Shown here one piece after another: positions 1 through 64,000 of a DNA stretch of 64,000 nucleotides (position 1 is its first letter; each line of letters starts with the position of its first letter). Under the pieces are notes generated by a model. That model made no database searches and had not been told where the DNA came from. It was given only the letters and a program-made list of their open reading frames with translations. This DNA comes from an uncultured Alphaproteobacteria bacterium. GTDB lineage: Bacteria > Pseudomonadota > Alphaproteobacteria > HIMB59. The stretch lies in the NCBI GenBank assembly GCA_902611415.1, contig CACLZM010000006.1:1-64000 (forward strand). Reading direction: 5' to 3'. The translations under genes were made by a program, and so were the position numbers.

Positions 1-359
1 GTGTGTCCCATAAGCCCTTGTCCAAAAAGTCTTAAAAAATAAATTACAAAAAAAAGAAGAATTACATTAAACACAATACTTGCAAAAAAACATGTTATCG
101 AAAGACCTAATACAATTGCTAAAGTATATTTTTTAAGAGAGACCGTATCTATAAGTTTGCCAGCCCATATAATAGTTAACGCACTTAAAATTGTAGCTAT
201 TGAATACAGACTGCCAAATTGAGTATTACTTAAGTTAAATGTTTCTCTAAAATCTTCACTAAAAAGAGAGATAAAAAATGTTTGTCCAAATCCTGATGCG
301 AATGCTATTAGAAAGCCAAATATTAATAAATTTGAATTTTTATTTATAAAATTAATCAA
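1..359 (-). CDS. MFS transporter, N-terminal part, runs off the window edge
   Basis: Own translation of the reverse complement from a TTG at 359: LINFINKNSNLLIFGFLIAFASGFGQTFFISLFSEDFRETFNLSNTQFGSLYSIATILSALTIIWAGKLID..., an MFS-like hydrophobic pattern; partial. Confidence 0.7.
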   Translation of the reverse strand, partial: MINFINKNSNLLIFGFLIAFASGFGQTFFISLFSEDFRETFNLSNTQFGSLYSIATILSALTIIWAGKLIDTVSLKKYTLAIVLGLSITCFFASIVFNVILLFFVIYFLRLFGQGLMGH

Positions 360-421
360 AACAAGAGGGATATTATGATTTAATGACTATATATCAATTA
401 TAATAAAGAAAGGGACTACTG

Positions 422-829
422 GTGAGCACAATTAAAAGAACCGATGATGATAATCATCCAATTATAAAGGAAGTCTATGAAGATATTAAACAATCAAGAA
501 ACACAACTTATATAGGTAATTTTTGGAAATATTTAGCATTCGACCCTCAATTACTAAAAAATGTTTGGAGTGATGTTAAAGATTTAATGGTTAAACAAAC
601 CACAATTCCAAATAAAACTAAAGAGATGATTTATATGGCAGTCTCTATAACAAATAATTGCTCGTATTGCACACACTCACATACAGCTGCAGCAAAAAAA
701 CTTGGGATGACTGAAGAAGAACATTCAGAATTTTTAAATATTGTAGCTCTTGCAGCAAAAACAAATCAACTGGTCAATAGTATACAAGTGCCAGTAGATG
801 AAATATTTGATGAAGACATAGAAAAATAA
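422..829 (+). CDS. Carboxymuconolactone decarboxylase / AhpD-like family protein
   Basis: ORF with NNCSYCTHSHTAAAKKLGMT, typical AhpD/CMD CxxC motif. Confidence 0.75.
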   Translation: MSTIKRTDDDNHPIIKEVYEDIKQSRNTTYIGNFWKYLAFDPQLLKNVWSDVKDLMVKQTTIPNKTKEMIYMAVSITNNCSYCTHSHTAAAKKLGMTEEEHSEFLNIVALAAKTNQLVNSIQVPVDEIFDEDIEK

Positions 830-833
830 TCCA

Positions 834-935
834 ATGGAATTTTTAATATGGTTTTGGAATGCAGGTGAACTTCTGATGATTATAGGTATTGGGATTATTA
901 TAATTGGATTATTATTTTATAGAAAAAAAAAATAA
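834..935 (+). CDS. Small (33 aa) single-TM membrane protein candidate
   Basis: Own translation MEFLIWFWNAGELLMIIGIGIIIIGLLFYRKKK*, 4 nt after the previous stop; not in the ORF track because of size. Confidence 0.4.
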   Translation: MEFLIWFWNAGELLMIIGIGIIIIGLLFYRKKK

Positions 936-998
936 ATTTTTAAGTTATTAATTAAATTATTTTATTTATGATCTCCAGAATTATTATAATATTAAATA

Positions 999-1238
999 AT
1001 GTATTACGATGATGATAATAATGACGATAATACGCTGTTAGGCAGACTTACTGAGCTAAATAGAGCCCTAAGTCAAATGATGAGAAACACCAGCGAAAGA
1101 AATATTGTTGAAAAGTTACATACTTACCAACTTGCTATAAAAAAAACTCTAAAAATTATGACTAAAAAACAGCTTAGTACTATTTCCGAGTCCTCCAATG
1201 AATACGAAGATAGATTAGAACGAGGTGACTTTGACTAA
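999..1238 (+). CDS. Hypothetical protein
   Basis: 79 aa ORF, no family recognised. Confidence 0.5.
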   Translation: MYYDDDNNDDNTLLGRLTELNRALSQMMRNTSERNIVEKLHTYQLAIKKTLKIMTKKQLSTISESSNEYEDRLERGDFD

Positions 1239-1242
1239 ATTT

Positions 1243-2361
1243 TTAGTCTAAATTTTTAAAACCGTAACCTGTTTTTTTCACTCTTGTTTTAAAATAATTC
1301 TTATTAAATTTATTAATTGTTGGTTTTGTATTAATTTGTTTAGCAATTTTAATGCCAGCTTTTTTAAGAGAAGAAACCTTTGTAAAATTATTTGTGATAA
1401 TATTGACTTTATTTACTTTTAATAACTTAAGTATCTTAGCAGCAATATTAAAATCTCTTTCATCATCTAAAAAACCTATGTTGTGATCAGCATCAATAGT
1501 ATCTAAGCCTTTTGACTGAAGAGAATAGGCCCTCATTTTATTGGCTAGTCCTATACCTCTCCCTTCTTGATCTAAATAAAGGATAATACCTCCTTTATTT
1601 TTAACCATATAGTTTAAAGAATTATTTAATTGTTCTCCGCAATCGCATTTTCTAGAGTGAAATATATCCCCAGTAAAACAAGCTGAGTGAATTCTAAGGT
1701 TTGTTGGTTGTTTTAAATTTTTTGGTTTAATTATGATCGCAATATGTCTTCTAGCACCAATATATGACTTAAAAATATTAAAAGTAGTAGATGCAACATT
1801 TGGTAAGGGCACATTTGCACTTGAAACTAATCTGATGCTATTAGTTATAAATTTATTCTGATTTTTTAACTCTTTATGGTTAAATCTTAATAGACCAAGT
1901 TGTAATATTAGATTATCAATATTTTTATAGTATTTAGAATTAATTTTTTTAAATACAAGTGAAGGTATTACCTTCGCATTTTTAGCTATATCTAAACAGA
2001 CATTATGGAAGTCTTTACTTTTGATATAAGGCTCATCTTTAAATAATATTTTATTTTGATCAGATAAAGGGTTAATGAATAAACTTAATAAAGATTTGTT
2101 TAATATTTTTTCATTTATTTTTATATAAATATTTGTTGATACTTTATTCTCAAATATTGATTTTGCTTTTTGTTTTGTGATTAAAAGATATTTGTCTTTT
2201 TGTAGATATTGATTGAATTGATTTAGAATTTTATTGTCCGAATGTTCAATATTAAAGAACATCCAATAATTTTTATTTTCTTTGATAACTATTGGTCTTC
2301 CGGTTCTAAGCTCATTGATAGCTCTATCAATAAATGTGCCAAAATTTGATTTTAAACTCAT
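1243..2361 (-). CDS. ribA: GTP cyclohydrolase II homolog with an N-terminal extension
   Basis: CFTGDIFHSRKCDCGEQL (zinc Cys set) and LDQEGRGIGLANKMRAY...DDERDF; N-terminal ~170 aa is not canonical GCHII. Confidence 0.85.
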   Translation of the reverse strand: MSLKSNFGTFIDRAINELRTGRPIVIKENKNYWMFFNIEHSDNKILNQFNQYLQKDKYLLITKQKAKSIFENKVSTNIYIKINEKILNKSLLSLFINPLSDQNKILFKDEPYIKSKDFHNVCLDIAKNAKVIPSLVFKKINSKYYKNIDNLILQLGLLRFNHKELKNQNKFITNSIRLVSSANVPLPNVASTTFNIFKSYIGARRHIAIIIKPKNLKQPTNLRIHSACFTGDIFHSRKCDCGEQLNNSLNYMVKNKGGIILYLDQEGRGIGLANKMRAYSLQSKGLDTIDADHNIGFLDDERDFNIAAKILKLLKVNKVNIITNNFTKVSSLKKAGIKIAKQINTKPTINKFNKNYFKTRVKKTGYGFKNLD

Positions 2362-2402
2362 AGACTATATATATACTCAATAGCACTTGATACAGATGAA
2401 AA

Positions 2403-3233
2403 ATGATAACAAAGCATAATATTTCTTCACTATTTGAATTTGTAAAAAAACAAAAAAAATCAAATATCTTAAGAATTGATTTAATTAACAAATCGTTTGT
2501 ACTTAGTCAACATTCTAAAACCAATCATATTTTAATTGATAAAAATGGCGTTAATTTTAATTGTAAGATTGAAAAAAAAATAAATGAAATAGCACAAATT
2601 TTATTACCAATATTGATGATAAAAAAAAAATTCTATATCGGTCAAATTGGGCAAAGCTTAGACGGTAAAATTGCACTTTTAAACGGCAATTCTCATTACA
2701 TTAATGATAAAAATAGTATTTCATACCTTCATAGTCTTCGTTCAGTGTGTGATGCAGTTATAGTTGGTGTAAATACAATAAAAAAAGATAATCCCTTGCT
2801 CACTACAAGAGCAATTAAGGGCTCAAATCCTCAGAGGATAATTATAGATCCGTCTCTAAAATTAACAAATAACTATCAAATATTTAAAGATGGTTTTTCA
2901 AATATCATATTTACACACTCTAATATTAAAAAGAATTTAAAAAACACACAAATTTATAAATTACCTGAAAGAAACTTCACAAATCTTATATACAAACATA
3001 TAAATAATTTAGGTTTTAAGTTCGTATTAGTAGAAGGTGGTTCTAAAACTATATCTAAATTTCTTGAGAATAAATTATTAGATATTATGCAATTTATAAT
3101 AGCACCTACAATAATTGGTTCTGGTATTAATTCTATAAATATAAAACCTATAACAAATTTAAAAAAAGTTATTAGAACAAAAAATAAAATTTATAAATTT
3201 GGCGAAGAAATAATAGTAAGTTTAGAGTTTTAA
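2403..3233 (+). CDS. RibD C-terminal (reductase) domain family protein, no deaminase domain seen
   Basis: GQIGQSLDGKIAL...LHSLRSVCDAVIVGVNTIKKDNPLLTTR...NPQRIIIDPSLKL...VLVEGGSKTISKFLE. Confidence 0.85.
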   Translation: MITKHNISSLFEFVKKQKKSNILRIDLINKSFVLSQHSKTNHILIDKNGVNFNCKIEKKINEIAQILLPILMIKKKFYIGQIGQSLDGKIALLNGNSHYINDKNSISYLHSLRSVCDAVIVGVNTIKKDNPLLTTRAIKGSNPQRIIIDPSLKLTNNYQIFKDGFSNIIFTHSNIKKNLKNTQIYKLPERNFTNLIYKHINNLGFKFVLVEGGSKTISKFLENKLLDIMQFIIAPTIIGSGINSINIKPITNLKKVIRTKNKIYKFGEEIIVSLEF

Positions 3234-4010
3234 AGCTAAAAAATCTTTATTTCTTAGAAATAATTTTGATTTATTTTTTTTAATATTTTCCCTTCTAAAA
3301 TCTAACCATCTATCTAATGATATCTTATTTTTTTCAAGTACATTTTCACAAAAATCTAAAAACATATTTTGAAATTTTTTATTCTTTGATACATCCCAAC
3401 TCGAGTCAAAAACAAATGTTTTATGTGACTTAGAAAACAATTTATTAATTATTTGACTACAGTTTTTACCAACTGCTTTTTGCCCAATACCCTTATCTGA
3501 CTCCTGATCTTTATTAAATAGATTTAAAACGTACTGATCATCTTTATGTTTTGGGTGAAATTTAAAAAATCCATCATAATTGATCGAAAAATATACAGCT
3601 TTTGTATTTAGATTTTGTTTTTTAAATCCTAAATACCAATTTTTTGGCATTATATCTAAATACGCAGATCCTGTAATAATATCGTATTTTTCGAATTTAA
3701 AACTTTTTATATTTTTGATTAAATCAAATTTTTTATAATTTATATTTATAATCTTATTCTTATTATTTGTTTTTTTCTTAAATTCTTTAATTGACTCAAA
3801 TGATATGTCTATCATATCCCATGATTGTCTTTTTTTAAGTTTGGGGTACAAATATCTATAGTTGGAACCTGTTCCACAACCTAAATCAGCAATAGACAAT
3901 GTTTTGTAGTCTTGAAAATATTTATTAATTTTTTCTATAATTTTTTTATTTCTTGAAACTTTATCAATTTTCTCTCGAAGAAATAGCCAATCATTATTAA
4001 ATTTATGCAT
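3222..4010 (-). CDS. Class I SAM-dependent methyltransferase
   Basis: IADLGCGTGSNYRYL motif I, MIDIS motif II. Confidence 0.8.
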   Translation of the reverse strand: MHKFNNDWLFLREKIDKVSRNKKIIEKINKYFQDYKTLSIADLGCGTGSNYRYLYPKLKKRQSWDMIDISFESIKEFKKKTNNKNKIININYKKFDLIKNIKSFKFEKYDIITGSAYLDIMPKNWYLGFKKQNLNTKAVYFSINYDGFFKFHPKHKDDQYVLNLFNKDQESDKGIGQKAVGKNCSQIINKLFSKSHKTFVFDSSWDVSKNKKFQNMFLDFCENVLEKNKISLDRWLDFRRENIKKNKSKLFLRNKDFLALKL

Positions 4011-5046
4011 CTTTTATTATCTTGATAAAAAGATCCCCAGATTGTGTTGGTGTTAAAAATTTTCTCTTATTTTGTATTAATTTTTTTGATAAATCTGAAT
4101 TAAATGCATTTTTAGTAATTAATTTTGATAAACTTTTTTCTTTAAAATTATTTAAGTAGATAATTCCATCTTTTTTTAGAGTACTCATAATTGTTTTAGT
4201 TTTATATGTAATAATCATTTTTTTGAGTTGAAGGGCATTAGCAAGTGACATACCAAAACCTTCATATTTACTTACTGAGACATAGAAGTCACACTTAGAA
4301 TATAGTTTTGATAGTAAATTAATCGATACATTACTATGAAACTTAACTTTTTTACTTAATCTATAATTACTTATAATTTTTAGTAATCTATTATAGTATT
4401 TACTATCTCTAGTTATATCTCCTACAATATTTAATTTTATTTTATCCATGTATCTTAATTCGTTTAAAAGATAATGATAATTTTTTCTCTCAATAATACT
4501 TCCCACAGATAGTAAATTTATATTTTTATCCCTTTTTAATTTATATTTTTTTAATTTTTCTATTCCAGGTTCTACAACTTGAATTTTTCGCTTATTAATT
4601 TTAAATTTTTCAAAAATTAGTTGTTTTGTATCATTTGAAGTGACAATTATTTTTTTCGTTCTCTTATATAATTTTTTAGCGTTCTTAAGAAAAAATTGAC
4701 TTTGATTACCATTAAATTCTAGATAAAGAGGGTGGTGTATAAGAGCTATTAATACAAATCTATCTAAATAGTTTATTATACCATCAATACACTCAAAAAC
4801 TAATCCATCAAAAATTAGTACTGCATTATCTGGTAATTTTTCTAAAGTTTTTTTTAGATTTTTTAAGTCATTTTCTTTAGGAAAGGGAAAGCTGTTAGCA
4901 AGTTTGATAGCATTTAAATTGAATTTAATTTTTTTTGCTCTTTTTAATATATTTTTTTCATAAATGTAACCACCTGTTTTTGTATTAATATCACCCGGAT
5001 AAATAAAATAATAAGATTTATTGTGTATTACTGATCTCTTGTTCAT
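4003..5046 (-). CDS. Glycosyltransferase, GT4-like
   Basis: LLSVGSIIERKNYHYLLNEL...VSVSKYEGFGMSLANALQLKKMIIT, typical GT-B C-terminal pattern. Confidence 0.8.
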   Translation of the reverse strand: MNKRSVIHNKSYYFIYPGDINTKTGGYIYEKNILKRAKKIKFNLNAIKLANSFPFPKENDLKNLKKTLEKLPDNAVLIFDGLVFECIDGIINYLDRFVLIALIHHPLYLEFNGNQSQFFLKNAKKLYKRTKKIIVTSNDTKQLIFEKFKINKRKIQVVEPGIEKLKKYKLKRDKNINLLSVGSIIERKNYHYLLNELRYMDKIKLNIVGDITRDSKYYNRLLKIISNYRLSKKVKFHSNVSINLLSKLYSKCDFYVSVSKYEGFGMSLANALQLKKMIITYKTKTIMSTLKKDGIIYLNNFKEKSLSKLITKNAFNSDLSKKLIQNKRKFLTPTQSGDLFIKIIKDA

Positions 5047-5425
5047 AAGAAGCCCAAGCTACATTTGACTCAGTTAAAATAATTTTAATTTTATGCAACT
5101 TGTTAAAATCTTCTATGTAATCTTTTTGTAATTTATCGCATATTCTATCAAAAATATCTTTAGCAAGAAATTCCGTAGAGGTGATAATATTTTTAAATTC
5201 TTCAACTTCGTCTAAATTTTTATAACTATAAAATTTTAATACGTCAGAGAGAATTTCTGTTACAACCCCGAGATCCATAATAATGTTATATTTGTTAATC
5301 TCTTTTGCATAAAACTCAGCATCAACTATGTAGGTCGCTCCATGCATATTCTGTGCTGGTCCAAAAACCTCACCCGGGAGAGAATGTGCAATTAAAATAT
5401 TATTTCGAACAGTAATTGAATACAT
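5018..5425 (-). CDS. 6-pyruvoyltetrahydropterin synthase / QueD-fold protein with degenerate active site
   Basis: LIAHSLPGEVFGPAQNMHGATYIVDAEF...IIMDLGVV, recognisable PTPS fold; canonical CxxxHGH appears as AQNMHGA. Confidence 0.75.
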   Translation of the reverse strand: MYSITVRNNILIAHSLPGEVFGPAQNMHGATYIVDAEFYAKEINKYNIIMDLGVVTEILSDVLKFYSYKNLDEVEEFKNIITSTEFLAKDIFDRICDKLQKDYIEDFNKLHKIKIILTESNVAWASYEQEISNTQ

Positions 5426-5426
5426 T

Positions 5427-6389
5427 TTAATACTTTATAGCATGCATTATGCTTTCTGGATTATTTAATATTGAAATATAATCTTTCTCTAAGTCCTGAA
5501 AGTCACTTTCAGTATTTATTAATTTAAGAAGCTGGTTATTAGATAAAGCATTAATTGCTAAATTCAATCTCTTTTTATAATCATATTTTTTTGATAAATA
5601 CTTTGGAATATTTGAAACTTGAGAACTAATAATTTTTAATCTCTTTGAGTGAAAATTACCTCCTAAATTTATATGACCTTTTCTATTTCCATACCAACTA
5701 GCCTCAATAAATTTTCCCTCTAAATTTAATTTTTTTAGTGATTGGTTTAATACATCATAATTAGATGTTGTATTAATTATAACATCTAAGTTTTTAATTT
5801 TTTTAAAATTAATAAATTTTAGTCCTAAAATATTTGCAAATTTCTTCTTTTTAATATTTATGTCAGTAATAAAGACATTTTTAAATTTTAGTAATTTATA
5901 ATAGTAGGCAGTTAAAATACCAACAGAGCCCATCCCTATTATCAATATTTTGTTATTTAATTTTGCTTGAGTATCCCAAAAGATATTAATAGCTGTTTCC
6001 ATATTTGCTGTTAGTAAATATTTTCGAATATCACCATTACCTTTTAAAATATTCACATTATTTATATCAATCTTAAATAGTGACTGATGGGGGTAAAGGC
6101 AGAATGTATTTTTATTTAAATATTTTTTTGGGCCTTCAACTATTTTACCAACATTAATGTAACCGTATTTAATTGGAAAAGAAAAAGATCCCTCTTGAAA
6201 AGGAGATTTCATTATATCGAACTGATCTTTGCTAATATTACCTGATGCTACTAATCTCTCAGTGCCCTTACTGATTCCTGAATAAAGAGTTTTTACAAGA
6301 ACAGTTTTAGAATTTTTTTTATAGCTTAGTATTTTTTTCTTAATAATTGGTTTATTTTCATTCTTAATCCATAGAGAATAAGTTTCCAT
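5427..6389 (-). CDS. Zinc-type alcohol dehydrogenase (MDR) family protein
   Basis: SGISKGTERLVASG, KYGYINVGKIVEG, ILIIGMGSVGILTAYYYK; start assigned to ATG at 6389 rather than GTG at 6416. Confidence 0.75.
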   Translation of the reverse strand: METYSLWIKNENKPIIKKKILSYKKNSKTVLVKTLYSGISKGTERLVASGNISKDQFDIMKSPFQEGSFSFPIKYGYINVGKIVEGPKKYLNKNTFCLYPHQSLFKIDINNVNILKGNGDIRKYLLTANMETAINIFWDTQAKLNNKILIIGMGSVGILTAYYYKLLKFKNVFITDINIKKKKFANILGLKFINFKKIKNLDVIINTTSNYDVLNQSLKKLNLEGKFIEASWYGNRKGHINLGGNFHSKRLKIISSQVSNIPKYLSKKYDYKKRLNLAINALSNNQLLKLINTESDFQDLEKDYISILNNPESIMHAIKY

Positions 6390-6418
6390 AATAATTATAT
6401 AAATGTTAAATATCACTT

Positions 6419-7177
6419 ATGCTATCAAAGTTTTGGTCTGATTTAACATCAGCAGACATTAGTAAATTAGGTAAAAATAAAATACTTATTCTGCCATTTT
6501 CATCTGTAGAACAACATGGAGAACACCTTCCATCAGGTACTGATAAATTAATATTAGATGGAATTTTAAATACTTTTATTAAGAAATATCCCAAACTTAA
6601 TAAATATTTAATTCTACCAAATATCTCTATAGGTTCAGCGAGTGAGCATAATAGCTTTGAGGGCACTCTATCTTCGAACTCTACAAATTATATTGATTAT
6701 ATTATCAGCATAGTTGGTGAGTTATGTATTCGTAGATATAAAAAATTTATCTTTTTAAATAGTCATGGCGGACAAATTAGTCACTTAGATATAGCTGCTA
6801 AAGAAATTAAAAGTAGATATAAAGCTGTCGATATTGTTAAGGCACATTATTTTCTATTTAAAGGTTTTGAAAAAATTATTCCAAAAAAGGAATTACTTTA
6901 TGGATATCATGGAGGTGAATTTGAAACATCAATAATGCTCCAACTTTATCCAGAATTAATAAAATTAAATAAAATTAAAAGAAACAAACTCTCATCTGAC
7001 TTTAAATCTAAAAAAATAATTTCTTATGAAAGAACAATTAAAAGAACTTGGAATACAAAAGATTTGTCCAAGACAGGTATAATTGGAAATCCTACAAAAT
7101 CCTCTGCAGATAAAGGAAAAAGAATTCTAGATCTTACATCAAGAACCTTAAAAAAAATAATTGATGAAATGAAGTAG
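6419..7177 (+). CDS. Creatininase-family amidohydrolase
   Basis: LPFSSVEQHGEHLPSGTDKLI, NSHGGQ, GYHGGEFETSIML metal-binding motifs. Confidence 0.85.
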   Translation: MLSKFWSDLTSADISKLGKNKILILPFSSVEQHGEHLPSGTDKLILDGILNTFIKKYPKLNKYLILPNISIGSASEHNSFEGTLSSNSTNYIDYIISIVGELCIRRYKKFIFLNSHGGQISHLDIAAKEIKSRYKAVDIVKAHYFLFKGFEKIIPKKELLYGYHGGEFETSIMLQLYPELIKLNKIKRNKLSSDFKSKKIISYERTIKRTWNTKDLSKTGIIGNPTKSSADKGKRILDLTSRTLKKIIDEMK

Positions 7178-7251
7178 TGGAGGCCCACCCCGGAATCGAA
7201 CCGAGCTACAAGGATTTGCAGTCCTCTGCATAACCAATCTGCCAGCGGGCC
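7178..7251 (-). tRNA. tRNA-Cys (GCA)
   Basis: Reverse complement GGCCCGC...GGACTGCAAATCC...GGTTCGATTCC...GTGGGCCTCCA; acceptor, anticodon and T arms pair; encoded CCA. Confidence 0.93.
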
Positions 7252-7272
7252 ATAAAACTTAGCATAACACTT

Positions 7273-7971
7273 TTATTGATATTTGTAATCGGGATTAGTG
7301 CCAGATGTGTATTCTATACCATCAATTACTACTTTTGGCCAAGTACCAATTCCAATAAGTTTAGGTCTTGACTCCAGATAATCTAAAATACCTTGAATCT
7401 TTTCAAAATCGCTCATAAATTTTTTTAACTTTGGAAAGTTATCTAAAATTTTATCATCTAATAGCAATGCTAGTGAAACATGATGATAAACATTAAAGTC
7501 ACAATAAAATGCTCTTTCTCCTAAAAAAAAATTACCTTCATATTTACTTAGTAACTTCTCAAAATTTGTAAAAGCTTTGGGTAAAATTTCATTTAAAAGA
7601 TTTTTTTTATTCTTTAAGTGCATTTCACCAACCCAAACATTTATTGTTGGATTTAAAGGAAAAAATAAATCATGGGCAGACTCAAATATAGAGTCAGCAT
7701 ATGCAACCATTTCCTCATTATTGGGGATATTGTTTGTAAGTTTAGCTATATATCTTGAGATAGTATTGCTTTGCCATATTTCAATTTTTTCATCTATAAC
7801 AAGCAAAGGTAATTTATGAAAAATCACCTCTTTTTTGACATCACCCCATGGTTTTTTAAAATAATCCCATGCCATTTCATATGAATATTCTATACCCGCA
7901 GTATTTAGCATCATCCTTGGAGCCTCACATAAAGCTCTAAGATTGAAATAGATTAACTGTAGTTTAGACAT
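7273..7971 (-). CDS. Glutathione S-transferase family protein
   Basis: MSKLQLIYFNLRALCEAPRMMLNTAGIEYSYE...KLPLLVIDEKIEIWQSNTISRYIAK. Confidence 0.85.
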   Translation of the reverse strand: MSKLQLIYFNLRALCEAPRMMLNTAGIEYSYEMAWDYFKKPWGDVKKEVIFHKLPLLVIDEKIEIWQSNTISRYIAKLTNNIPNNEEMVAYADSIFESAHDLFFPLNPTINVWVGEMHLKNKKNLLNEILPKAFTNFEKLLSKYEGNFFLGERAFYCDFNVYHHVSLALLLDDKILDNFPKLKKFMSDFEKIQGILDYLESRPKLIGIGTWPKVVIDGIEYTSGTNPDYKYQ

Positions 7972-8010
7972 AAAGTTTATATTAATATTTTTATATTATA
8001 AATATTTATC

Positions 8011-9396
8011 ATGAAAACTAAAAATTATTTATCTGAAGCACAAAATTTTCTGAAGAGAAATACACAAGTAAAATCATTTGATATTGTAATGCATGATTGT
8101 AATGGTGTAGGTCGTGGAAAAATAATTAGAAGAAATGAGTTATTAAATTTGTATAAATCAGGTAGGCAATTTCCTCTTTCATTACTTGGAATGGATATTA
8201 CTGGTGAGGATACACCTGAAACAGGATTGATTTTAGAGCAAGGTGATGGTGACATAAAAGCTTGGCCTATACCATCATCACTTAAGTTATTGCATAACAG
8301 CAAACCACCAAGAGGTGAGTTATTCATGAACATGTATGATATTGATGGAAAAAAATTGTTAACAGATCCAAGAAATGTTTTGGAAAATAAAATTCAAGAT
8401 TTTAAAAAAAAAGGAATTAATTTTTATGCAGCATTTGAGCTAGAATTTTTTCTTGTTTCAAATGAATTGGATGAGTATGGAAAACTAAAACCAGCAAAAT
8501 CTATACTTGGAAAAAGAGCATCAATTAAAAAGACAGATGTCTATTCAGTAGATCATCTCCATGGTATGTTACCTTTAATTGATGATATTTATGAAGCTAC
8601 AAAACTTGCAAAAATAGATGCTGAAACTATTATTTCAGAGTACGCGCCCGGTCAATACGAATTAACATTAAAACATCAAAAATCGTTATTAAAAGCTGCT
8701 GATGATATTTTAAGGCTAAAAAGAATTATAAGAGCACAAGCAAGAAAACATGGAGTCACTGCATGTTTTATGGCAAAACCTATGGAAAATATTTCTGGTT
8801 CTGGAATGCATTTTCATATTTCACTTTATGATCAAAAAGAAAAAAATATTTTTGCCGAAAAAAATAACGAAAAAGTTAATAAAAATCTTAATTATGCACT
8901 TGGGGGTCTTTCAAAAACCATGGGTGAAAGTATGTTGATATTCGCACCAAATGCTAATAGTTGGAGGAGGTTTGTTTCAGGGTCTTATGCACCAACAAAG
9001 CCTAATTGGGGAGTAGATAACAGATCAGTTGCTTTTCGAATACCAAGTAGTAATAAAAATAATAGAAGGATAGAACATAGAGTCTCAGGCGTTGATGCAA
9101 ACCCATATTTAGTAGCCTTAACTATAATTTCAGCAATTGAATTAGGAATTCAAAATAAAATTTCTCCAGATAAACAAACAACCGGAAATGCTTATTTAAA
9201 GAAAAATAATCAAAAATACAAAATTCCTTCTGACTGGAATTCATCAATTATGCTATCTAAGAAATCCTCTTTTTTAAAACAAACTTTAGGCCCAGAATTA
9301 CATAAGGCGTTTATAGCCATTAAGGAAATGGAATATCATAAATTTGTTAGTACTATATCAGAATTAGATATTGATTTATATTTAGATGCTATTTAA
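8011..9396 (+). CDS. Glutamine synthetase family protein (gamma-glutamyl-amide/polyamine ligase-like)
   Basis: EYAPGQYELTLKH, FMAKPMENISGSGMHFHISL, NSWRRFVSGSYAP. Confidence 0.85.
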   Translation: MKTKNYLSEAQNFLKRNTQVKSFDIVMHDCNGVGRGKIIRRNELLNLYKSGRQFPLSLLGMDITGEDTPETGLILEQGDGDIKAWPIPSSLKLLHNSKPPRGELFMNMYDIDGKKLLTDPRNVLENKIQDFKKKGINFYAAFELEFFLVSNELDEYGKLKPAKSILGKRASIKKTDVYSVDHLHGMLPLIDDIYEATKLAKIDAETIISEYAPGQYELTLKHQKSLLKAADDILRLKRIIRAQARKHGVTACFMAKPMENISGSGMHFHISLYDQKEKNIFAEKNNEKVNKNLNYALGGLSKTMGESMLIFAPNANSWRRFVSGSYAPTKPNWGVDNRSVAFRIPSSNKNNRRIEHRVSGVDANPYLVALTIISAIELGIQNKISPDKQTTGNAYLKKNNQKYKIPSDWNSSIMLSKKSSFLKQTLGPELHKAFIAIKEMEYHKFVSTISELDIDLYLDAI

Positions 9397-10174
9397 CTTT
9401 ATCTAGAAAATCATTAAGCTCTTTTTCTTCCATTTTAATAAGATGTTTATCTTCAGGGTATGCACCACTATTAAAATCATCAACAAACATTTTAAAACCT
9501 TTTACTCTTAATTCTTGTAACTCTCTCTCTTTAATTTCTAAATCTACATATTTTTTTGCATGTCGAGGATAATGACCAACGTTTGTACCAAGTATATCAT
9601 TACAAAATAAATATTGTGTATCACACACATCACCACAGCCCATACCCATAGTTATCATTTTAGTATTCTTTGTTATAAATTCTGCAAGCTCAACTGGTAC
9701 TACCTCTACTTCTACGCAAGCTGCTCCAGCATTTTCGAGATCTTTTATTTTTTGATATACTTTAAAAGCTTCGTTTGATGTTTTTCCTACAGCTCTATAA
9801 TTAGTCCATGTTGCAATATTTGGGACTAATCCAACGTGTGCAGTTACAGGTATTCCCTCTTTTGCCATAGATTCAATAAAGTTAATAGAGTGTGAACAAT
9901 AAATAGCATCTGCTCCCATTTCCATTATTTCAAAACCTTTTTTTATTGCCTCTTGAGGAGAACTCACCAACCCATGTTTAAGACCAACAGATAAAAATGC
10001 TGTTGGAGCAACTTTTCTTACATCCTTGAAATGATGATCAGGCTCACAGGAAATTATTTCAATTCCTGCTTTGTAGGCAGCTTCTGCCTCTTTTGCTGTA
10101 TCTATATGAGTTTGAGGCCACTTCTTTTTACCTTTTTGACTCCATAAATCAAAAACGGTAGTTCTTTTAGCCAT
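9389..10174 (-). CDS. PanB-like (ketopantoate hydroxymethyltransferase superfamily) protein
   Basis: GIPVTAHVGLVP, AGAACVEVEVVPVELAEFITK, MGMGCGDVCDTQYLFCNDILG; N-terminal GDS region replaced by CEPDHHF. Confidence 0.7.
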   Translation of the reverse strand: MAKRTTVFDLWSQKGKKKWPQTHIDTAKEAEAAYKAGIEIISCEPDHHFKDVRKVAPTAFLSVGLKHGLVSSPQEAIKKGFEIMEMGADAIYCSHSINFIESMAKEGIPVTAHVGLVPNIATWTNYRAVGKTSNEAFKVYQKIKDLENAGAACVEVEVVPVELAEFITKNTKMITMGMGCGDVCDTQYLFCNDILGTNVGHYPRHAKKYVDLEIKERELQELRVKGFKMFVDDFNSGAYPEDKHLIKMEEKELNDFLDKVK

Positions 10175-11159
10175 TGTTATTAGATGGAACGGCTACTTGT
10201 AATTCATATGAAGGGTTTTTTGCTTGTTTTAAAATAGTAGGGATGATTTCAGAGTATGCTCCCCATAAACCTTTTTTTGCAGGAGGCATCTGATCTTTAA
10301 CTAATTGGTGCAGTTTAGGTAAATTATGTGATGGCACAGTAGGGAACATATGGTGTTCAATATGATATTCCATCTGCCAATATAAAAAACTGAAGATCGG
10401 GTTTAAATGCATTGTTCTAGTACTATATCTATGATCTTTGATATTATCTTTAAGCCCAGTGTGTTGAGTTAATCCAAAAAGTCTTTTGAGTGTTATCCCA
10501 TAAAAGTTTGGAAGTAAAAAATATAAAACCGGCAACCAAGACTGAAAAGCAATTGACATTAAAATTAATAAGATCCAAATACCAACATGTAATCTTGAAG
10601 AGTTTATGCATTTTTGATGTTCTCTTTCAGGAATTACCTGTTTCATTACTTCTGTTTTTTTGCCTAAAGCATGAAGAATAGTCTCGTATTGAGTTGTTTT
10701 TTTAAAATTAATTATGTCAAAGAAAGGTATGAATAAACTGAAAAAGTAAAAAACATCAGTTGGTCTTCTAATTGCTATTTCAAAATCGAGAGGATCATCA
10801 AAGTAAGTATAACCATGATGACGAAAATGTGACCATCTCCATCTTACTGGTTCAAATCCATTCATATAACTTCCAATTTGATAAAAAAAGTTATTCCAAT
10901 AGTTCGTTTTAAAAGCTGTTTTATGTCCTGTTTCGTGCCAAATAGGATCTGCGCAATTCCATATATTTCCATAAATTAAAAAAAATAATAAAGACCACCA
11001 AGTCCCCCATGTCATATAAGCTAAAACACCGAATACAATTAAAGACCCAAAGAAAATAAACATGTGTTTAAAACCTTGATAATCGGACTTCTTAAGAAGC
11101 TTTACAAATTCTTCTTTATCAACGTCACAATGATGCCATTTGTCTAAGTCAACTTTCAT
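10167..11159 (-). CDS. Fatty acid desaturase family protein
   Basis: His boxes HETGH, HFRHHGY, EYHIEHHMFP and multiple TM segments. Confidence 0.9.
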   Translation of the reverse strand: MKVDLDKWHHCDVDKEEFVKLLKKSDYQGFKHMFIFFGSLIVFGVLAYMTWGTWWSLLFFLIYGNIWNCADPIWHETGHKTAFKTNYWNNFFYQIGSYMNGFEPVRWRWSHFRHHGYTYFDDPLDFEIAIRRPTDVFYFFSLFIPFFDIINFKKTTQYETILHALGKKTEVMKQVIPEREHQKCINSSRLHVGIWILLILMSIAFQSWLPVLYFLLPNFYGITLKRLFGLTQHTGLKDNIKDHRYSTRTMHLNPIFSFLYWQMEYHIEHHMFPTVPSHNLPKLHQLVKDQMPPAKKGLWGAYSEIIPTILKQAKNPSYELQVAVPSNNNG

Positions 11160-11200
11160 TTACAAAAAAATACCATAAACTAAAAAAAAAATAAATAAGG

Positions 11201-11623
11201 TCAGACAAATGATCCTATTGCACCAGCTATGGCAAGAATCAAGCCTAATCTAGACAAAGACCCAGAATTTTTAATATATTTTTGATTGGGGGATAGGCTT
11301 TTTCTAGCTGATACATATAAATGCATATTTATAAATATTGCTGTTATTAAAATTAAGCTAGCTCCAAATAATTTCATATGAAAAGCCCAACCTAAATTAA
11401 ATGAGCCGTATATTGCCAATAGCAAAATAATTCCAGTAACCCACATTGTGATGATAGCTAATAAAGATAAAAATGCTAAAACCTTAAAACCTTTAGCCAA
11501 ATGAGGCTCAGGAACTTTACCTTCTTTTTTATATATAGATTGTATAACAGCACTACCAATACCTCCTCCTCCAGCAATAAACAGAGATATAAGATGAAGA
11601 AACTTACAAATGTATATAATCAT
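11201..11623 (-). CDS. Hypothetical 4-TM integral membrane protein
   Basis: Four hydrophobic segments; no family confidently recognised. Confidence 0.55.
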   Translation of the reverse strand: MIIYICKFLHLISLFIAGGGGIGSAVIQSIYKKEGKVPEPHLAKGFKVLAFLSLLAIITMWVTGIILLLAIYGSFNLGWAFHMKLFGASLILITAIFINMHLYVSARKSLSPNQKYIKNSGSLSRLGLILAIAGAIGSFV

Positions 11624-11675
11624 ACAAAAAAAAATATCATAATTTAATATTTATGAGTTAATATATTTTTAAAAG

Positions 11676-12647
11676 TTGATTAAAAAAAAGATTGTCACGA
11701 TAGTCGGTGCTGGCGTCATTGGCGCTGGATGGGCTGCTAGAATGCTAGCATGTGGTCTAATAGTTAATGCTTATGACCCAAGTGTTAAGGCAAGAAAGCA
11801 ACTATTATCAAATACCAAAACAGCTTTAAAAAGCCTTCAAAGATTAGGTTTAAACAAAAATGCAAAACTTAGTAATTTGAAAATTTATTCTGATCTCAGA
11901 GAGTCTCTTCATTCAACCACCTTTGTCCAAGAAAATGCTCCAGAGAATGAAAAATTAAAGAAGAAACTTCTCAAAGATATAGATAAATTATTGCCAAAAA
12001 ATATAATCATTGCGTCTAGTTCATCAGGACTTTTGCCTACAAGAATTCAATCTTTATGTAATTATCCAGAAAGAGTTTGTATAGGACATCCATTTAACCC
12101 TGTATATTTATTACCTCTTATCGAGTTGGTATCAGGAAAGCAAACAAAGAAAAACACAATTACCGGAGCTAAGAAGTTTTACGAGGGAATAGGAATGAAG
12201 CCTTTGATTGTAAAAAAAGAAATTGAGGGTTATATATCTGATCGCTTACAGGAGGCTCTTTGGAGAGAGGCACTTCACATAATTAAAGATGGCATTGCTT
12301 CGACTCAAGATGTTGACGATGCGATTGTTTATGGACCTGGATTACGATGGTCTTTTATGGGTGTTTGTCTAACTTTTCATCTTGCAGGAGGGCAAACTGG
12401 TATGAAACACATGTTAGAGCAGTTTGGACCTGCTCTTAAATTACCTTGGACTAAATTAAAGGCGCCAAAACTTGATGCAAAACTAAAAAAATTAATGATT
12501 TCAGGCACAAAAAAACAGTCAGGAAAATACACTATTAAAGATCTAGAGGTGCAAAGAGATATTTTTTTGATTGAAATCATGAAAACTTTGAATAAATATC
12601 AAAGAAATAATTTTCCTAATTGGAATAAAACATTTAATAAATTTTAA
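11676..12647 (+). CDS. 3-hydroxyacyl-CoA dehydrogenase-like, probable L-carnitine dehydrogenase
   Basis: IVGAGVIGAGWAARMLACG, NAPENEKLK, IGHPFNPVYLLPLIELV, GPGLRWSFMG; TTG start; followed by a gamma-butyrobetaine hydroxylase-like gene. Confidence 0.8.
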   Translation: MIKKKIVTIVGAGVIGAGWAARMLACGLIVNAYDPSVKARKQLLSNTKTALKSLQRLGLNKNAKLSNLKIYSDLRESLHSTTFVQENAPENEKLKKKLLKDIDKLLPKNIIIASSSSGLLPTRIQSLCNYPERVCIGHPFNPVYLLPLIELVSGKQTKKNTITGAKKFYEGIGMKPLIVKKEIEGYISDRLQEALWREALHIIKDGIASTQDVDDAIVYGPGLRWSFMGVCLTFHLAGGQTGMKHMLEQFGPALKLPWTKLKAPKLDAKLKKLMISGTKKQSGKYTIKDLEVQRDIFLIEIMKTLNKYQRNNFPNWNKTFNKF

Positions 12648-12648
12648 T

Positions 12649-13791
12649 ATGAGCGAAAATCTTTCAATTAAAACAATCGATAAAAATAACAAGTCTATTT
12701 TGGTCGATTGGAGTGATGGTTTTAAAAGTAAATATAATTTCTTATGGTTGAGAGATAATTGTCCCTCTGAAGTACATCCTACAGCTCGTGAACGAACTTT
12801 TAATTTGCTTGATGTATCTGAAGATATTCACCCTAAAAATTACTCTCTAAATAGTGAAGGTAATCTTGAGATTGAGTGGAGTGAGGGAGGGCATAAAAGT
12901 GTTTATGAGAGAGATTGGTTGAGACATAATTGTTATTCTTTAAAACACAGTCGAGAGTACGTTTCACCATATAGGATTTGGGATAAATCCATGCAAGATA
13001 CATTTACCGATATTCAAATAGATTACAGCGAAATAATTAGTAGTGATGATGGTTTAAAAAAGTGGTTACAGCAACTACATTTTTTTGGTATTTCAATTGT
13101 TAAAAACGCTCCAACAGATGTAAATTCTGGTTTTGATATCCTGAAAAATATAAGTCACACTCGAGAAACTTTTTTTAAAACACCATTCGAGGTCATTGAT
13201 ATACCTAACCCTAATAATTCAGCTTATACTGCTGCAGGTCTAAGAAATCATATTGATTTACCATATTATGAGATAGCTCCAGGATATCAGTTTCTTCACT
13301 GCTTAATAAATAATGCTACTGGGGGTGAGTCAGTTGCTGTAGATGGTTTTAAGGTAATTGATTATTTAAAAAATAATCACCCAAATGATTATGACGTACT
13401 ACTTAATACGTCTGTAAAATTTGTAAATAGAGACTACACAACTAATACAATTAGAGTAATGCATAAACCTATAATAACTCTCGATCACAATAATGATTAT
13501 AATGATATTAGGTTCAGCGTTGCTTACATGGGAGTTATGGACTGCCATCCTGATCAAATGGATCATTTTTACTCAGCATACAGAAAGCTTTTAAGCTTAC
13601 TTCATGACCAGAGGTTTGAAATTAACTTTCGTATGCAAGCTGGAGATATTTTTAGTTTTAATAATCGAAGAGTGTTACATGGTAGAAAAGAATATGATGC
13701 CAATTCTGGAGAAAGGCACCTTCAAGGTTATTATATGGACAGAGATGAAATCTTGGGTCGCTTAAATTATATTGAAAATTTAAATCCTTAA
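12649..13791 (+). CDS. gamma-Butyrobetaine hydroxylase-like 2OG-Fe(II) dioxygenase
   Basis: WLRDNCPSEVHPTARERTF N-terminal domain, HIDLPYYEIAPGYQFLHCL (HxD), NNRRVLHGRKEY. Confidence 0.85.
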   Translation: MSENLSIKTIDKNNKSILVDWSDGFKSKYNFLWLRDNCPSEVHPTARERTFNLLDVSEDIHPKNYSLNSEGNLEIEWSEGGHKSVYERDWLRHNCYSLKHSREYVSPYRIWDKSMQDTFTDIQIDYSEIISSDDGLKKWLQQLHFFGISIVKNAPTDVNSGFDILKNISHTRETFFKTPFEVIDIPNPNNSAYTAAGLRNHIDLPYYEIAPGYQFLHCLINNATGGESVAVDGFKVIDYLKNNHPNDYDVLLNTSVKFVNRDYTTNTIRVMHKPIITLDHNNDYNDIRFSVAYMGVMDCHPDQMDHFYSAYRKLLSLLHDQRFEINFRMQAGDIFSFNNRRVLHGRKEYDANSGERHLQGYYMDRDEILGRLNYIENLNP

Positions 13792-14054
13792 ATTTAATAA
13801 AAATTAAAATAAAAAATTCAAGTGTTGTTCAAAGATTACAGCAATATAAATAAAAAAATTTATTAGGATTAGTTATGTTAAAAGGTAAAAGAAGCAATAG
13901 ATAATGAGATAATTTTGTTAAGTAATGTCTTAAATTACTTACTTTGGTGGCTTCATCTTTTTAACCTCCATCCTTAAACCTATCCTCTAGGCGATTCTAT
14001 CTTATCAAATAAATTGGATTTTGTATTTTTTAATTTGTGAATATTATGAAAACT

Positions 14055-14633
14055 TTATTTTACGCAATGTTCATTGTCCCAAAATTTATTAACCTTTGGC
14101 ATTATTAATGGCAGTTTAGCAATAACAGTAGGTCCAAATTTTTCTATATCTCCAGTTGCAAGAACGTAATTACCCATATTTATTTCATTGAAAACTTTAA
14201 TGTAGTATGAACCTGGTTCGTAAGTTACTGTACTTTTAAAATCTTCACCTATTTGTGGCCCTATCCAATACCATTTTTTACCATAGGGCTCATACCATTC
14301 CCACCACTCAAAATTTTTACCATCAACTTCCTCGATGACACTTAACTCAAGGTCTTTACCTTCTAAAATACTAAATGAGAACTTTCTAAATGTATTACAA
14401 TCATCAATTTTTGGAACAGTAATACCAACATAAAAATTAAATTTCTGATCAGAATTTATTAAGTAATAATGTGGATCACCATTTAATTTAGAGTATATTG
14501 CTTTTGATATTTCTGGTTTTTCTATTAGATATGCCTCATTAGGTTTATTTGGGTTTGAGTCATTTATTACAGGTTGATGAGCATAGGATAATGAATTAAA
14601 GGTAATTAAAATAAAAACACTAAAAAATTTCAT
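14055..14633 (-). CDS. Hypothetical secreted protein
   Basis: N-terminal signal peptide MKFFSVFILITFNSLSYA; remainder unassigned. Confidence 0.55.
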   Translation of the reverse strand: MKFFSVFILITFNSLSYAHQPVINDSNPNKPNEAYLIEKPEISKAIYSKLNGDPHYYLINSDQKFNFYVGITVPKIDDCNTFRKFSFSILEGKDLELSVIEEVDGKNFEWWEWYEPYGKKWYWIGPQIGEDFKSTVTYEPGSYYIKVFNEINMGNYVLATGDIEKFGPTVIAKLPLIMPKVNKFWDNEHCVK

Positions 14634-14715
14634 AGTTTAATTTACACTATTATTTTATATGAGGCGAATATGATCTATGAAAAACAATTAATTTTGTTAT
14701 AAATCAAACTTTATC

Positions 14716-15378
14716 ATGAATTTTGAACAAGCAAGAACAAATATGGTTCTTAATCAACTAAGAGCTAATCGTATAAAAAACTCATCCTTAATTGAAAAAA
14801 TTGAATTATTTCCAAGAGAAAACTTGTATCCAAAATCTTATAAACATTTGGCTTACTCTGATAAGATTATATTTTTAGATGATGGTCGCTTTATTCTACC
14901 TCCTTTAACATCATTTCATTTATTACAAGCTTTGGGAGAGATTGATGATGAGAGTATTTTAGAAATTGGTTCTGGATTTGGTACATCAACATCAATTATA
15001 AATAAATTTTCCTCTAATATTGACTGTATAGAGTCTTCTATGCAAATGACTGAAGTTTTCAAAAATAGTATGAAAGACGGTTTGTTCAATGCCTCTTTAT
15101 TAGATTTAACGATAGAGGAATTTTTCAATAACAAAAAGCCAAATATTAAAAAATACCAAAAGATTATTATTAATGGTTCACTTGATGAAGAGCCCATAAA
15201 TATAATTAAAAATGCATCTGATAATGCAGAGATAGTTTGTATAATTGATAACCAAGATTTTAAACATAAGATTGTTAAATATATAATAGTAGGAGGCAAA
15301 TCGAATAAGTTTGTTATAGATGAAGCTTCCTCTTCTTATATTTATAAATATGTTCAATCCGAACCATTTGTTTTTTAG
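14716..15378 (+). CDS. pcm: Protein-L-isoaspartate O-methyltransferase-like
   Basis: RTNMVLNQLRANRI...LPPLTSFHLLQAL, ILEIGSGFGTSTSII; adjacent to valS. Confidence 0.7.
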   Translation: MNFEQARTNMVLNQLRANRIKNSSLIEKIELFPRENLYPKSYKHLAYSDKIIFLDDGRFILPPLTSFHLLQALGEIDDESILEIGSGFGTSTSIINKFSSNIDCIESSMQMTEVFKNSMKDGLFNASLLDLTIEEFFNNKKPNIKKYQKIIINGSLDEEPINIIKNASDNAEIVCIIDNQDFKHKIVKYIIVGGKSNKFVIDEASSSYIYKYVQSEPFVF

Positions 15379-15381
15379 CAA

Positions 15382-17979
15382 ATGGATGATTTTCAAAATA
15401 AAAAAGAATATGAAAATGAAATTTATCAGCTTTGGTTAGACAAAGAATGTTTTAAACCTAAATACAATTTTGATAAAAACTTTTCTATTTGTATACCTCC
15501 CCCAAATGTAACAGGGTCGTTGCATATGGGACATGCACTTAATAACACTATTCAGGATATTTTAACAAGATATCACCGAATGAATGGATTTAATACTCTT
15601 TGGCAACCTGGAACAGACCATGCAGGTATAGCGACACAAATGGTTGTGGAAAGAAACTTAGCTGAGAAAAATATTTATCGTAAAGACCTCACAAGAGAAG
15701 AGTTCATTGAAAAAATATGGGAGTGGAAAGAATATTCAGGTTCCACAATCATAAATCAATTAAAAAGGCTCGGTAGTTCATGTGATTGGTCAAGGGAAAG
15801 ATTTACGATGGATGACGGATTGTCATCTGCAGTTAGAAAGGTTTTTGTTAAATTATATAGAGAGGGGTTGATATATAAAGATCAAGCTCTTGTTAATTGG
15901 GATACCAAATTTAAAACAGCTATTTCTGATTTAGAAGTTGTTCCTACGGATGTGAGCACCCAAATTTACTATATAAAATATCCAAGCTCTAATTCTGAGA
16001 GTATAACTGTTGCAACAGTTAGGCCGGAAACAATTTTTGGTGATGTTGCTATAGCAGTTAACCCCAATGACAGTAGATATACTTCATTAAATAAAGAAAC
16101 TTTTACTATTCCTTTAACATCAAGATCTATTCCACTTATATTTGATGAATATTCTGATCCGGAAATGGGAAGTGGTGCAGTTAAAATTACCCCAGCACAC
16201 GATTTTAACGATTTTGAAATCGGTAAAAGGCACAACTTAGAACTATTAAATATTCTAAACGAGGACGGATCATTGAACGAAAATTGTCCAAAAGAATTTC
16301 AGGGTATAGATCGATTTGAGGCAAGAAAAAAAGTTGTTCAATTGCTAAAAGAAAAAGGTTTTTTAGAAAAAATTGAAGATTATAAAACTACAATACCATA
16401 TGGTGATCGCTCGAACACTGTTGTCGAACCTTTTTTAACTCATCAGTGGTTTTGTAATGCTGAAGAATTAGCAAAACAGGCAATGAAAGTTGTAAAAGAC
16501 GGTGATACAAAATTTTTTCCCTCAAATTGGGAGAAAACATACTTTCAATGGATGGAAAATATAAGACCATGGTGTATTTCTCGACAAATATGGTGGGGGC
16601 ATCAAATTCCAGTTTGGTATGGTCCTGATGGAAAAGAATTTTGTGCAGAAACTGAAGAAGAAGCAAAAAATTTAGCTGTAGACTTTTATAAAGCGGATAA
16701 AATAATTTTAAAAAGAGATCAAGACGTCTTAGACACCTGGTTCTCCTCAGCTCTTTGGCCTTTCTCTACATTGGGATGGCCCAACAAAGAACAAACATTA
16801 GATACATTTTACCCTAATTCTGTACTAGTTACGGGTTTTGATATCATCTTTTTCTGGGTTGCCCGCATGATGATGATGGGTAATAAATTTATGTCAGAAA
16901 CACCTTTTAAAACTGTTTATGTTCATGCTCTAGTTCGTGATGAAAAAGGTCAAAAAATGTCAAAATCAAAAGGTAATGTCATAGATCCTTTAGAAATAAT
17001 TGACAAGTATGGTGCAGATACACTTCGCTTTACTCTAACATCATTAAATACACCTGGAAGGGATGTAAGGTTAAGTGAGCAACGCATAGCTGGTTATAGA
17101 AACTTCGTTACTAAAATCACCAATGCCTATAAGTTTGCTGAATTTAAAGGAATTTATCCATTTACAGATAATGGCAAAGTTAACCCTAACCATATTTTTA
17201 ATATTTGGATTATAAATGAGTTTCAAGAGTTATATAAAAAAGTTCAAGAAAATTATGATAAATACTATTTTCATGAAGTAGCTAATCAACTATATCATTT
17301 TACATGGCATACTTTTTGTGACTGGTATATTGAACTTTCTAAAAATCTTTTAGACGACAATCAATTTAGAGATGAAACCAAACAAACTTTTCATTTAGTA
17401 TTTAATTCTTTATTGCAACTTTTACATCCAGTGATTCCTTTTATCACTGAAAAATTGTGGGGTAAAAATAATAAAGATATCTTGATGAGTCATCAGTGGG
17501 ACTATGTTGATCTAAAAACGGAGAGTGAACATGTATCTAAAACAAAGTTATTTATTGATTTTATAGAGGAATACAGGTCAATAGAAAAACTTTTTGAAAT
17601 CAAAAAAGAAGATACTGTAGAAATTTTTTCTAAAAATCAATTAATTCAAACAATTTTAGAAGACAATAAAAAAACATTTGAATTTTTAACTAGAAAAAAA
17701 CTTTCATCATCCCATAAAGACAACAGTGTTACTTTACCTTTTAAAGAGTTTGATTTTGAAATTTCCACTAGCCAAATTGATAAATCTAAAATCAAAGAAA
17801 AACTTCAAGAAAATAAAAACTCTTTGGAAAAAGAAAAAAATACGATTGATAAAAATTTATCAAATGAAAATTTTGTATCAAAAGCTCCAAAAGATCTCAT
17901 TGATCAAAATAAAGAGAGACAAAGTTCAATAAATATGGAATTGTCTAAAATTGATAGTATATTAATTAATATTCAATAA
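15382..17979 (+). CDS. valS: Valyl-tRNA synthetase
   Basis: PPPNVTGSLHMGHALNNTIQD (HIGH region), KMSKSKGNVIDP, C-terminal coiled coil. Confidence 0.97.
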   Translation: MDDFQNKKEYENEIYQLWLDKECFKPKYNFDKNFSICIPPPNVTGSLHMGHALNNTIQDILTRYHRMNGFNTLWQPGTDHAGIATQMVVERNLAEKNIYRKDLTREEFIEKIWEWKEYSGSTIINQLKRLGSSCDWSRERFTMDDGLSSAVRKVFVKLYREGLIYKDQALVNWDTKFKTAISDLEVVPTDVSTQIYYIKYPSSNSESITVATVRPETIFGDVAIAVNPNDSRYTSLNKETFTIPLTSRSIPLIFDEYSDPEMGSGAVKITPAHDFNDFEIGKRHNLELLNILNEDGSLNENCPKEFQGIDRFEARKKVVQLLKEKGFLEKIEDYKTTIPYGDRSNTVVEPFLTHQWFCNAEELAKQAMKVVKDGDTKFFPSNWEKTYFQWMENIRPWCISRQIWWGHQIPVWYGPDGKEFCAETEEEAKNLAVDFYKADKIILKRDQDVLDTWFSSALWPFSTLGWPNKEQTLDTFYPNSVLVTGFDIIFFWVARMMMMGNKFMSETPFKTVYVHALVRDEKGQKMSKSKGNVIDPLEIIDKYGADTLRFTLTSLNTPGRDVRLSEQRIAGYRNFVTKITNAYKFAEFKGIYPFTDNGKVNPNHIFNIWIINEFQELYKKVQENYDKYYFHEVANQLYHFTWHTFCDWYIELSKNLLDDNQFRDETKQTFHLVFNSLLQLLHPVIPFITEKLWGKNNKDILMSHQWDYVDLKTESEHVSKTKLFIDFIEEYRSIEKLFEIKKEDTVEIFSKNQLIQTILEDNKKTFEFLTRKKLSSSHKDNSVTLPFKEFDFEISTSQIDKSKIKEKLQENKNSLEKEKNTIDKNLSNENFVSKAPKDLIDQNKERQSSINMELSKIDSILINIQ

Positions 17980-19691
17980 TGGTTGATAAAAGCAAATTAC
18001 CAAGTAGACATGTTTCTGTAGGTCCTAAAAGTGCACCACATAGAGCTTTTTATTATGCTATGGGCATTACCGAAGAACAGATTAAACAACCTTTTGTCGG
18101 TGTAGTAACTACATGGAATGAGTCTGCCCCTTGCAATATTTCACTTTCTCGCCAAGCTCAATCAGCCAAAAAAGGTGTGTGGGATGCAAAAGGTACACCA
18201 AGAGAATTTACCACCATTACTGTTACTGATGGTATTGCTATGGGTCATGAGGGAATGAAATCTTCTTTAACTAGTAGGGAGATTATAGCTGACTCAACTG
18301 AACTTTCTGTAAGAGGGCACTGTTATGATGCCTTAGTTGGTTTAGCGGGGTGTGATAAATCTTTGCCAGGTTTAATGATGGCAATGCTAAGACTTAATGT
18401 GCCATCTGTATTTATGTACGGTGGATCTATATTACCAGGTGTTTATAAGGATAAGGACGTAACTATAGTAGATGTTTTTGAAGCTGTTGGAAAACATTCA
18501 ACAGGAAAGATTTCAGACCAAGAACTCCATGACATTGAATGTGTTGCCTGTCCATCAGCTGGATCCTGTGGCGGACAGTTCACCGCAAATACTATGGCAT
18601 GCGTTTCAGAGACTATTGGTTTAGCACTTCCAGGCTCTGCTATGACACCAGCTCCCTATGAAAGTAGAGATAAATACGCTTATGAAAGTGGAAGAGTGGT
18701 TATGGAATTAATCGAAAAAAACTTGAGACCTAGGGATATTGTTACAAAACAATCACTAATTAATGCGGCTGTGGTTGTTTCAGCATCAGGTGGATCAACC
18801 AACGCAGGTTTACATCTACCTGCTATGGCTCATGAAGCTGGTATTGAATTTACTTTGGAAGATGTATGTAATATTTTCCAATCAACACCTTATATAGGTA
18901 ATTTAGCCCCTGGGGGGAAATATGTAGCTAAAGATTTATATGAAGTTGGTGGCGTTCCTGTTCTAATTAAAGCACTCATTGATGGCGGGTTGATTGATGG
19001 ATCATGCATGACTGTTACTGGAAAAACGTTAGCTGAAAATGTAAAAGATGTGGAGTTACCAAAAAATCAAGATGTTGTTTATCCTGTCAGTAGCCCAATA
19101 ACTAAAACAGGCGGCGTGGTAGGTTTGAAAGGTTCACTGGCTCCAGATGGTGCAATCGTAAAAATAGCTGGACTTAAAAAATTACAGTTCAAAGGAAAGG
19201 CAATTTGCTTTGATAGAGAAGAACATGCTCTAGACGCTGTCTTAAATGGTAAAATTAAACCTGGTCATGTTGTTATTATAAGATACGAGGGTCCAAAAGG
19301 AGGTCCAGGTATGAGAGAAATGCTATCTACCACTAGTGCCCTTTACGGACAAGATCTTGGCGAAGAGGTAGCTTTAATTACTGACGGAAGGTTCTCTGGA
19401 GGTACACGAGGTTTTTGTATTGGCCATGTAGGTCCAGAGGCTTATGATTGCGGACCTATAGCGTTAGTTGAAGATGGTGATGAAATAGAAATTGATGCTG
19501 AGAAAAATTTACTAAATTTGAATGTAGATGAAAAAACGTTATCCGATAGAAAAACTAAATGGGTTAATAAAGAACCAGAGTTTATGTCAGGTACTTTATG
19601 GAAATACATGAAAACTGTTGGACCTGCAAACCTAGGGGCAGTTACTCACCCTGGTGGTAAATTAGAAAAAAAGACTTATTCAGATATTTAA
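17979..19691 (+). CDS. ilvD: Dihydroxy-acid dehydratase
   Basis: RHVSVGPKSAPHRAFYYAMG, GCDKSLPGLMMAM, CPSAGSCGGQFTANTM. Confidence 0.97.
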   Translation: MVDKSKLPSRHVSVGPKSAPHRAFYYAMGITEEQIKQPFVGVVTTWNESAPCNISLSRQAQSAKKGVWDAKGTPREFTTITVTDGIAMGHEGMKSSLTSREIIADSTELSVRGHCYDALVGLAGCDKSLPGLMMAMLRLNVPSVFMYGGSILPGVYKDKDVTIVDVFEAVGKHSTGKISDQELHDIECVACPSAGSCGGQFTANTMACVSETIGLALPGSAMTPAPYESRDKYAYESGRVVMELIEKNLRPRDIVTKQSLINAAVVVSASGGSTNAGLHLPAMAHEAGIEFTLEDVCNIFQSTPYIGNLAPGGKYVAKDLYEVGGVPVLIKALIDGGLIDGSCMTVTGKTLAENVKDVELPKNQDVVYPVSSPITKTGGVVGLKGSLAPDGAIVKIAGLKKLQFKGKAICFDREEHALDAVLNGKIKPGHVVIIRYEGPKGGPGMREMLSTTSALYGQDLGEEVALITDGRFSGGTRGFCIGHVGPEAYDCGPIALVEDGDEIEIDAEKNLLNLNVDEKTLSDRKTKWVNKEPEFMSGTLWKYMKTVGPANLGAVTHPGGKLEKKTYSDI

Positions 19692-20447
19692 ATCTATAAG
19701 AATAGGGCAATGATCAGAGGGTCTATCCATATCGCGGTATTCTTTTAATACTTTTAGTTTCATTATTTTACTTTTCAAAAATGGAGATAAAAGAAAAAAG
19801 TCTATTCTTATTCCTTCCTCTTTTCCAAATTTGTAAGTTTTATAATCAAAAAAAGTATAACTTTGTTTTTTTGGAGTAGTCTTGAACACATCAATTAGAT
19901 CTAGATTTATTAATTTATAGAATTCTTTTCTAGATTGAGGTTGTGCTAAAGCATCATTTTTATATTTTTTAATATCATGAGCATCTTCATCATCTGGAAT
20001 AACATTAAAATCTCCCATTAATAAAACTTCATATTCTTTTTTAAGTATTTCTATTTCTTTATAAAGTAATTTCATCCATTCAAGCTTATTTGTAAATTTA
20101 TCTGTATCTATAGGATTTCCATTAGGAAAATAACAATTGAGGATTGCTAAATTTTTATCTTTTATAATGACTGTATTGTTTCTTGCTTGTGTCATATTTA
20201 ACTTCTTTAAGGGATTTTCACTTAATGTTATTTCTCTTTTACAAGAAACACTTACCCCATTATAGCTTTTTTGAGTTTCAGCCACTGTTTTCAATGAAAA
20301 TTGATTAAAAAAATTTTCTACGTATTCTTTATCTAATATCTTCAGTTCTTGTAAGCAAATTATATCTGGAGCTTCTGATTTTACTATTTGTTCTATTAGT
20401 GGTTCTCGTGCTCTTAAAGAATTTACATTCCAACTAATAATTTTCAC
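19680..20447 (-). CDS. xthA: Exodeoxyribonuclease III
   Basis: MKIISWNVNSLRAR, CLQELK, GDFNVIPDDED, SDHCPI. Confidence 0.92.
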   Translation of the reverse strand: MKIISWNVNSLRAREPLIEQIVKSEAPDIICLQELKILDKEYVENFFNQFSLKTVAETQKSYNGVSVSCKREITLSENPLKKLNMTQARNNTVIIKDKNLAILNCYFPNGNPIDTDKFTNKLEWMKLLYKEIEILKKEYEVLLMGDFNVIPDDEDAHDIKKYKNDALAQPQSRKEFYKLINLDLIDVFKTTPKKQSYTFFDYKTYKFGKEEGIRIDFFLLSPFLKSKIMKLKVLKEYRDMDRPSDHCPILIDLNI

Positions 20448-20449
20448 AA

Positions 20450-20776
20450 TTAAACGCTAAATGATGTGCCACAGCCGCAAGAATTTTTAGCATTAGGATT
20501 TGAAATAGAAAAACTAGAACCTATTAATTCATCTTTATAATCTAATTCAGACTCATTTATGAAAGTCATAGAATTCTTATCAATCAAAATTTGTAAATCT
20601 TTAAAATTAAATACATGATCTTTGGTTTCATTAATTACATTTTCACTTTTAAATACGTACTGAAAGCCAGAACATCCACCACCTTTGACTCTGATTCTAA
20701 AATATTTCATATTTTGATCTTTTAGAACTTCTTGAATTTTATTTATAGCTTTATCTGTTATATTAATACTTCCCAT
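20450..20776 (-). CDS. erpA: A-type iron-sulfur insertion protein (ErpA/IscA family)
   Basis: RVKGGGCSGFQY and NSCGCGTSFSV. Confidence 0.88.
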   Translation of the reverse strand: MGSINITDKAINKIQEVLKDQNMKYFRIRVKGGGCSGFQYVFKSENVINETKDHVFNFKDLQILIDKNSMTFINESELDYKDELIGSSFSISNPNAKNSCGCGTSFSV

Positions 20777-21886
20777 ATGTTCAATAATTTATCAGCTTTA
20801 CCAGAAAATTCAAAAGGAAGACTTCACGATGAAATAAATGATCATCGATCACTCTACGAGAGAGATAGAGACAGAATTTATCATTCAACAGCCTTTAGAA
20901 AACTAAAAGATAAAACACAAGTATTTATGTTTGAAAAAGGTGACTATTATAGAAATAGACTAACACATACTCTTGAGGTGTCTCAAATAGCAAGATCTAT
21001 AAGTAGAAAATTGTCTTTAAATGAAGATCTCACAGAATGTATAGCGCTATCTCATGATTTAGGTCATAGTCCTTTTGGTCATGTGGGCGAAGAAATAATT
21101 ACTCAAGAATTAGATGCAAATTTTAACCATAATTATCAATCATTTAGACAAATTACATTATTAGAAAAGAGATATATAAATTTTGATGGTTTAAATTTAA
21201 CTTGGGAAACAATAGATGGCTTAATAAAGCATAATGGAAAAATTGAAGAAACAAATAGAAACTATGACTTATCAAAAAATTTTAAATTTGATTTAAATAA
21301 GAATCCCTCATTAGAGGCTCAAATCGCATCCTTGTCTGATGATATAGCTTACATAGCTCATGATTTCGATGATGCTTTAAGATCAGGTATTTTGACAATA
21401 TCTAGTTTAGCTGAAAATAAAGAACAATTTAATTTTATAGATTTTTCATACATTGCAAACTTAGATAAAAGTATTGCAAGAAATTACTTTTCAAGGTCCA
21501 TTATGAACTACTTAATTTTGGATCTTCTTAACGAAACTGAAAATACTCTTTCTAATAATTCACAAATACGATCAATTGAAGATGTTATAATAAACACAAA
21601 TTTTTTGGTTAAGTTTAGTCCTCCAGTATTAGATAAAGTAAAATTTCTTAAAAACTTTCTATTTGAATTTTTTTACACATCTGATCTTGTATATAAAAAT
21701 AGAACGCAAGCAGAAAAAATTTTAGTATCTATAATAAAATTATTAAATAATGATACCTCTATGCTTCCATCTAAATGGAAAGAAAAATTACTATCTGATA
21801 CAGATAAGCAACAAATTATAGTCGATTATGTATGTGGTATGACAGATCAGTATGCTATAAATTTCTATAAAAAATATGTTACATAA
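20777..21886 (+). CDS. dgt: dGTP triphosphohydrolase-like HD protein
   Basis: STAFRKLKDKTQVF, RLTHTLEVSQIARSI, ALSHDLGHSPFGHVGEE, DDIAYIAHDFDDALR; start set at ATG 20777. Confidence 0.92.
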   Translation: MFNNLSALPENSKGRLHDEINDHRSLYERDRDRIYHSTAFRKLKDKTQVFMFEKGDYYRNRLTHTLEVSQIARSISRKLSLNEDLTECIALSHDLGHSPFGHVGEEIITQELDANFNHNYQSFRQITLLEKRYINFDGLNLTWETIDGLIKHNGKIEETNRNYDLSKNFKFDLNKNPSLEAQIASLSDDIAYIAHDFDDALRSGILTISSLAENKEQFNFIDFSYIANLDKSIARNYFSRSIMNYLILDLLNETENTLSNNSQIRSIEDVIINTNFLVKFSPPVLDKVKFLKNFLFEFFYTSDLVYKNRTQAEKILVSIIKLLNNDTSMLPSKWKEKLLSDTDKQQIIVDYVCGMTDQYAINFYKKYVT

Positions 21887-23525
21887 TTTAAAAAAATCTC
21901 TTTTTGAAATATTAATTAAAATTGATAAAAACGTTAGTATTAATTTTGATGATGTTGAAGTTGAAACACTTTTTGACAAAAAAGGTGATTTTACAACTAA
22001 TGCTGCACTAAAATTTTCAAAAATATTTGGAAAAAATCCAAATCAATTAGCAGATATTATTTTAAAGAGTATTAACTTAAATAATTTTGAAAAAGTAGAA
22101 ATTGCTGGACCTGGTTTTATAAATTTTTTTCTTAAGGATGAAAGTTTTAATCCTCAATTATTCAATAATAAAAAAGAATTTACTGAAAATGAAAAGGTAA
22201 ATATCGAATTCGTATCTGCAAATCCAACAGGCCCATTACATCTAGCACATGGAAGAGGTGCAGTTGTTGGTGATATTTTATCTAATTTATTTGAGTATTT
22301 TGGACATCCTGTAACTCGAGAATATTATGTAAATAACACAGGAAATCAAATTAATGAATTTCTATCTTCAATACTTTATTCGATTTCACACACTTATAAT
22401 CTCAATCTTAATGAAAAACAATTTTACAAAGGTGATTACATTAATGATATAGCAAAGAACTGTTACGAAAAATTTAAACCTTTATTTGATAATAAGCTAA
22501 GTTCCGATGAGAAAAACAATATAGTAAATTATGCTATAGAAAATCTTGTCAACCAGACGCTTCAAACACTTGGCACAGCAGGGATTAAATTCGATCAAAT
22601 TTCATATGAAACAACCATTATGGGCAAGGGTCATCTCCCATTAATTCTTGAAAAATTTAAGCAAAAAGATCTAACTTACGAAGGTCAATTAAATGCACCT
22701 AAAGATTTTACGGGCACTTTAAAGGATAATCAGCTAACAATATTTAAATCAACTCTTTTTGAGGATGATGAAGATAGAGCATTAACTAAAAATGATGGCA
22801 CTCCCACTTATTTTGCAAATGATATTGCTTATCATGAAGATAAGTTTCAAAGAGGATTTAATAAATTAATAAATATATGGGGCGCTGATCATTTAGGATA
22901 TCTCAAAAGATTGTCATCAGCGATAACTTCTTTACACCCAAAAATTGATTTTTCAGTTGTTTTTTGCCAAATTGTCAATTTAAAACGCGATAATAAAATA
23001 CAAAAACTCTCAAAAAGAGAGGGTAACATTTTTGAACTTAAAAATTTAATAGATGAAATAGGAATTGATAATTTTAGATATTTTATGTCTTACAGAAAAA
23101 ATGATACTCACATGGATTTAGACATAGATTTAATAAAGAGAGAGAATAAAGAAAATCCTATTTATTATATTCAGTATTCTTATGCTAGAACACAATCCAT
23201 TTTAAATAAGGTAAATAAAGTTGTTGATACACCCGTTATAATTACTTCAGAATTAAAAAATTTATATAAAAAATTATTGGATTGGGATAATGTAGTAAAA
23301 TCTGCATATTTAAAAAAAGAAGTTCATTTAATAGCACACTACTTAGAGAGTTTGTCTTCATATTTCCATACATTATGGTCCTCCTCAAAAAATAAACCAT
23401 CTGTAAAATTTTTAGATAATGAGAATAATATTTCTTTTAATATAATTAAGTTATTACATAATTATCAAAATGTCTTAGACGAAGGATTAAAAATTTTAGG
23501 TATAAAGCCTAAATTAAAGATGTGA
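21876..23525 (+). CDS. argS: Arginyl-tRNA synthetase
   Basis: VEFVSANPTGPLHLAHGRGAVVGD, LKRDNKIQKLSKREGN. Confidence 0.96.
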   Translation: MLHNLKKSLFEILIKIDKNVSINFDDVEVETLFDKKGDFTTNAALKFSKIFGKNPNQLADIILKSINLNNFEKVEIAGPGFINFFLKDESFNPQLFNNKKEFTENEKVNIEFVSANPTGPLHLAHGRGAVVGDILSNLFEYFGHPVTREYYVNNTGNQINEFLSSILYSISHTYNLNLNEKQFYKGDYINDIAKNCYEKFKPLFDNKLSSDEKNNIVNYAIENLVNQTLQTLGTAGIKFDQISYETTIMGKGHLPLILEKFKQKDLTYEGQLNAPKDFTGTLKDNQLTIFKSTLFEDDEDRALTKNDGTPTYFANDIAYHEDKFQRGFNKLINIWGADHLGYLKRLSSAITSLHPKIDFSVVFCQIVNLKRDNKIQKLSKREGNIFELKNLIDEIGIDNFRYFMSYRKNDTHMDLDIDLIKRENKENPIYYIQYSYARTQSILNKVNKVVDTPVIITSELKNLYKKLLDWDNVVKSAYLKKEVHLIAHYLESLSSYFHTLWSSSKNKPSVKFLDNENNISFNIIKLLHNYQNVLDEGLKILGIKPKLKM

Positions 23526-23668
23526 AAAATCTAAAAATAGTAATAATAATTTTTTTTCTAATACTGACTTTATTATTTTCCTATCTGTTTTTTGATAATT
23601 ACTTGAAGTATATTTTTTTTGATAATTTTATAACTATTACTGCTGATGAATTTGATTTTATAAAATGA
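23522..23668 (+). CDS. Small 48 aa single-TM protein candidate
   Basis: Own translation from GTG at 23522: MKNLKIVIIIFFLILTLLFSYLFFDNYLKYIFFDNFITITADEFDFIK*, overlapping both argS and nagZ ends. Confidence 0.5.
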   Translation: MKNLKIVIIIFFLILTLLFSYLFFDNYLKYIFFDNFITITADEFDFIK

Positions 23669-24681
23669 ACTTTCCAATAATTATATCCATAAAAAGTATT
23701 GCTTTATCTAAACAAGAAAAAAATTTTATTTCTAAGATAAAACCTTTTGGGGTAATAATTTTCGCAAGAAATATCAGTAATATCTCTCAAATTTCAAAGT
23801 TAAATCAATCAATTAAATTGTTGAGTAAAAATACATTAATATTTATTGATCAAGAGGGTGGTATTGTAAATAGATTTAAAAAATTCAAAGAATTTAATTT
23901 TTTAGATAATTTTGAGTTATATAAGATTTATTTAAGGTACCCCTCTTTATCCAAACAGTTAGTTTTTTTAAAGTCTTTCATAACATCGTATTATCTAAAA
24001 AAACTAAATTTTGATGTTAATACTGTTCCAGTCCTAGATTTACCAATTAAAAATACAATCCTAATGATTAAAAAAAGAGCTTTTGGACCCAATATTAATA
24101 TCAATATAATTTTGCAGAAAATATTACTAGATAACTTGAGTTACTTTGGACTAATTCCAATAATGAAACATATCCCAGGACATGGTGTAACAAATAAAGA
24201 CTCACATTTAACTTTGCCAATAACAAAATTAAGTAAATCTTCTCTTCAAAACCACATTAAAATATTTAAATATTTTAATAAAATACCTTTAGCAATGACT
24301 GCACATATTAAATATCTTTCGTGGGATAAAAATAACATCGCTACTTTTTCAAGTTATATTATTGATAACATCATTAGAAAAAAAATTGGGTTCAAAGGTT
24401 TAATTATATCTGATGATCTAGAAATGAATGCAAATATTTATCATATTAAGGATGCTATTAAGTTAGCTAACTTTTCTAAATTAGATGTTATTTTAGATTG
24501 TAGCTCTGATTTGGATAAATATAGTGAAATTATAAATTCGTTTAATGTTTCAAATAATTATGTAAATGTTCATAAATCCAATAAACTTCAGCAATATAAG
24601 AAAAAATTAGACTTTAAATCTATTAATATTAATCACTATCATGAATTGTATAATCTATTGTTAAAAATTAATGGATTCTAA
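23665..24681 (+). CDS. nagZ: beta-N-acetylhexosaminidase (GH3)
   Basis: FIDQEGGIVNRF, PIMKHIPGHGVTNKDSHLTLP, GLIISDDLEM. Confidence 0.88.
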   Translation: MNFPIIISIKSIALSKQEKNFISKIKPFGVIIFARNISNISQISKLNQSIKLLSKNTLIFIDQEGGIVNRFKKFKEFNFLDNFELYKIYLRYPSLSKQLVFLKSFITSYYLKKLNFDVNTVPVLDLPIKNTILMIKKRAFGPNININIILQKILLDNLSYFGLIPIMKHIPGHGVTNKDSHLTLPITKLSKSSLQNHIKIFKYFNKIPLAMTAHIKYLSWDKNNIATFSSYIIDNIIRKKIGFKGLIISDDLEMNANIYHIKDAIKLANFSKLDVILDCSSDLDKYSEIINSFNVSNNYVNVHKSNKLQQYKKKLDFKSININHYHELYNLLLKINGF

Positions 24682-25405
24682 CCTAAATATAGACATTAAA
24701 GACTACAATGGACCTTTAGATGTTCTTTTAGAACTTGTTCATAAAAATAAATTTGATTTAAAAAATCTACCAATACTTAGTCTTTGTAACCAATATATTG
24801 CTTTTATTGTAGATTTAAAAAAGGTTAGCATAGAGATAGCATCTGAATATTTACTAATGGCTGCTATTATGGTCTTTTTAAAATCTAAATACCTTGTAAA
24901 TAAAGATAAAGAAGAGGATGTTAAAAAAGTAACAAGATTTCTTACAAACCGATTAACAATACTAGAACTTGTGAATAAAAATAGTATTAAGTTATTCGAG
25001 CTTCCTAAATTCAAACAAGAATTTTTTCCAAATACACAAAAACATAAATTAAAAATTGAAAAAAACTTTGTAATTAAAGATAAGCTAATTGATCTTTTAA
25101 AGGCTTATGCAAATATTCATAAAAGAAATCAGCAATATACTTTAAAGTTTAGCTCGACCAAATTATTTACTATCAAGGATGGCCAAAATGTTATCTCTAA
25201 GGAAATTCTATCTAACCAAGATTGGTTTACATTAAAGAGTTTATTGCCAGATAATTTAAAATCTGACATTTTGAATAAATCATTTTTTTCCAGCACATTT
25301 AATGCTAGCCTTCACATGGCAAAAGAAGATAAAAATGAAGAAAAAAAAATAGTAATTAAGCAATCTTTTCCATTTTCTGATATATATTTAAAAAAAGATG
25401 AGTGA
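24671..25405 (+). CDS. scpA: Segregation and condensation protein A
   Basis: IKDYNGPLDVLLELVHKNKFDLKNLPI..., followed by scpB. Confidence 0.9.
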   Translation: MDSNLNIDIKDYNGPLDVLLELVHKNKFDLKNLPILSLCNQYIAFIVDLKKVSIEIASEYLLMAAIMVFLKSKYLVNKDKEEDVKKVTRFLTNRLTILELVNKNSIKLFELPKFKQEFFPNTQKHKLKIEKNFVIKDKLIDLLKAYANIHKRNQQYTLKFSSTKLFTIKDGQNVISKEILSNQDWFTLKSLLPDNLKSDILNKSFFSSTFNASLHMAKEDKNEEKKIVIKQSFPFSDIYLKKDE

Positions 25406-26048
25406 AACTTCACAAAAAATAGAAGCTTTAATATTTGCTTCAAGCAAGCCAGTTTCAGAAAATGAAATAAAAAAAAGACTAGATATTAATGAAGATATAT
25501 CTGAAGTCATGTCCAACTTAGAAACTGCTTATCAACATAGAGGTATAAATTTAAAAAAAATATCCAATAAATGGATTTTCTTAACAAATACAGAAGTCAG
25601 TGAGATCTTTCATGAAAAAAAAGAAATTCAAAAAAGACTTTCAAAACAAGCTATAGAGACATTAGCAATAGTTGTTTATCATCAACCTATAACAAAATCA
25701 GAAATCGAAAGTATTAGAGGAGTTGTTATAGGGCAAGGAATATTTGATCAATTAATGGAGTTTGGATGGATAGCTCCAGGAGGTCGAAAAGAGGTTCCAG
25801 GTAGACCTATTCTTTGGGGTACCACTGAAGACTTTCTTTTACATTTTGGCTTAGGTACTCTAGATAATCTTCCTGGAATTGAGGAAATGAAAAACTCAGG
25901 AATATTAGATGAAAATTTTGCTTCAATGAATATTCAAGAGGTTTCAGATGATTTAAACAAGGATGAAGCATTTATAGATGATGACGATGAAGCAGAAACT
26001 CTTGATGAGTTCTCAAAAAGCCAATTGACTCAAAATAATGATACTTGA
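25398..26048 (+). CDS. scpB: Segregation and condensation protein B
   Basis: EALIFASSKPVSENEI, ALETLAIVVYHQPITKSEIESIRGV-like region, GRKEVPGRPILWGTTEDFLLHFGL. Confidence 0.93.
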   Translation: MSETSQKIEALIFASSKPVSENEIKKRLDINEDISEVMSNLETAYQHRGINLKKISNKWIFLTNTEVSEIFHEKKEIQKRLSKQAIETLAIVVYHQPITKSEIESIRGVVIGQGIFDQLMEFGWIAPGGRKEVPGRPILWGTTEDFLLHFGLGTLDNLPGIEEMKNSGILDENFASMNIQEVSDDLNKDEAFIDDDDEAETLDEFSKSQLTQNNDT

Positions 26049-27084
26049 TGTTAAAGATCTTCACCACTCTTTCGGTGAGGTGAATGCTATAAATAAACTA
26101 AGTTTTTCAATAGAGCACAATTCGATTGTTTCTATTTTGGGTCCCTCCGGCTGTGGAAAAACTACTTTAATTCGATTAATAGCTGGTTTGGAAGAAATTC
26201 AAAAGGGACAAATATCTTTTGAGGGTAAATTAGTTGCAAACGAAAAATTTAATACTCCCCCTGAGCAAAGATCAATCTCTTACGTTTTCCAAGACTTTGC
26301 ATTATTCCCTCACATGAATGTAAAAGAAAATATTAGTTTTGCAGCAAGCTCTAAAGTGAATAAAAAACAGTTGATTGATCAAGTTATACAATTAGCAAAA
26401 GTTGAAAATTTTCTTGATAAATATCCGCATGCTCTCAGTGGAGGAGAGCAGCAAAGAGTAGCATTAGCAAGGTCAATAGCTGTTCAACCACGACTATTAC
26501 TTTTAGATGAACCTTTTTCTGATTTAGATACTAATTTAAAAAAGGAAATTATTGATGACACGCTTCACTTAATAAATAGCTTGGACTCCTCTGCTATTGT
26601 TGTAACACACAATGCCGAAGAAGCTATGTTTCTCAGCAATGTTATTGTTGTTATGGAAAATGGAAGAATAGTTCAGATAGGAAAACCTCGTGAAATCTAC
26701 TTTAATCCTTCTAATGTTTATGTTGCCTCTTTGTTTGGAGAGGTTAATATTTTTCAGACGAAAGTTCTAAATAATAAATGCGAAACCCCTTTAGGCTTAC
26801 TAGATACAAAAAACTTTAAAGATAACCAACAAGTAAATGTAGTAGTTAGACCTGAGGCTATTAAATTGAATGTTGAAAAATCTCCTTTGACAAGTCCTAA
26901 CTCTGGAGTTGTAGTTGACTCTAAATTTTTAGGAAATAGTGCTATAATTCATATGACAGTTAATGATAGAAATAATAATAAACATCACATTCATAGCAAA
27001 TTGATTGGAGAATTTTTGCCTGCTCCTGCAAGTTCAGTATCTTTTTCATTAGATCTTAATCACGTATTCATTTTTCCTAGATAA
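26038..27084 (+). CDS. ABC transporter ATP-binding protein (FbpC/PotA-like)
   Basis: LGPSGCGKTTLIRLIAGLE, LSGGEQQRVALARSIA, LLLLDEPFSDLD, TOBE-like C-terminus. Confidence 0.92.
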   Translation: MILDVKDLHHSFGEVNAINKLSFSIEHNSIVSILGPSGCGKTTLIRLIAGLEEIQKGQISFEGKLVANEKFNTPPEQRSISYVFQDFALFPHMNVKENISFAASSKVNKKQLIDQVIQLAKVENFLDKYPHALSGGEQQRVALARSIAVQPRLLLLDEPFSDLDTNLKKEIIDDTLHLINSLDSSAIVVTHNAEEAMFLSNVIVVMENGRIVQIGKPREIYFNPSNVYVASLFGEVNIFQTKVLNNKCETPLGLLDTKNFKDNQQVNVVVRPEAIKLNVEKSPLTSPNSGVVVDSKFLGNSAIIHMTVNDRNNNKHHIHSKLIGEFLPAPASSVSFSLDLNHVFIFPR

Positions 27085-27112
27085 GATATCAATAATATAG
27101 TAAAATTTATTT

Positions 27113-27307
27113 ATGGGTGCTTTTAGCATATGGCATTGGATAATTGTTTTAATTATTGTTCTTTTATTGTTTGGTAAAGGAAAAATACCCACTTTGATGG
27201 CAGATATGGCAAAAGGTATTAAGTCATTCAAGAGCAATATGGCCGAGGATGATAAACCAACTAATCCAGATAAAGACGATCAAGACAATCAAAATAAGGA
27301 CCAGTAA
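27113..27307 (+). CDS. tatA: Sec-independent translocase TatA
   Basis: [40 protein letters not shown]; followed by tatB and tatC. Confidence 0.95.
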
Positions 27308-27609
27308 TGTTTTCTTTAGGTTGGATGGAGATATCCATCATCCTAATTATTACAGTAATAGTTGTAGGCCCTAAAGAAATACCAACTGTTATTAAATTCT
27401 TAAAAAGTATAACTTCAGGTTTGGGAAAACTCTCCAGAGAATTTAAATCAACTGTAAATGAGATATCACATATAGAGGAAGTAAAAGATATCAAAAAGGA
27501 AATTTTAGACACTAAAGAGTCAATAGTAAAAGAGGGAAAAGAATTAGACGAATTTATCGAAAAAAGTAATGATCAAATTATGAGAGATGAAAATAATGAC
27601 CGAAGCTGA
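27307..27609 (+). CDS. tatB: Sec-independent translocase TatB
   Basis: [34 protein letters not shown]. Confidence 0.93.
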   Translation: MFSLGWMEISIILIITVIVVGPKEIPTVIKFLKSITSGLGKLSREFKSTVNEISHIEEVKDIKKEILDTKESIVKEGKELDEFIEKSNDQIMRDENNDRS

Positions 27610-28348
27610 TAGCTCTATGAATTTCTTCGATCATATAAAAGAACTAAGACAAAAACTTTTATATGTCATAATTTTCTTTATTGTTACATTTATAATTTCT
27701 TTTTATTTCTCTCAATCAATATTTGAATTTCTAGCTAAACCTCTCACATCAATTTTGGGAGAGGGTAATGGATTAATTTATACAGCCTTACAAGAGGCTT
27801 TTATAACGAATGTTAAAGTAGCTTTTTTTACAGCAGCTTTTATTTCTTTCCCATTTTTATCAATACAGATTTGGTCTTTTGTTTCACCAGGATTACTTAA
27901 AAAAGAAAAACAAATTTCATTACCAACTTTAGTAGCTATCCCTTTTTTGTTCGTCCTAGGCGCTGCTGTTGTTTACTATGTTATATCACCGGTAGCATGG
28001 AAGTTTTTTTTAAGTTTCCAAACTTCACAAGCAGACGGTATCAATATTACACTTCAAGCTAAAATGAACGAATATTTGTCCTTGATGATGACATTTATTT
28101 TTGCTTTTGGGTTAGCTTTTCAATTACCTGTTATTTTACTATTACTTGTGAAATTTGGTATTCTTACTATCGCTCAATTAGTTTCATTTAGAAAATATGC
28201 AATTGTTTTATCATTTGTATTTGCTGCAATTGTAACACCACCTGATCCATTCTCACAAATTTCTCTAGCGTTACCCGTAATAATTTTATATGAAATATCT
28301 ATTCTTGTTTCTAAATTTATGGCTAAACGTCATAATAAAAAAGAATGA
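27596..28348 (+). CDS. tatC: Sec-independent translocase TatC
   Basis: FFDHIKELRQKLLYVI, SFPFLSIQIWSFVSPGL, FGLAFQLPVILLLL; start set at MTEAD. Confidence 0.95.
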   Translation: MTEADSSMNFFDHIKELRQKLLYVIIFFIVTFIISFYFSQSIFEFLAKPLTSILGEGNGLIYTALQEAFITNVKVAFFTAAFISFPFLSIQIWSFVSPGLLKKEKQISLPTLVAIPFLFVLGAAVVYYVISPVAWKFFLSFQTSQADGINITLQAKMNEYLSLMMTFIFAFGLAFQLPVILLLLVKFGILTIAQLVSFRKYAIVLSFVFAAIVTPPDPFSQISLALPVIILYEISILVSKFMAKRHNKKE

Positions 28349-28369
28349 AAATACTAATAAAAGATAGTT

Positions 28370-29629
28370 ATGCACGATATTAATTTTATAAGAGATAATC
28401 CAGATTTATTTGATGAATTATTAAATAAGAGATTTATTGACCCAAAGTCTAATGAAATTATCTTACTTGATAAAAACAAAAGAGATATGTTAACTAAATC
28501 TCAAGAACTACGAGCAGAAAGAAAGAATTTATCATCTTCTTTTGCAAATCTTAACGACGGTGACAAAGCCGAATTACAAAAAAAAGTACAATTAATTAAA
28601 AATAAGATTGATGAACTAGAAAATGATATTTCAATAATAGATGAGCAATTAAAAAACAATTTATCTAGTTTACCAAACCTCCCACATAATGATGTACCTG
28701 TTGGAAAAGACGAAAATTCAAACAAATTAATTAAACAAGTGGGAAAAATTCCTTCTTTTAGTTTTACACCAAAGTCTCATTATGAACTTGGAGAAAACTT
28801 GGAAATGATTGATTTTGAACAAGCGGGGAAAGTCTCAGGTACTAGGTTTGTGTATTTAAAGAAAAAAATTGCCCAATTAGAGAGAGCTATAGCTAATTTT
28901 ATGTTGGATAAACACACAAATGAATTTGACTATACAGAAATTAATCCTCCTAATTTAGTTAGAGACGCTGCAGCCTATGGAACTGGACAATTGCCAAAAT
29001 TTTCAGAGGATTTATTCAAAACTAACACAAAACATTGGTTAATACCAACAGCAGAGGTCCCTTTGACTAATTTAGTATTAGATACAATAGTATCTGATAA
29101 GGATTTGCCCCTGAGGTACACAGCTTGGACACCATGTTATAGATCCGAAGCTGGAGCAGCTGGAAGAGATACAAGGGGAATGATAAGACAGCATCAATTT
29201 TCTAAGGTCGAATTAGTTAGCATAACTAAAGAGGATGAGTCGGAAAAAGAGTTGGAAAGAATGTTAAGTTGTGCAACTTCAATACTAGATGATTTAAAAA
29301 TTCCTTACCAAGTTATTTTATTATCTTCTGGTGATATGGGTTTTTCTGCAGAAAAAACTTATGATATTGAAGTGTGGTTACCTGGTGAAGGAAAATATAG
29401 AGAAATATCTTCTTGTAGTAATTGTAATTCTTTTCAAGCTAGGAGAATGAATGCTCGTTATAAAGACTCAGATCAAAATAAATTTGTTCACACTTTAAAT
29501 GGATCTGGTCTAGCAGTAGGGAGGACATTAATAGCAATTTTGGAAAACTATCAAAATGAGGATGGTAGTATTAGTATTCCACAGGTCCTGAAACCGTATA
29601 TGGGGAATTTAGATAAAATCTCTAAATAA
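28370..29629 (+). CDS. serS: Seryl-tRNA synthetase
   Basis: TAEVPLTNLVLD, YRSEAGAAGRDTRGMIRQHQFSKVELV, NGSGLAVGRTLIAILENYQ. Confidence 0.97.
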   Translation: MHDINFIRDNPDLFDELLNKRFIDPKSNEIILLDKNKRDMLTKSQELRAERKNLSSSFANLNDGDKAELQKKVQLIKNKIDELENDISIIDEQLKNNLSSLPNLPHNDVPVGKDENSNKLIKQVGKIPSFSFTPKSHYELGENLEMIDFEQAGKVSGTRFVYLKKKIAQLERAIANFMLDKHTNEFDYTEINPPNLVRDAAAYGTGQLPKFSEDLFKTNTKHWLIPTAEVPLTNLVLDTIVSDKDLPLRYTAWTPCYRSEAGAAGRDTRGMIRQHQFSKVELVSITKEDESEKELERMLSCATSILDDLKIPYQVILLSSGDMGFSAEKTYDIEVWLPGEGKYREISSCSNCNSFQARRMNARYKDSDQNKFVHTLNGSGLAVGRTLIAILENYQNEDGSISIPQVLKPYMGNLDKISK

Positions 29630-30380
29630 TTATATTCTTACTTGAACAATAATATTTAAAAAATTGATAAGCAGACCTGCCTGTTCTATTTCCTCTTGAA
29701 AAGATCCATTTGAGTGCACTATTTTCAATCTCATTATCAAATTCTACTTTATAAAATTTACAATAATTTTTAATAATTAAGATGAAGTCTTTCTTACTTA
29801 AGTTATGAAAACTAATCCATAATCCAAATCGATCAGATAAAGATAATTTTTCTTCAATCCCTTCATCTTGAGATATTGCAGATGATCTCTCATTATCTAA
29901 CATATCTCTCTTCATTAAATGCCTTCTGTTACTTGTGACATATATTAGAAATTCGTAGTTTGAGTTGTAAAAAGAACCTTCAAGAAAAGATTTAAATTGA
30001 ATGTATCTTCTATCATTTTGTTCAAATGATAGATCATCAATAAATATTATGATTTTTTTATCGAACTTATAATTTAAAAAAATATTTGGTAAATCTGATA
30101 AATCTTCACTATTAATTTCTAATGTTTCAAACTTATCATATTTATGTGCATAGTTTTTTAATATACCTCTAATAATACTGCTTTTGCCACTTCCTCGCAC
30201 ACCCCATAAAAGACCATGATTAAACGCTAAACCTTCTAAAAAGTTTTTTGTATTTTCCTCTATTTTTTTTATTTGTTGATCAACACCGTACAAAAGCTTT
30301 AAATCAAGGACTTTATTGAATGGTATTTTATCTAAAGAATTTTTTGATCTATTCCAGCAGAGTAAATATTTATTTTTCAA
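29622..30380 (-). CDS. AAA ATPase, DUF815-like
   Basis: GLLWGVRGSGKSSIIRG (Walker A), IIIFIDDLSFE (Walker B). Confidence 0.75.
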   Translation of the reverse strand: MKNKYLLCWNRSKNSLDKIPFNKVLDLKLLYGVDQQIKKIEENTKNFLEGLAFNHGLLWGVRGSGKSSIIRGILKNYAHKYDKFETLEINSEDLSDLPNIFLNYKFDKKIIIFIDDLSFEQNDRRYIQFKSFLEGSFYNSNYEFLIYVTSNRRHLMKRDMLDNERSSAISQDEGIEEKLSLSDRFGLWISFHNLSKKDFILIIKNYCKFYKVEFDNEIENSALKWIFSRGNRTGRSAYQFFKYYCSSKNIII

Positions 30381-30449
30381 TTTTATGTTGACTTCATTGA
30401 TGATTGTGAGATTTTAGTGCTTATTTTATTAATTTAAAGGATTTAAATC

Positions 30450-30713
30450 ATGGAACAACTTGCAGGAATTCTACCACTTATATTAATTTTTGTCGTTTTC
30501 TACTTTTTACTTATTAGGCCCCAACAAAAGAAATTAAAAGATCACAAAAATATGATCGCAAATTTAAAAAAAGGTGATCGAGTCGTTACCCAAGGCGGAA
30601 TTATAGGCAACATCCATTATGTAAATGATGATGGTACTCTTTCTGTAGAAATAGCAGATAACGTTCAAGTCAAAGTAGCTAAGGGTATGATAGCTGATAT
30701 AGCAGCTAAATAG
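30450..30713 (+). CDS. yajC: Preprotein translocase subunit YajC
   Basis: FYFLLIRPQQKKLKDHKNMIANLKKGDRVVTQGGIIG. Confidence 0.96.
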   Translation: MEQLAGILPLILIFVVFYFLLIRPQQKKLKDHKNMIANLKKGDRVVTQGGIIGNIHYVNDDGTLSVEIADNVQVKVAKGMIADIAAK

Positions 30714-30735
30714 CTTAATAAACTAAATTAACATA

Positions 30736-32193
30736 ATGATTATTTTTAAACAGTGGAGATTATGGGTATCTTTATTACTGTTAATAGGAAGCTATATATT
30801 AATTAAACCTAATTTTGAAAGTCAAACATCTGATAGCAAAATAAATTTTGGATTAGATATTCAGGGAGGTTTTTCATATTTACTGGAATTGAATGAGGAA
30901 GAATATCTTAACAATCTTTTAGTTAAAACATCTCAATATATTGAAAATACTTATTCTATTTCATCCGATATAGATAATGGTGAAATTGTAATATCTAAAA
31001 ACCAAAATTTAGATGCTCTTACAAATATTGTTATACAAAATTTAGGTTTAGAAATTAATGAAAAATCAGATAAGCAAAATAGTTATATTTTTTCTAAACA
31101 AAGTTTTAATAAATCATTGTCAGATATGACTTTAAATGCAGTTGAAATCGTCAGGTCAAGAGTTGATTTTCTTGGTAATAAAGAATTATCTATACAAAAA
31201 GTAGGATTAAATAAAATTTTATTAGAAATACCTGGTGATTTGGATAATAACGTCAAAGAAGTAATCTCCAAAACGGCTAAATTAACATTGCACCTTGAAA
31301 AGAATAATATAGTTGGTTCTAAGACTTTTATAAATGAAGAAACTGGTGAACAAGTTAGAGTTCAAGAAATTCCAAATATAACAGGTGACTTTATTCAAGA
31401 TGCATCACTTCAATATAATCAAAATGAACCAGTCGTTGCTTTTTCTTTTAATAAAGAGGGCTCAGATCTTTTTGCGAAAATGACTTCTGAAAATGTTGGT
31501 TCTAGATTTGCAATAGTTCTTGATGGTTCTTTAATCACTGCTCCAATTATAAGAGAGTCAATTACTGGCGGCAGTGGTCAAATATCTGGAGGTTTTACAA
31601 ATGAAACTGCTAATAATCTTGCAATCATTTTAAAGTCTGGATCTTTACCAACTCAAATAAAAATAATTCAAGAAAAACAAATAGGCCCAACTCTCGGACA
31701 AGAAGGCGTAGAGAAAGGAGTTATAGCATCAATAATAGCTCTTATAGCTATTACTCTTTTTATGATTATTTATTATAAAATTTCAGGATTTTTTACAGTT
31801 ATCACAATTATTAGCTGTCTGTCTCTACTTTTTGCAATGATGTCCTTATTAAATACAACATTAACACTACCTGGTGTTATTGGAATAGTATTAACAATAG
31901 GAATGTGTGTAGATGCAAATGTTTTAATATTTGAAAGAATTCGAGAAAATTTTAAACATAACATTGAAGATCCTAAAAACCATGGTTTCAATTCTGCTTA
32001 TGTAACTATTCTTGATTCTAATTTAACAACATTATTTGCTGCTGTTTTTTTATTTGCTTTTGGTTTTGGGCCTATTAGAGGTTTTTCAATTTCATTAATT
32101 ATTGGTATTATATCCTCTCTAATAGTTACTTACATAATACTAAAATTATTTATTAATATAACTTCAATAAAATACCTTGGACTTGAAAGATGA
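30736..32193 (+). CDS. secD: Protein translocase subunit SecD
   Basis: NFGLDIQGGFSYLLEL, GMCVDANVLIFERIREN. Confidence 0.95.
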   Translation: MIIFKQWRLWVSLLLLIGSYILIKPNFESQTSDSKINFGLDIQGGFSYLLELNEEEYLNNLLVKTSQYIENTYSISSDIDNGEIVISKNQNLDALTNIVIQNLGLEINEKSDKQNSYIFSKQSFNKSLSDMTLNAVEIVRSRVDFLGNKELSIQKVGLNKILLEIPGDLDNNVKEVISKTAKLTLHLEKNNIVGSKTFINEETGEQVRVQEIPNITGDFIQDASLQYNQNEPVVAFSFNKEGSDLFAKMTSENVGSRFAIVLDGSLITAPIIRESITGGSGQISGGFTNETANNLAIILKSGSLPTQIKIIQEKQIGPTLGQEGVEKGVIASIIALIAITLFMIIYYKISGFFTVITIISCLSLLFAMMSLLNTTLTLPGVIGIVLTIGMCVDANVLIFERIRENFKHNIEDPKNHGFNSAYVTILDSNLTTLFAAVFLFAFGFGPIRGFSISLIIGIISSLIVTYIILKLFINITSIKYLGLER

Positions 32194-33062
32194 TTAATTT
32201 TTACTCTTTTAAAAATAAATCTTATTTAGTCTCCCTTACTCTTATAATTCTAACAATTACAATTATTTTTTTTAAAGGATTAAATTTGGGAATTGATTTC
32301 AAAGGTGGATTGAACTTTGAGGTAAAATCAAACTTAACAACTAATCAGCTTAATGAATACTTTGATTTTATAGACTCTGATAGAGAAGTTTTAATTAAAA
32401 GAGAGGTTGGCAGTGATGTTTTCAGTATCAGAATAGAGTCAGGTGATAATAATCCTGTTTTTATTGAAGAAATAAAAAATATAATTGATCAAAACCCAGA
32501 TATTGAAATTTTACTCTCTGAGTATATAGAACCAACTTTTAGTGAAGAACTCATAAAAAATTCTATTTATGCTTTAGCATCTTCTTTGTTGGTAATAGCT
32601 GTTTATGTTTGGATAAGGTTTGATTGGCAGTTTGCAGCATCAGGTATATTTGCATTATTACATGACGTTTTTGTAGCTATAGGCTTTATGTCATTATTTA
32701 ATATCGAATTTAATTTAACAATGATCGCAGCTTTGCTACTAATTGCAGGATACAGCATAAACGATACTATAGTTTTATTTGATCGGCTTAGAAGTTTAAC
32801 TTCAAACGAGGAAAATAAAGATAATTTTGAAACTAATGTTAACAACTCAATTAAATTAAATCTTCGAAGAACTATATTGACAAGTTTCACAACTATATTG
32901 GCATTATTATGTCTAGTTTTTCTTGCACCTGTTAATTTAACTGAAATGCCAATAGTTTTTATTTTTGGGGTTTTGATTGGAACTTTTTCTTCTTTATTTC
33001 TTGTGCTTGGAATAGTGGGGGATTTGAATTATGAAGCAGTGCTTAAAGCAAGAGACTCTTGA
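32190..33062 (+). CDS. secF: Protein translocase subunit SecF
   Basis: LGIDFKGGLNFEV, GYSINDTIVLFDRLR. Confidence 0.94.
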   Translation: MINFYSFKNKSYLVSLTLIILTITIIFFKGLNLGIDFKGGLNFEVKSNLTTNQLNEYFDFIDSDREVLIKREVGSDVFSIRIESGDNNPVFIEEIKNIIDQNPDIEILLSEYIEPTFSEELIKNSIYALASSLLVIAVYVWIRFDWQFAASGIFALLHDVFVAIGFMSLFNIEFNLTMIAALLLIAGYSINDTIVLFDRLRSLTSNEENKDNFETNVNNSIKLNLRRTILTSFTTILALLCLVFLAPVNLTEMPIVFIFGVLIGTFSSLFLVLGIVGDLNYEAVLKARDS

Positions 33063-35830
33063 TATTTTTTTAAATAAATACCTGTTTGATTATTTTTATT
33101 CTTAATTAGATCCTTTGGTTTACCTTCAAACAAAATATTCCCACCTTTTTCTCCACCCTCAGGTCCTAGATCTATAATCCAATCACTCGTGTTAATAACA
33201 TCTAAGTTGTGTTCTATTACAATTACAGTATTTCCGTAAGACACTAATTTATGAAGTATCTCTAAAAGTTTCTTTATATCATCAAAGTGAAGTCCAGTTG
33301 TAGGTTCGTCTAAAATATAAAGTGTTTTACCAGTTTGACGTTTTGATAATTCTTTAGAGAGTTTAATCCTTTGAGCTTCTCCACCGGATAGTGTTGTTGC
33401 TGATTGACCAATAGAAATATACCCTAAACCAACATCTTTTAGTGTTTTAAGCTTTGAATATACTTGTGGATTATTAATAAAAAATTCTTCAGCATCATCT
33501 ACTGTCATTGATAAAATATCATTAATATTTTTTTTATTGTATTGAATACTTAACGTTTCCTTATTATATCTTTTTCCGTTACAAACTTCACATTTAACAT
33601 ATACAGGAGCTAAAAAATGCATTTCAATTTTTTTTAATCCATCACCCTCACAACTCTCACACCTACCTCCTTTAACATTAAATGAAAATCTGCCAGGTTT
33701 AAAACCTTTAACTTTAGCCTCTGGTAAATTTGCAAACCATTCTCTTATTGGTGTAAAAAGCCCAACATAGGTAGCTGGGTTTGATCTAGGTGTTCTTCCA
33801 ATCGGTGATTGATCGATATTTATAACTTTATCAATATTTTCTATACCTTTAATGTCCTCATAAGGGAGTGTTTTTATAATTTTTTCATAAATTCTGTTAT
33901 TAGCAGCTCCATACAAAGTCTCATTAATTAATGTTGACTTTCCACTTCCAGATACACCAGTAATAGTTATAAACTTACTTAAAGGAAATTTTACACTCAC
34001 ATCTTTTAAATTATTCCCATTTGCCTTTTTAATTTCAATAAATTGTTTTGATGGAATTTTATTAAGAGTGGGCGGATACCTACCAATTAAACCTCTTATA
34101 TAACTACTAGTTAAACTATCTTTACTATTTAGTATTTTGTTAAATTCTCCATTAGCTACAATAGATCCACCATTGATACCCGCATACTTACCGATATCAA
34201 CTACATAATCTGCCTCTCTAATAATATCCTCATCATGCTCAACGACTATTATTGTGTTTCCTAAATCTCTTAAATTCTTAAGAGTATTTATTAGTTTTTG
34301 ATTATCTCTTTGATGAAGTCCTATTGAAGGTTCATCTAATACATATGTAACTCCAGTTAAACCAGACCCAATTTGACTTGCTAATCGAATTCTTTGAGAT
34401 TCTCCACCAGATAGAGTAGAACTTTTTCTCGATAAACTTAGGTAATTCAAACCAACTTCATTTAAAAAATTTAATCTAGAAAATATTTCTTTTTTTAATG
34501 GAGCTGCTATTAGTTTTTCCTGATCATTTAATTCATTTTCAAATTCATTAATCCACTTCAAAGAATTAGCTATGCTTAAAGAAGTAAAGTCAGAAATAGT
34601 TATATTATTAATTTTAACACATAGTGCTTTTTCATTTAGTCTTTTTCCATTACAGTCATGACAAGTTTTTGAGTTTCTAAATTTTTCAAGCTCCCATTGC
34701 CTCCACCAACTTGATGAGCCATCATAGATATCATCCATAATATTTATTAAACCATCAAATTGTCTTCCACCAAAAAGAACTTCATTTTGAAAAGATTTAG
34801 GTATTTTAGACCAAATAACATTTTCTAATTTTTTTGAATTAAACATTTTTTTAAGCTTTGGAAATATTCGTGATTTTGATCTTTCTGACCAAAAATTTAT
34901 TGCTCCATCATTAAATGATAAATTTTTATCTGGTATCAATATATCTTCATCAAATGTATCTATTTCTCCAAGACCATCACACGTTTTACAAGCTCCATAT
35001 GGATTATTAAAACTAAATAATCTAGGTTCTATCTCATCAATACTAAATCCACTTACGGGACACATGAATTTATCAGACAATGTAATTATATCATTTTCAT
35101 CAATATTAAATATCTCTACACTTCCTTCACTTTCTTTTAAACTAATTTCAATACTATTTGCTAATCTATCTCTATTATCTTTTGACGGTATTATTCTATC
35201 AATTACAACACTAATAGAATGTTTAAAGTTTTTGCTTAATTCGGGTAATTCTTCTTTTTGATAAATTTTGTTATTAATCAAAAATCTCTCGTAACCTTTT
35301 TTAAAATATTCCTCAAAGAGTTTTTTATACTCTCCTTTTCTCCCTTTAATTAATGGAGACATAATCATTATTTTTTTTGAATTAAATTTTAAATTAACTT
35401 CATCTATCATTTCTGAGCTAGTTAAGCCTTTGATTGGTTTTCCCGTTGCGGGTGAGTAGGGGACACCAACTCTTGAGAATAGAACTCTTAAATAATCATA
35501 AATTTCAGTTACTGTTCCTACTGTTGATCTAGGGTTTTTTGAAGTTGTTTTTTGATCGATTGAAATAGCAGGAGATAAACCTTCTATTTTATCAACCCTA
35601 GGTTTATCCATCATGTCTAAAAACTGACGAGCATAAGCGCTAAGTGATTCGATATACTTTCTCTGTCCTTCTGCATAAATTGTATCGAAGGCTAATGTTG
35701 ATTTGCCAGACCCACTTACACCAGTTATTACAACGAGTTTGTTTTTTGGTAAATTTAAATTTATATTTTTTAAATTATGTTCATGGGCGTTATGAACAAT
35801 AATGTGAGTAAGTGGTGAATGTTTATCCAT
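33029..35830 (-). CDS. uvrA: Excinuclease ABC subunit A
   Basis: ITGVSGSGKSTLAFDTIYAEGQRKYIESLSAYARQFL, zinc-finger CxxC motifs, two ABC signatures; start set at MDKHSP. Confidence 0.98.
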   Translation of the reverse strand: MDKHSPLTHIIVHNAHEHNLKNINLNLPKNKLVVITGVSGSGKSTLAFDTIYAEGQRKYIESLSAYARQFLDMMDKPRVDKIEGLSPAISIDQKTTSKNPRSTVGTVTEIYDYLRVLFSRVGVPYSPATGKPIKGLTSSEMIDEVNLKFNSKKIMIMSPLIKGRKGEYKKLFEEYFKKGYERFLINNKIYQKEELPELSKNFKHSISVVIDRIIPSKDNRDRLANSIEISLKESEGSVEIFNIDENDIITLSDKFMCPVSGFSIDEIEPRLFSFNNPYGACKTCDGLGEIDTFDEDILIPDKNLSFNDGAINFWSERSKSRIFPKLKKMFNSKKLENVIWSKIPKSFQNEVLFGGRQFDGLINIMDDIYDGSSSWWRQWELEKFRNSKTCHDCNGKRLNEKALCVKINNITISDFTSLSIANSLKWINEFENELNDQEKLIAAPLKKEIFSRLNFLNEVGLNYLSLSRKSSTLSGGESQRIRLASQIGSGLTGVTYVLDEPSIGLHQRDNQKLINTLKNLRDLGNTIIVVEHDEDIIREADYVVDIGKYAGINGGSIVANGEFNKILNSKDSLTSSYIRGLIGRYPPTLNKIPSKQFIEIKKANGNNLKDVSVKFPLSKFITITGVSGSGKSTLINETLYGAANNRIYEKIIKTLPYEDIKGIENIDKVINIDQSPIGRTPRSNPATYVGLFTPIREWFANLPEAKVKGFKPGRFSFNVKGGRCESCEGDGLKKIEMHFLAPVYVKCEVCNGKRYNKETLSIQYNKKNINDILSMTVDDAEEFFINNPQVYSKLKTLKDVGLGYISIGQSATTLSGGEAQRIKLSKELSKRQTGKTLYILDEPTTGLHFDDIKKLLEILHKLVSYGNTVIVIEHNLDVINTSDWIIDLGPEGGEKGGNILFEGKPKDLIKNKNNQTGIYLKKYQESLALSTAS

Positions 35831-35894
35831 TAAATTAGATATCAATTAAAGGGCTTTTAATATATATTAATATTACCTTTTAATAAAAATATTC

Positions 35895-36365
35895 ATGGCT
35901 GGATCAGTAAATAAAGTAATTCTTCTAGGTAACTTAGGTAAAGATCCTGATATTAGAGCTACAACAGCTGGATCGAGACTTGCGAGTTTTTCAATCGCTA
36001 CCTCTACGAAATACCGAAACAAAGACACCCAACAGTTAGAGGATAAGACTGAGTGGCACAGAGTTGTTGTTTTCAATGATAAGTTAGCTGATATTTGTGA
36101 AAAATATTTAAGGAAAGGTTCAAAGATATACATAGAAGGTCAACTTCAAACAAGAAAATGGACTGATAATAATGGTGTTGATAAATACACTACTGAAGTA
36201 GTTATTCCAAATTATTCTGGAGTATTAACGATGTTAGATACTCGTTCTCAATCATCTGTTAGTGATGAAAATAATAGTAATCAATTAGACTCAGCAGCAG
36301 ATGAAGCAATGGGTGGTTCAGAAACATCTACAGCTGAACAACTCGATGATGACATTCCTTTTTAA
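35895..36365 (+). CDS. ssb: Single-stranded DNA-binding protein
   Basis: [21 protein letters not shown]... C-terminal DDDIPF tail. Confidence 0.97.
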
Positions 36366-36373
36366 AAAAATCA

Positions 36374-39040
36374 TTGGCTAAAAAGAAAAAAACTAAAGCA
36401 AAACAGTTAGATGTTTTGGATACTAAAATATATCCAAACATAGATATTACAGATGAATTAGAAAAAAGTTATTTAGATTATGCTATGAGTGTCATAGTCT
36501 CTAGAGCTTTACCCGACGTTAGGGATGGATTAAAACCAGTTCACAGAAGAATACTTTACTCTATGTATGAGTCTTCGTACCACCACAACAAACCTTATAA
36601 AAAATCTGCAAGAATAGTTGGAGATGTTATGGGTAAATATCACCCTCATGGTGACTCTGCTATATATGAGTCTATGGTTAGAATGGCACAAGATTTTACA
36701 ATGCGTCTCCCCTTAATAGATGGCCAGGGAAATTATGGTTCTATGGACGGAGATCCTGCTGCAGCTATGCGTTACACAGAAGCTAGATTAGATAAAATCT
36801 CATCTTTTATGTTAGAAGAATTAGAGTATGAAACAGTTCAACTTAGACCAAATTATGATGAAACATTAACAGAACCTAAAGTTTTACCATCAAGATTTCC
36901 AAATATTTTTGTAAATGGTGCCAGTGGTATTGCAGTTGGAATGGCAACAAATATTCCTCCTCATAATCTTGGTGAAATTATAGACGCTACTTTACTTCTA
37001 GTAGATGAACCAGATACAACTTCTAAACAACTTCATAAGATCGTTAAAGGGCCAGATTTTCCAACTGGAGGAATTATATCTGGCACTGCTGGTCTAAGCT
37101 CAATGTATGAAACAGGTAGGGGAAGCGTTACAGTCTTATCTAAACTTCATGAAGAAAAAATTAAGAATAGAAATGCAATTATAATTACAGAAATTCCTTA
37201 CTTGCAAAATAAATCAAAACTTTTAGAGCGTATTGCTGACGTAGTTAACAATAAAACGATAGAAGGTATTAACGATATTCGAGATGAGTCTAATAAAGAG
37301 GGTGTTAGAATTGTAGTTGAATTAAAATCATCTGCTGTGCCTGAAATAATAAAAAATCAGCTATTTCAATATACTCCCTTAAAAACCTCATTCAGCAGTA
37401 ATATGCTTGCATTAAAAGAGACAAAGCCTTTAACGCTTAATTTAAAAGATGGCCTCACTTATTTTATTAATTTTAGAAAAGATGTTATTACAAAAAGAAC
37501 TGTATATAAACTTAACAAAGCAAGAGAAAAAGCTAATATTTTAATTGGATTATCTATTGCTGTTAATAATATTGATGCAGTAATTAACCTTATTAAAAAA
37601 TCTAAAACTCCATTAGAGGCTAAAGAAAAATTATTATCAACAAAATGGACAGTAAAATCAAATGTTACTCAATACATTAAGTTAATAAATCCTTCTTTTA
37701 AGTTATCTGGATCTAAGATACTGTTAGACGAGGAACAAGCTAAGGCTATTCTAGAATTAAGACTTCAAAAGTTAACAGCTTTAGAAAGAGATGATTTATT
37801 TAATAATTTAAAATCACTTGTAGAAGATATTAATACATATCTCAAAATATTAAATTCAGATAAGCAACTATTAAAATTATTAAAAAGTGAATTGACAGAA
37901 ATTAAAGATAATTTTTCTACAGTTCGAAAAACTGAAATTCAAAAACATGATATTGAAGACATAGATACAGAAGATCTAATAATAGAAGAAGATGTTGTAG
38001 TTACAGTTTCCCATCAAGGTTACATAAAAAGAGTTTTAAAATCCTCTTACAAAGTTCAAAAGAGAGGTGGTAAAGGTAAAAAAGCTATGACTACACGAGA
38101 TGAAGATTTTCTTGAACAAGTATTTGCTGCCACTACTCGTGACACAATATTATTTTTTACTTCAGTTGGAAAAGTTTACTCTATGAAAGCCTATGAATTA
38201 CCTGCTGGCACACCTACTTCGAGGGGAAAAGCAATTGTTAATCTTATTCCAATAACAAAAAACGAAAAAATTTCTTCTATTCTTTCATTGCCAAAAGATA
38301 TTGAAGATTTTGAGAATTATAATTTAGTTTTTGCTACTAGCCTTGGGAACATTAGAAAAAATAAACTAAAAGATGTTGCAATGAGTGGTTCAAGAAAATT
38401 ATCTAGAACAGGTAAGACTGCCATTAAACTTAAAACAGGAGATAGGTTAATTGGTGTAATTTCTGTTATAGAAAATGATGATGTACAACTTGCAACAACA
38501 AATGGTAAATCAATAAGATTTGCCACAAAAGATTTAAGAGAGTTTTCAGGATTAGGCTCTGCTGGTGTAAGGGGGATTAAATTACCTAAAGATGATAAAG
38601 TTGTATCGGTATGTAGTTTACTTCATAATAAAATATCTATAGATGTAAGAGAGTCCTATTTAAAAGCAAAAAATGAGGCTAAAAAAGATATATCAAAAAT
38701 AAACAATAAATTTAAAGAACTTGCAAATACTGAAGAGTATCTCTTATCAATTACTGAAAATGGTTATGGTAAGTTAAGTTCTGCTTATGAATATAGAATT
38801 ACTAATAGAGGTGGATCGGGAGTTACTAATATTACTGTTACCCCTAAAAATGGAAGAGTTATTCAATCATTAAAAGTAAATTTGGATGATAATATAGCTT
38901 TAATTTCAGATACTGGTAAATTATTAAGGTGTAATGTTGGAGATAACATCAGAGTAGTTGGAAGAGTTTCCCAAGGTGTCTCTGTATTTAAAGTAGATGC
39001 AAATGAAAAAATTGTCTCTGTAGCAAGGTTAGAAGATTAA
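36374..39040 (+). CDS. gyrA: DNA gyrase subunit A
   Basis: [61 protein letters not shown] (GyrA box). Confidence 0.97.
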
Positions 39041-39041
39041 A

Positions 39042-39530
39042 ATGTCAAAAATTGGTATATATCCGGGTTCATTCGATCCAATTACTTATGGACATCTTGA
39101 TATTATTCAAAGAAGTTTAAGTGTAGTTGATGAATTAGTTATAGCTGTTTCAAATAATAAGTCTAAAAATCACCTAATATCTATTGATGATAGATTAAAT
39201 TTAATCAATCAATCAATTTCATCTCTTCCAGAAAAAGATTTATCAAAAATTAAAGTAGAAAAATTTGATAATTTACTAGTACACTATGTAAAATCAAAAA
39301 ATGCTTCATTAATTATTCGAGGTTTGAGAGCTGTTTCAGATTTTGAGTATGAGTTTTTAATGACTGGAATGAATAGATCGATTGATAAAGATATTGAAAC
39401 TATTTTTTTAATGTCTTCAGAAAAATATCATTTTATATCATCGAGATTTATAAAAGAGATACACAAGTTGGGTGGGGATATTTCCAAAAGTGTACCAAAA
39501 CCAGTCCTTGATTTCTTAGCAAAAATTTGA
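39042..39530 (+). CDS. coaD: Phosphopantetheine adenylyltransferase
   Basis: IYPGSFDPITYGHLDIIQRS, IIRGLRAVSDFEYEF, SSRFIKEIHKLGGD. Confidence 0.96.
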   Translation: MSKIGIYPGSFDPITYGHLDIIQRSLSVVDELVIAVSNNKSKNHLISIDDRLNLINQSISSLPEKDLSKIKVEKFDNLLVHYVKSKNASLIIRGLRAVSDFEYEFLMTGMNRSIDKDIETIFLMSSEKYHFISSRFIKEIHKLGGDISKSVPKPVLDFLAKI

Positions 39531-39552
39531 AATGTTCACAATTATTCTACAC

Positions 39553-39628
39553 GGGCCCATAGCTCAGCCGGTAGAGCACCTGACTTTTAATCAGGGTGTC
39601 GCAGGTTCGAATCCTGCTGGGCTCACCA
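39553..39628 (+). tRNA. tRNA-Lys (UUU)
   Basis: GGGCCCATAGCTCAGCCGGTAGAGCACCTGACTTTTAATCAGGGTGTCGCAGGTTCGAATCCTGCTGGGCTCACCA; anticodon loop CTTTTAA. Confidence 0.96.
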
Positions 39629-39637
39629 CTTATACCT

Positions 39638-40096
39638 ATGATTAAAGTTTATTTAGCAGGAGAAATTCACACTAATTGGCGTGAAGATTTAATTCAATTG
39701 TGCAATTCTGCCAATTTGAAGATTCAATTTTTCTTTCCTGTCACTAATCATGAAAATTCTGATAATTGTGGAGTAGAGATATTAGGACCTGAGGATAAAA
39801 ATTTTTGGAAAGATAATAAAGGTGCCAATATTAATTCTATTCGTACAAAAAAAGCTATAAAGGATAGCGATGTAGTAGTTGTTAAATTTGGCGAAAAATA
39901 CAAACAATGGAACGCTGCCTTTGACGCTGGATATGCATCTGCTCTAAACAAGTCAATTATTATTATACATAGTGATGATCATCAACATGCTTTAAAAGAG
40001 GTAGATGCAGCAGCTTCTGCTGTAGTATCTAATAATGAACAAGTGGTTCGTATTTTAAAATATGTCCAAGATGGATCTCTTGAAAAAGAAATATGA
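39638..40096 (+). CDS. YtoQ-family protein
   Basis: MIKVYLAGEIHTNWREDLI...FFFPVTNHENSDNCG; start moved to 39638 because the ORF-track start lies inside tRNA-Lys. Confidence 0.8.
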   Translation: MIKVYLAGEIHTNWREDLIQLCNSANLKIQFFFPVTNHENSDNCGVEILGPEDKNFWKDNKGANINSIRTKKAIKDSDVVVVKFGEKYKQWNAAFDAGYASALNKSIIIIHSDDHQHALKEVDAAASAVVSNNEQVVRILKYVQDGSLEKEI

Positions 40097-40143
40097 AATA
40101 TAATAAATCGACCAACTGTTTATTTATCGTTATAATCTGAAAT

Positions 40144-41574
40144 ATGCTTGATAAAAGAAAATTTTATATAAATGGTGAATGGGTAACTCCATCAAAAAAC
40201 TCAGATTTTAATGTAATCAATCCAGCTACAGAAGAACCTTATGTAAGTATATCTTTAGGAAATGAAGATGACACTAACAAGGCTGTAGTGGCGGCAAAGA
40301 ATGCCTTTAATTCATGGAAAAATTCACCTGTACAGGAAAGAATAACTTTACTTGAAAAGCTATTAAAGATTTACAAGAGAAGATTTAATGAGATGACCCA
40401 AGCCATTTCAACTGAACTTGGTGCTCCCTTAGATTGGGCATCATCTGCACAAACAGCCTCCGGAGAGTCACATATTGAAGATTTTATATTGAGATTAAAA
40501 AAATTTGAATTTGAAACAAAATTTAATGAAAATTCTAATAATTATATAGTTTATGAACCTATTGGTGTGTGTGGTCTTATTACACCATGGAATTGGCCTA
40601 TTAACCAAATAGCTCTAAAAGTAATACCAGCTTTTGCCACTGGCTGTACTATGATTTTAAAACCATCTGAAATGGCACCTCTGTCTGGTTTATTGTTTGC
40701 TGAAATGATACATGAGGCAGGTTTTCCTGCTGGTGTTTTTAATTTAGTAAATGGAGATGGATCAGGTGTTGGATCTCAAATATCCAGTCATCCTGATATA
40801 GACATGGTTTCATTTACTGGCTCTACTAGAGCAGGTAAATTAATTTCAAAAAGTGCAGCTGACACAATTAAAAGAGTTTGTTTAGAGCTTGGCGGTAAGG
40901 GAGGTAATATTATTTTTGCTGATGCATATCCCAATGCTGTTAGAGATGGTGTAAGGAATATAATGAGTAATTCTGGTCAATCATGTGATGCACCTACACG
41001 AATGTTAGTTGAAAAATCAATTTATGAAAAAGCTGTTGAGGAAGCTGCAGATGAGGCTAAAAAGATAGGCGTAGATTTACCATCTAAATCAGGAGATCAT
41101 ATTGGTCCTGTAATTAATAAATCTCAATTTGAGAAAATACAGTCGTTAATTCAAAGCGGTATAGACGAGGGTGCAACACTTGTAGCTGGTGGAGCGGGTA
41201 GGCCATCAAATCTTGAAAAAGGTTATTATGTAAAACCAACTGTATTTACAAATGTTAGTAATGATATGAGAATAGCTAAAGAGGAAATATTTGGTCCAGT
41301 GCTATCCATTATTCCTTTTGAGTCTGAAGAAGAGGCAATTTCGATAACTAATGATACACCATATGGATTAGGTAATTTTTTACAAACTGAGAATAAAGAA
41401 AGAGCTAGAAGAGTTTCAAAACAATTAAGGGCTGGTGTAGTTCAAATCAATGGAAATGCTCCTGACGCTGGAACACCTTTTGGAGGCTACAACCAATCTG
41501 GTAATGGACGAGAGGGTGGAACGTGGGGTCTGCATGAATATTTGGAAGTTAAAGCAATTAGTGGTTGGAAATAG
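40144..41574 (+). CDS. Aldehyde dehydrogenase family protein
   Basis: PWNWPINQIALKVIPAFATGCTMILKPSE, LELGGKGGNIIFADA, NSGQSCDAPTR. Confidence 0.95.
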   Translation: MLDKRKFYINGEWVTPSKNSDFNVINPATEEPYVSISLGNEDDTNKAVVAAKNAFNSWKNSPVQERITLLEKLLKIYKRRFNEMTQAISTELGAPLDWASSAQTASGESHIEDFILRLKKFEFETKFNENSNNYIVYEPIGVCGLITPWNWPINQIALKVIPAFATGCTMILKPSEMAPLSGLLFAEMIHEAGFPAGVFNLVNGDGSGVGSQISSHPDIDMVSFTGSTRAGKLISKSAADTIKRVCLELGGKGGNIIFADAYPNAVRDGVRNIMSNSGQSCDAPTRMLVEKSIYEKAVEEAADEAKKIGVDLPSKSGDHIGPVINKSQFEKIQSLIQSGIDEGATLVAGGAGRPSNLEKGYYVKPTVFTNVSNDMRIAKEEIFGPVLSIIPFESEEEAISITNDTPYGLGNFLQTENKERARRVSKQLRAGVVQINGNAPDAGTPFGGYNQSGNGREGGTWGLHEYLEVKAISGWK

Positions 41575-41955
41575 ATGATAGGATTTGTCATGGTTGGAAC
41601 AAACGATCTTGATAAAGCTACTGGGTTTTATGATACCCTTCTTGATACTATTGATTTAAAGAGAATTGAAAAAACTGATACTTATGGCTCCTACGCCCCT
41701 AAATCAAATCCCGAAGCAGTAGAATTTTATGTTACAACTCCTTTCAATGAAGAAAAAGCAACAGTTGGTAACGGAACTCAAATTTCTTTTTATATAAATA
41801 ATAAAGAAGCTGTCGATTTATTTCATTCTACTGCAATAGGTTTAGGTGCAAAAGATGAAGGCGCCCCAGGTGAGAGATATGAAGGTGAGTATTATTCTTA
41901 TATCAGAGATTTAGATGGCAACAAAATTTGTGGTTACACTTACCTTAATAAATAG
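41575..41955 (+). CDS. VOC/glyoxalase-fold protein
   Basis: MIGFVMVGTNDLDKATGFYDTLL...YYSYIRDLDGNKICGYTY; starts immediately after the aldehyde dehydrogenase stop. Confidence 0.85.
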   Translation: MIGFVMVGTNDLDKATGFYDTLLDTIDLKRIEKTDTYGSYAPKSNPEAVEFYVTTPFNEEKATVGNGTQISFYINNKEAVDLFHSTAIGLGAKDEGAPGERYEGEYYSYIRDLDGNKICGYTYLNK

Positions 41956-41971
41956 AGATTTATTTTTTTTT

Positions 41972-42892
41972 ATGTCTTATTCTGATATTGAAAATAAATT
42001 GAACTCAGGAAAAATTATTATTCTTGATGGTGGGATGGGTGCTGAACTAGAAAAACTCGGAGCATCTATGGATAATAATCTTTGGTCTGGCAGATGTTCT
42101 GTAGATAATCCCGAAATCGTATACAAAGCCCATCAAAATTTTATTCAATCAGGCTCAGATATAATTACGACTAATACTTATGCTAGCACTCCAATTTCAA
42201 TGAAAGAATATGGCTATGAAAACCATATCGAAGAATGGAATAAAGCGAGTGTAAAAATAGCTAAAAATGTTATTGATAATTCTAATTCTAATGTATGTGT
42301 AGCTGGTTCGGTTTCTACATATGGTAGTTGGGATAGAATTGAACCAAAATTCCTAAAACCAGGTTTTTTAAAACAATTAAGTATTTTATCTGAAGCAGGT
42401 GTTGATTTAATTATCCTTGAAGCAATGACTTCATCGACAAGAACCATAGAGACATTATTGGATTGTTCTAATGAATTTGATATTTCAATATGGCTTTCAA
42501 TATCGTGTGCATTGGACAGAGATAGAAATCAACTTATGCTTGGATATCAAGAAAGTATAAGTAATTCTGAAGCATTTTTTTACGGTGATTTTGAAAATTC
42601 TATTAATGAATTTAAAAAAATTCATGATGGTCCTATATTAATAGCTCATTCCGATATAAAGGTGATAAATCAAGGAATTCAAATAATCAAAAGTAATTAT
42701 AATGGTGTTATTGGGGCATATCCGAATAACGGTTTTTTTAAAAAACCACATTGGAATGTAGTAGAGAGCATCTCTCCACAAGAGTATTATGAAGAAGCTA
42801 AATTATGGGTTGAAAGTGGAGCACAAATTATAGGTGGTTGCTGTGGAGTCAGCCCTAGTCATATTAAAGCATTATCAGTTTTAAAGAATTAA
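41972..42892 (+). CDS. Homocysteine S-methyltransferase family protein
   Basis: IIILDGGMGAELEKLG, DIITTNTYAS, IIGGCCGVSPSHI zinc motif; start set at MSYSDIE. Confidence 0.85.
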   Translation: MSYSDIENKLNSGKIIILDGGMGAELEKLGASMDNNLWSGRCSVDNPEIVYKAHQNFIQSGSDIITTNTYASTPISMKEYGYENHIEEWNKASVKIAKNVIDNSNSNVCVAGSVSTYGSWDRIEPKFLKPGFLKQLSILSEAGVDLIILEAMTSSTRTIETLLDCSNEFDISIWLSISCALDRDRNQLMLGYQESISNSEAFFYGDFENSINEFKKIHDGPILIAHSDIKVINQGIQIIKSNYNGVIGAYPNNGFFKKPHWNVVESISPQEYYEEAKLWVESGAQIIGGCCGVSPSHIKALSVLKN

Positions 42893-42895
42893 TTT

Positions 42896-44020
42896 TTAAG
42901 TTAATTCTGTTTCTTTGTAAGAAGATGTATCTTCCATTAACAATTTAGTATCAATATTTATACCTAAACCTTCATTGTCCTCTATTTTGATAAATCCATC
43001 TTTTATTTCATAGTTTTGATTACTAAATTTTAACGAGTATGGAATATATTCAGGAAAAAATTCTGCCATTTCTGTATTTGTAAAACTCATACATACATGT
43101 ACCATCGCAGATGCTGCAATTGACATAGAATTCCAACAATGAGGAGAGACTGTAACTTTTTTTTCATGAGATAATTTTATTATTTTTATCATATCAATAA
43201 TTCCCCCAACACCTGAAATATCTGGATTGAAAATATCAACTGCATCTAAAGCTAAAGTTTCAATAAAATGATTTAATCCACATTGCTTTTCACCTGAAAC
43301 AATTCTCAAATTTGTTTTCTCTCTAATATCTTTAAGTGATCTTGTTGCTTCACCATCAACTGGTTCTTCAAACCAATAAGGTCTAAATTCCTCAACAAGT
43401 GAAGCTAGTTTTAATGATATATTTGTATCTTTAGGGCAGGCTAAATCTAACATAAGAGGTATATTATAGCCTAAAACATCTCTTATTTTTGAAACACATG
43501 TTGCTGCTTGTTCAACAGTTCTATTTTGAAGTGGATATATTTTAATTCCTCCATAACCATCTCTTAGCGTTTCTATACATCTTGATGATAATATTTCATC
43601 ATTTTTAAAATCCTCACTCCATATTGTTGCATAAACAGGAACTTTTTCTCTATAATCCTTTGATAATATTTTATAAAGAGGTTTTTTTTCTTTCTTCCCC
43701 TCTATATCCCAAAGACTCATTTCTATAGCACTTGTTGCAGCGGAAAAGTCAATTCCACAATGTCCATCAGCAATTAAATTTGACTCTCTATAAAATCTAT
43801 CTGGTGTTATGTCTTTTACATGAGATAAAGAACTCATTAAATTATGAATAATTTCTACAATTCCTTTTTCTCTTGCGGGTAATGAAAAAGCCTCACCCCA
43901 GCCCTCAAAACCATCAGTGTTAGTTAATTTTAAAAATATAAATGGTTTTATTTGTGACCATCCATCTTTAGTTTGTTTTGACTTAGTTATCCATGTCTCC
44001 ACTTTTCTTATGAATGTCAT
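42896..44020 (-). CDS. Mandelate racemase / muconate lactonizing enzyme (enolase superfamily) protein
   Basis: YGGIKIYP, MLDLACPKD, YWFEEPVDGE, VSGEKQCGL, TVSPHCW. Confidence 0.87.
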   Translation of the reverse strand: MTFIRKVETWITKSKQTKDGWSQIKPFIFLKLTNTDGFEGWGEAFSLPAREKGIVEIIHNLMSSLSHVKDITPDRFYRESNLIADGHCGIDFSAATSAIEMSLWDIEGKKEKKPLYKILSKDYREKVPVYATIWSEDFKNDEILSSRCIETLRDGYGGIKIYPLQNRTVEQAATCVSKIRDVLGYNIPLMLDLACPKDTNISLKLASLVEEFRPYWFEEPVDGEATRSLKDIREKTNLRIVSGEKQCGLNHFIETLALDAVDIFNPDISGVGGIIDMIKIIKLSHEKKVTVSPHCWNSMSIAASAMVHVCMSFTNTEMAEFFPEYIPYSLKFSNQNYEIKDGFIKIEDNEGLGINIDTKLLMEDTSSYKETELT

Positions 44021-44023
44021 TAT

Positions 44024-45010
44024 TTAAAATTTTTCTATTAATTTCTTTAAATGATTGTCACTTACACCACAACATCCACCAATGATTTGTATTTGATCAT
44101 CAATAAATTCTAGACAAGAATTTGCAAATTCATCTTCATTACATGTAGCAATAGCTTCATGTGTGCTTGTATCAAATTTATGTATTTCTGGATAAAACAT
44201 CATAGGGCCACTCCAGTGATCTTTTATAATTTTCAAGCCACCATAGCTATCTTGAAACCACGTGTGCATAATACCATAAACATCTCCCCCAATATTTGTT
44301 AATTTTTTTATAATATCTTCAAATAAAATTATATCATCTTCAGGTAAAAATTTTGGTTGTTCTTGATATATCTTTTCATCATAAATTAGTGATTTTTCTT
44401 TTTCAGCTTTAAAATTTCTTCCTACTATCGTGTTATCATATTTACTTACACAACAACTTAATCCAACCCATACAGGTAAACCAGTTTGCATAGCAGCATT
44501 CAATAATAATTGAGAGTGGTCTATGTCTAATAACATTTCTAATATTAAAATATCTACACCAGAATTTTTTAATGTGTTAGCTGCCTCTATATAATTCTCT
44601 TCTTCTTGTTTAAATGACGGAATAAACCTTGGATCAGGTACAAATTCATTTTCTTTTAAAGCAAAAAAATTGGAGAGACTTCCAGCTATAGCAACCTGAT
44701 TTTCCTTATTACAGTTTTTTAATGCTTTTCTTGCTAATCCTACAGATTCAGTTAAAAATTCTATAGTTTCATTTTCACGATTTAAACTTTGTAAAACGTG
44801 TCTATTGGTTGCAAAAGTATTAGCGGTAATGATATCACATCCAGCATTGATGAAGTTTTCATGAACTTTTACAACAATATCAGGAGATGTAATTGTTGAT
44901 AATGCTGCAAAAGCAGGGCTCATATCACCACCTAATTTAGCAATTTCAGAACCATTTCCACCATCGAGGAAAATTTTTGAATTGTTATTTAATTTTTCTT
45001 TATAAATCAT
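44024..45010 (-). CDS. Second homocysteine S-methyltransferase family protein
   Basis: IFLDGGNGSEIAKLGG, DIITANTFATNRHVL, IIGGCCGVSDNHLKKL. Confidence 0.85.
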   Translation of the reverse strand: MIYKEKLNNNSKIFLDGGNGSEIAKLGGDMSPAFAALSTITSPDIVVKVHENFINAGCDIITANTFATNRHVLQSLNRENETIEFLTESVGLARKALKNCNKENQVAIAGSLSNFFALKENEFVPDPRFIPSFKQEEENYIEAANTLKNSGVDILILEMLLDIDHSQLLLNAAMQTGLPVWVGLSCCVSKYDNTIVGRNFKAEKEKSLIYDEKIYQEQPKFLPEDDIILFEDIIKKLTNIGGDVYGIMHTWFQDSYGGLKIIKDHWSGPMMFYPEIHKFDTSTHEAIATCNEDEFANSCLEFIDDQIQIIGGCCGVSDNHLKKLIEKF

Positions 45011-45900
45011 GATTTTTTTGTGTTTGGCGCTAATACTACTGCTAAAATTCCACCAAGCACAATCATTGAACTTCCTATTATTTCACGCCAGCCAAAAGGC
45101 TCATCTGTCAAAATACTAGAACTGGTCACACCAACAAGTATTTCTGATAAAAAAAGAATGGAACACAAACCTGCACCTAATTTGCTAGGAGACCAGAATA
45201 TTACTATACCTGTGGGTATAAAATAAAAAACAGATATAAAGAAAAGAAATGAAGACATTGCAACGAAAGAGTCTATTGTAGGCATAGGTCCTAAATAATC
45301 TTTTAAAAAGAAGCCAGCGACAATGTTAAATAAAGTTCCATAAAAAAAGAAAGAAAAAATTGTTGGAAATACACCATCTGTCTTTGCGATTTCTAATTTT
45401 ATCATCCCGCCAGCAAATAATGCCCCTCCAGCAAAAGCTAACCAATCACCAGCGTTCTCTGGTAAAGGTATTATCGTTTGCTTACTAAATACTACCCATA
45501 GCCCCCCTAGAGCTAAACCAAGTGTTATAGCTCTTTCTATCCCAGGTCTTTTTTTTAAAAATAAAATTTCAAAAATAGTGGTCCATATTGGTGTCATGTA
45601 AAAAAGTATCAATGCTCGAACTACATCAGTTAAAAGAAAACTCAACGCATAACAAATAAAGCCACCCCCACAAAGTAAGCCTGTTATCGGTAGCTCTAAA
45701 CCAAAAGTTCTTCCATTAATTTTACGCCACACTGCAATTGGAGATAAAATTAAAATTCCAATAATCATTTGTGAGATAGTTCCCCAACCACCAGTAAGAC
45801 CACCATCTTCTAATATTCTTTGTGGTAACCAATATATTCCCCATGATCCAGCTGATATAGCAAGGGCAGCTGCTATTTTATAATGATGAGGATGCCTCAT
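45007..45900 (-). CDS. EamA/DMT-family transporter
   Basis: Ten-TM hydrophobic pattern with DMT-like GWREIIGSSMIVLGGILAVVLAP. Confidence 0.8.
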   Translation of the reverse strand: MRHPHHYKIAAALAISAGSWGIYWLPQRILEDGGLTGGWGTISQMIIGILILSPIAVWRKINGRTFGLELPITGLLCGGGFICYALSFLLTDVVRALILFYMTPIWTTIFEILFLKKRPGIERAITLGLALGGLWVVFSKQTIIPLPENAGDWLAFAGGALFAGGMIKLEIAKTDGVFPTIFSFFFYGTLFNIVAGFFLKDYLGPMPTIDSFVAMSSFLFFISVFYFIPTGIVIFWSPSKLGAGLCSILFLSEILVGVTSSSILTDEPFGWREIIGSSMIVLGGILAVVLAPNTKKS

Positions 45901-45905
45901 TATTA

Positions 45906-47321
45906 TTAATCTAACAGAGGTTTAAACTTACTAAAGTTAAATATTTCCTCATATTTTTTTGCAAAAGCAAATAATTGTAAATCATTTTTACTTTTTCCAA
46001 TTATCTGCATACCCATTGGCATACCAAGTTCATCAAATCCGACAGGTATAGTAAATGTCGGTAATTCAAGAAGACTAGATAATATAAAAATTTCTAACCA
46101 ACGGTGGTAAGTATCTAACTCAAAAGAATTTATTTTTTCAGGGTACTGTTGATTTTTATCAAACGGAAATAGTTGTGCAGAGGGTAAAGCCAGAAAATCA
46201 AAGTTTTTAAAAATATTTTCAATTTGTTCTGCACACCTTTTTTTTTGTTTATAAGCACTATCTAAGTCATCATCTTTTATATTTTTTCCTTGATTGTACT
46301 CCCATATAGCTTGGTAAGTCATTGTATTAATATCTTTTATGTTCATTGCTAAAGTATCTTCGTAAATACTTTTTGATCTAAACGTAATCCAGCTATTCCA
46401 TAGAGCTTCATTATCAAAATCTGGTTTTAATCTTTCAATTTTTACATTCAAGTTTTCTAATTTTTTAAGTTGAGACTCACACATATCTAAAATTTTTGTT
46501 TCAATTTTATAATTGTTATTCATATTAGATAACCAACCTATTTTGATATTGGTTAAATCTTGATTTTTTATTTTTTGATTTTTAAAAAGTTCCTTTAAAT
46601 CAAAAGAGTAGTTATCCCTTGTATCACTTCCAATCATTTCATCTAATAAAAATGCCATATCACTTGGTGATTTTGCTAAACAACCAGGTGTTGTGAGTAT
46701 GGGAATTTTTGATATTTGGTTCCCTCTATCTACTGAAATTAAGCCAGGTGTAGGTCTGTATCCATAAATATTTGCATATGCTGCTGGTCCTCTACATGAC
46801 CCCATTTGATCAGTGCCGTCCGCAAATGGTATCAGTCCTGCTGCTACAGCAGTGCTGGCTCCTCCACTTGATCCTGCTGCAGATTTTGTATTATCATAAT
46901 AATTAGAAGTTGGGCCAAACAATCTGTTTATTGTATGTCCACCAACACCTAATTCTGCTGTATTAGTTTTTCCAATTATAATAGCTCCGCTTTTAATTAG
47001 ACGTTCTACAAATAATGAATTTTTTTTAGGAAAATAATCTTTTGTTCCAGGATAGCCATATGTTGTTTTAATGCCAACCACATCACTTAAATCTTTAATA
47101 GCTATAGGAATTCCATTTAAAGTATTATCAAATTGAGTTGAATTATCTTTATTTATAGCTTCTTTTATAAGATCCCCTCTATCCTTGAGAAGCACTATTG
47201 CATTTAAATCTGGATTAAATTTTTCAATCCTATCCAAATAGTATTCCATTACCTCTTTGATAGATATATGTCGCTGATTAATACTGTGTATTATTTTTTC
47301 AACAGATTGATCCTCAAGCAT
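45906..47321 (-). CDS. Amidase signature family protein
   Basis: GIPIAIKDLSDVVGIKTTYG, KTNTAELGVGG, SAAGSSGGASTAVAAG, DGTDQMGSCRGPAAYANIYGYRPT. Confidence 0.92.
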   Translation of the reverse strand: MLEDQSVEKIIHSINQRHISIKEVMEYYLDRIEKFNPDLNAIVLLKDRGDLIKEAINKDNSTQFDNTLNGIPIAIKDLSDVVGIKTTYGYPGTKDYFPKKNSLFVERLIKSGAIIIGKTNTAELGVGGHTINRLFGPTSNYYDNTKSAAGSSGGASTAVAAGLIPFADGTDQMGSCRGPAAYANIYGYRPTPGLISVDRGNQISKIPILTTPGCLAKSPSDMAFLLDEMIGSDTRDNYSFDLKELFKNQKIKNQDLTNIKIGWLSNMNNNYKIETKILDMCESQLKKLENLNVKIERLKPDFDNEALWNSWITFRSKSIYEDTLAMNIKDINTMTYQAIWEYNQGKNIKDDDLDSAYKQKKRCAEQIENIFKNFDFLALPSAQLFPFDKNQQYPEKINSFELDTYHRWLEIFILSSLLELPTFTIPVGFDELGMPMGMQIIGKSKNDLQLFAFAKKYEEIFNFSKFKPLLD

Positions 47322-47327
47322 AGAGGA

Positions 47328-48518
47328 TTAGCGAGCTTGTTTTATACTTTGAGTAACAATTTCTTTCATTTGCAACAATGATGCTTCTTTTGGATTTGTT
47401 GCATAGGCTTGATCCTGCATTGCTTTTTTTGCAATCCTTTCAGCACAGTCTTCGGGAACATCAATTTCACTTAAACTTTTGGGGATATTTAATCTATCAA
47501 GTAACAATTCGATATTTTGAGTAAATTCATTTATTGTATGATTTTCAAATTGCATGGCTTCTGACATTCTTTGAACTTTCTCGTCCATACCTGGTAAATT
47601 GAAATGAAGAACAGGCGGTAAGACAATAGCATTCGTTAAACCATGATGAGTATTAAATTCTGCTCCAACCATGTGGGATATTGAATGAACATTACCTAAT
47701 CCCTTTAAAAAGGATATTCCTCCTAAATAAGATCCTATAATCATTGCACCTCTTGCCAACAAATTATTTGGTTCTTCTACCGCTAAAACAAGAGATTTTG
47801 AAATTAAATTAAGACTTTCTAAAGCAGCTCCATCACAAAGTGGATGAAAACCTGGCACACAGTATCCTTCGATACTATGTACAAGTGCATCGACACCTGT
47901 CCACGCTGTTAATTTTGGAGGTAATTCTAATGTTAACTCTGGATCTACTAGTGTAAATATAGGCCTTACATCTGGATGCCATATGCAAAATTTCATTCCT
48001 TTTTCTAAATGTGTAACCATTGCAGTTATTTCTGTTTCAGCCCCAGTTCCTGCAGTTGTAGGTATGGTTATTATTTTTGGAAATGCATTTTCTTTTGTGA
48101 TCTTTGGAACAGGTTGTTCAAACTCAAAATCCCACAATGGGGTTTCACTATTAACGGTTAAACATATGGATTTACCACCGTCCATTGCACTTCCACCACC
48201 AATAGCTATGATTGAGTCGTGTCTTCCATTTTTAAATTGATCACATCCTTTGGATATCTCGTCATCTCGTGGGTTAGGAGATATATTATGAAATAAATCT
48301 GATTTAATATTATTTTTAGACAATAATGCTATTAACTTTTTAATAAAAGGAAGATCCTTACTACCACTATCTGTTACAATAAGAGGATTTTTAATATCAA
48401 ATTCCTCACAAAATTTTCCAATTTCATTAAATCTTCCTGGTCCATAATACGTGGTTGTTGGAAACATCCAGTCTTGATTAGAGAGAATATCTTTTTCGTT
48501 CAGTTTAAAGTTTTTCAT
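47328..48518 (-). CDS. Iron-containing alcohol dehydrogenase
   Basis: GGGSAMDGGKSI, IPTTAGTGAETE, GNVHSISHMVGAEFNTHHGLTNAIVLP. Confidence 0.93.
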   Translation of the reverse strand: MKNFKLNEKDILSNQDWMFPTTTYYGPGRFNEIGKFCEEFDIKNPLIVTDSGSKDLPFIKKLIALLSKNNIKSDLFHNISPNPRDDEISKGCDQFKNGRHDSIIAIGGGSAMDGGKSICLTVNSETPLWDFEFEQPVPKITKENAFPKIITIPTTAGTGAETEITAMVTHLEKGMKFCIWHPDVRPIFTLVDPELTLELPPKLTAWTGVDALVHSIEGYCVPGFHPLCDGAALESLNLISKSLVLAVEEPNNLLARGAMIIGSYLGGISFLKGLGNVHSISHMVGAEFNTHHGLTNAIVLPPVLHFNLPGMDEKVQRMSEAMQFENHTINEFTQNIELLLDRLNIPKSLSEIDVPEDCAERIAKKAMQDQAYATNPKEASLLQMKEIVTQSIKQAR

Positions 48519-48559
48519 TTAAGATAATAAAGTTTATAACAAGTTAATAGTGATATGAA

Positions 48560-49471
48560 ATGATTAATTTTATCAATAATCAAAAAAATACATTTCTTGC
48601 AATCTCTGCAATGGTTATTGGAGTAATATTCATAGATATACATGGATTGATTGTAAAATATTTAGGAGGTGAATATTCAACAATTCAATTAGCTCTTTTT
48701 AGAAATACTTTTGCAATAATTCCTCTCATACTTTTACTAATTTATAATAAAGAAAGTTCAGATCTTTTTAAAAATTTAAATAAAAAATTTATTTTATTTT
48801 GTTTTATAAGGGGTTCTTGTTTTTTGGCCATTAATATTTTGTATTACATTGCTATAAATAATATGGAATTTGCTACAGCATCTACATTAACTTTTTCCTC
48901 AACATTTTTTATAGTAATTTTATCAATCTTCTTTTTGGGAGATAGAGTGGGTATATATAGATGGTCAGCTGTTATAATTGGCTTTGTTGGAGTAGTAATG
49001 ATTATGAAACCTAATAGTAGTATTTTTTCCTATTATTCTATTTTACCAATACTAGTTGCTTTCTTATGGGCTGTCCAAGTGATAGTACTAAAATTTATAC
49101 CAGACAATTTTACTACAGGAAAAATTCAATTTTATTCTCTGTTTTCATCTTTTCTAGGTTCATTAATATTTATTTTTTTTACAACTGGTCATACATATAT
49201 CGAGAGTAATACTGACTTTTTAATTTTATCTTTTATTGGTATTTTTGGGGGAACTGCTGCAATTCTATTTATTTACTCTTATAGGTTAATAGCAGCTAGT
49301 AAGATTGCAGTTTTTGAATATTTAGCAATACCCTCATCTTTTATTCTAGCCTGGATATTTTTTGGTGAAGCACCTTTTGATCAACTTTTCCCTGGAGTTT
49401 TATTAATAGTTTTTGCAGGAATGATTATTATTTGGAGAGATAAAAATAAGAAAATTAATAAACCAAACTAA
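48560..49471 (+). CDS. EamA/DMT-family transporter
   Basis: Repeated hydrophobic segments, GEYSTIQLALFRN, EYLAIPSSFILAWIFFGE. Confidence 0.82.
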   Translation: MINFINNQKNTFLAISAMVIGVIFIDIHGLIVKYLGGEYSTIQLALFRNTFAIIPLILLLIYNKESSDLFKNLNKKFILFCFIRGSCFLAINILYYIAINNMEFATASTLTFSSTFFIVILSIFFLGDRVGIYRWSAVIIGFVGVVMIMKPNSSIFSYYSILPILVAFLWAVQVIVLKFIPDNFTTGKIQFYSLFSSFLGSLIFIFFTTGHTYIESNTDFLILSFIGIFGGTAAILFIYSYRLIAASKIAVFEYLAIPSSFILAWIFFGEAPFDQLFPGVLLIVFAGMIIIWRDKNKKINKPN

Positions 49472-49480
49472 ATCATAAGT

Positions 49481-50515
49481 TCATTTAGATTTCATAGACT
49501 TCATAACAATGGTTCGATCAATTTCTCCAACTAGCTCTCCAGATTGCGAATTTATTATAGGGTAGGCCGTATCATCTTCACATATCTGGTCTATTAATGT
49601 TTCAATTTTAGCATTTTCATCTATGCATTTTGTTTTATCAGAAAATAATTTTTTTGACTCATCAGAACATTTCTTACGCATAACTTTTCCTGCGCTTAAT
49701 ACTTTATATTTTGGAACATCTTCACAAAAATCTTTAACGTATTTATCAACTGGGTTTGCCACAATTTCTTCAGGTGTTCCAACCTGAGAAATCTCTCCAT
49801 CTTTCATAATAGCAATATGATCTCCCATTTTTATTGCCTCTAAAAAATCATGAGTAATAAAAACCATAGTTCGTTGTAATTTTTTTTGAATGTCTAAGAG
49901 TTCGTCTTGCATTTCTCTTCTAATCAATGGGTCTAAAGCAGAAAATGGCTCATCAAATATTAAGATTTCTGGCTCAACTGCCATTGCACGTGCTAAACCA
50001 ACTCTTTGTTGCATTCCACCTGATAGCTCTCTTGGATAATTATTATGCCAACCTTTTAAACCAACAAGATTTAAAGACTCTGTAGCCTTGTCTAATCTTT
50101 CTTGTTTATTTTCTCCCCTAATTTCTAAACCATAAGAAATATTTTCAAGAACTGTACGATGTGGAAAAAGTCCAAAGTGTTGAAATACCATACTCATTTT
50201 ATTTCTTCTCAGGTCAAGAAGGCTATTTCTACTTATTTTTGTAATGTCAATATCATCAATAATTACCGATCCAGATGTAGGTTCAATTAATCTAGTTAAA
50301 CATCTAACTAAAGTTGATTTTCCACTACCTGATAACCCCATTACAACAAATGTTTCGCCTTTTTGAATGGAAAAGCTGACATCTTTTACAGCTACTACAT
50401 GTCCTGTTTTTTCTTGGACTTCGTCTCTACTTAAATTTGGATCTAAATTGTCTAAAATTCTTTTTTCGTCATTGCCAAAAATTTTCCATATATTTGAGCA
50501 AACAATTTTATCCAT
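49481..50515 (-). CDS. Glycine betaine/proline-type ABC transporter ATP-binding protein (ProV/OpuAA-like)
   Basis: VVAVKDVSFSIQKGETFVVMGLSGSGKSTLVRCLTRLIEPTSG, ELSGGMQQRVGLARA, C-terminal CBS-like region. Confidence 0.9.
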   Translation of the reverse strand: MDKIVCSNIWKIFGNDEKRILDNLDPNLSRDEVQEKTGHVVAVKDVSFSIQKGETFVVMGLSGSGKSTLVRCLTRLIEPTSGSVIIDDIDITKISRNSLLDLRRNKMSMVFQHFGLFPHRTVLENISYGLEIRGENKQERLDKATESLNLVGLKGWHNNYPRELSGGMQQRVGLARAMAVEPEILIFDEPFSALDPLIRREMQDELLDIQKKLQRTMVFITHDFLEAIKMGDHIAIMKDGEISQVGTPEEIVANPVDKYVKDFCEDVPKYKVLSAGKVMRKKCSDESKKLFSDKTKCIDENAKIETLIDQICEDDTAYPIINSQSGELVGEIDRTIVMKSMKSK

Positions 50516-50612
50516 ATTATTCAGGTTTAAAGCTATTATAATTGTGAATTAATACTATTAAAATAAAATTATTTTTATAAATTCTTATATAATTGAATAA
50601 ATATAATAAAAT

Positions 50613-52736
50613 ATGTCTTTAAATCAAAATATAGATACTAAAAATAAATTAAATAAAAATATAATTTTTTACTTAAGTATTTTTATCATTGGGGCAGTAG
50701 CATATTATCTGTCGATTATTAATGAGGACCCCACTGTATTTCCTAAATCTATTACTGATGAATTTAAATTTACTGCATGGATAAATGCCGGAGAGGATTA
50801 TTTAAAAGATAACTATAGATGGATAACGAGATTATTTGCCTCTTTTTTACAAGCTGGTTACATGTCATTGGAAAATTTCTTTGTTGAGTCTCCATGGATT
50901 TTAATAATGTCTTTAATGGCTCTTCCAGCTTTAGCATATGGTGGTATTAAACTTTCTCTATTTTGTATATTTACAGTTTATTTCTGGGGTGCTGTCGACA
51001 TGTGGGAAGTATCAATGCAAACATTAGCTTTAATGGGCTTATCAGTAATTTTATCTGTAATTTTTGGAGTTATCCTAGGAATACTCAGTTCTCAAAGTGA
51101 TAGATTTGAAAATTTTCTAAAACCTATTTTAGATACCATGCAAGTCATGCCAGCCTTTGTATATTTATTCCCTGCTATGTTCTTTTTTGGAATTGGCGGT
51201 GCTCCAGCAATACTTGCTACACTAATTTATGCTATGCCTCCAATTATTAGGTTAACAAATTTAGGAATAAGACAAGTATCTAAAGAAACAATCGAGTCAG
51301 CTGAGTCTTTTGGATCTAATAAATTTCAACTTTTATTTAAGATTAAAATTCCAATGGCCTTACCTAGTATCATGATGGGTGTTAATCAAACAATTATGAT
51401 GGCTTTAGCTTTAGTTGTTCTTGCAACCTTTATTGGTGCTGAAGGTTTAGGCGGTCAAGTATGGCAAGCAATTAGAAAATTAGATGTTGGTTGGGCAATG
51501 GAAGGGGGCTTGTGTATTTTATTTATGGCAATAATGTTTGATAGAATAAGTAGTGCTATCAGTAAAGAAAAAGAAACCTTACCTGATGATGTAAAAAAAT
51601 TTTACTTATTGCCGCAAAATCTACACAGAAACCCTGTAGCAAACTTAATTGAATTACCTTTGAGAATATCTGTAAAGCTCATAAATATATTTTTTACAAC
51701 TATTGTTAATGTTTTTGCTAGTTTAATTGCTAGCTTTATTTCTTTTTTTAATAAGTCTCAAAAAGGTTCAGTTAAAAATTTTATAAATCAGCGATATTTT
51801 TTATTTTCATCATTTTTAATTTTTATCTTTATTTATATTTTTGATGCATACATTTATAGTATAGGAACTTTTCCAGAAACTTGGGCAATTGATATTCAAA
51901 AACCAATAGAAGATGCTGTCAAGGCAATGACTCTTGATCCAGGTTTTATATCATTTGCAAAAGGCATGAAGTATTTTGTTTACTTATATTTGCTAAACCC
52001 ATTAAATTTATTTCTAACTCAGATACCTTGGTGGTATACAATGATTGTTTTTATACTTATAGGATATGTGACAGTTGGAATTAAGTTTGCCACCATTACC
52101 GCAATATTATTAGCCTTTATTGGAGCTACAGGTATGTGGGTGCATTCAATGATTACGCTATCTTCAGTATTAGTATCAGTTTTAATTTGTTTTGTAATAG
52201 GAGTACCACTTGGAGTAATAGCATCCTACAATAAATGGTACAGAGATATCCAAAATGTTGTTTTAGATGCAATGCAAACTTTGCCTTATTTTTGTTATTT
52301 AATTCCTGTTTTAATGTTTTTTGGTGGAAATATTGTATCTGCAGTTATTGCAACTGTTATATATTCTGTACCTCCAATAATAAGATTAACAGCTCTTGGT
52401 TTATCACAAGTTTCAGGAAGCTATTCAGAGGTATCTAAATCTTTTGGAGGAACAGGAATTCAAACTTTAAATAAAGTAAAATTTCCATTAGCTGTACCCA
52501 GTCTCGTTATGGGTTTTAATCAAACTGTAATTATGGCTTTTGCAATGCAAATTGTTACACCATTGATTGGAGGAAAAGGTCTAGGACTCCAAGTATTTAA
52601 CGCACTTCAAAGATCAGATACAGGAAGAGGTCTATCAGCTGGTTTGGCTATCGTTCTTCTTGCTATTATCATAGATAGAATAACCCACGCCTGGACTAAG
52701 AAACAAAGACAAGCCCTTGGATTAGATAAATCCTAA
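50613..52736 (+). CDS. Glycine betaine/proline-type ABC transporter permease, two permease domains in tandem
   Basis: Two internal homologous blocks: ILDTMQVMPAFVYLFPAMFFFGIGGAPAILATLIYAMPPIIRLTNLG and VLDAMQTLPYFCYLIPVLMFFGGNIVSAVIATVIYSVPPIIRLTALG. Confidence 0.92.
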   Translation: MSLNQNIDTKNKLNKNIIFYLSIFIIGAVAYYLSIINEDPTVFPKSITDEFKFTAWINAGEDYLKDNYRWITRLFASFLQAGYMSLENFFVESPWILIMSLMALPALAYGGIKLSLFCIFTVYFWGAVDMWEVSMQTLALMGLSVILSVIFGVILGILSSQSDRFENFLKPILDTMQVMPAFVYLFPAMFFFGIGGAPAILATLIYAMPPIIRLTNLGIRQVSKETIESAESFGSNKFQLLFKIKIPMALPSIMMGVNQTIMMALALVVLATFIGAEGLGGQVWQAIRKLDVGWAMEGGLCILFMAIMFDRISSAISKEKETLPDDVKKFYLLPQNLHRNPVANLIELPLRISVKLINIFFTTIVNVFASLIASFISFFNKSQKGSVKNFINQRYFLFSSFLIFIFIYIFDAYIYSIGTFPETWAIDIQKPIEDAVKAMTLDPGFISFAKGMKYFVYLYLLNPLNLFLTQIPWWYTMIVFILIGYVTVGIKFATITAILLAFIGATGMWVHSMITLSSVLVSVLICFVIGVPLGVIASYNKWYRDIQNVVLDAMQTLPYFCYLIPVLMFFGGNIVSAVIATVIYSVPPIIRLTALGLSQVSGSYSEVSKSFGGTGIQTLNKVKFPLAVPSLVMGFNQTVIMAFAMQIVTPLIGGKGLGLQVFNALQRSDTGRGLSAGLAIVLLAIIIDRITHAWTKKQRQALGLDKS

Positions 52737-55081
52737 TGGGATCTAAGAAAGATCTTCCCTTAACTAGTTCGCATTGGGGAACTTATAGAGCAAAAGTAAA
52801 TAATGGGAAAGTTACAGAATTAATTGGATGGGAAAATGATAAAGATCCATCACCAATAGGTCCGGGCATTGTAGGAATTCACGATAATCAAACGCGTATT
52901 GATAAGCCTATGATAAGAAAAAGTTGGATTGATAATGGACCAGGAACAAACAATAACCTAAGAGGGATAGATCCTTTTGTGGCTGTATCTTGGGATGAAG
53001 CTGAAAATATAGTGGCCAAAGAATTAAACAGAGTGAGAGAAAACTTTGGTAATTCCTCAATATTTGGTGGATCTTATGGCTGGGCTAGTGCTGGAAGATT
53101 TCATCACGCTCAAAGCCAACTACATCGTTTTTTAAATTGTATTGGTGGCTACACAAGATCAAAGTTTACATACAGTTTTGCTGCAGCAGAAGCAATGGTT
53201 CCCCATATACTTGGAAGTTATAGAGCCTATCTTGATACCTGCACTAGTTGGGACTCAATCGAAGATAACACAGAACTATTTGTATGTTTTGGAGGGGTTC
53301 CTTTAAAAAATGGTCAAATAGCTCAAGGTGGAACTGGAAGCCATAATCAAAAAGAAAAACTTATTAGTTCTGCTAAAGCTGGCATAAGATTTGTAAATTT
53401 GAGTCCACTTAAAAGTGACTTGTTAGATGAGGTTAAAGGAAAGTGGTTACCTTTAAGACCTAATACTGATGTAGCCATTATGCTTGGTCTAGCACACACT
53501 CTATACAAAGAAAACTTATATGATGAAATATTTATTGAAAAATACACAGAAGGTTTTGATATTTTCTTACCATATCTTTTAGGAGATTTAGATGGAGTTG
53601 TAAAAGATGCTAATTGGGCCTCAGAAATAAGTGAAATCTCAGCAGAAGAAATTATATCTCTAGCAATGGACATGTCCTCAAAGCGAACTATGATATCTGT
53701 TAGTTGGTCTTTAACTCGCCAAGATCATGGTGAACAGCCTTTTTGGGCAGCAATTATGCTGGCATCAATGTTGGGTCAAATAGGTTTGCCAGGCGGTGGT
53801 TTTGGATTTGGTTATAGTGCAACTAATCACATTGGTGGGCAGTTTTCTATTATTCCTGGTGCTGCTTTTCCACAATCTGACAATAAAATTGATAATTTTA
53901 TTCCAGTTGCGAGGATAAGTGATTTACTTTTAAATCCGGGTGAAACTTTTCATTTTGATGGCAAGGAGTATGAATATCCTGATATTAAATTAATTTATTG
54001 GGCAGGTGGAAACCCATTTCATCATCATCAGGATATTAATAAACTTTTACTAGCTTGGCAAAAACCTGAAACCATTATTTCTAATGAATGGTGCTGGAAC
54101 TCTTTAGCTAAATATTCAGATATTATCTTACCTTGTACCACTCCACTTGAAAGACAAGATATAATGCTTACTCCAAGAGATCCTTATGTAATTTCAATGT
54201 CAAAATTAGTTGAACCATTTGAAGAGGCTAAAAGTGATTTTGATATTTTTAAAGGAATTGCAAAAAAAATGGATATTGAAAATCTTTTTACTGAAGGAAG
54301 AGATGAAGAAGCTTGGCAAAAATGGATTTATCAAGAAACATCAGTCAAATCAAAGTCATTAAAAAATATTGATTTTCCTAACTATCAGGATTTTAGAAAA
54401 AAAGGGTGGTTTAAAGTTCCACCACCAAAAGAAAATACAATAATGTTAAAAGATTTTAGAGAAGATCCTACTAAATTCCCACTCTCAACTCCAAGTGGAA
54501 AAATAGAAATATATTCTAAAACAGTAGATAGTTTTAATTATGATGATTGTCCTGGTCATCCAACCTGGTTAGAACCCTGTGAATGGCTTGGAAGTAAAAA
54601 TAAAAATTATCCTTTACATTTAATATCTAATCAACCAAAAAATAAATTACATAGTCAAATGGATCACGGAAGTTATAGTAAATCTTTTAAAATTAAAGAT
54701 CGTGAACCAATTGAAATGAATAGTGTTGATGCTAGTAGTCGAGGTATAAATGAGGGAGATATAGTAAAACTTTTCAATGACAGAGGTGCCTGTTTAGCTG
54801 GTGTAAACATTAATGATAATATACGCCCTGGAGTTGTTCAAATTAGTACAGGTGCATGGTACGATCCTGAGGATACTAAAAATTTAAAAACTATCTGTAA
54901 ACATGGTAATCCTAATGTCCTTACAAAAGACAAAGGAACTTCGAAATTAGGTCAAGGTCCTATAGCACATTCATGTCTCATCGAAGTAGAATTAGTTAAA
55001 GATAAAATTTCACCTGTGACCGCATTTGACCCTCCTGTTATTATTCGTGACTATAAATCTAATAGAGTCATTGATAAATAA
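52736..55081 (+). CDS. Molybdopterin-dependent S/N-oxide reductase-family enzyme (BisC/TorA-like)
   Basis: FGGSYGWASAGRFHHAQSQLHRFLN, FTYSFAAAEAMVPHILG, DHGEQPFWAAIMLASMLGQIGLPGGGFGFGY; start overlaps the permease stop (TAATG). Confidence 0.88.
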   Translation: MGSKKDLPLTSSHWGTYRAKVNNGKVTELIGWENDKDPSPIGPGIVGIHDNQTRIDKPMIRKSWIDNGPGTNNNLRGIDPFVAVSWDEAENIVAKELNRVRENFGNSSIFGGSYGWASAGRFHHAQSQLHRFLNCIGGYTRSKFTYSFAAAEAMVPHILGSYRAYLDTCTSWDSIEDNTELFVCFGGVPLKNGQIAQGGTGSHNQKEKLISSAKAGIRFVNLSPLKSDLLDEVKGKWLPLRPNTDVAIMLGLAHTLYKENLYDEIFIEKYTEGFDIFLPYLLGDLDGVVKDANWASEISEISAEEIISLAMDMSSKRTMISVSWSLTRQDHGEQPFWAAIMLASMLGQIGLPGGGFGFGYSATNHIGGQFSIIPGAAFPQSDNKIDNFIPVARISDLLLNPGETFHFDGKEYEYPDIKLIYWAGGNPFHHHQDINKLLLAWQKPETIISNEWCWNSLAKYSDIILPCTTPLERQDIMLTPRDPYVISMSKLVEPFEEAKSDFDIFKGIAKKMDIENLFTEGRDEEAWQKWIYQETSVKSKSLKNIDFPNYQDFRKKGWFKVPPPKENTIMLKDFREDPTKFPLSTPSGKIEIYSKTVDSFNYDDCPGHPTWLEPCEWLGSKNKNYPLHLISNQPKNKLHSQMDHGSYSKSFKIKDREPIEMNSVDASSRGINEGDIVKLFNDRGACLAGVNINDNIRPGVVQISTGAWYDPEDTKNLKTICKHGNPNVLTKDKGTSKLGQGPIAHSCLIEVELVKDKISPVTAFDPPVIIRDYKSNRVIDK

Positions 55082-56278
55082 ATGGGAAATTTACAAGAAG
55101 AAGCTGATCTAAATAAAACAATTCAAATTAGTGCACGTAGATTTGAAGAGTCTCCTTTCATTCAACGTACTAATACTTCGAATATGGTTAGAGGCGTCTA
55201 TGCAGGAAGATACTTTCCTATGAAAATTGATGAAGATCCTTTAGAAAAATATTGGCTTTTAAGACAAAAAGCTCTTTTATTTGATGTTCCAGAAAAACCG
55301 ATAGAAATATCAGGAAAAGACTCAGTTTCTTTTTTGAATAAAGTGCTGACAAGAGAAATTTCAAAAACAAAAATTGGCAGAGGTTATTATGCACTTGCCT
55401 GTACACCAAAAGGTGGAATTTTCATGGATGGAGTTTTATTTAGGTTTGATGAAGAAAAGTTTTGGTACGTTCAAGCGGATGGCCCATTTGAAGATTGGCT
55501 TATTGCTCATAGTTCAAATTATGATATTCAAATAAAAGACCCTAAATCCAGAGTTCTTCAAATTCAAGGTCCGGCATCAATCGATATTATGAAGTTAGCT
55601 TCTAATGCAAAGATTGATGAAAATATGCCTTATTTTACATCCAATTTTTTTGATCTAGGGGGGCAAACTTTATATGTTTCAAGAACAGGTTTTACAAATG
55701 AATTAGGTTTTGAAATTTTTTGTGATGGTTTTAACACAGACCATTTGGCTCTATGGGACCATCTTATTGAATGTGGTAAACGATATGGTATGCAATTTTC
55801 TGCCTCTAGAGCCATGACTATTAGAAGAATTGAGGGTGGTATTTTTGGAAATTTAACTGATATAGATACAACAATTACTCCTTTCGAAGCAGGGCTGGGG
55901 TATTTTGTGAATATGGATAAAGATTTTATCGGTAAAGATGCATTAATTAAAAAAGATAAAAGGACTTGTTTATTTGGAATAACATGTAAAACAGCAGTTC
56001 CTAAAGCCGGAAGTAAAATAAAAATTAATGATAAACAAGTCGGCTACATAACAGCAGGTGTACCGTCTCCAACTCTCCAACAAGGAATTGGTTATGTAAG
56101 ATTTTATGAACCAAATGATTATATAAATAAAGAGATAGAAATGATTCTCCCAGATAATTCTTCACACACCGGAGTCGTTGTAGATTTACCTTTTTATGAT
56201 AAAGAAAAAAAAATTGTAAAGGGTATAGATAGATCTATTCCCATTAAACCTGATAGTAATTCTTTTGATGCAAAATAA
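55082..56278 (+). CDS. DmdA/GcvT-family THF-dependent methyltransferase
   Basis: ISARRFEESPFIQR, EKYWLLRQKALLFDVPEKPIEISGKDSVSFLNKVLTREISKTKIGRGYYA, SRTGFTNELGFEIFC. Confidence 0.85.
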   Translation: MGNLQEEADLNKTIQISARRFEESPFIQRTNTSNMVRGVYAGRYFPMKIDEDPLEKYWLLRQKALLFDVPEKPIEISGKDSVSFLNKVLTREISKTKIGRGYYALACTPKGGIFMDGVLFRFDEEKFWYVQADGPFEDWLIAHSSNYDIQIKDPKSRVLQIQGPASIDIMKLASNAKIDENMPYFTSNFFDLGGQTLYVSRTGFTNELGFEIFCDGFNTDHLALWDHLIECGKRYGMQFSASRAMTIRRIEGGIFGNLTDIDTTITPFEAGLGYFVNMDKDFIGKDALIKKDKRTCLFGITCKTAVPKAGSKIKINDKQVGYITAGVPSPTLQQGIGYVRFYEPNDYINKEIEMILPDNSSHTGVVVDLPFYDKEKKIVKGIDRSIPIKPDSNSFDAK

Positions 56279-57056
56279 TTTCCTTAAAAATAAAAAAATT
56301 ATTTTATCTGCTGGTGCTTCTGGGATAGGTCTAGCTACTGTAAAATTATTACTATTACAAGGTGCTATTGTTTATACTTGTGATATTGATAAAAAAAATA
56401 TTAATAAACTGAAAAAAAATTCATACTTTAATAAAAAACTTTTTATATCAGAATGCGATGCTTCAAAAGAAGATGAGGTAAAAAAATTTTATAAAGAAAT
56501 ATCAAATAAAACAAAAAAAATAGATGGACTTATAAATAATATTGGAATAGCTGGACCCACATCTCCTTTAGAGAAAATTAAATCTGATGATTGGGAAAAG
56601 ACCTTACATGTAAATATTAATAGTCATTTTTATTTTACTAAATATGCAATACCCATGATTAAGAAATCTAAAAATGGCTCAATCATCAATATTTCCTCTA
56701 CAGCTGGTATTGATGGTTTTCCTAATAGATCACCTTATGCGGCAAGCAAATGGGCCTTAGTTGGTATTACTAAAACTTTAGCAATGGAATTAGGTAAATT
56801 TAATATACGAGTAAATGCAATATGCCCGGGTTCGGTTAAAGGTGCGAGAATGATGAGAGTCATAAAAGCGAAAGCAAAAATGTTAAAGCAATCTGTAAGA
56901 TCAATTGAAAAAGATTTTGTTTCTATGAGTTCTTTAAAACAATGGGTTTATGAAGATGATATAGCAAAAATGTGTTCCTTTTTAATTTCTCAAGACTCCC
57001 TTAGAGTCTCAGGTCAAGTAATTTCTATTGATGGAAATACTGAGAGAATGGATTAA
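56265..57056 (+). CDS. Short-chain dehydrogenase/reductase
   Basis: SAGASGIGLA, NNIGIAGPT, SPYAASKWALVG (YxxxK). Confidence 0.92.
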   Translation: MMQNNFLKNKKIILSAGASGIGLATVKLLLLQGAIVYTCDIDKKNINKLKKNSYFNKKLFISECDASKEDEVKKFYKEISNKTKKIDGLINNIGIAGPTSPLEKIKSDDWEKTLHVNINSHFYFTKYAIPMIKKSKNGSIINISSTAGIDGFPNRSPYAASKWALVGITKTLAMELGKFNIRVNAICPGSVKGARMMRVIKAKAKMLKQSVRSIEKDFVSMSSLKQWVYEDDIAKMCSFLISQDSLRVSGQVISIDGNTERMD

Positions 57057-57940
57057 GTTTTTTTTAGCTTTAAATAATCTCTAGTCTCTTGGGGACTCAT
57101 AATAGAGGAGCCCAACTCATGAACTATTTTTATTGCCTTTTCAACTAATTGTGGATTAGTTGCAAGTTTTCCCTTTGATAAATATAAATTATCTTCAAGC
57201 CCAACTCTGGGATTACCTCCAAGTAAAACTGTTTGTGCAACAAAGGGCATTTCATTTCTTGAAATTGCAAAGCCTGACCAAATAGCATTTTTAGGCATGA
57301 CATCTAACATTGCAATCATAGCTGTAGTTTTTGCTGGAGCTCCCCAGGGAATTCCTAAACACATTTGATATAAGGGTGGGTCGCTAAGAAGTCCTTCTTC
57401 ATAAAGCTGAGCACCAAACCACATATTACCTAAATCAAATGCTTCAACTTCAGGTTTAACCCCAATTTCTTTTAATCGTTTTGCTGCTTTTCTTAAATCA
57501 TTTGGAGTATTGACTGCCAACACAGAACTATCACCAAAATTTAAAGTTCCAGCATCAAGTGTACAAATTTCCGGAAGTAATTCCTCTACATGAGATATTC
57601 TTTCCATAATATTAGCCATATCTGTATATGGACCAAAATCCATTGGGTTATCTCCTTCACCTATATCTAAATCACCTCCCATACCGGTTGTTAAATTAAT
57701 AATTACATCAGTGTCACTAGATCTAATTATTTCAACTACTTCCTTATAAAATTCAAATTTTCGACTAGGCGTTCCATCTTCCTCTCTGACATGAATATGA
57801 ACTATAGATGCACCTGCTTGAGCAGACTCTATTGCGGATTTAGCTATTTGTTTTGGAGTCTTTGGAAGATCAGGATGTTTTGATGCAGTGTCACCGGATC
57901 CATTAACAGCACATGTAAGAAATACTTTAGTTTTTATCAT
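57053..57940 (-). CDS. BKACE family (DUF849) beta-keto acid cleavage enzyme
   Basis: VFLTCAVNGSGDTASKHPDLPKTPKQIA, ASIVHIHVREEDGTPS, NPRVGLEDNLYLSKGKLATN. Confidence 0.92.
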   Translation of the reverse strand: MIKTKVFLTCAVNGSGDTASKHPDLPKTPKQIAKSAIESAQAGASIVHIHVREEDGTPSRKFEFYKEVVEIIRSSDTDVIINLTTGMGGDLDIGEGDNPMDFGPYTDMANIMERISHVEELLPEICTLDAGTLNFGDSSVLAVNTPNDLRKAAKRLKEIGVKPEVEAFDLGNMWFGAQLYEEGLLSDPPLYQMCLGIPWGAPAKTTAMIAMLDVMPKNAIWSGFAISRNEMPFVAQTVLLGGNPRVGLEDNLYLSKGKLATNPQLVEKAIKIVHELGSSIMSPQETRDYLKLKKT

Positions 57941-58073
57941 TTTTGATAGTATTACACTTAATTAATTAATAAAAAACATATTTTATAGAGTTTTGTTACC
58001 TATTAATGAATAAATAACATATGTACTTTGACTATTTTTTGTTAATATAAACACTTTATGGGAGGGATAATCT

Positions 58074-59075
58074 ATGAGAATATCTAAAACAATTATAACT
58101 TTTATTCTATCCTCTATTCTTTTTACCGCAACATTCAGTAAAGCTAATGCCGAAAAATTATTAGCAGCCATCGCTGACTGGACAGGTGGAGAGATTTCAT
58201 GTCAAGTAGCTGTAAGCATACTTGAAGATGAGTTAGGATACGAAATTGATAGAATCGTATTTGCCTCAGGAACTGGCTTGTGGGAAGCTATTGCTGCTGG
58301 TGATATTGATTTTGCTTGCGAGTCATGGCCTAGTTACGCTGAAGCTGATGACGTTATGTTAAGTGGCGACCTTATCCATGGTGGAGAAGTTAAAATGACT
58401 TACTCTGGTGATGGAAGTGTAAAATTACTTGGAACTGTTGGTATTACTGGTATGTCAGATTATTATGTTCCAAAATATTGGGCTGATGCAAATCCAGATT
58501 TTTCTAGCTTTGCTGATTTAAATAAATTCAAAGAAGATTTTGCGACTATGGAGTCTGGTGGTAAAGGTCGATTAATTGGTTGTCCAGTTGCTGGTTGGAA
58601 CTGTCATGATCAAAAAAGATTAGATTTACTTGGTCTAGACTTTGTAGCTGATGAATTAGGAACCGAAACTGCTGCTCTTGCTGAAGCGCAAGGTATGTAC
58701 GATAGAGGTGAACCTTTCTTAATGTATCTTTGGGAGCCTCATTGGTTCTTTGGTGTTAACGAATTAGTAGGTGTTAAATTAGCTCCAAATAAAACATGTG
58801 ATACCTTTACAGAGGCTAACAACTGGGAAACTTGTGGAGCTGACTATTGGCCAGCTACTGGTTGGGCTGTTGACTATCCAATGAACTACGGTAATCCTGA
58901 TACATTTGCTAAACCAGAAAACCAAAAAGCACTTGAATTCTTTGGTAAAATGGCATTATCAAATGCAGATCAAGCAGCGATGCTCGTTAAAGTTCGTGAA
59001 GGTGGTGAACTTAATGATGTTGTTGCTGAATGGAAAGCAAACAATAAATCTACTTGGGAGAAATGGTTACCATAA
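58074..59075 (+). CDS. Glycine betaine-type ABC transporter substrate-binding protein (ProX/OpuAC-like)
   Basis: Signal peptide, LLAAIADWTGGEISCQVAVSILEDELGYEID, GDIDFACESWPSY, FLMYLWEPHWFFGV; preceded by a GGGAGGG Shine-Dalgarno. Confidence 0.92.
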   Translation: MRISKTIITFILSSILFTATFSKANAEKLLAAIADWTGGEISCQVAVSILEDELGYEIDRIVFASGTGLWEAIAAGDIDFACESWPSYAEADDVMLSGDLIHGGEVKMTYSGDGSVKLLGTVGITGMSDYYVPKYWADANPDFSSFADLNKFKEDFATMESGGKGRLIGCPVAGWNCHDQKRLDLLGLDFVADELGTETAALAEAQGMYDRGEPFLMYLWEPHWFFGVNELVGVKLAPNKTCDTFTEANNWETCGADYWPATGWAVDYPMNYGNPDTFAKPENQKALEFFGKMALSNADQAAMLVKVREGGELNDVVAEWKANNKSTWEKWLP

Positions 59076-59111
59076 TCCTAGGATAATCTAGATTTTTTAT
59101 TTTATTTATTA

Positions 59112-59134
59112 GGCCCTGTATATATTGCAGGGCC
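59112..59134 (+). terminator. GC-rich stem-loop 3' of the substrate-binding protein gene
   Basis: GGCCCTG-tatatattg-CAGGGCC, perfect 7 bp stem; no downstream T-tract, so it may be an mRNA-stabilising hairpin. Confidence 0.5.
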
Positions 59135-59159
59135 AACCTAATTACTCCGTTGATATACT

Positions 59160-60656
59160 TTGACAGACTCACTCTATTCAAATCTTGTTGAAACTAATTT
59201 AGACAATAATAAAACTTTTTTAATATTAGATGATGGATCCGAGATTACTTATAAAAATTTCATAATTCTTGCATCAAAAATTTCTCACAAATTATCAAAG
59301 TTAGGGTTAAAATCAGGAAGTCACATTCTTGTAAAGTCCGCCAAATGTAAAGAGACTTTAGCTCTTTATTTGTCATCTATTCTTACTGGATCAGTTTTTT
59401 TTCCACTTAATACAAGTTATACTGTGAATGAAACAATTTACTTTATAAAGGACTCAAAACCATCTTTTCTTATCTGTGATAAATCAGAAATTGATAGTTT
59501 AAAACCATTTTGCGATGAAATTGGCTGTAGAATTTTATCTTTAAATGCAAACGGAGTTGGAGAGATTACTGATGGTTTAGAAAACCTTGATAGTTTTTTT
59601 GAACCATCAAAAAGAACATATAATGAATTAGCAGCACTTTTATATACCTCTGGGACTACAGGAAAACCTAAAGGTGCTATGTTAACTGAACAAAATTTAG
59701 TTTCAAATGCTCAAGAACTAATAAATTTATGGAATATAAATCGCAATGATACTTTAATCCATTCACTTCCAATTTATCATACTCATGGATTGTTTGTTGC
59801 TATTAATACCTCCATGATAAGTGGGGCTACTATTAGATTTATAAAAAATTTTAATACAGACTCAATTATTGAAGCATTTAATTATTCAACTCTGATGATG
59901 GGTGTTCCAACTTTTTATACGAGATTGTTGAATGACAAAAGACTAGATAAGAAATTAACACAAAATATGAGATTATTTATATCTGGAAGTGCTCCATTGT
60001 TAGATCAAACATTTAAAAATTTTTATAGAGTAACCGGTCATCAAATATTAGAGAGATATGGTATGACTGAAACTAATATGAATGCCTCTAATCCTTGCGA
60101 TGGGGAAAGAAAGGCAGGATCAGTTGGTAAACCTTTAAAAGATATTAAAATAAGAATAAATAATATTCAAAGTGATAATAATAAATCAGAAAATGATATT
60201 GGAACAATAGAAATAAATGGTCCTAATGTATTTAAAGGTTATCTAAATAATCCAAAAAAGACACAAGAGGCATTTACTAAAGATGGTTTTTTTATAACCG
60301 GTGATATTGGATATTTTGATAATGATGGATATCTATTCATATCTGGAAGAAATAAAGATTTAATCATAAGTGGTGGATATAATGTTTATCCTAAAGAAAT
60401 TGAAGATATTATTAATCTACACGAATTAGTTTTAGAGTCTGCTGTTTTTGGTATCCCTAATGACGATTTAGGTGAAGTACCTATTGCAGCAATAGTTATG
60501 AAGAATAATTCTACAGATTTAAATGATCTTAAAGATTTTTTAAAAAAACACTTAGCGAAATATAAAATTCCAAATAAATATATATTGTTGGATGAACTTC
60601 CAAAAAACGTCATGGGAAAAGTTCAAAAAAATACTTTAAAAGAAAAATATTCCTAA
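59160..60656 (+). CDS. Acyl-CoA synthetase, malonyl-CoA synthetase (MatB)-like
   Basis: LLYTSGTTGKPKGAMLTEQNL, LPIYHTHGLFVAIN, MMGVPTFYTRLL, ERYGMTETNMNASNP; TTG start. Confidence 0.88.
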   Translation: MTDSLYSNLVETNLDNNKTFLILDDGSEITYKNFIILASKISHKLSKLGLKSGSHILVKSAKCKETLALYLSSILTGSVFFPLNTSYTVNETIYFIKDSKPSFLICDKSEIDSLKPFCDEIGCRILSLNANGVGEITDGLENLDSFFEPSKRTYNELAALLYTSGTTGKPKGAMLTEQNLVSNAQELINLWNINRNDTLIHSLPIYHTHGLFVAINTSMISGATIRFIKNFNTDSIIEAFNYSTLMMGVPTFYTRLLNDKRLDKKLTQNMRLFISGSAPLLDQTFKNFYRVTGHQILERYGMTETNMNASNPCDGERKAGSVGKPLKDIKIRINNIQSDNNKSENDIGTIEINGPNVFKGYLNNPKKTQEAFTKDGFFITGDIGYFDNDGYLFISGRNKDLIISGGYNVYPKEIEDIINLHELVLESAVFGIPNDDLGEVPIAAIVMKNNSTDLNDLKDFLKKHLAKYKIPNKYILLDELPKNVMGKVQKNTLKEKYS

Positions 60657-60689
60657 ATCCCAAAAATATTCTTTTTTTTAATAATATTA

Positions 60690-61361
60690 ATGTATAAGTT
60701 TTATATGTCTTCGGCAGTGATATTTGGTGCTACTGGTTTAGTTGGCAGTTATTTATTAAAAAACTTAATAAAAGATGAATATTATACCAGCATTAAAATT
60801 TTTACGCGTTCTGAAGTAAATATAAAACATCCAAAATTAAAAATTATTAATACAGATTTAAAAAATGTTGAGAATATTAAAGATCAGATTATTGCTGATT
60901 GTTGTTTTTTTTGCATTGGTACAACAAAGAAAAACTCTCCTGAAAAAAGTGAATATCAAAGGGTAGAGCTAGATTTACCTAAGGAAATAGCCAAAATATG
61001 TAAATCTAACTCAATTAAGTCCTTCGTCTATATCTCATCTGGTTTTGCTGATCCTAATAATAAAGGTGAATATTTAAGGTTTAAGGGCTTAGTTGAAGAG
61101 GAGTTGAAAAGATTAAACTTTGATAAACTTGGTATTTTAAGACCATCTTTTTTACTAGGTAAAAGAGTACAATTTAGACTTGCTGAGAAAATTGGAATTC
61201 CAATTTTCAAGCTATTAACACCATTATTTTTAGGCCCGCTTAAAAAAATGAGACCAATTCATGCAAAAAAAGTAGCTAATGCAATGTCAAATATTGTAAA
61301 GAAGAACTTAGATCAAACTACATATGAGTCTGATGAAATAGTTACGATTAGCGAATATTAA
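60690..61361 (+). CDS. NAD(P)-binding Rossmann (TIP30/NmrA-like) protein
   Basis: AVIFGATGLVGSYLLKNLI, FVYISSGFADPNNKGEYLRFKGLVEEELK. Confidence 0.78.
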   Translation: MYKFYMSSAVIFGATGLVGSYLLKNLIKDEYYTSIKIFTRSEVNIKHPKLKIINTDLKNVENIKDQIIADCCFFCIGTTKKNSPEKSEYQRVELDLPKEIAKICKSNSIKSFVYISSGFADPNNKGEYLRFKGLVEEELKRLNFDKLGILRPSFLLGKRVQFRLAEKIGIPIFKLLTPLFLGPLKKMRPIHAKKVANAMSNIVKKNLDQTTYESDEIVTISEY

Positions 61362-61373
61362 AGAAAATTTATA

Positions 61374-62285
61374 TTGATGAAAAAACTAAATGTTGTCTAC
61401 AATGATAACTATGACATTCCTCTACCAGAGGGCCATAGATTTGTTGGTACTAAATTTTCTGATTTATATAATTTTATCAAAAACTCAAATTTATATACAA
61501 ATTTAACAATTCATCAAAGTAAGTCAGCTCCTATAAATGATGTACAAGTAGTACACAACCGTAATTATGTTATGAGTGTTAAAGAAGGTAATCTATCAAG
61601 AGATCAGGAAAGAAGAATTAATTTACCGTGGAGTGAAAAATTAGCCAAAAGATCTTTCCTAGCTATACAAGGCACACTACAAACATCTCAATTGGCGTTG
61701 GATTATGGTATTGCATGTCATTTAGCAGGTGGAACTCACCATGCATTTAAAGATTGTGGATCTGGTTTTTGTGTATTTAACGATTTAGCCTATGCCTCGA
61801 TAACTTTACTTAATCAAAAAAAAATAAATAAAATTTTAATATTAGATTTAGATGTTCACCAAGGTGATGGAACTGCTTCTATTTGTGAAAATATTGATAA
61901 TATTTTTACATGTTCAATTCATTGTAAAAATAATTTTCCATTTAACAAAAAAAATAGCAATTTAGATATACCAATAGATGATGAAGTAGATGATGTTAAA
62001 TATATAAATATCCTCACAAAAACGCTTGATCAAATTGAGTCTCATTTTACACCAGATATTGTTTTTTATGATGCAGGAGTTGATGTTCACTCTAACGATG
62101 ATCTAGGTAATTTAAACCTTACTGATGATGGCATTAAAAAAAGAGATGAAATTGTATGTGAGTATTTCAAAGAAAAAAAAATACCTCTTTGTACTGTTAT
62201 AGGTGGAGGATACAGCAAGAATAGACAAGAATTGGCATCTCGGCACTTTTCAATATTCGAAACTGTAAGTAAAACTTATTTATGA
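61374..62285 (+). CDS. Histone deacetylase / acetylpolyamine amidohydrolase family protein
   Basis: HLAGGTHHAFKDCGSGFCVFNDLAYA, ILDLDVHQGDGTA, YDAGVDVHSNDDLG. Confidence 0.92.
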   Translation: MMKKLNVVYNDNYDIPLPEGHRFVGTKFSDLYNFIKNSNLYTNLTIHQSKSAPINDVQVVHNRNYVMSVKEGNLSRDQERRINLPWSEKLAKRSFLAIQGTLQTSQLALDYGIACHLAGGTHHAFKDCGSGFCVFNDLAYASITLLNQKKINKILILDLDVHQGDGTASICENIDNIFTCSIHCKNNFPFNKKNSNLDIPIDDEVDDVKYINILTKTLDQIESHFTPDIVFYDAGVDVHSNDDLGNLNLTDDGIKKRDEIVCEYFKEKKIPLCTVIGGGYSKNRQELASRHFSIFETVSKTYL

Positions 62286-62834
62286 ATTTTTTTGATTAAC
62301 TCTTTGAATCAACCCAAAAATTATAGCTATAGCTAATACAATCTTTAGAAATTCACTATACAAAAATGGCAATAAACCAAGATTTATTGCTTGTTCTAGA
62401 CCTACAAAAAACGAAAGGTGACTAATACCACACAAAAATATAACAAATGCACCTGCAAGAATAGTAACCGATAACTTGATTAAACCTGTTTTTACTTCAG
62501 ATTTGATAATATATGCAATTATGAACGCAGAAATTACCATTCCGTATAAAAAACCAAATGTTGGAGAAAAAATGTAGCCAATTCCTCCACCATTAGCGAA
62601 TAAAGGCAGTCCTAGCACACCTAAAACCACATAAATAAATGTTGAATAAAACCCAATCATGCCCATTGATGCAGCTATAAAGAAAACCACCAAAGTTTGT
62701 AATGTCATTGGAACAGGGTAAAAGGGAATAGAAATTTTAGAAGATATAGTCAGTAAAATCACTCCTAGTATAGTTAGGTAATACTTGCTAAAGAAGTGTG
62801 TACCAAAAAGATTTTCAGTAATTGTTCTACTCAT
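62280..62834 (-). CDS. bioY: Biotin transporter BioY
   Basis: PFYPVPMTLQTLVVFFIAASMG, YVVLGVLGLPLFANGGG, FSPTFGFLYGMV. Confidence 0.92.
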   Translation of the reverse strand: MSRTITENLFGTHFFSKYYLTILGVILLTISSKISIPFYPVPMTLQTLVVFFIAASMGMIGFYSTFIYVVLGVLGLPLFANGGGIGYIFSPTFGFLYGMVISAFIIAYIIKSEVKTGLIKLSVTILAGAFVIFLCGISHLSFFVGLEQAINLGLLPFLYSEFLKIVLAIAIIFGLIQRVNQKNS

Positions 62835-62841
62835 CGTATGA

Positions 62842-63054
62842 TTATCTTACTTTATCTTCGTCCTTATAAAATCTTGGATCAAATTCATCTAATTTTATAC
62901 CTCTAAATGTCTTATAAAATGAGCCAAATTTATAGCTACCAAGTTGTTCTAATGGTGTATTTGTAAACTTTGCTTTTGCTGCTTCCTCCGACTCAGCCTC
63001 TATAGTTACCTGAAAGTCATACGACATAGTCATATCTATAATGAATTTTCTCAT
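62842..63054 (-). CDS. Hypothetical small protein
   Basis: 70 aa ORF with upstream AGGAGG-like sequence; no family confidently recognised. Confidence 0.6.
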   Translation of the reverse strand: MRKFIIDMTMSYDFQVTIEAESEEAAKAKFTNTPLEQLGSYKFGSFYKTFRGIKLDEFDPRFYKDEDKVR

Positions 63055-63179
63055 AACTAACCTCCTATTAATAATTAACTAAATATCATAAATATAGTGA
63101 TTTTAACTAAAAAAATATAAAAATATTTAAAATTATACCCATTGGGAATGATAAAATCTTTGATATAAGTTCAATAAAT

Positions 63180-63614
63180 ATGGACAATAAAATTTTAATT
63201 ATTAATGGCCCTAATCTAGAAATGTTAGGTAAACGCAAAGAGAGTGTTTATGGAAATTTCACATTAAAAGATTTGGAAAACGAGCTACTCAAGGAGTCTG
63301 AAACATTAGGATGTAAACTTGATTTTTTCCAAAGTAATATAGAAGGAGAGATCATCAATAAAATAAATGGCTTAGACGAGTCATACGTTGGTATCATAAT
63401 CAATCCCGGTGGTTTGACTCATACTTCGGTTTCTTTACACGACTCTCTTGAAATTAAAACAATATTTAAAATAGAAGTTCATTTATCCAATATATACTCT
63501 AGAGAGGACTTTCGAAGAAAGTCTCTCATAGCACCAGCTTGTAATTGTTCAATTATAGGCATGGGTAAAGATGGATTTATTTACGCATTAAGATATTTAA
63601 AAAAAATCATATAA
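63180..63614 (+). CDS. aroQ: 3-dehydroquinate dehydratase, type II
   Basis: ILIINGPNLEMLGKRKESVYG, FQSNIEGEIINKI, IINPGGLTHTSVSLHDSL. Confidence 0.95.
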   Translation: MDNKILIINGPNLEMLGKRKESVYGNFTLKDLENELLKESETLGCKLDFFQSNIEGEIINKINGLDESYVGIIINPGGLTHTSVSLHDSLEIKTIFKIEVHLSNIYSREDFRRKSLIAPACNCSIIGMGKDGFIYALRYLKKII

Positions 63615-63741
63615 ATCAAAGCTTATTTTAAATTTCATAAATATTTAATATTTTTTTATTAAGTTATACACAGTCAATCTATTCCTGAGACTATTAAATA
63701 GTTATATAATGGCAACAGGAACGTTCTAATAGGAGGACATA

Positions 63742-64000
63742 ATGAAAAAACTAATTAGTATTTTTGTACTTTTAGTTTCTTTTGCATTTACTTCAAACAG
63801 TTACAGTAAAACCGAAATTCATTGGTGGTATGGTAACAGTGGTTTTTTAGGTGATGTAATCATAGAAATAGCTAATCGATTTAATGAATCACAAGATGAG
63901 TATATGGTTATCCCTACTGGTAAAGGAAGCTATGAGGACAACATGGCAGCTACAATAGCTGCTTTTAGAGCAGGTGATCAACCTCATTATTCACAAGTCT
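63742..64000 (+). CDS. ABC transporter substrate-binding protein (UgpB-like), 5' part, truncated by window end
   Basis: Own translation MKKLISIFVLLVSFAFTSNSYSKTEIHWWYGNSGFLGDVIIEIANRFNESQDEYMVIPTGKGSYEDNMAATIAAFRAGDQPHYSQ; signal peptide; AGGAGG upstream. Confidence 0.8.
   Translation, partial: MKKLISIFVLLVSFAFTSNSYSKTEIHWWYGNSGFLGDVIIEIANRFNESQDEYMVIPTGKGSYEDNMAATIAAFRAGDQPHYSQV

Follow-up and report, generated by a model that had tools for sequence, protein, structure and literature searches.

Gene content and layout of the locus

The window analysed here, a stretch of 64,000 nucleotides from a SAR11-like marine bacterium, carries seven genes at positions 1243–7177:

1243–2361, minus strand: RibA, with a degenerate RibB-like N-terminal domain and an intact GTP cyclohydrolase II domain (PF00925)
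2403–3233, plus strand: RibD_C reductase without deaminase domain (PF01872; PDB matches)
3222–4010, minus strand: class I SAM-dependent methyltransferase, MT (PF13649; fold matches of the AlphaFold model)
4003–5046, minus strand: GT4-type glycosyltransferase (PF00534)
5018–5425, minus strand: PTPS-IV protein with FGPAQ signature, SCO6650 homologue (PF01242; PDB 3d7j)
5427–6416, minus strand: MDR-type dehydrogenase, ADH, BchC-like, without zinc ligands (NCBIfam BchC; AlphaFold; motifs)
6419–7177, plus strand: creatininase-family amidohydrolase, CRE, candidate formamidase (PF02633; conserved residues)

ORF and Pfam analysis confirmed all seven genes of the original prediction, together with their coordinates, overlaps and gaps. 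PTPS and GT4 overlap by 29 bp, GT4 and MT by 8 bp and RibD and MT by 12 bp; ADH and PTPS are separated by 1 bp and the divergently oriented RibA and RibD by 41 bp. The predicted strand layout held for the ADH-PTPS-GT-MT overlaps, but had to be corrected for RibA, which is likewise encoded on the minus strand. An ATG at position 6389 may be the true start of the dehydrogenase, instead of the GTG at 6416.

In the profile search six of the seven proteins passed the Pfam curated cut-offs, namely RibA (GTP_cyclohydro2, E 9e-48), the RibD_C protein (E 6.6e-29), MT (Methyltransf_25, E 1.7e-7), GT4 (Glycos_transf_1, E 5.9e-23), the PTPS-like protein (E 6.7e-21) and the creatininase (E 8.8e-52). The dehydrogenase remained under the cut-offs of both ADH_zinc_N (E 0.002) and NCBIfam BchC (E 1.4e-13); its AlphaFold model (pLDDT 94) matched many MDR structures, and assignment to the MDR fold is supported by the BchC match and this model. 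The AlphaFold model of MT (pLDDT 94) matched class I methyltransferase folds. All seven genes showed dN well below dS and are under purifying selection.

Active sites of the encoded proteins

The window RibA retains the three zinc Cys and the equivalents of Tyr105, Asp126 and Arg128 (E. coli numbering) expected of a GTP cyclohydrolase II, and the ten positions checked read CCCERYDRTK, as in E. coli. Its N-terminal part of about 170 aa matched RibB with an hhalign probability of 97%. The claim that ribB, ribE and ribH are absent was correct for genes, none of which was found by ORF and Pfam analysis within window positions 1–11000, but RibB persists as this degenerate domain. A RibD deaminase domain was absent from the same interval. 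The RibD-like protein indeed lacks it, as had been predicted; it carries the reductase motifs SLDGK, DAVIVGxxT and EGGS, and its nearest PDB structures are RibD and 2,5-diamino-6-ribosylaminopyrimidinone reductases.

The PTPS-like protein matched PDB 3d7j with an E value of 2.3e-34 and reads EVFGPAQ. FGPAQ is the signature of the orphan subfamily PTPS-IV within COG0720, for which a neighbourhood with PF00925 and PF01872, present here too, was published in 2017 (PMC5445326). F21, G22, A24, Q25 and Ala30 were found in 112 of 112 PTPS-IV proteins and P23 in 111; no Cys was seen in the PTPS-IV alignment between residues 15 and 31. In the window protein neither the catalytic Cys nor the third zinc His is present, so that the canonical PTPS/QueD motif of catalytic and zinc residues (CxxxHGH or CxxxxxHGH) is missing. 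PTPS-IV is without the zinc site but retains the Glu that is expected to serve as pterin anchor. Because the known catalytic residues are absent, any chemistry assigned to PTPS-IV in the cluster is a guess. No relative of the PTPS was found in viral contigs. In the dehydrogenase, the family motifs SGVSRGTE and KYGY stand where the Cys and His ligands of zinc-dependent MDR alcohol dehydrogenases would be.

The comparison with SCO6650 and SCO6655 of S. coelicolor drawn in the original prediction proved correct. SCO6650 and other PTPS-IV proteins share with the window protein the FGPAQ signature, the lost PTPS catalytic residues and the PF00925 and PF01872 neighbours. The SCO6650 structure is said to be without zinc, and SCO6655 reportedly has Met at the Tyr105 position and yields the formamidopyrimidine; at that position the window RibA, in contrast, carries Tyr instead of the Met of SCO6655-type enzymes. 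The PTPS-IV accounts consulted name no GT4, MT, MDR, creatininase or CDP-alcohol transferase members and no product, and no publication on the pathway turned up in literature searches by gene or neighbourhood. The description of the locus as undescribed therefore holds for pathway and product, but not for the PTPS-IV/PF00925/PF01872 linkage (PMC5445326).

Conservation of the cluster and the haloarchaeal variant

Related loci were found in Alpha- and Gammaproteobacteria, Actinomycetota and Bacteroidota, with a recurring core of ADH, PTPS-like, GT4 and MT genes accompanied by RibA, RibD and creatininase genes. Among 64 loci outside SAR11, each of at least 18 kb, ADH was present in 59, GT4 in 56, MT in 55, RibA in 41, RibD in 33 and CRE in 33; RibA, RibD and CRE are thus missing from some clusters. 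An even draw of 399 Pseudomonadota genomes contained the PTPS in 27 (about 7%), and 20 examined Pseudomonadota loci carried ADH (20/20), GT4 (19/20), RibD (16/20), MT (16/20) and RibA (9/20). Certain Streptomyces have the PTPS gene without the rest of the cluster. In two relatives (G050 and G051) an apparent loss of PTPS with RibA kept was discarded as a case of decay, RibA lying at contig ends where the assembly breaks. As the original prediction required, the seven families occur together in other genomes and form one conserved unit. An arrangement common to so many genomes, with dN far below dS, is beyond chance, and the cluster is a genuine biosynthetic unit.

On a Haloarcula plasmid, a GCH_III gene (PF05165, E 3.4e-81) adjoins ADH, PTPS-family, MT and CDP-alcohol transferase genes. 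In this version an unrelated GTP cyclohydrolase III stands in for RibA, and this favours the opening of GTP as the initial reaction; GTP, the starting point originally proposed, is very probably the right one. With only about 27% identity and its metal-site histidines intact, the haloarchaeal PTPS may be part of a pathway that is related but not the same. The Haloarcula cyclohydrolase is of the ArfA type, as in the archaeal ArfA/ArfB/ArfC route to riboflavin and F420, whereas the bacterial clusters use GTP cyclohydrolase II. GTP opening, a creatininase-family deformylase and a stand-alone RibD_C are common to that route and the cluster; the cluster has no lumazine or FO synthase, but PTPS, MDR, GT4 and MT instead.

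Creatininase and position 105 of RibA

Residues E31, H33, D42, H116, H164 and E169 of the creatininase were present at the expected metal positions in all 59 cluster members, and these creatininase-fold acidic and His residues make it a candidate formamidase of the ArfB/BrbF type. BrbF of Sinorhizobium meliloti, a bacterial creatininase-family protein, has been proposed to deformylate the formamidopyrimidine (PMC9478397), the substrate also proposed for the cluster enzyme; BrbF is likened to the window protein by family, but serves riboflavin and adjoins marR and cobW homologues.

A creatininase co-occurred in all 33 clusters in which RibA has Met, His or Gln at position 105. The clusters with a RibA lacking the Tyr105 equivalent are all actinobacterial (33/33), so that the relation to creatininase could be one evolutionary event. 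SAR11 and Halomonadaceae carry a creatininase beside a Tyr-bearing RibA, and a rule restricting it to clusters without Tyr105 was therefore rejected. Many Tyr-type clusters have no creatininase. The cluster creatininases have at least three origins; a single orthologous group forced at least three label changes and was likewise rejected. Creatininases entered the cluster at least three times. Their predicted role as deformylases fits Actinobacteria and has precedents in ArfB and BrbF, but fits the window less well, since its RibA keeps Tyr105 and is predicted to perform its own deformylation, for which the creatininase is then not predicted to be essential.

The haloarchaeal cyclohydrolase swap, the Tyr105/creatininase pattern and the repeated creatininase recruitment are new observations. 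Also new are the Tyr105 state of the window RibA, the probable role of the cluster RibA in riboflavin synthesis and the improbability of F420, both considered below.

Alternative functions of the cluster

RibA and RibD might serve riboflavin alone, with GT, MT, PTPS and ADH as unrelated neighbours. For the cluster-bearing close relatives (genus g1), no intact GTP cyclohydrolase II was found other than the RibA of the cluster; as the GCHII half of the rib operon in this genus has lost its zinc ligands and is dead, the cluster RibA probably also feeds riboflavin. Neither RibH nor any further RibA was found in the window's own assembly, which is about 81% complete, and the separate riboflavin pathway sought following the original prediction was complete only in relatives. 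There it forms an operon, ribD-ribE-ribBX-ribH, which shares RibA and RibD_C chemistry with the cluster but lies at another locus and encodes full RibD, RibE, RibB and RibH. This confirms that the locus is distinct from an ordinary rib operon and led us to reject such an operon as its sole role. RibA and RibD moreover accompany PTPS, ADH and GT4 across unrelated phyla, even in genomes with extra RibA copies, and the entire arrangement recurs on plasmids; the riboflavin-only explanation is very improbable. Coenzyme F420 or a variant of it would share an early intermediate with the cluster, a PPOX-class F420-dependent oxidoreductase gene adjoins some Streptomyces clusters, and an unpublished assignment of PTPS-IV to F420 has been quoted (PMC5041015). 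Against this, GT4 and MT have no place among the F420 genes, and the F420 ligase PF01996 was missing from 16 of 18 genomes drawn from cluster-bearing sets, including that of the window. The two matches were in Streptomyces, which make F420 anyway. Unless a non-homologous ligase exists, F420 is rejected as a general product, and it is unlikely, indeed barely credible, as the product of the cluster.

It is possible, if doubtful, that the product is a pterin or pyrimidine glycoside which is exported or bound to lipid, a CDP-alcohol phosphatidyltransferase joining its ribityl phosphate to lipid, and that SAR11 has a trimmed version. Genes for this transferase and for an LPG-synthase-like membrane protein were present in 51 and 48 of the 64 non-SAR11 loci, both types occur in Gammaproteobacteria, and Haloarcula has the transferase. 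Each was, however, found in just 7 of 20 Pseudomonadota loci, far from universal, and the window and the SAR11 loci yielded neither gene. The compound might instead be ribosyl (not ribityl) or deaminated, with a cyclic amide or guanidine in the product as the late target of the creatininase. A window RibA with Tyr105, which should need no deformylase, and the Tyr-type clusters without creatininase would agree with this, but the presence of creatininase in every non-Tyr cluster and close to a Haloarcula cluster, and the family precedents, which are deformylases of formamidopyrimidine (PMC9478397), make it rather unlikely.

Proposed pathway and significance

We favour, with a probability of about 0.6, the reading that the seven genes form one pathway to a pyrimidine or pterin that derives from GTP and is both methylated and glycosylated. 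From the directly established gene conservation, active-site states, selection and cyclohydrolase replacement, we infer the order of reactions, the intermediates and the product as follows. RibA would convert GTP to 2,5-diamino-6-ribosylamino-4(3H)-pyrimidinone 5'-phosphate. In clusters whose RibA has no Tyr105 equivalent, or in which GTP cyclohydrolase III takes the place of RibA, the formamidopyrimidine would build up and be deformylated by the creatininase-type hydrolase. The RibD_C reductase would then turn the ribosyl into a ribityl chain, the ring not being deaminated, and PTPS-IV might hold the diaminopyrimidine or pterin during a rearrangement or condensation to a pterin-like compound. 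The zinc-less MDR enzyme would perform a redox step. Addition of a sugar by GT4 and of a methyl group by the methyltransferase would follow. In many other taxa, the CDP-alcohol phosphatidyltransferase and a flippase-like protein, both absent from the window, suggest lipid attachment or export. More tentatively, and with rather less than even confidence, we suggest a widespread, horizontally mobile pathway (SAR11, Streptomyces, haloarchaea) to a non-deaminated ribityl-pterin or -pyrimidine glycoside acting as cofactor or signalling lipid, with metal-free PTPS-fold chemistry and with GTP-opening and deformylating enzymes swapped several times.

That the cluster occurs in about 7% of an even sample of Pseudomonadota, and is retained by streamlined marine SAR11 as well as by Streptomyces, suggests that its metabolite has a real role, cofactor-like or protective. 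Through the cyclohydrolase swap in haloarchaea and the Tyr105/creatininase pattern, the early steps become open to direct test with known substrates. The cluster probably opens GTP in the manner of vitamin B2 synthesis and channels the product into a methylated, sugar-bearing compound.

Gene organization of the cluster

The cluster occupies positions 1243-7177, exactly as in the original prediction, and its genes are arranged in the following order:

RibA, minus strand
RibD (RibD_C), plus strand
methyltransferase (MT), minus strand
glycosyltransferase (GT4), minus strand
PTPS-fold protein, minus strand
MDR dehydrogenase (ADH), minus strand
creatininase (CRE), plus strand

The contiguous, overlapping arrangement claimed earlier was likewise confirmed, with overlaps of 29 bp (PTPS/GT4) and 8 bp (GT4/MT). 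The convergent RibD and MT genes overlap by 12 bp and ADH and PTPS are separated by 1 bp; the annotated starts of the divergent ADH and CRE genes lie 2 bp apart, or about 30 bp if ADH begins at the ATG at 6389. The region is AT-rich, as is the remainder of the window, and near-identical clusters were found in genome sequences of uncultured marine Alphaproteobacteria and Pelagibacterales, which marks the source as SAR11-like. In comparisons with close relatives and one more distant, dN was far below dS for all seven genes (RibA, 0.002-0.19 versus 0.1-1.6), indicating that the genes are maintained. An AhpD/carboxymuconolactone decarboxylase-like gene adjoins the cluster (422-829), and a glutamine-synthetase-like gene, followed on the opposite strand by a PanB-like and fatty acid desaturase gene pair, lies at 8011-11159.

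Distribution and conserved core

A search of 100 relatives, many of which are incomplete, recovered the PTPS protein from 64; it was also found at no fewer than 589 genome loci and on 23 plasmids. With the draw centres included, it occurred in 27 of 399 evenly drawn Pseudomonadota, in 12 of 397 genomes drawn for an Actinomycetota centre (two of them weak) and in 2 of 297 drawn for a Bacteroidota centre. At 64 non-SAR11 loci of at least 18 kb, a set skewed towards best-scoring matches and Streptomyces, the neighbours were ADH (59), GT4 (56), MT (55), CDP-alcohol phosphatidyltransferase (51), an LPG-synthase-like membrane protein (48), RibA (41), RibD (33) and CRE (33). Twenty evenly drawn Pseudomonadota loci gave ADH 20, GT4 19, MT 16, RibD 16, RibA 9, CDP-alcohol transferase 7 and CRE 4. 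The predicted co-occurrence in other genomes thus holds for ADH-PTPS-GT4-MT, which is the stable core, and in part of the loci for RibA, RibD and CRE, which feed the core and may be missing, presumably where host enzymes substitute. Solitary PTPS-IV genes, with no other cluster genes nearby, were seen in Streptomyces (loci L034, L041, L072, L094 and L120); where these are in annotated plasmid records, genes for an ECF sigma factor, a BTAD regulator and a cupin are among those nearby.

The best solved relative of the window PTPS is SCO6650 of S. coelicolor (3d7j; E 2.3e-34), which reportedly lacks zinc and PTPS activity and has a pterin-like pocket. Among 112 cluster PTPS proteins the third zinc histidine was always alanine and no catalytic cysteine was found, while Glu119 was retained in all but one gapped row. 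The window protein carries FGPAQ, the signature of PTPS-IV (PMC5445326). PF00925 and PF01872 were reported in the PTPS-IV neighbourhood in the same study, where PF00925, actually the GTP cyclohydrolase II (GCHII) family, is labelled FolE2.

Probable GTP opening and riboflavin synthesis

In bacterial clusters the cyclohydrolase is RibA. A Haloarcula plasmid cluster instead carries GCH_III (PF05165, E 3.4e-81), together with ADH, a PTPS-family protein, MT and a CDP-alcohol transferase. GCH_III is non-homologous to RibA and converts GTP to the formamidopyrimidine (PMC9478397). That two unrelated enzymes which open GTP fill this one position argues strongly for GTP opening as the initial step. A reservation is that the haloarchaeal PTPS, at only 27% identity, retains the metal-site histidines. 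A creatininase lies near a second Haloarcula cluster. Haloarcula clusters also encode a GFO/IDH/MocA-type oxidoreductase (L184:4919-6889, where it is fused to an aldo/keto reductase, and L185:4643-6382); no such gene was found in the bacterial clusters that were inspected.

A complete separate riboflavin pathway had been proposed for checking. Close relatives do carry a separate glyA-nrdR-ribD-ribE-ribBX-ribH-nusB region, but in the window's own assembly (81% complete) RibH was not found and there was one PF00925 match. In RibBX of the SAR11 rib operon (L148:8907-9980) the RibB half looks intact and the GCHII half lacks all three zinc cysteines, which the other RibA copies inspected from this order retain. 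Five cluster-bearing relatives (G004, G017, G018, G020 and G029; 92-94% complete) each gave two PF00925 matches, which we take to be the cluster RibA and RibBX, by inference for the genomes not inspected. On this evidence, the cluster RibA probably also serves riboflavin synthesis in most carriers of the genus. One relative (G024) has a second RibA beside that of the cluster, and a complete genome without the cluster (G030) has a different RibA.

A degenerate RibB makes up the N-terminal third of RibA (hhalign probability 97%, E 2e-11); it lacks the acidic RibB loop. Cluster RibA proteins formed distinct lineages for Proteobacteria, Bacteroidota and Actinobacteria, in a comparison in which row L194 is itself a cluster copy. 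In rhizobial clusters (L036, L043, L044 and L113, three of them plasmid-borne) there is a second RibA, again fused to a degenerate RibB. This protein may be the missing partner cyclohydrolase for which the BrbF study of S. meliloti was looking, although the plasmid collection showed no cluster in S. meliloti itself.

Possible role of the creatininase

Met, His or Gln replaced Tyr105 (E. coli numbering) in RibA of 33 clusters, all actinobacterial among named records, and all 33 contained a creatininase. The Met-form RibA SCO6655 is said to halt at the formamidopyrimidine. Tyr105 was present in 37 clusters, 20 with a creatininase (SAR11, Halomonadaceae) and 17 without. The association of creatininase with non-Tyr105 RibA is suggestive rather than proof, since the latter form phylogenetically one block. 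In the creatininase tree the cluster label changes at least three times, and the sequences of SAR11, of Gammaproteobacteria with one alphaproteobacterium, of Actinobacteria and of Haloarcula are all separate; that an enzyme of this type was recruited more than once suggests a genuine requirement for it. BrbF, a bacterial protein of the same family, is the proposed deformylase of the formamidopyrimidine (PMC9478397). The earlier suggestion that the creatininase could be a deformylase gains from BrbF and the 33 non-Tyr clusters, but not from the window, where RibA has Tyr105 and the creatininase would be either auxiliary or active at some other step.

Candidate product

The MDR model (pLDDT 94) matched sugar, polyol and alcohol dehydrogenases (TM 0.67-0.80), and its catalytic zinc ligands are replaced family-wide. 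The MT, modelled with pLDDT 94, is an unremarkable class I methyltransferase, whose acceptor is not fixed by the nearest structure matches. F420 is an unlikely product, as its ligase was found in only 2 of 18 genomes, both Streptomyces. A gene for a PPOX-class F420-dependent oxidoreductase adjoins RibA in nine Streptomyces clusters (L040, L077, L079, L081, L090, L101, L106, L118 and L124). Many other clusters contain genes for a CDP-alcohol transferase and a flippase-like protein, which suggests attachment of the product to lipid, but the window has neither. The most economical product would be a ribityl diaminopyrimidine, or a pterin derived from it, in the form of a methylated glycoside; the order of intermediates, the identity of the sugar, the site of methylation and the function of the PTPS fold are inferred.
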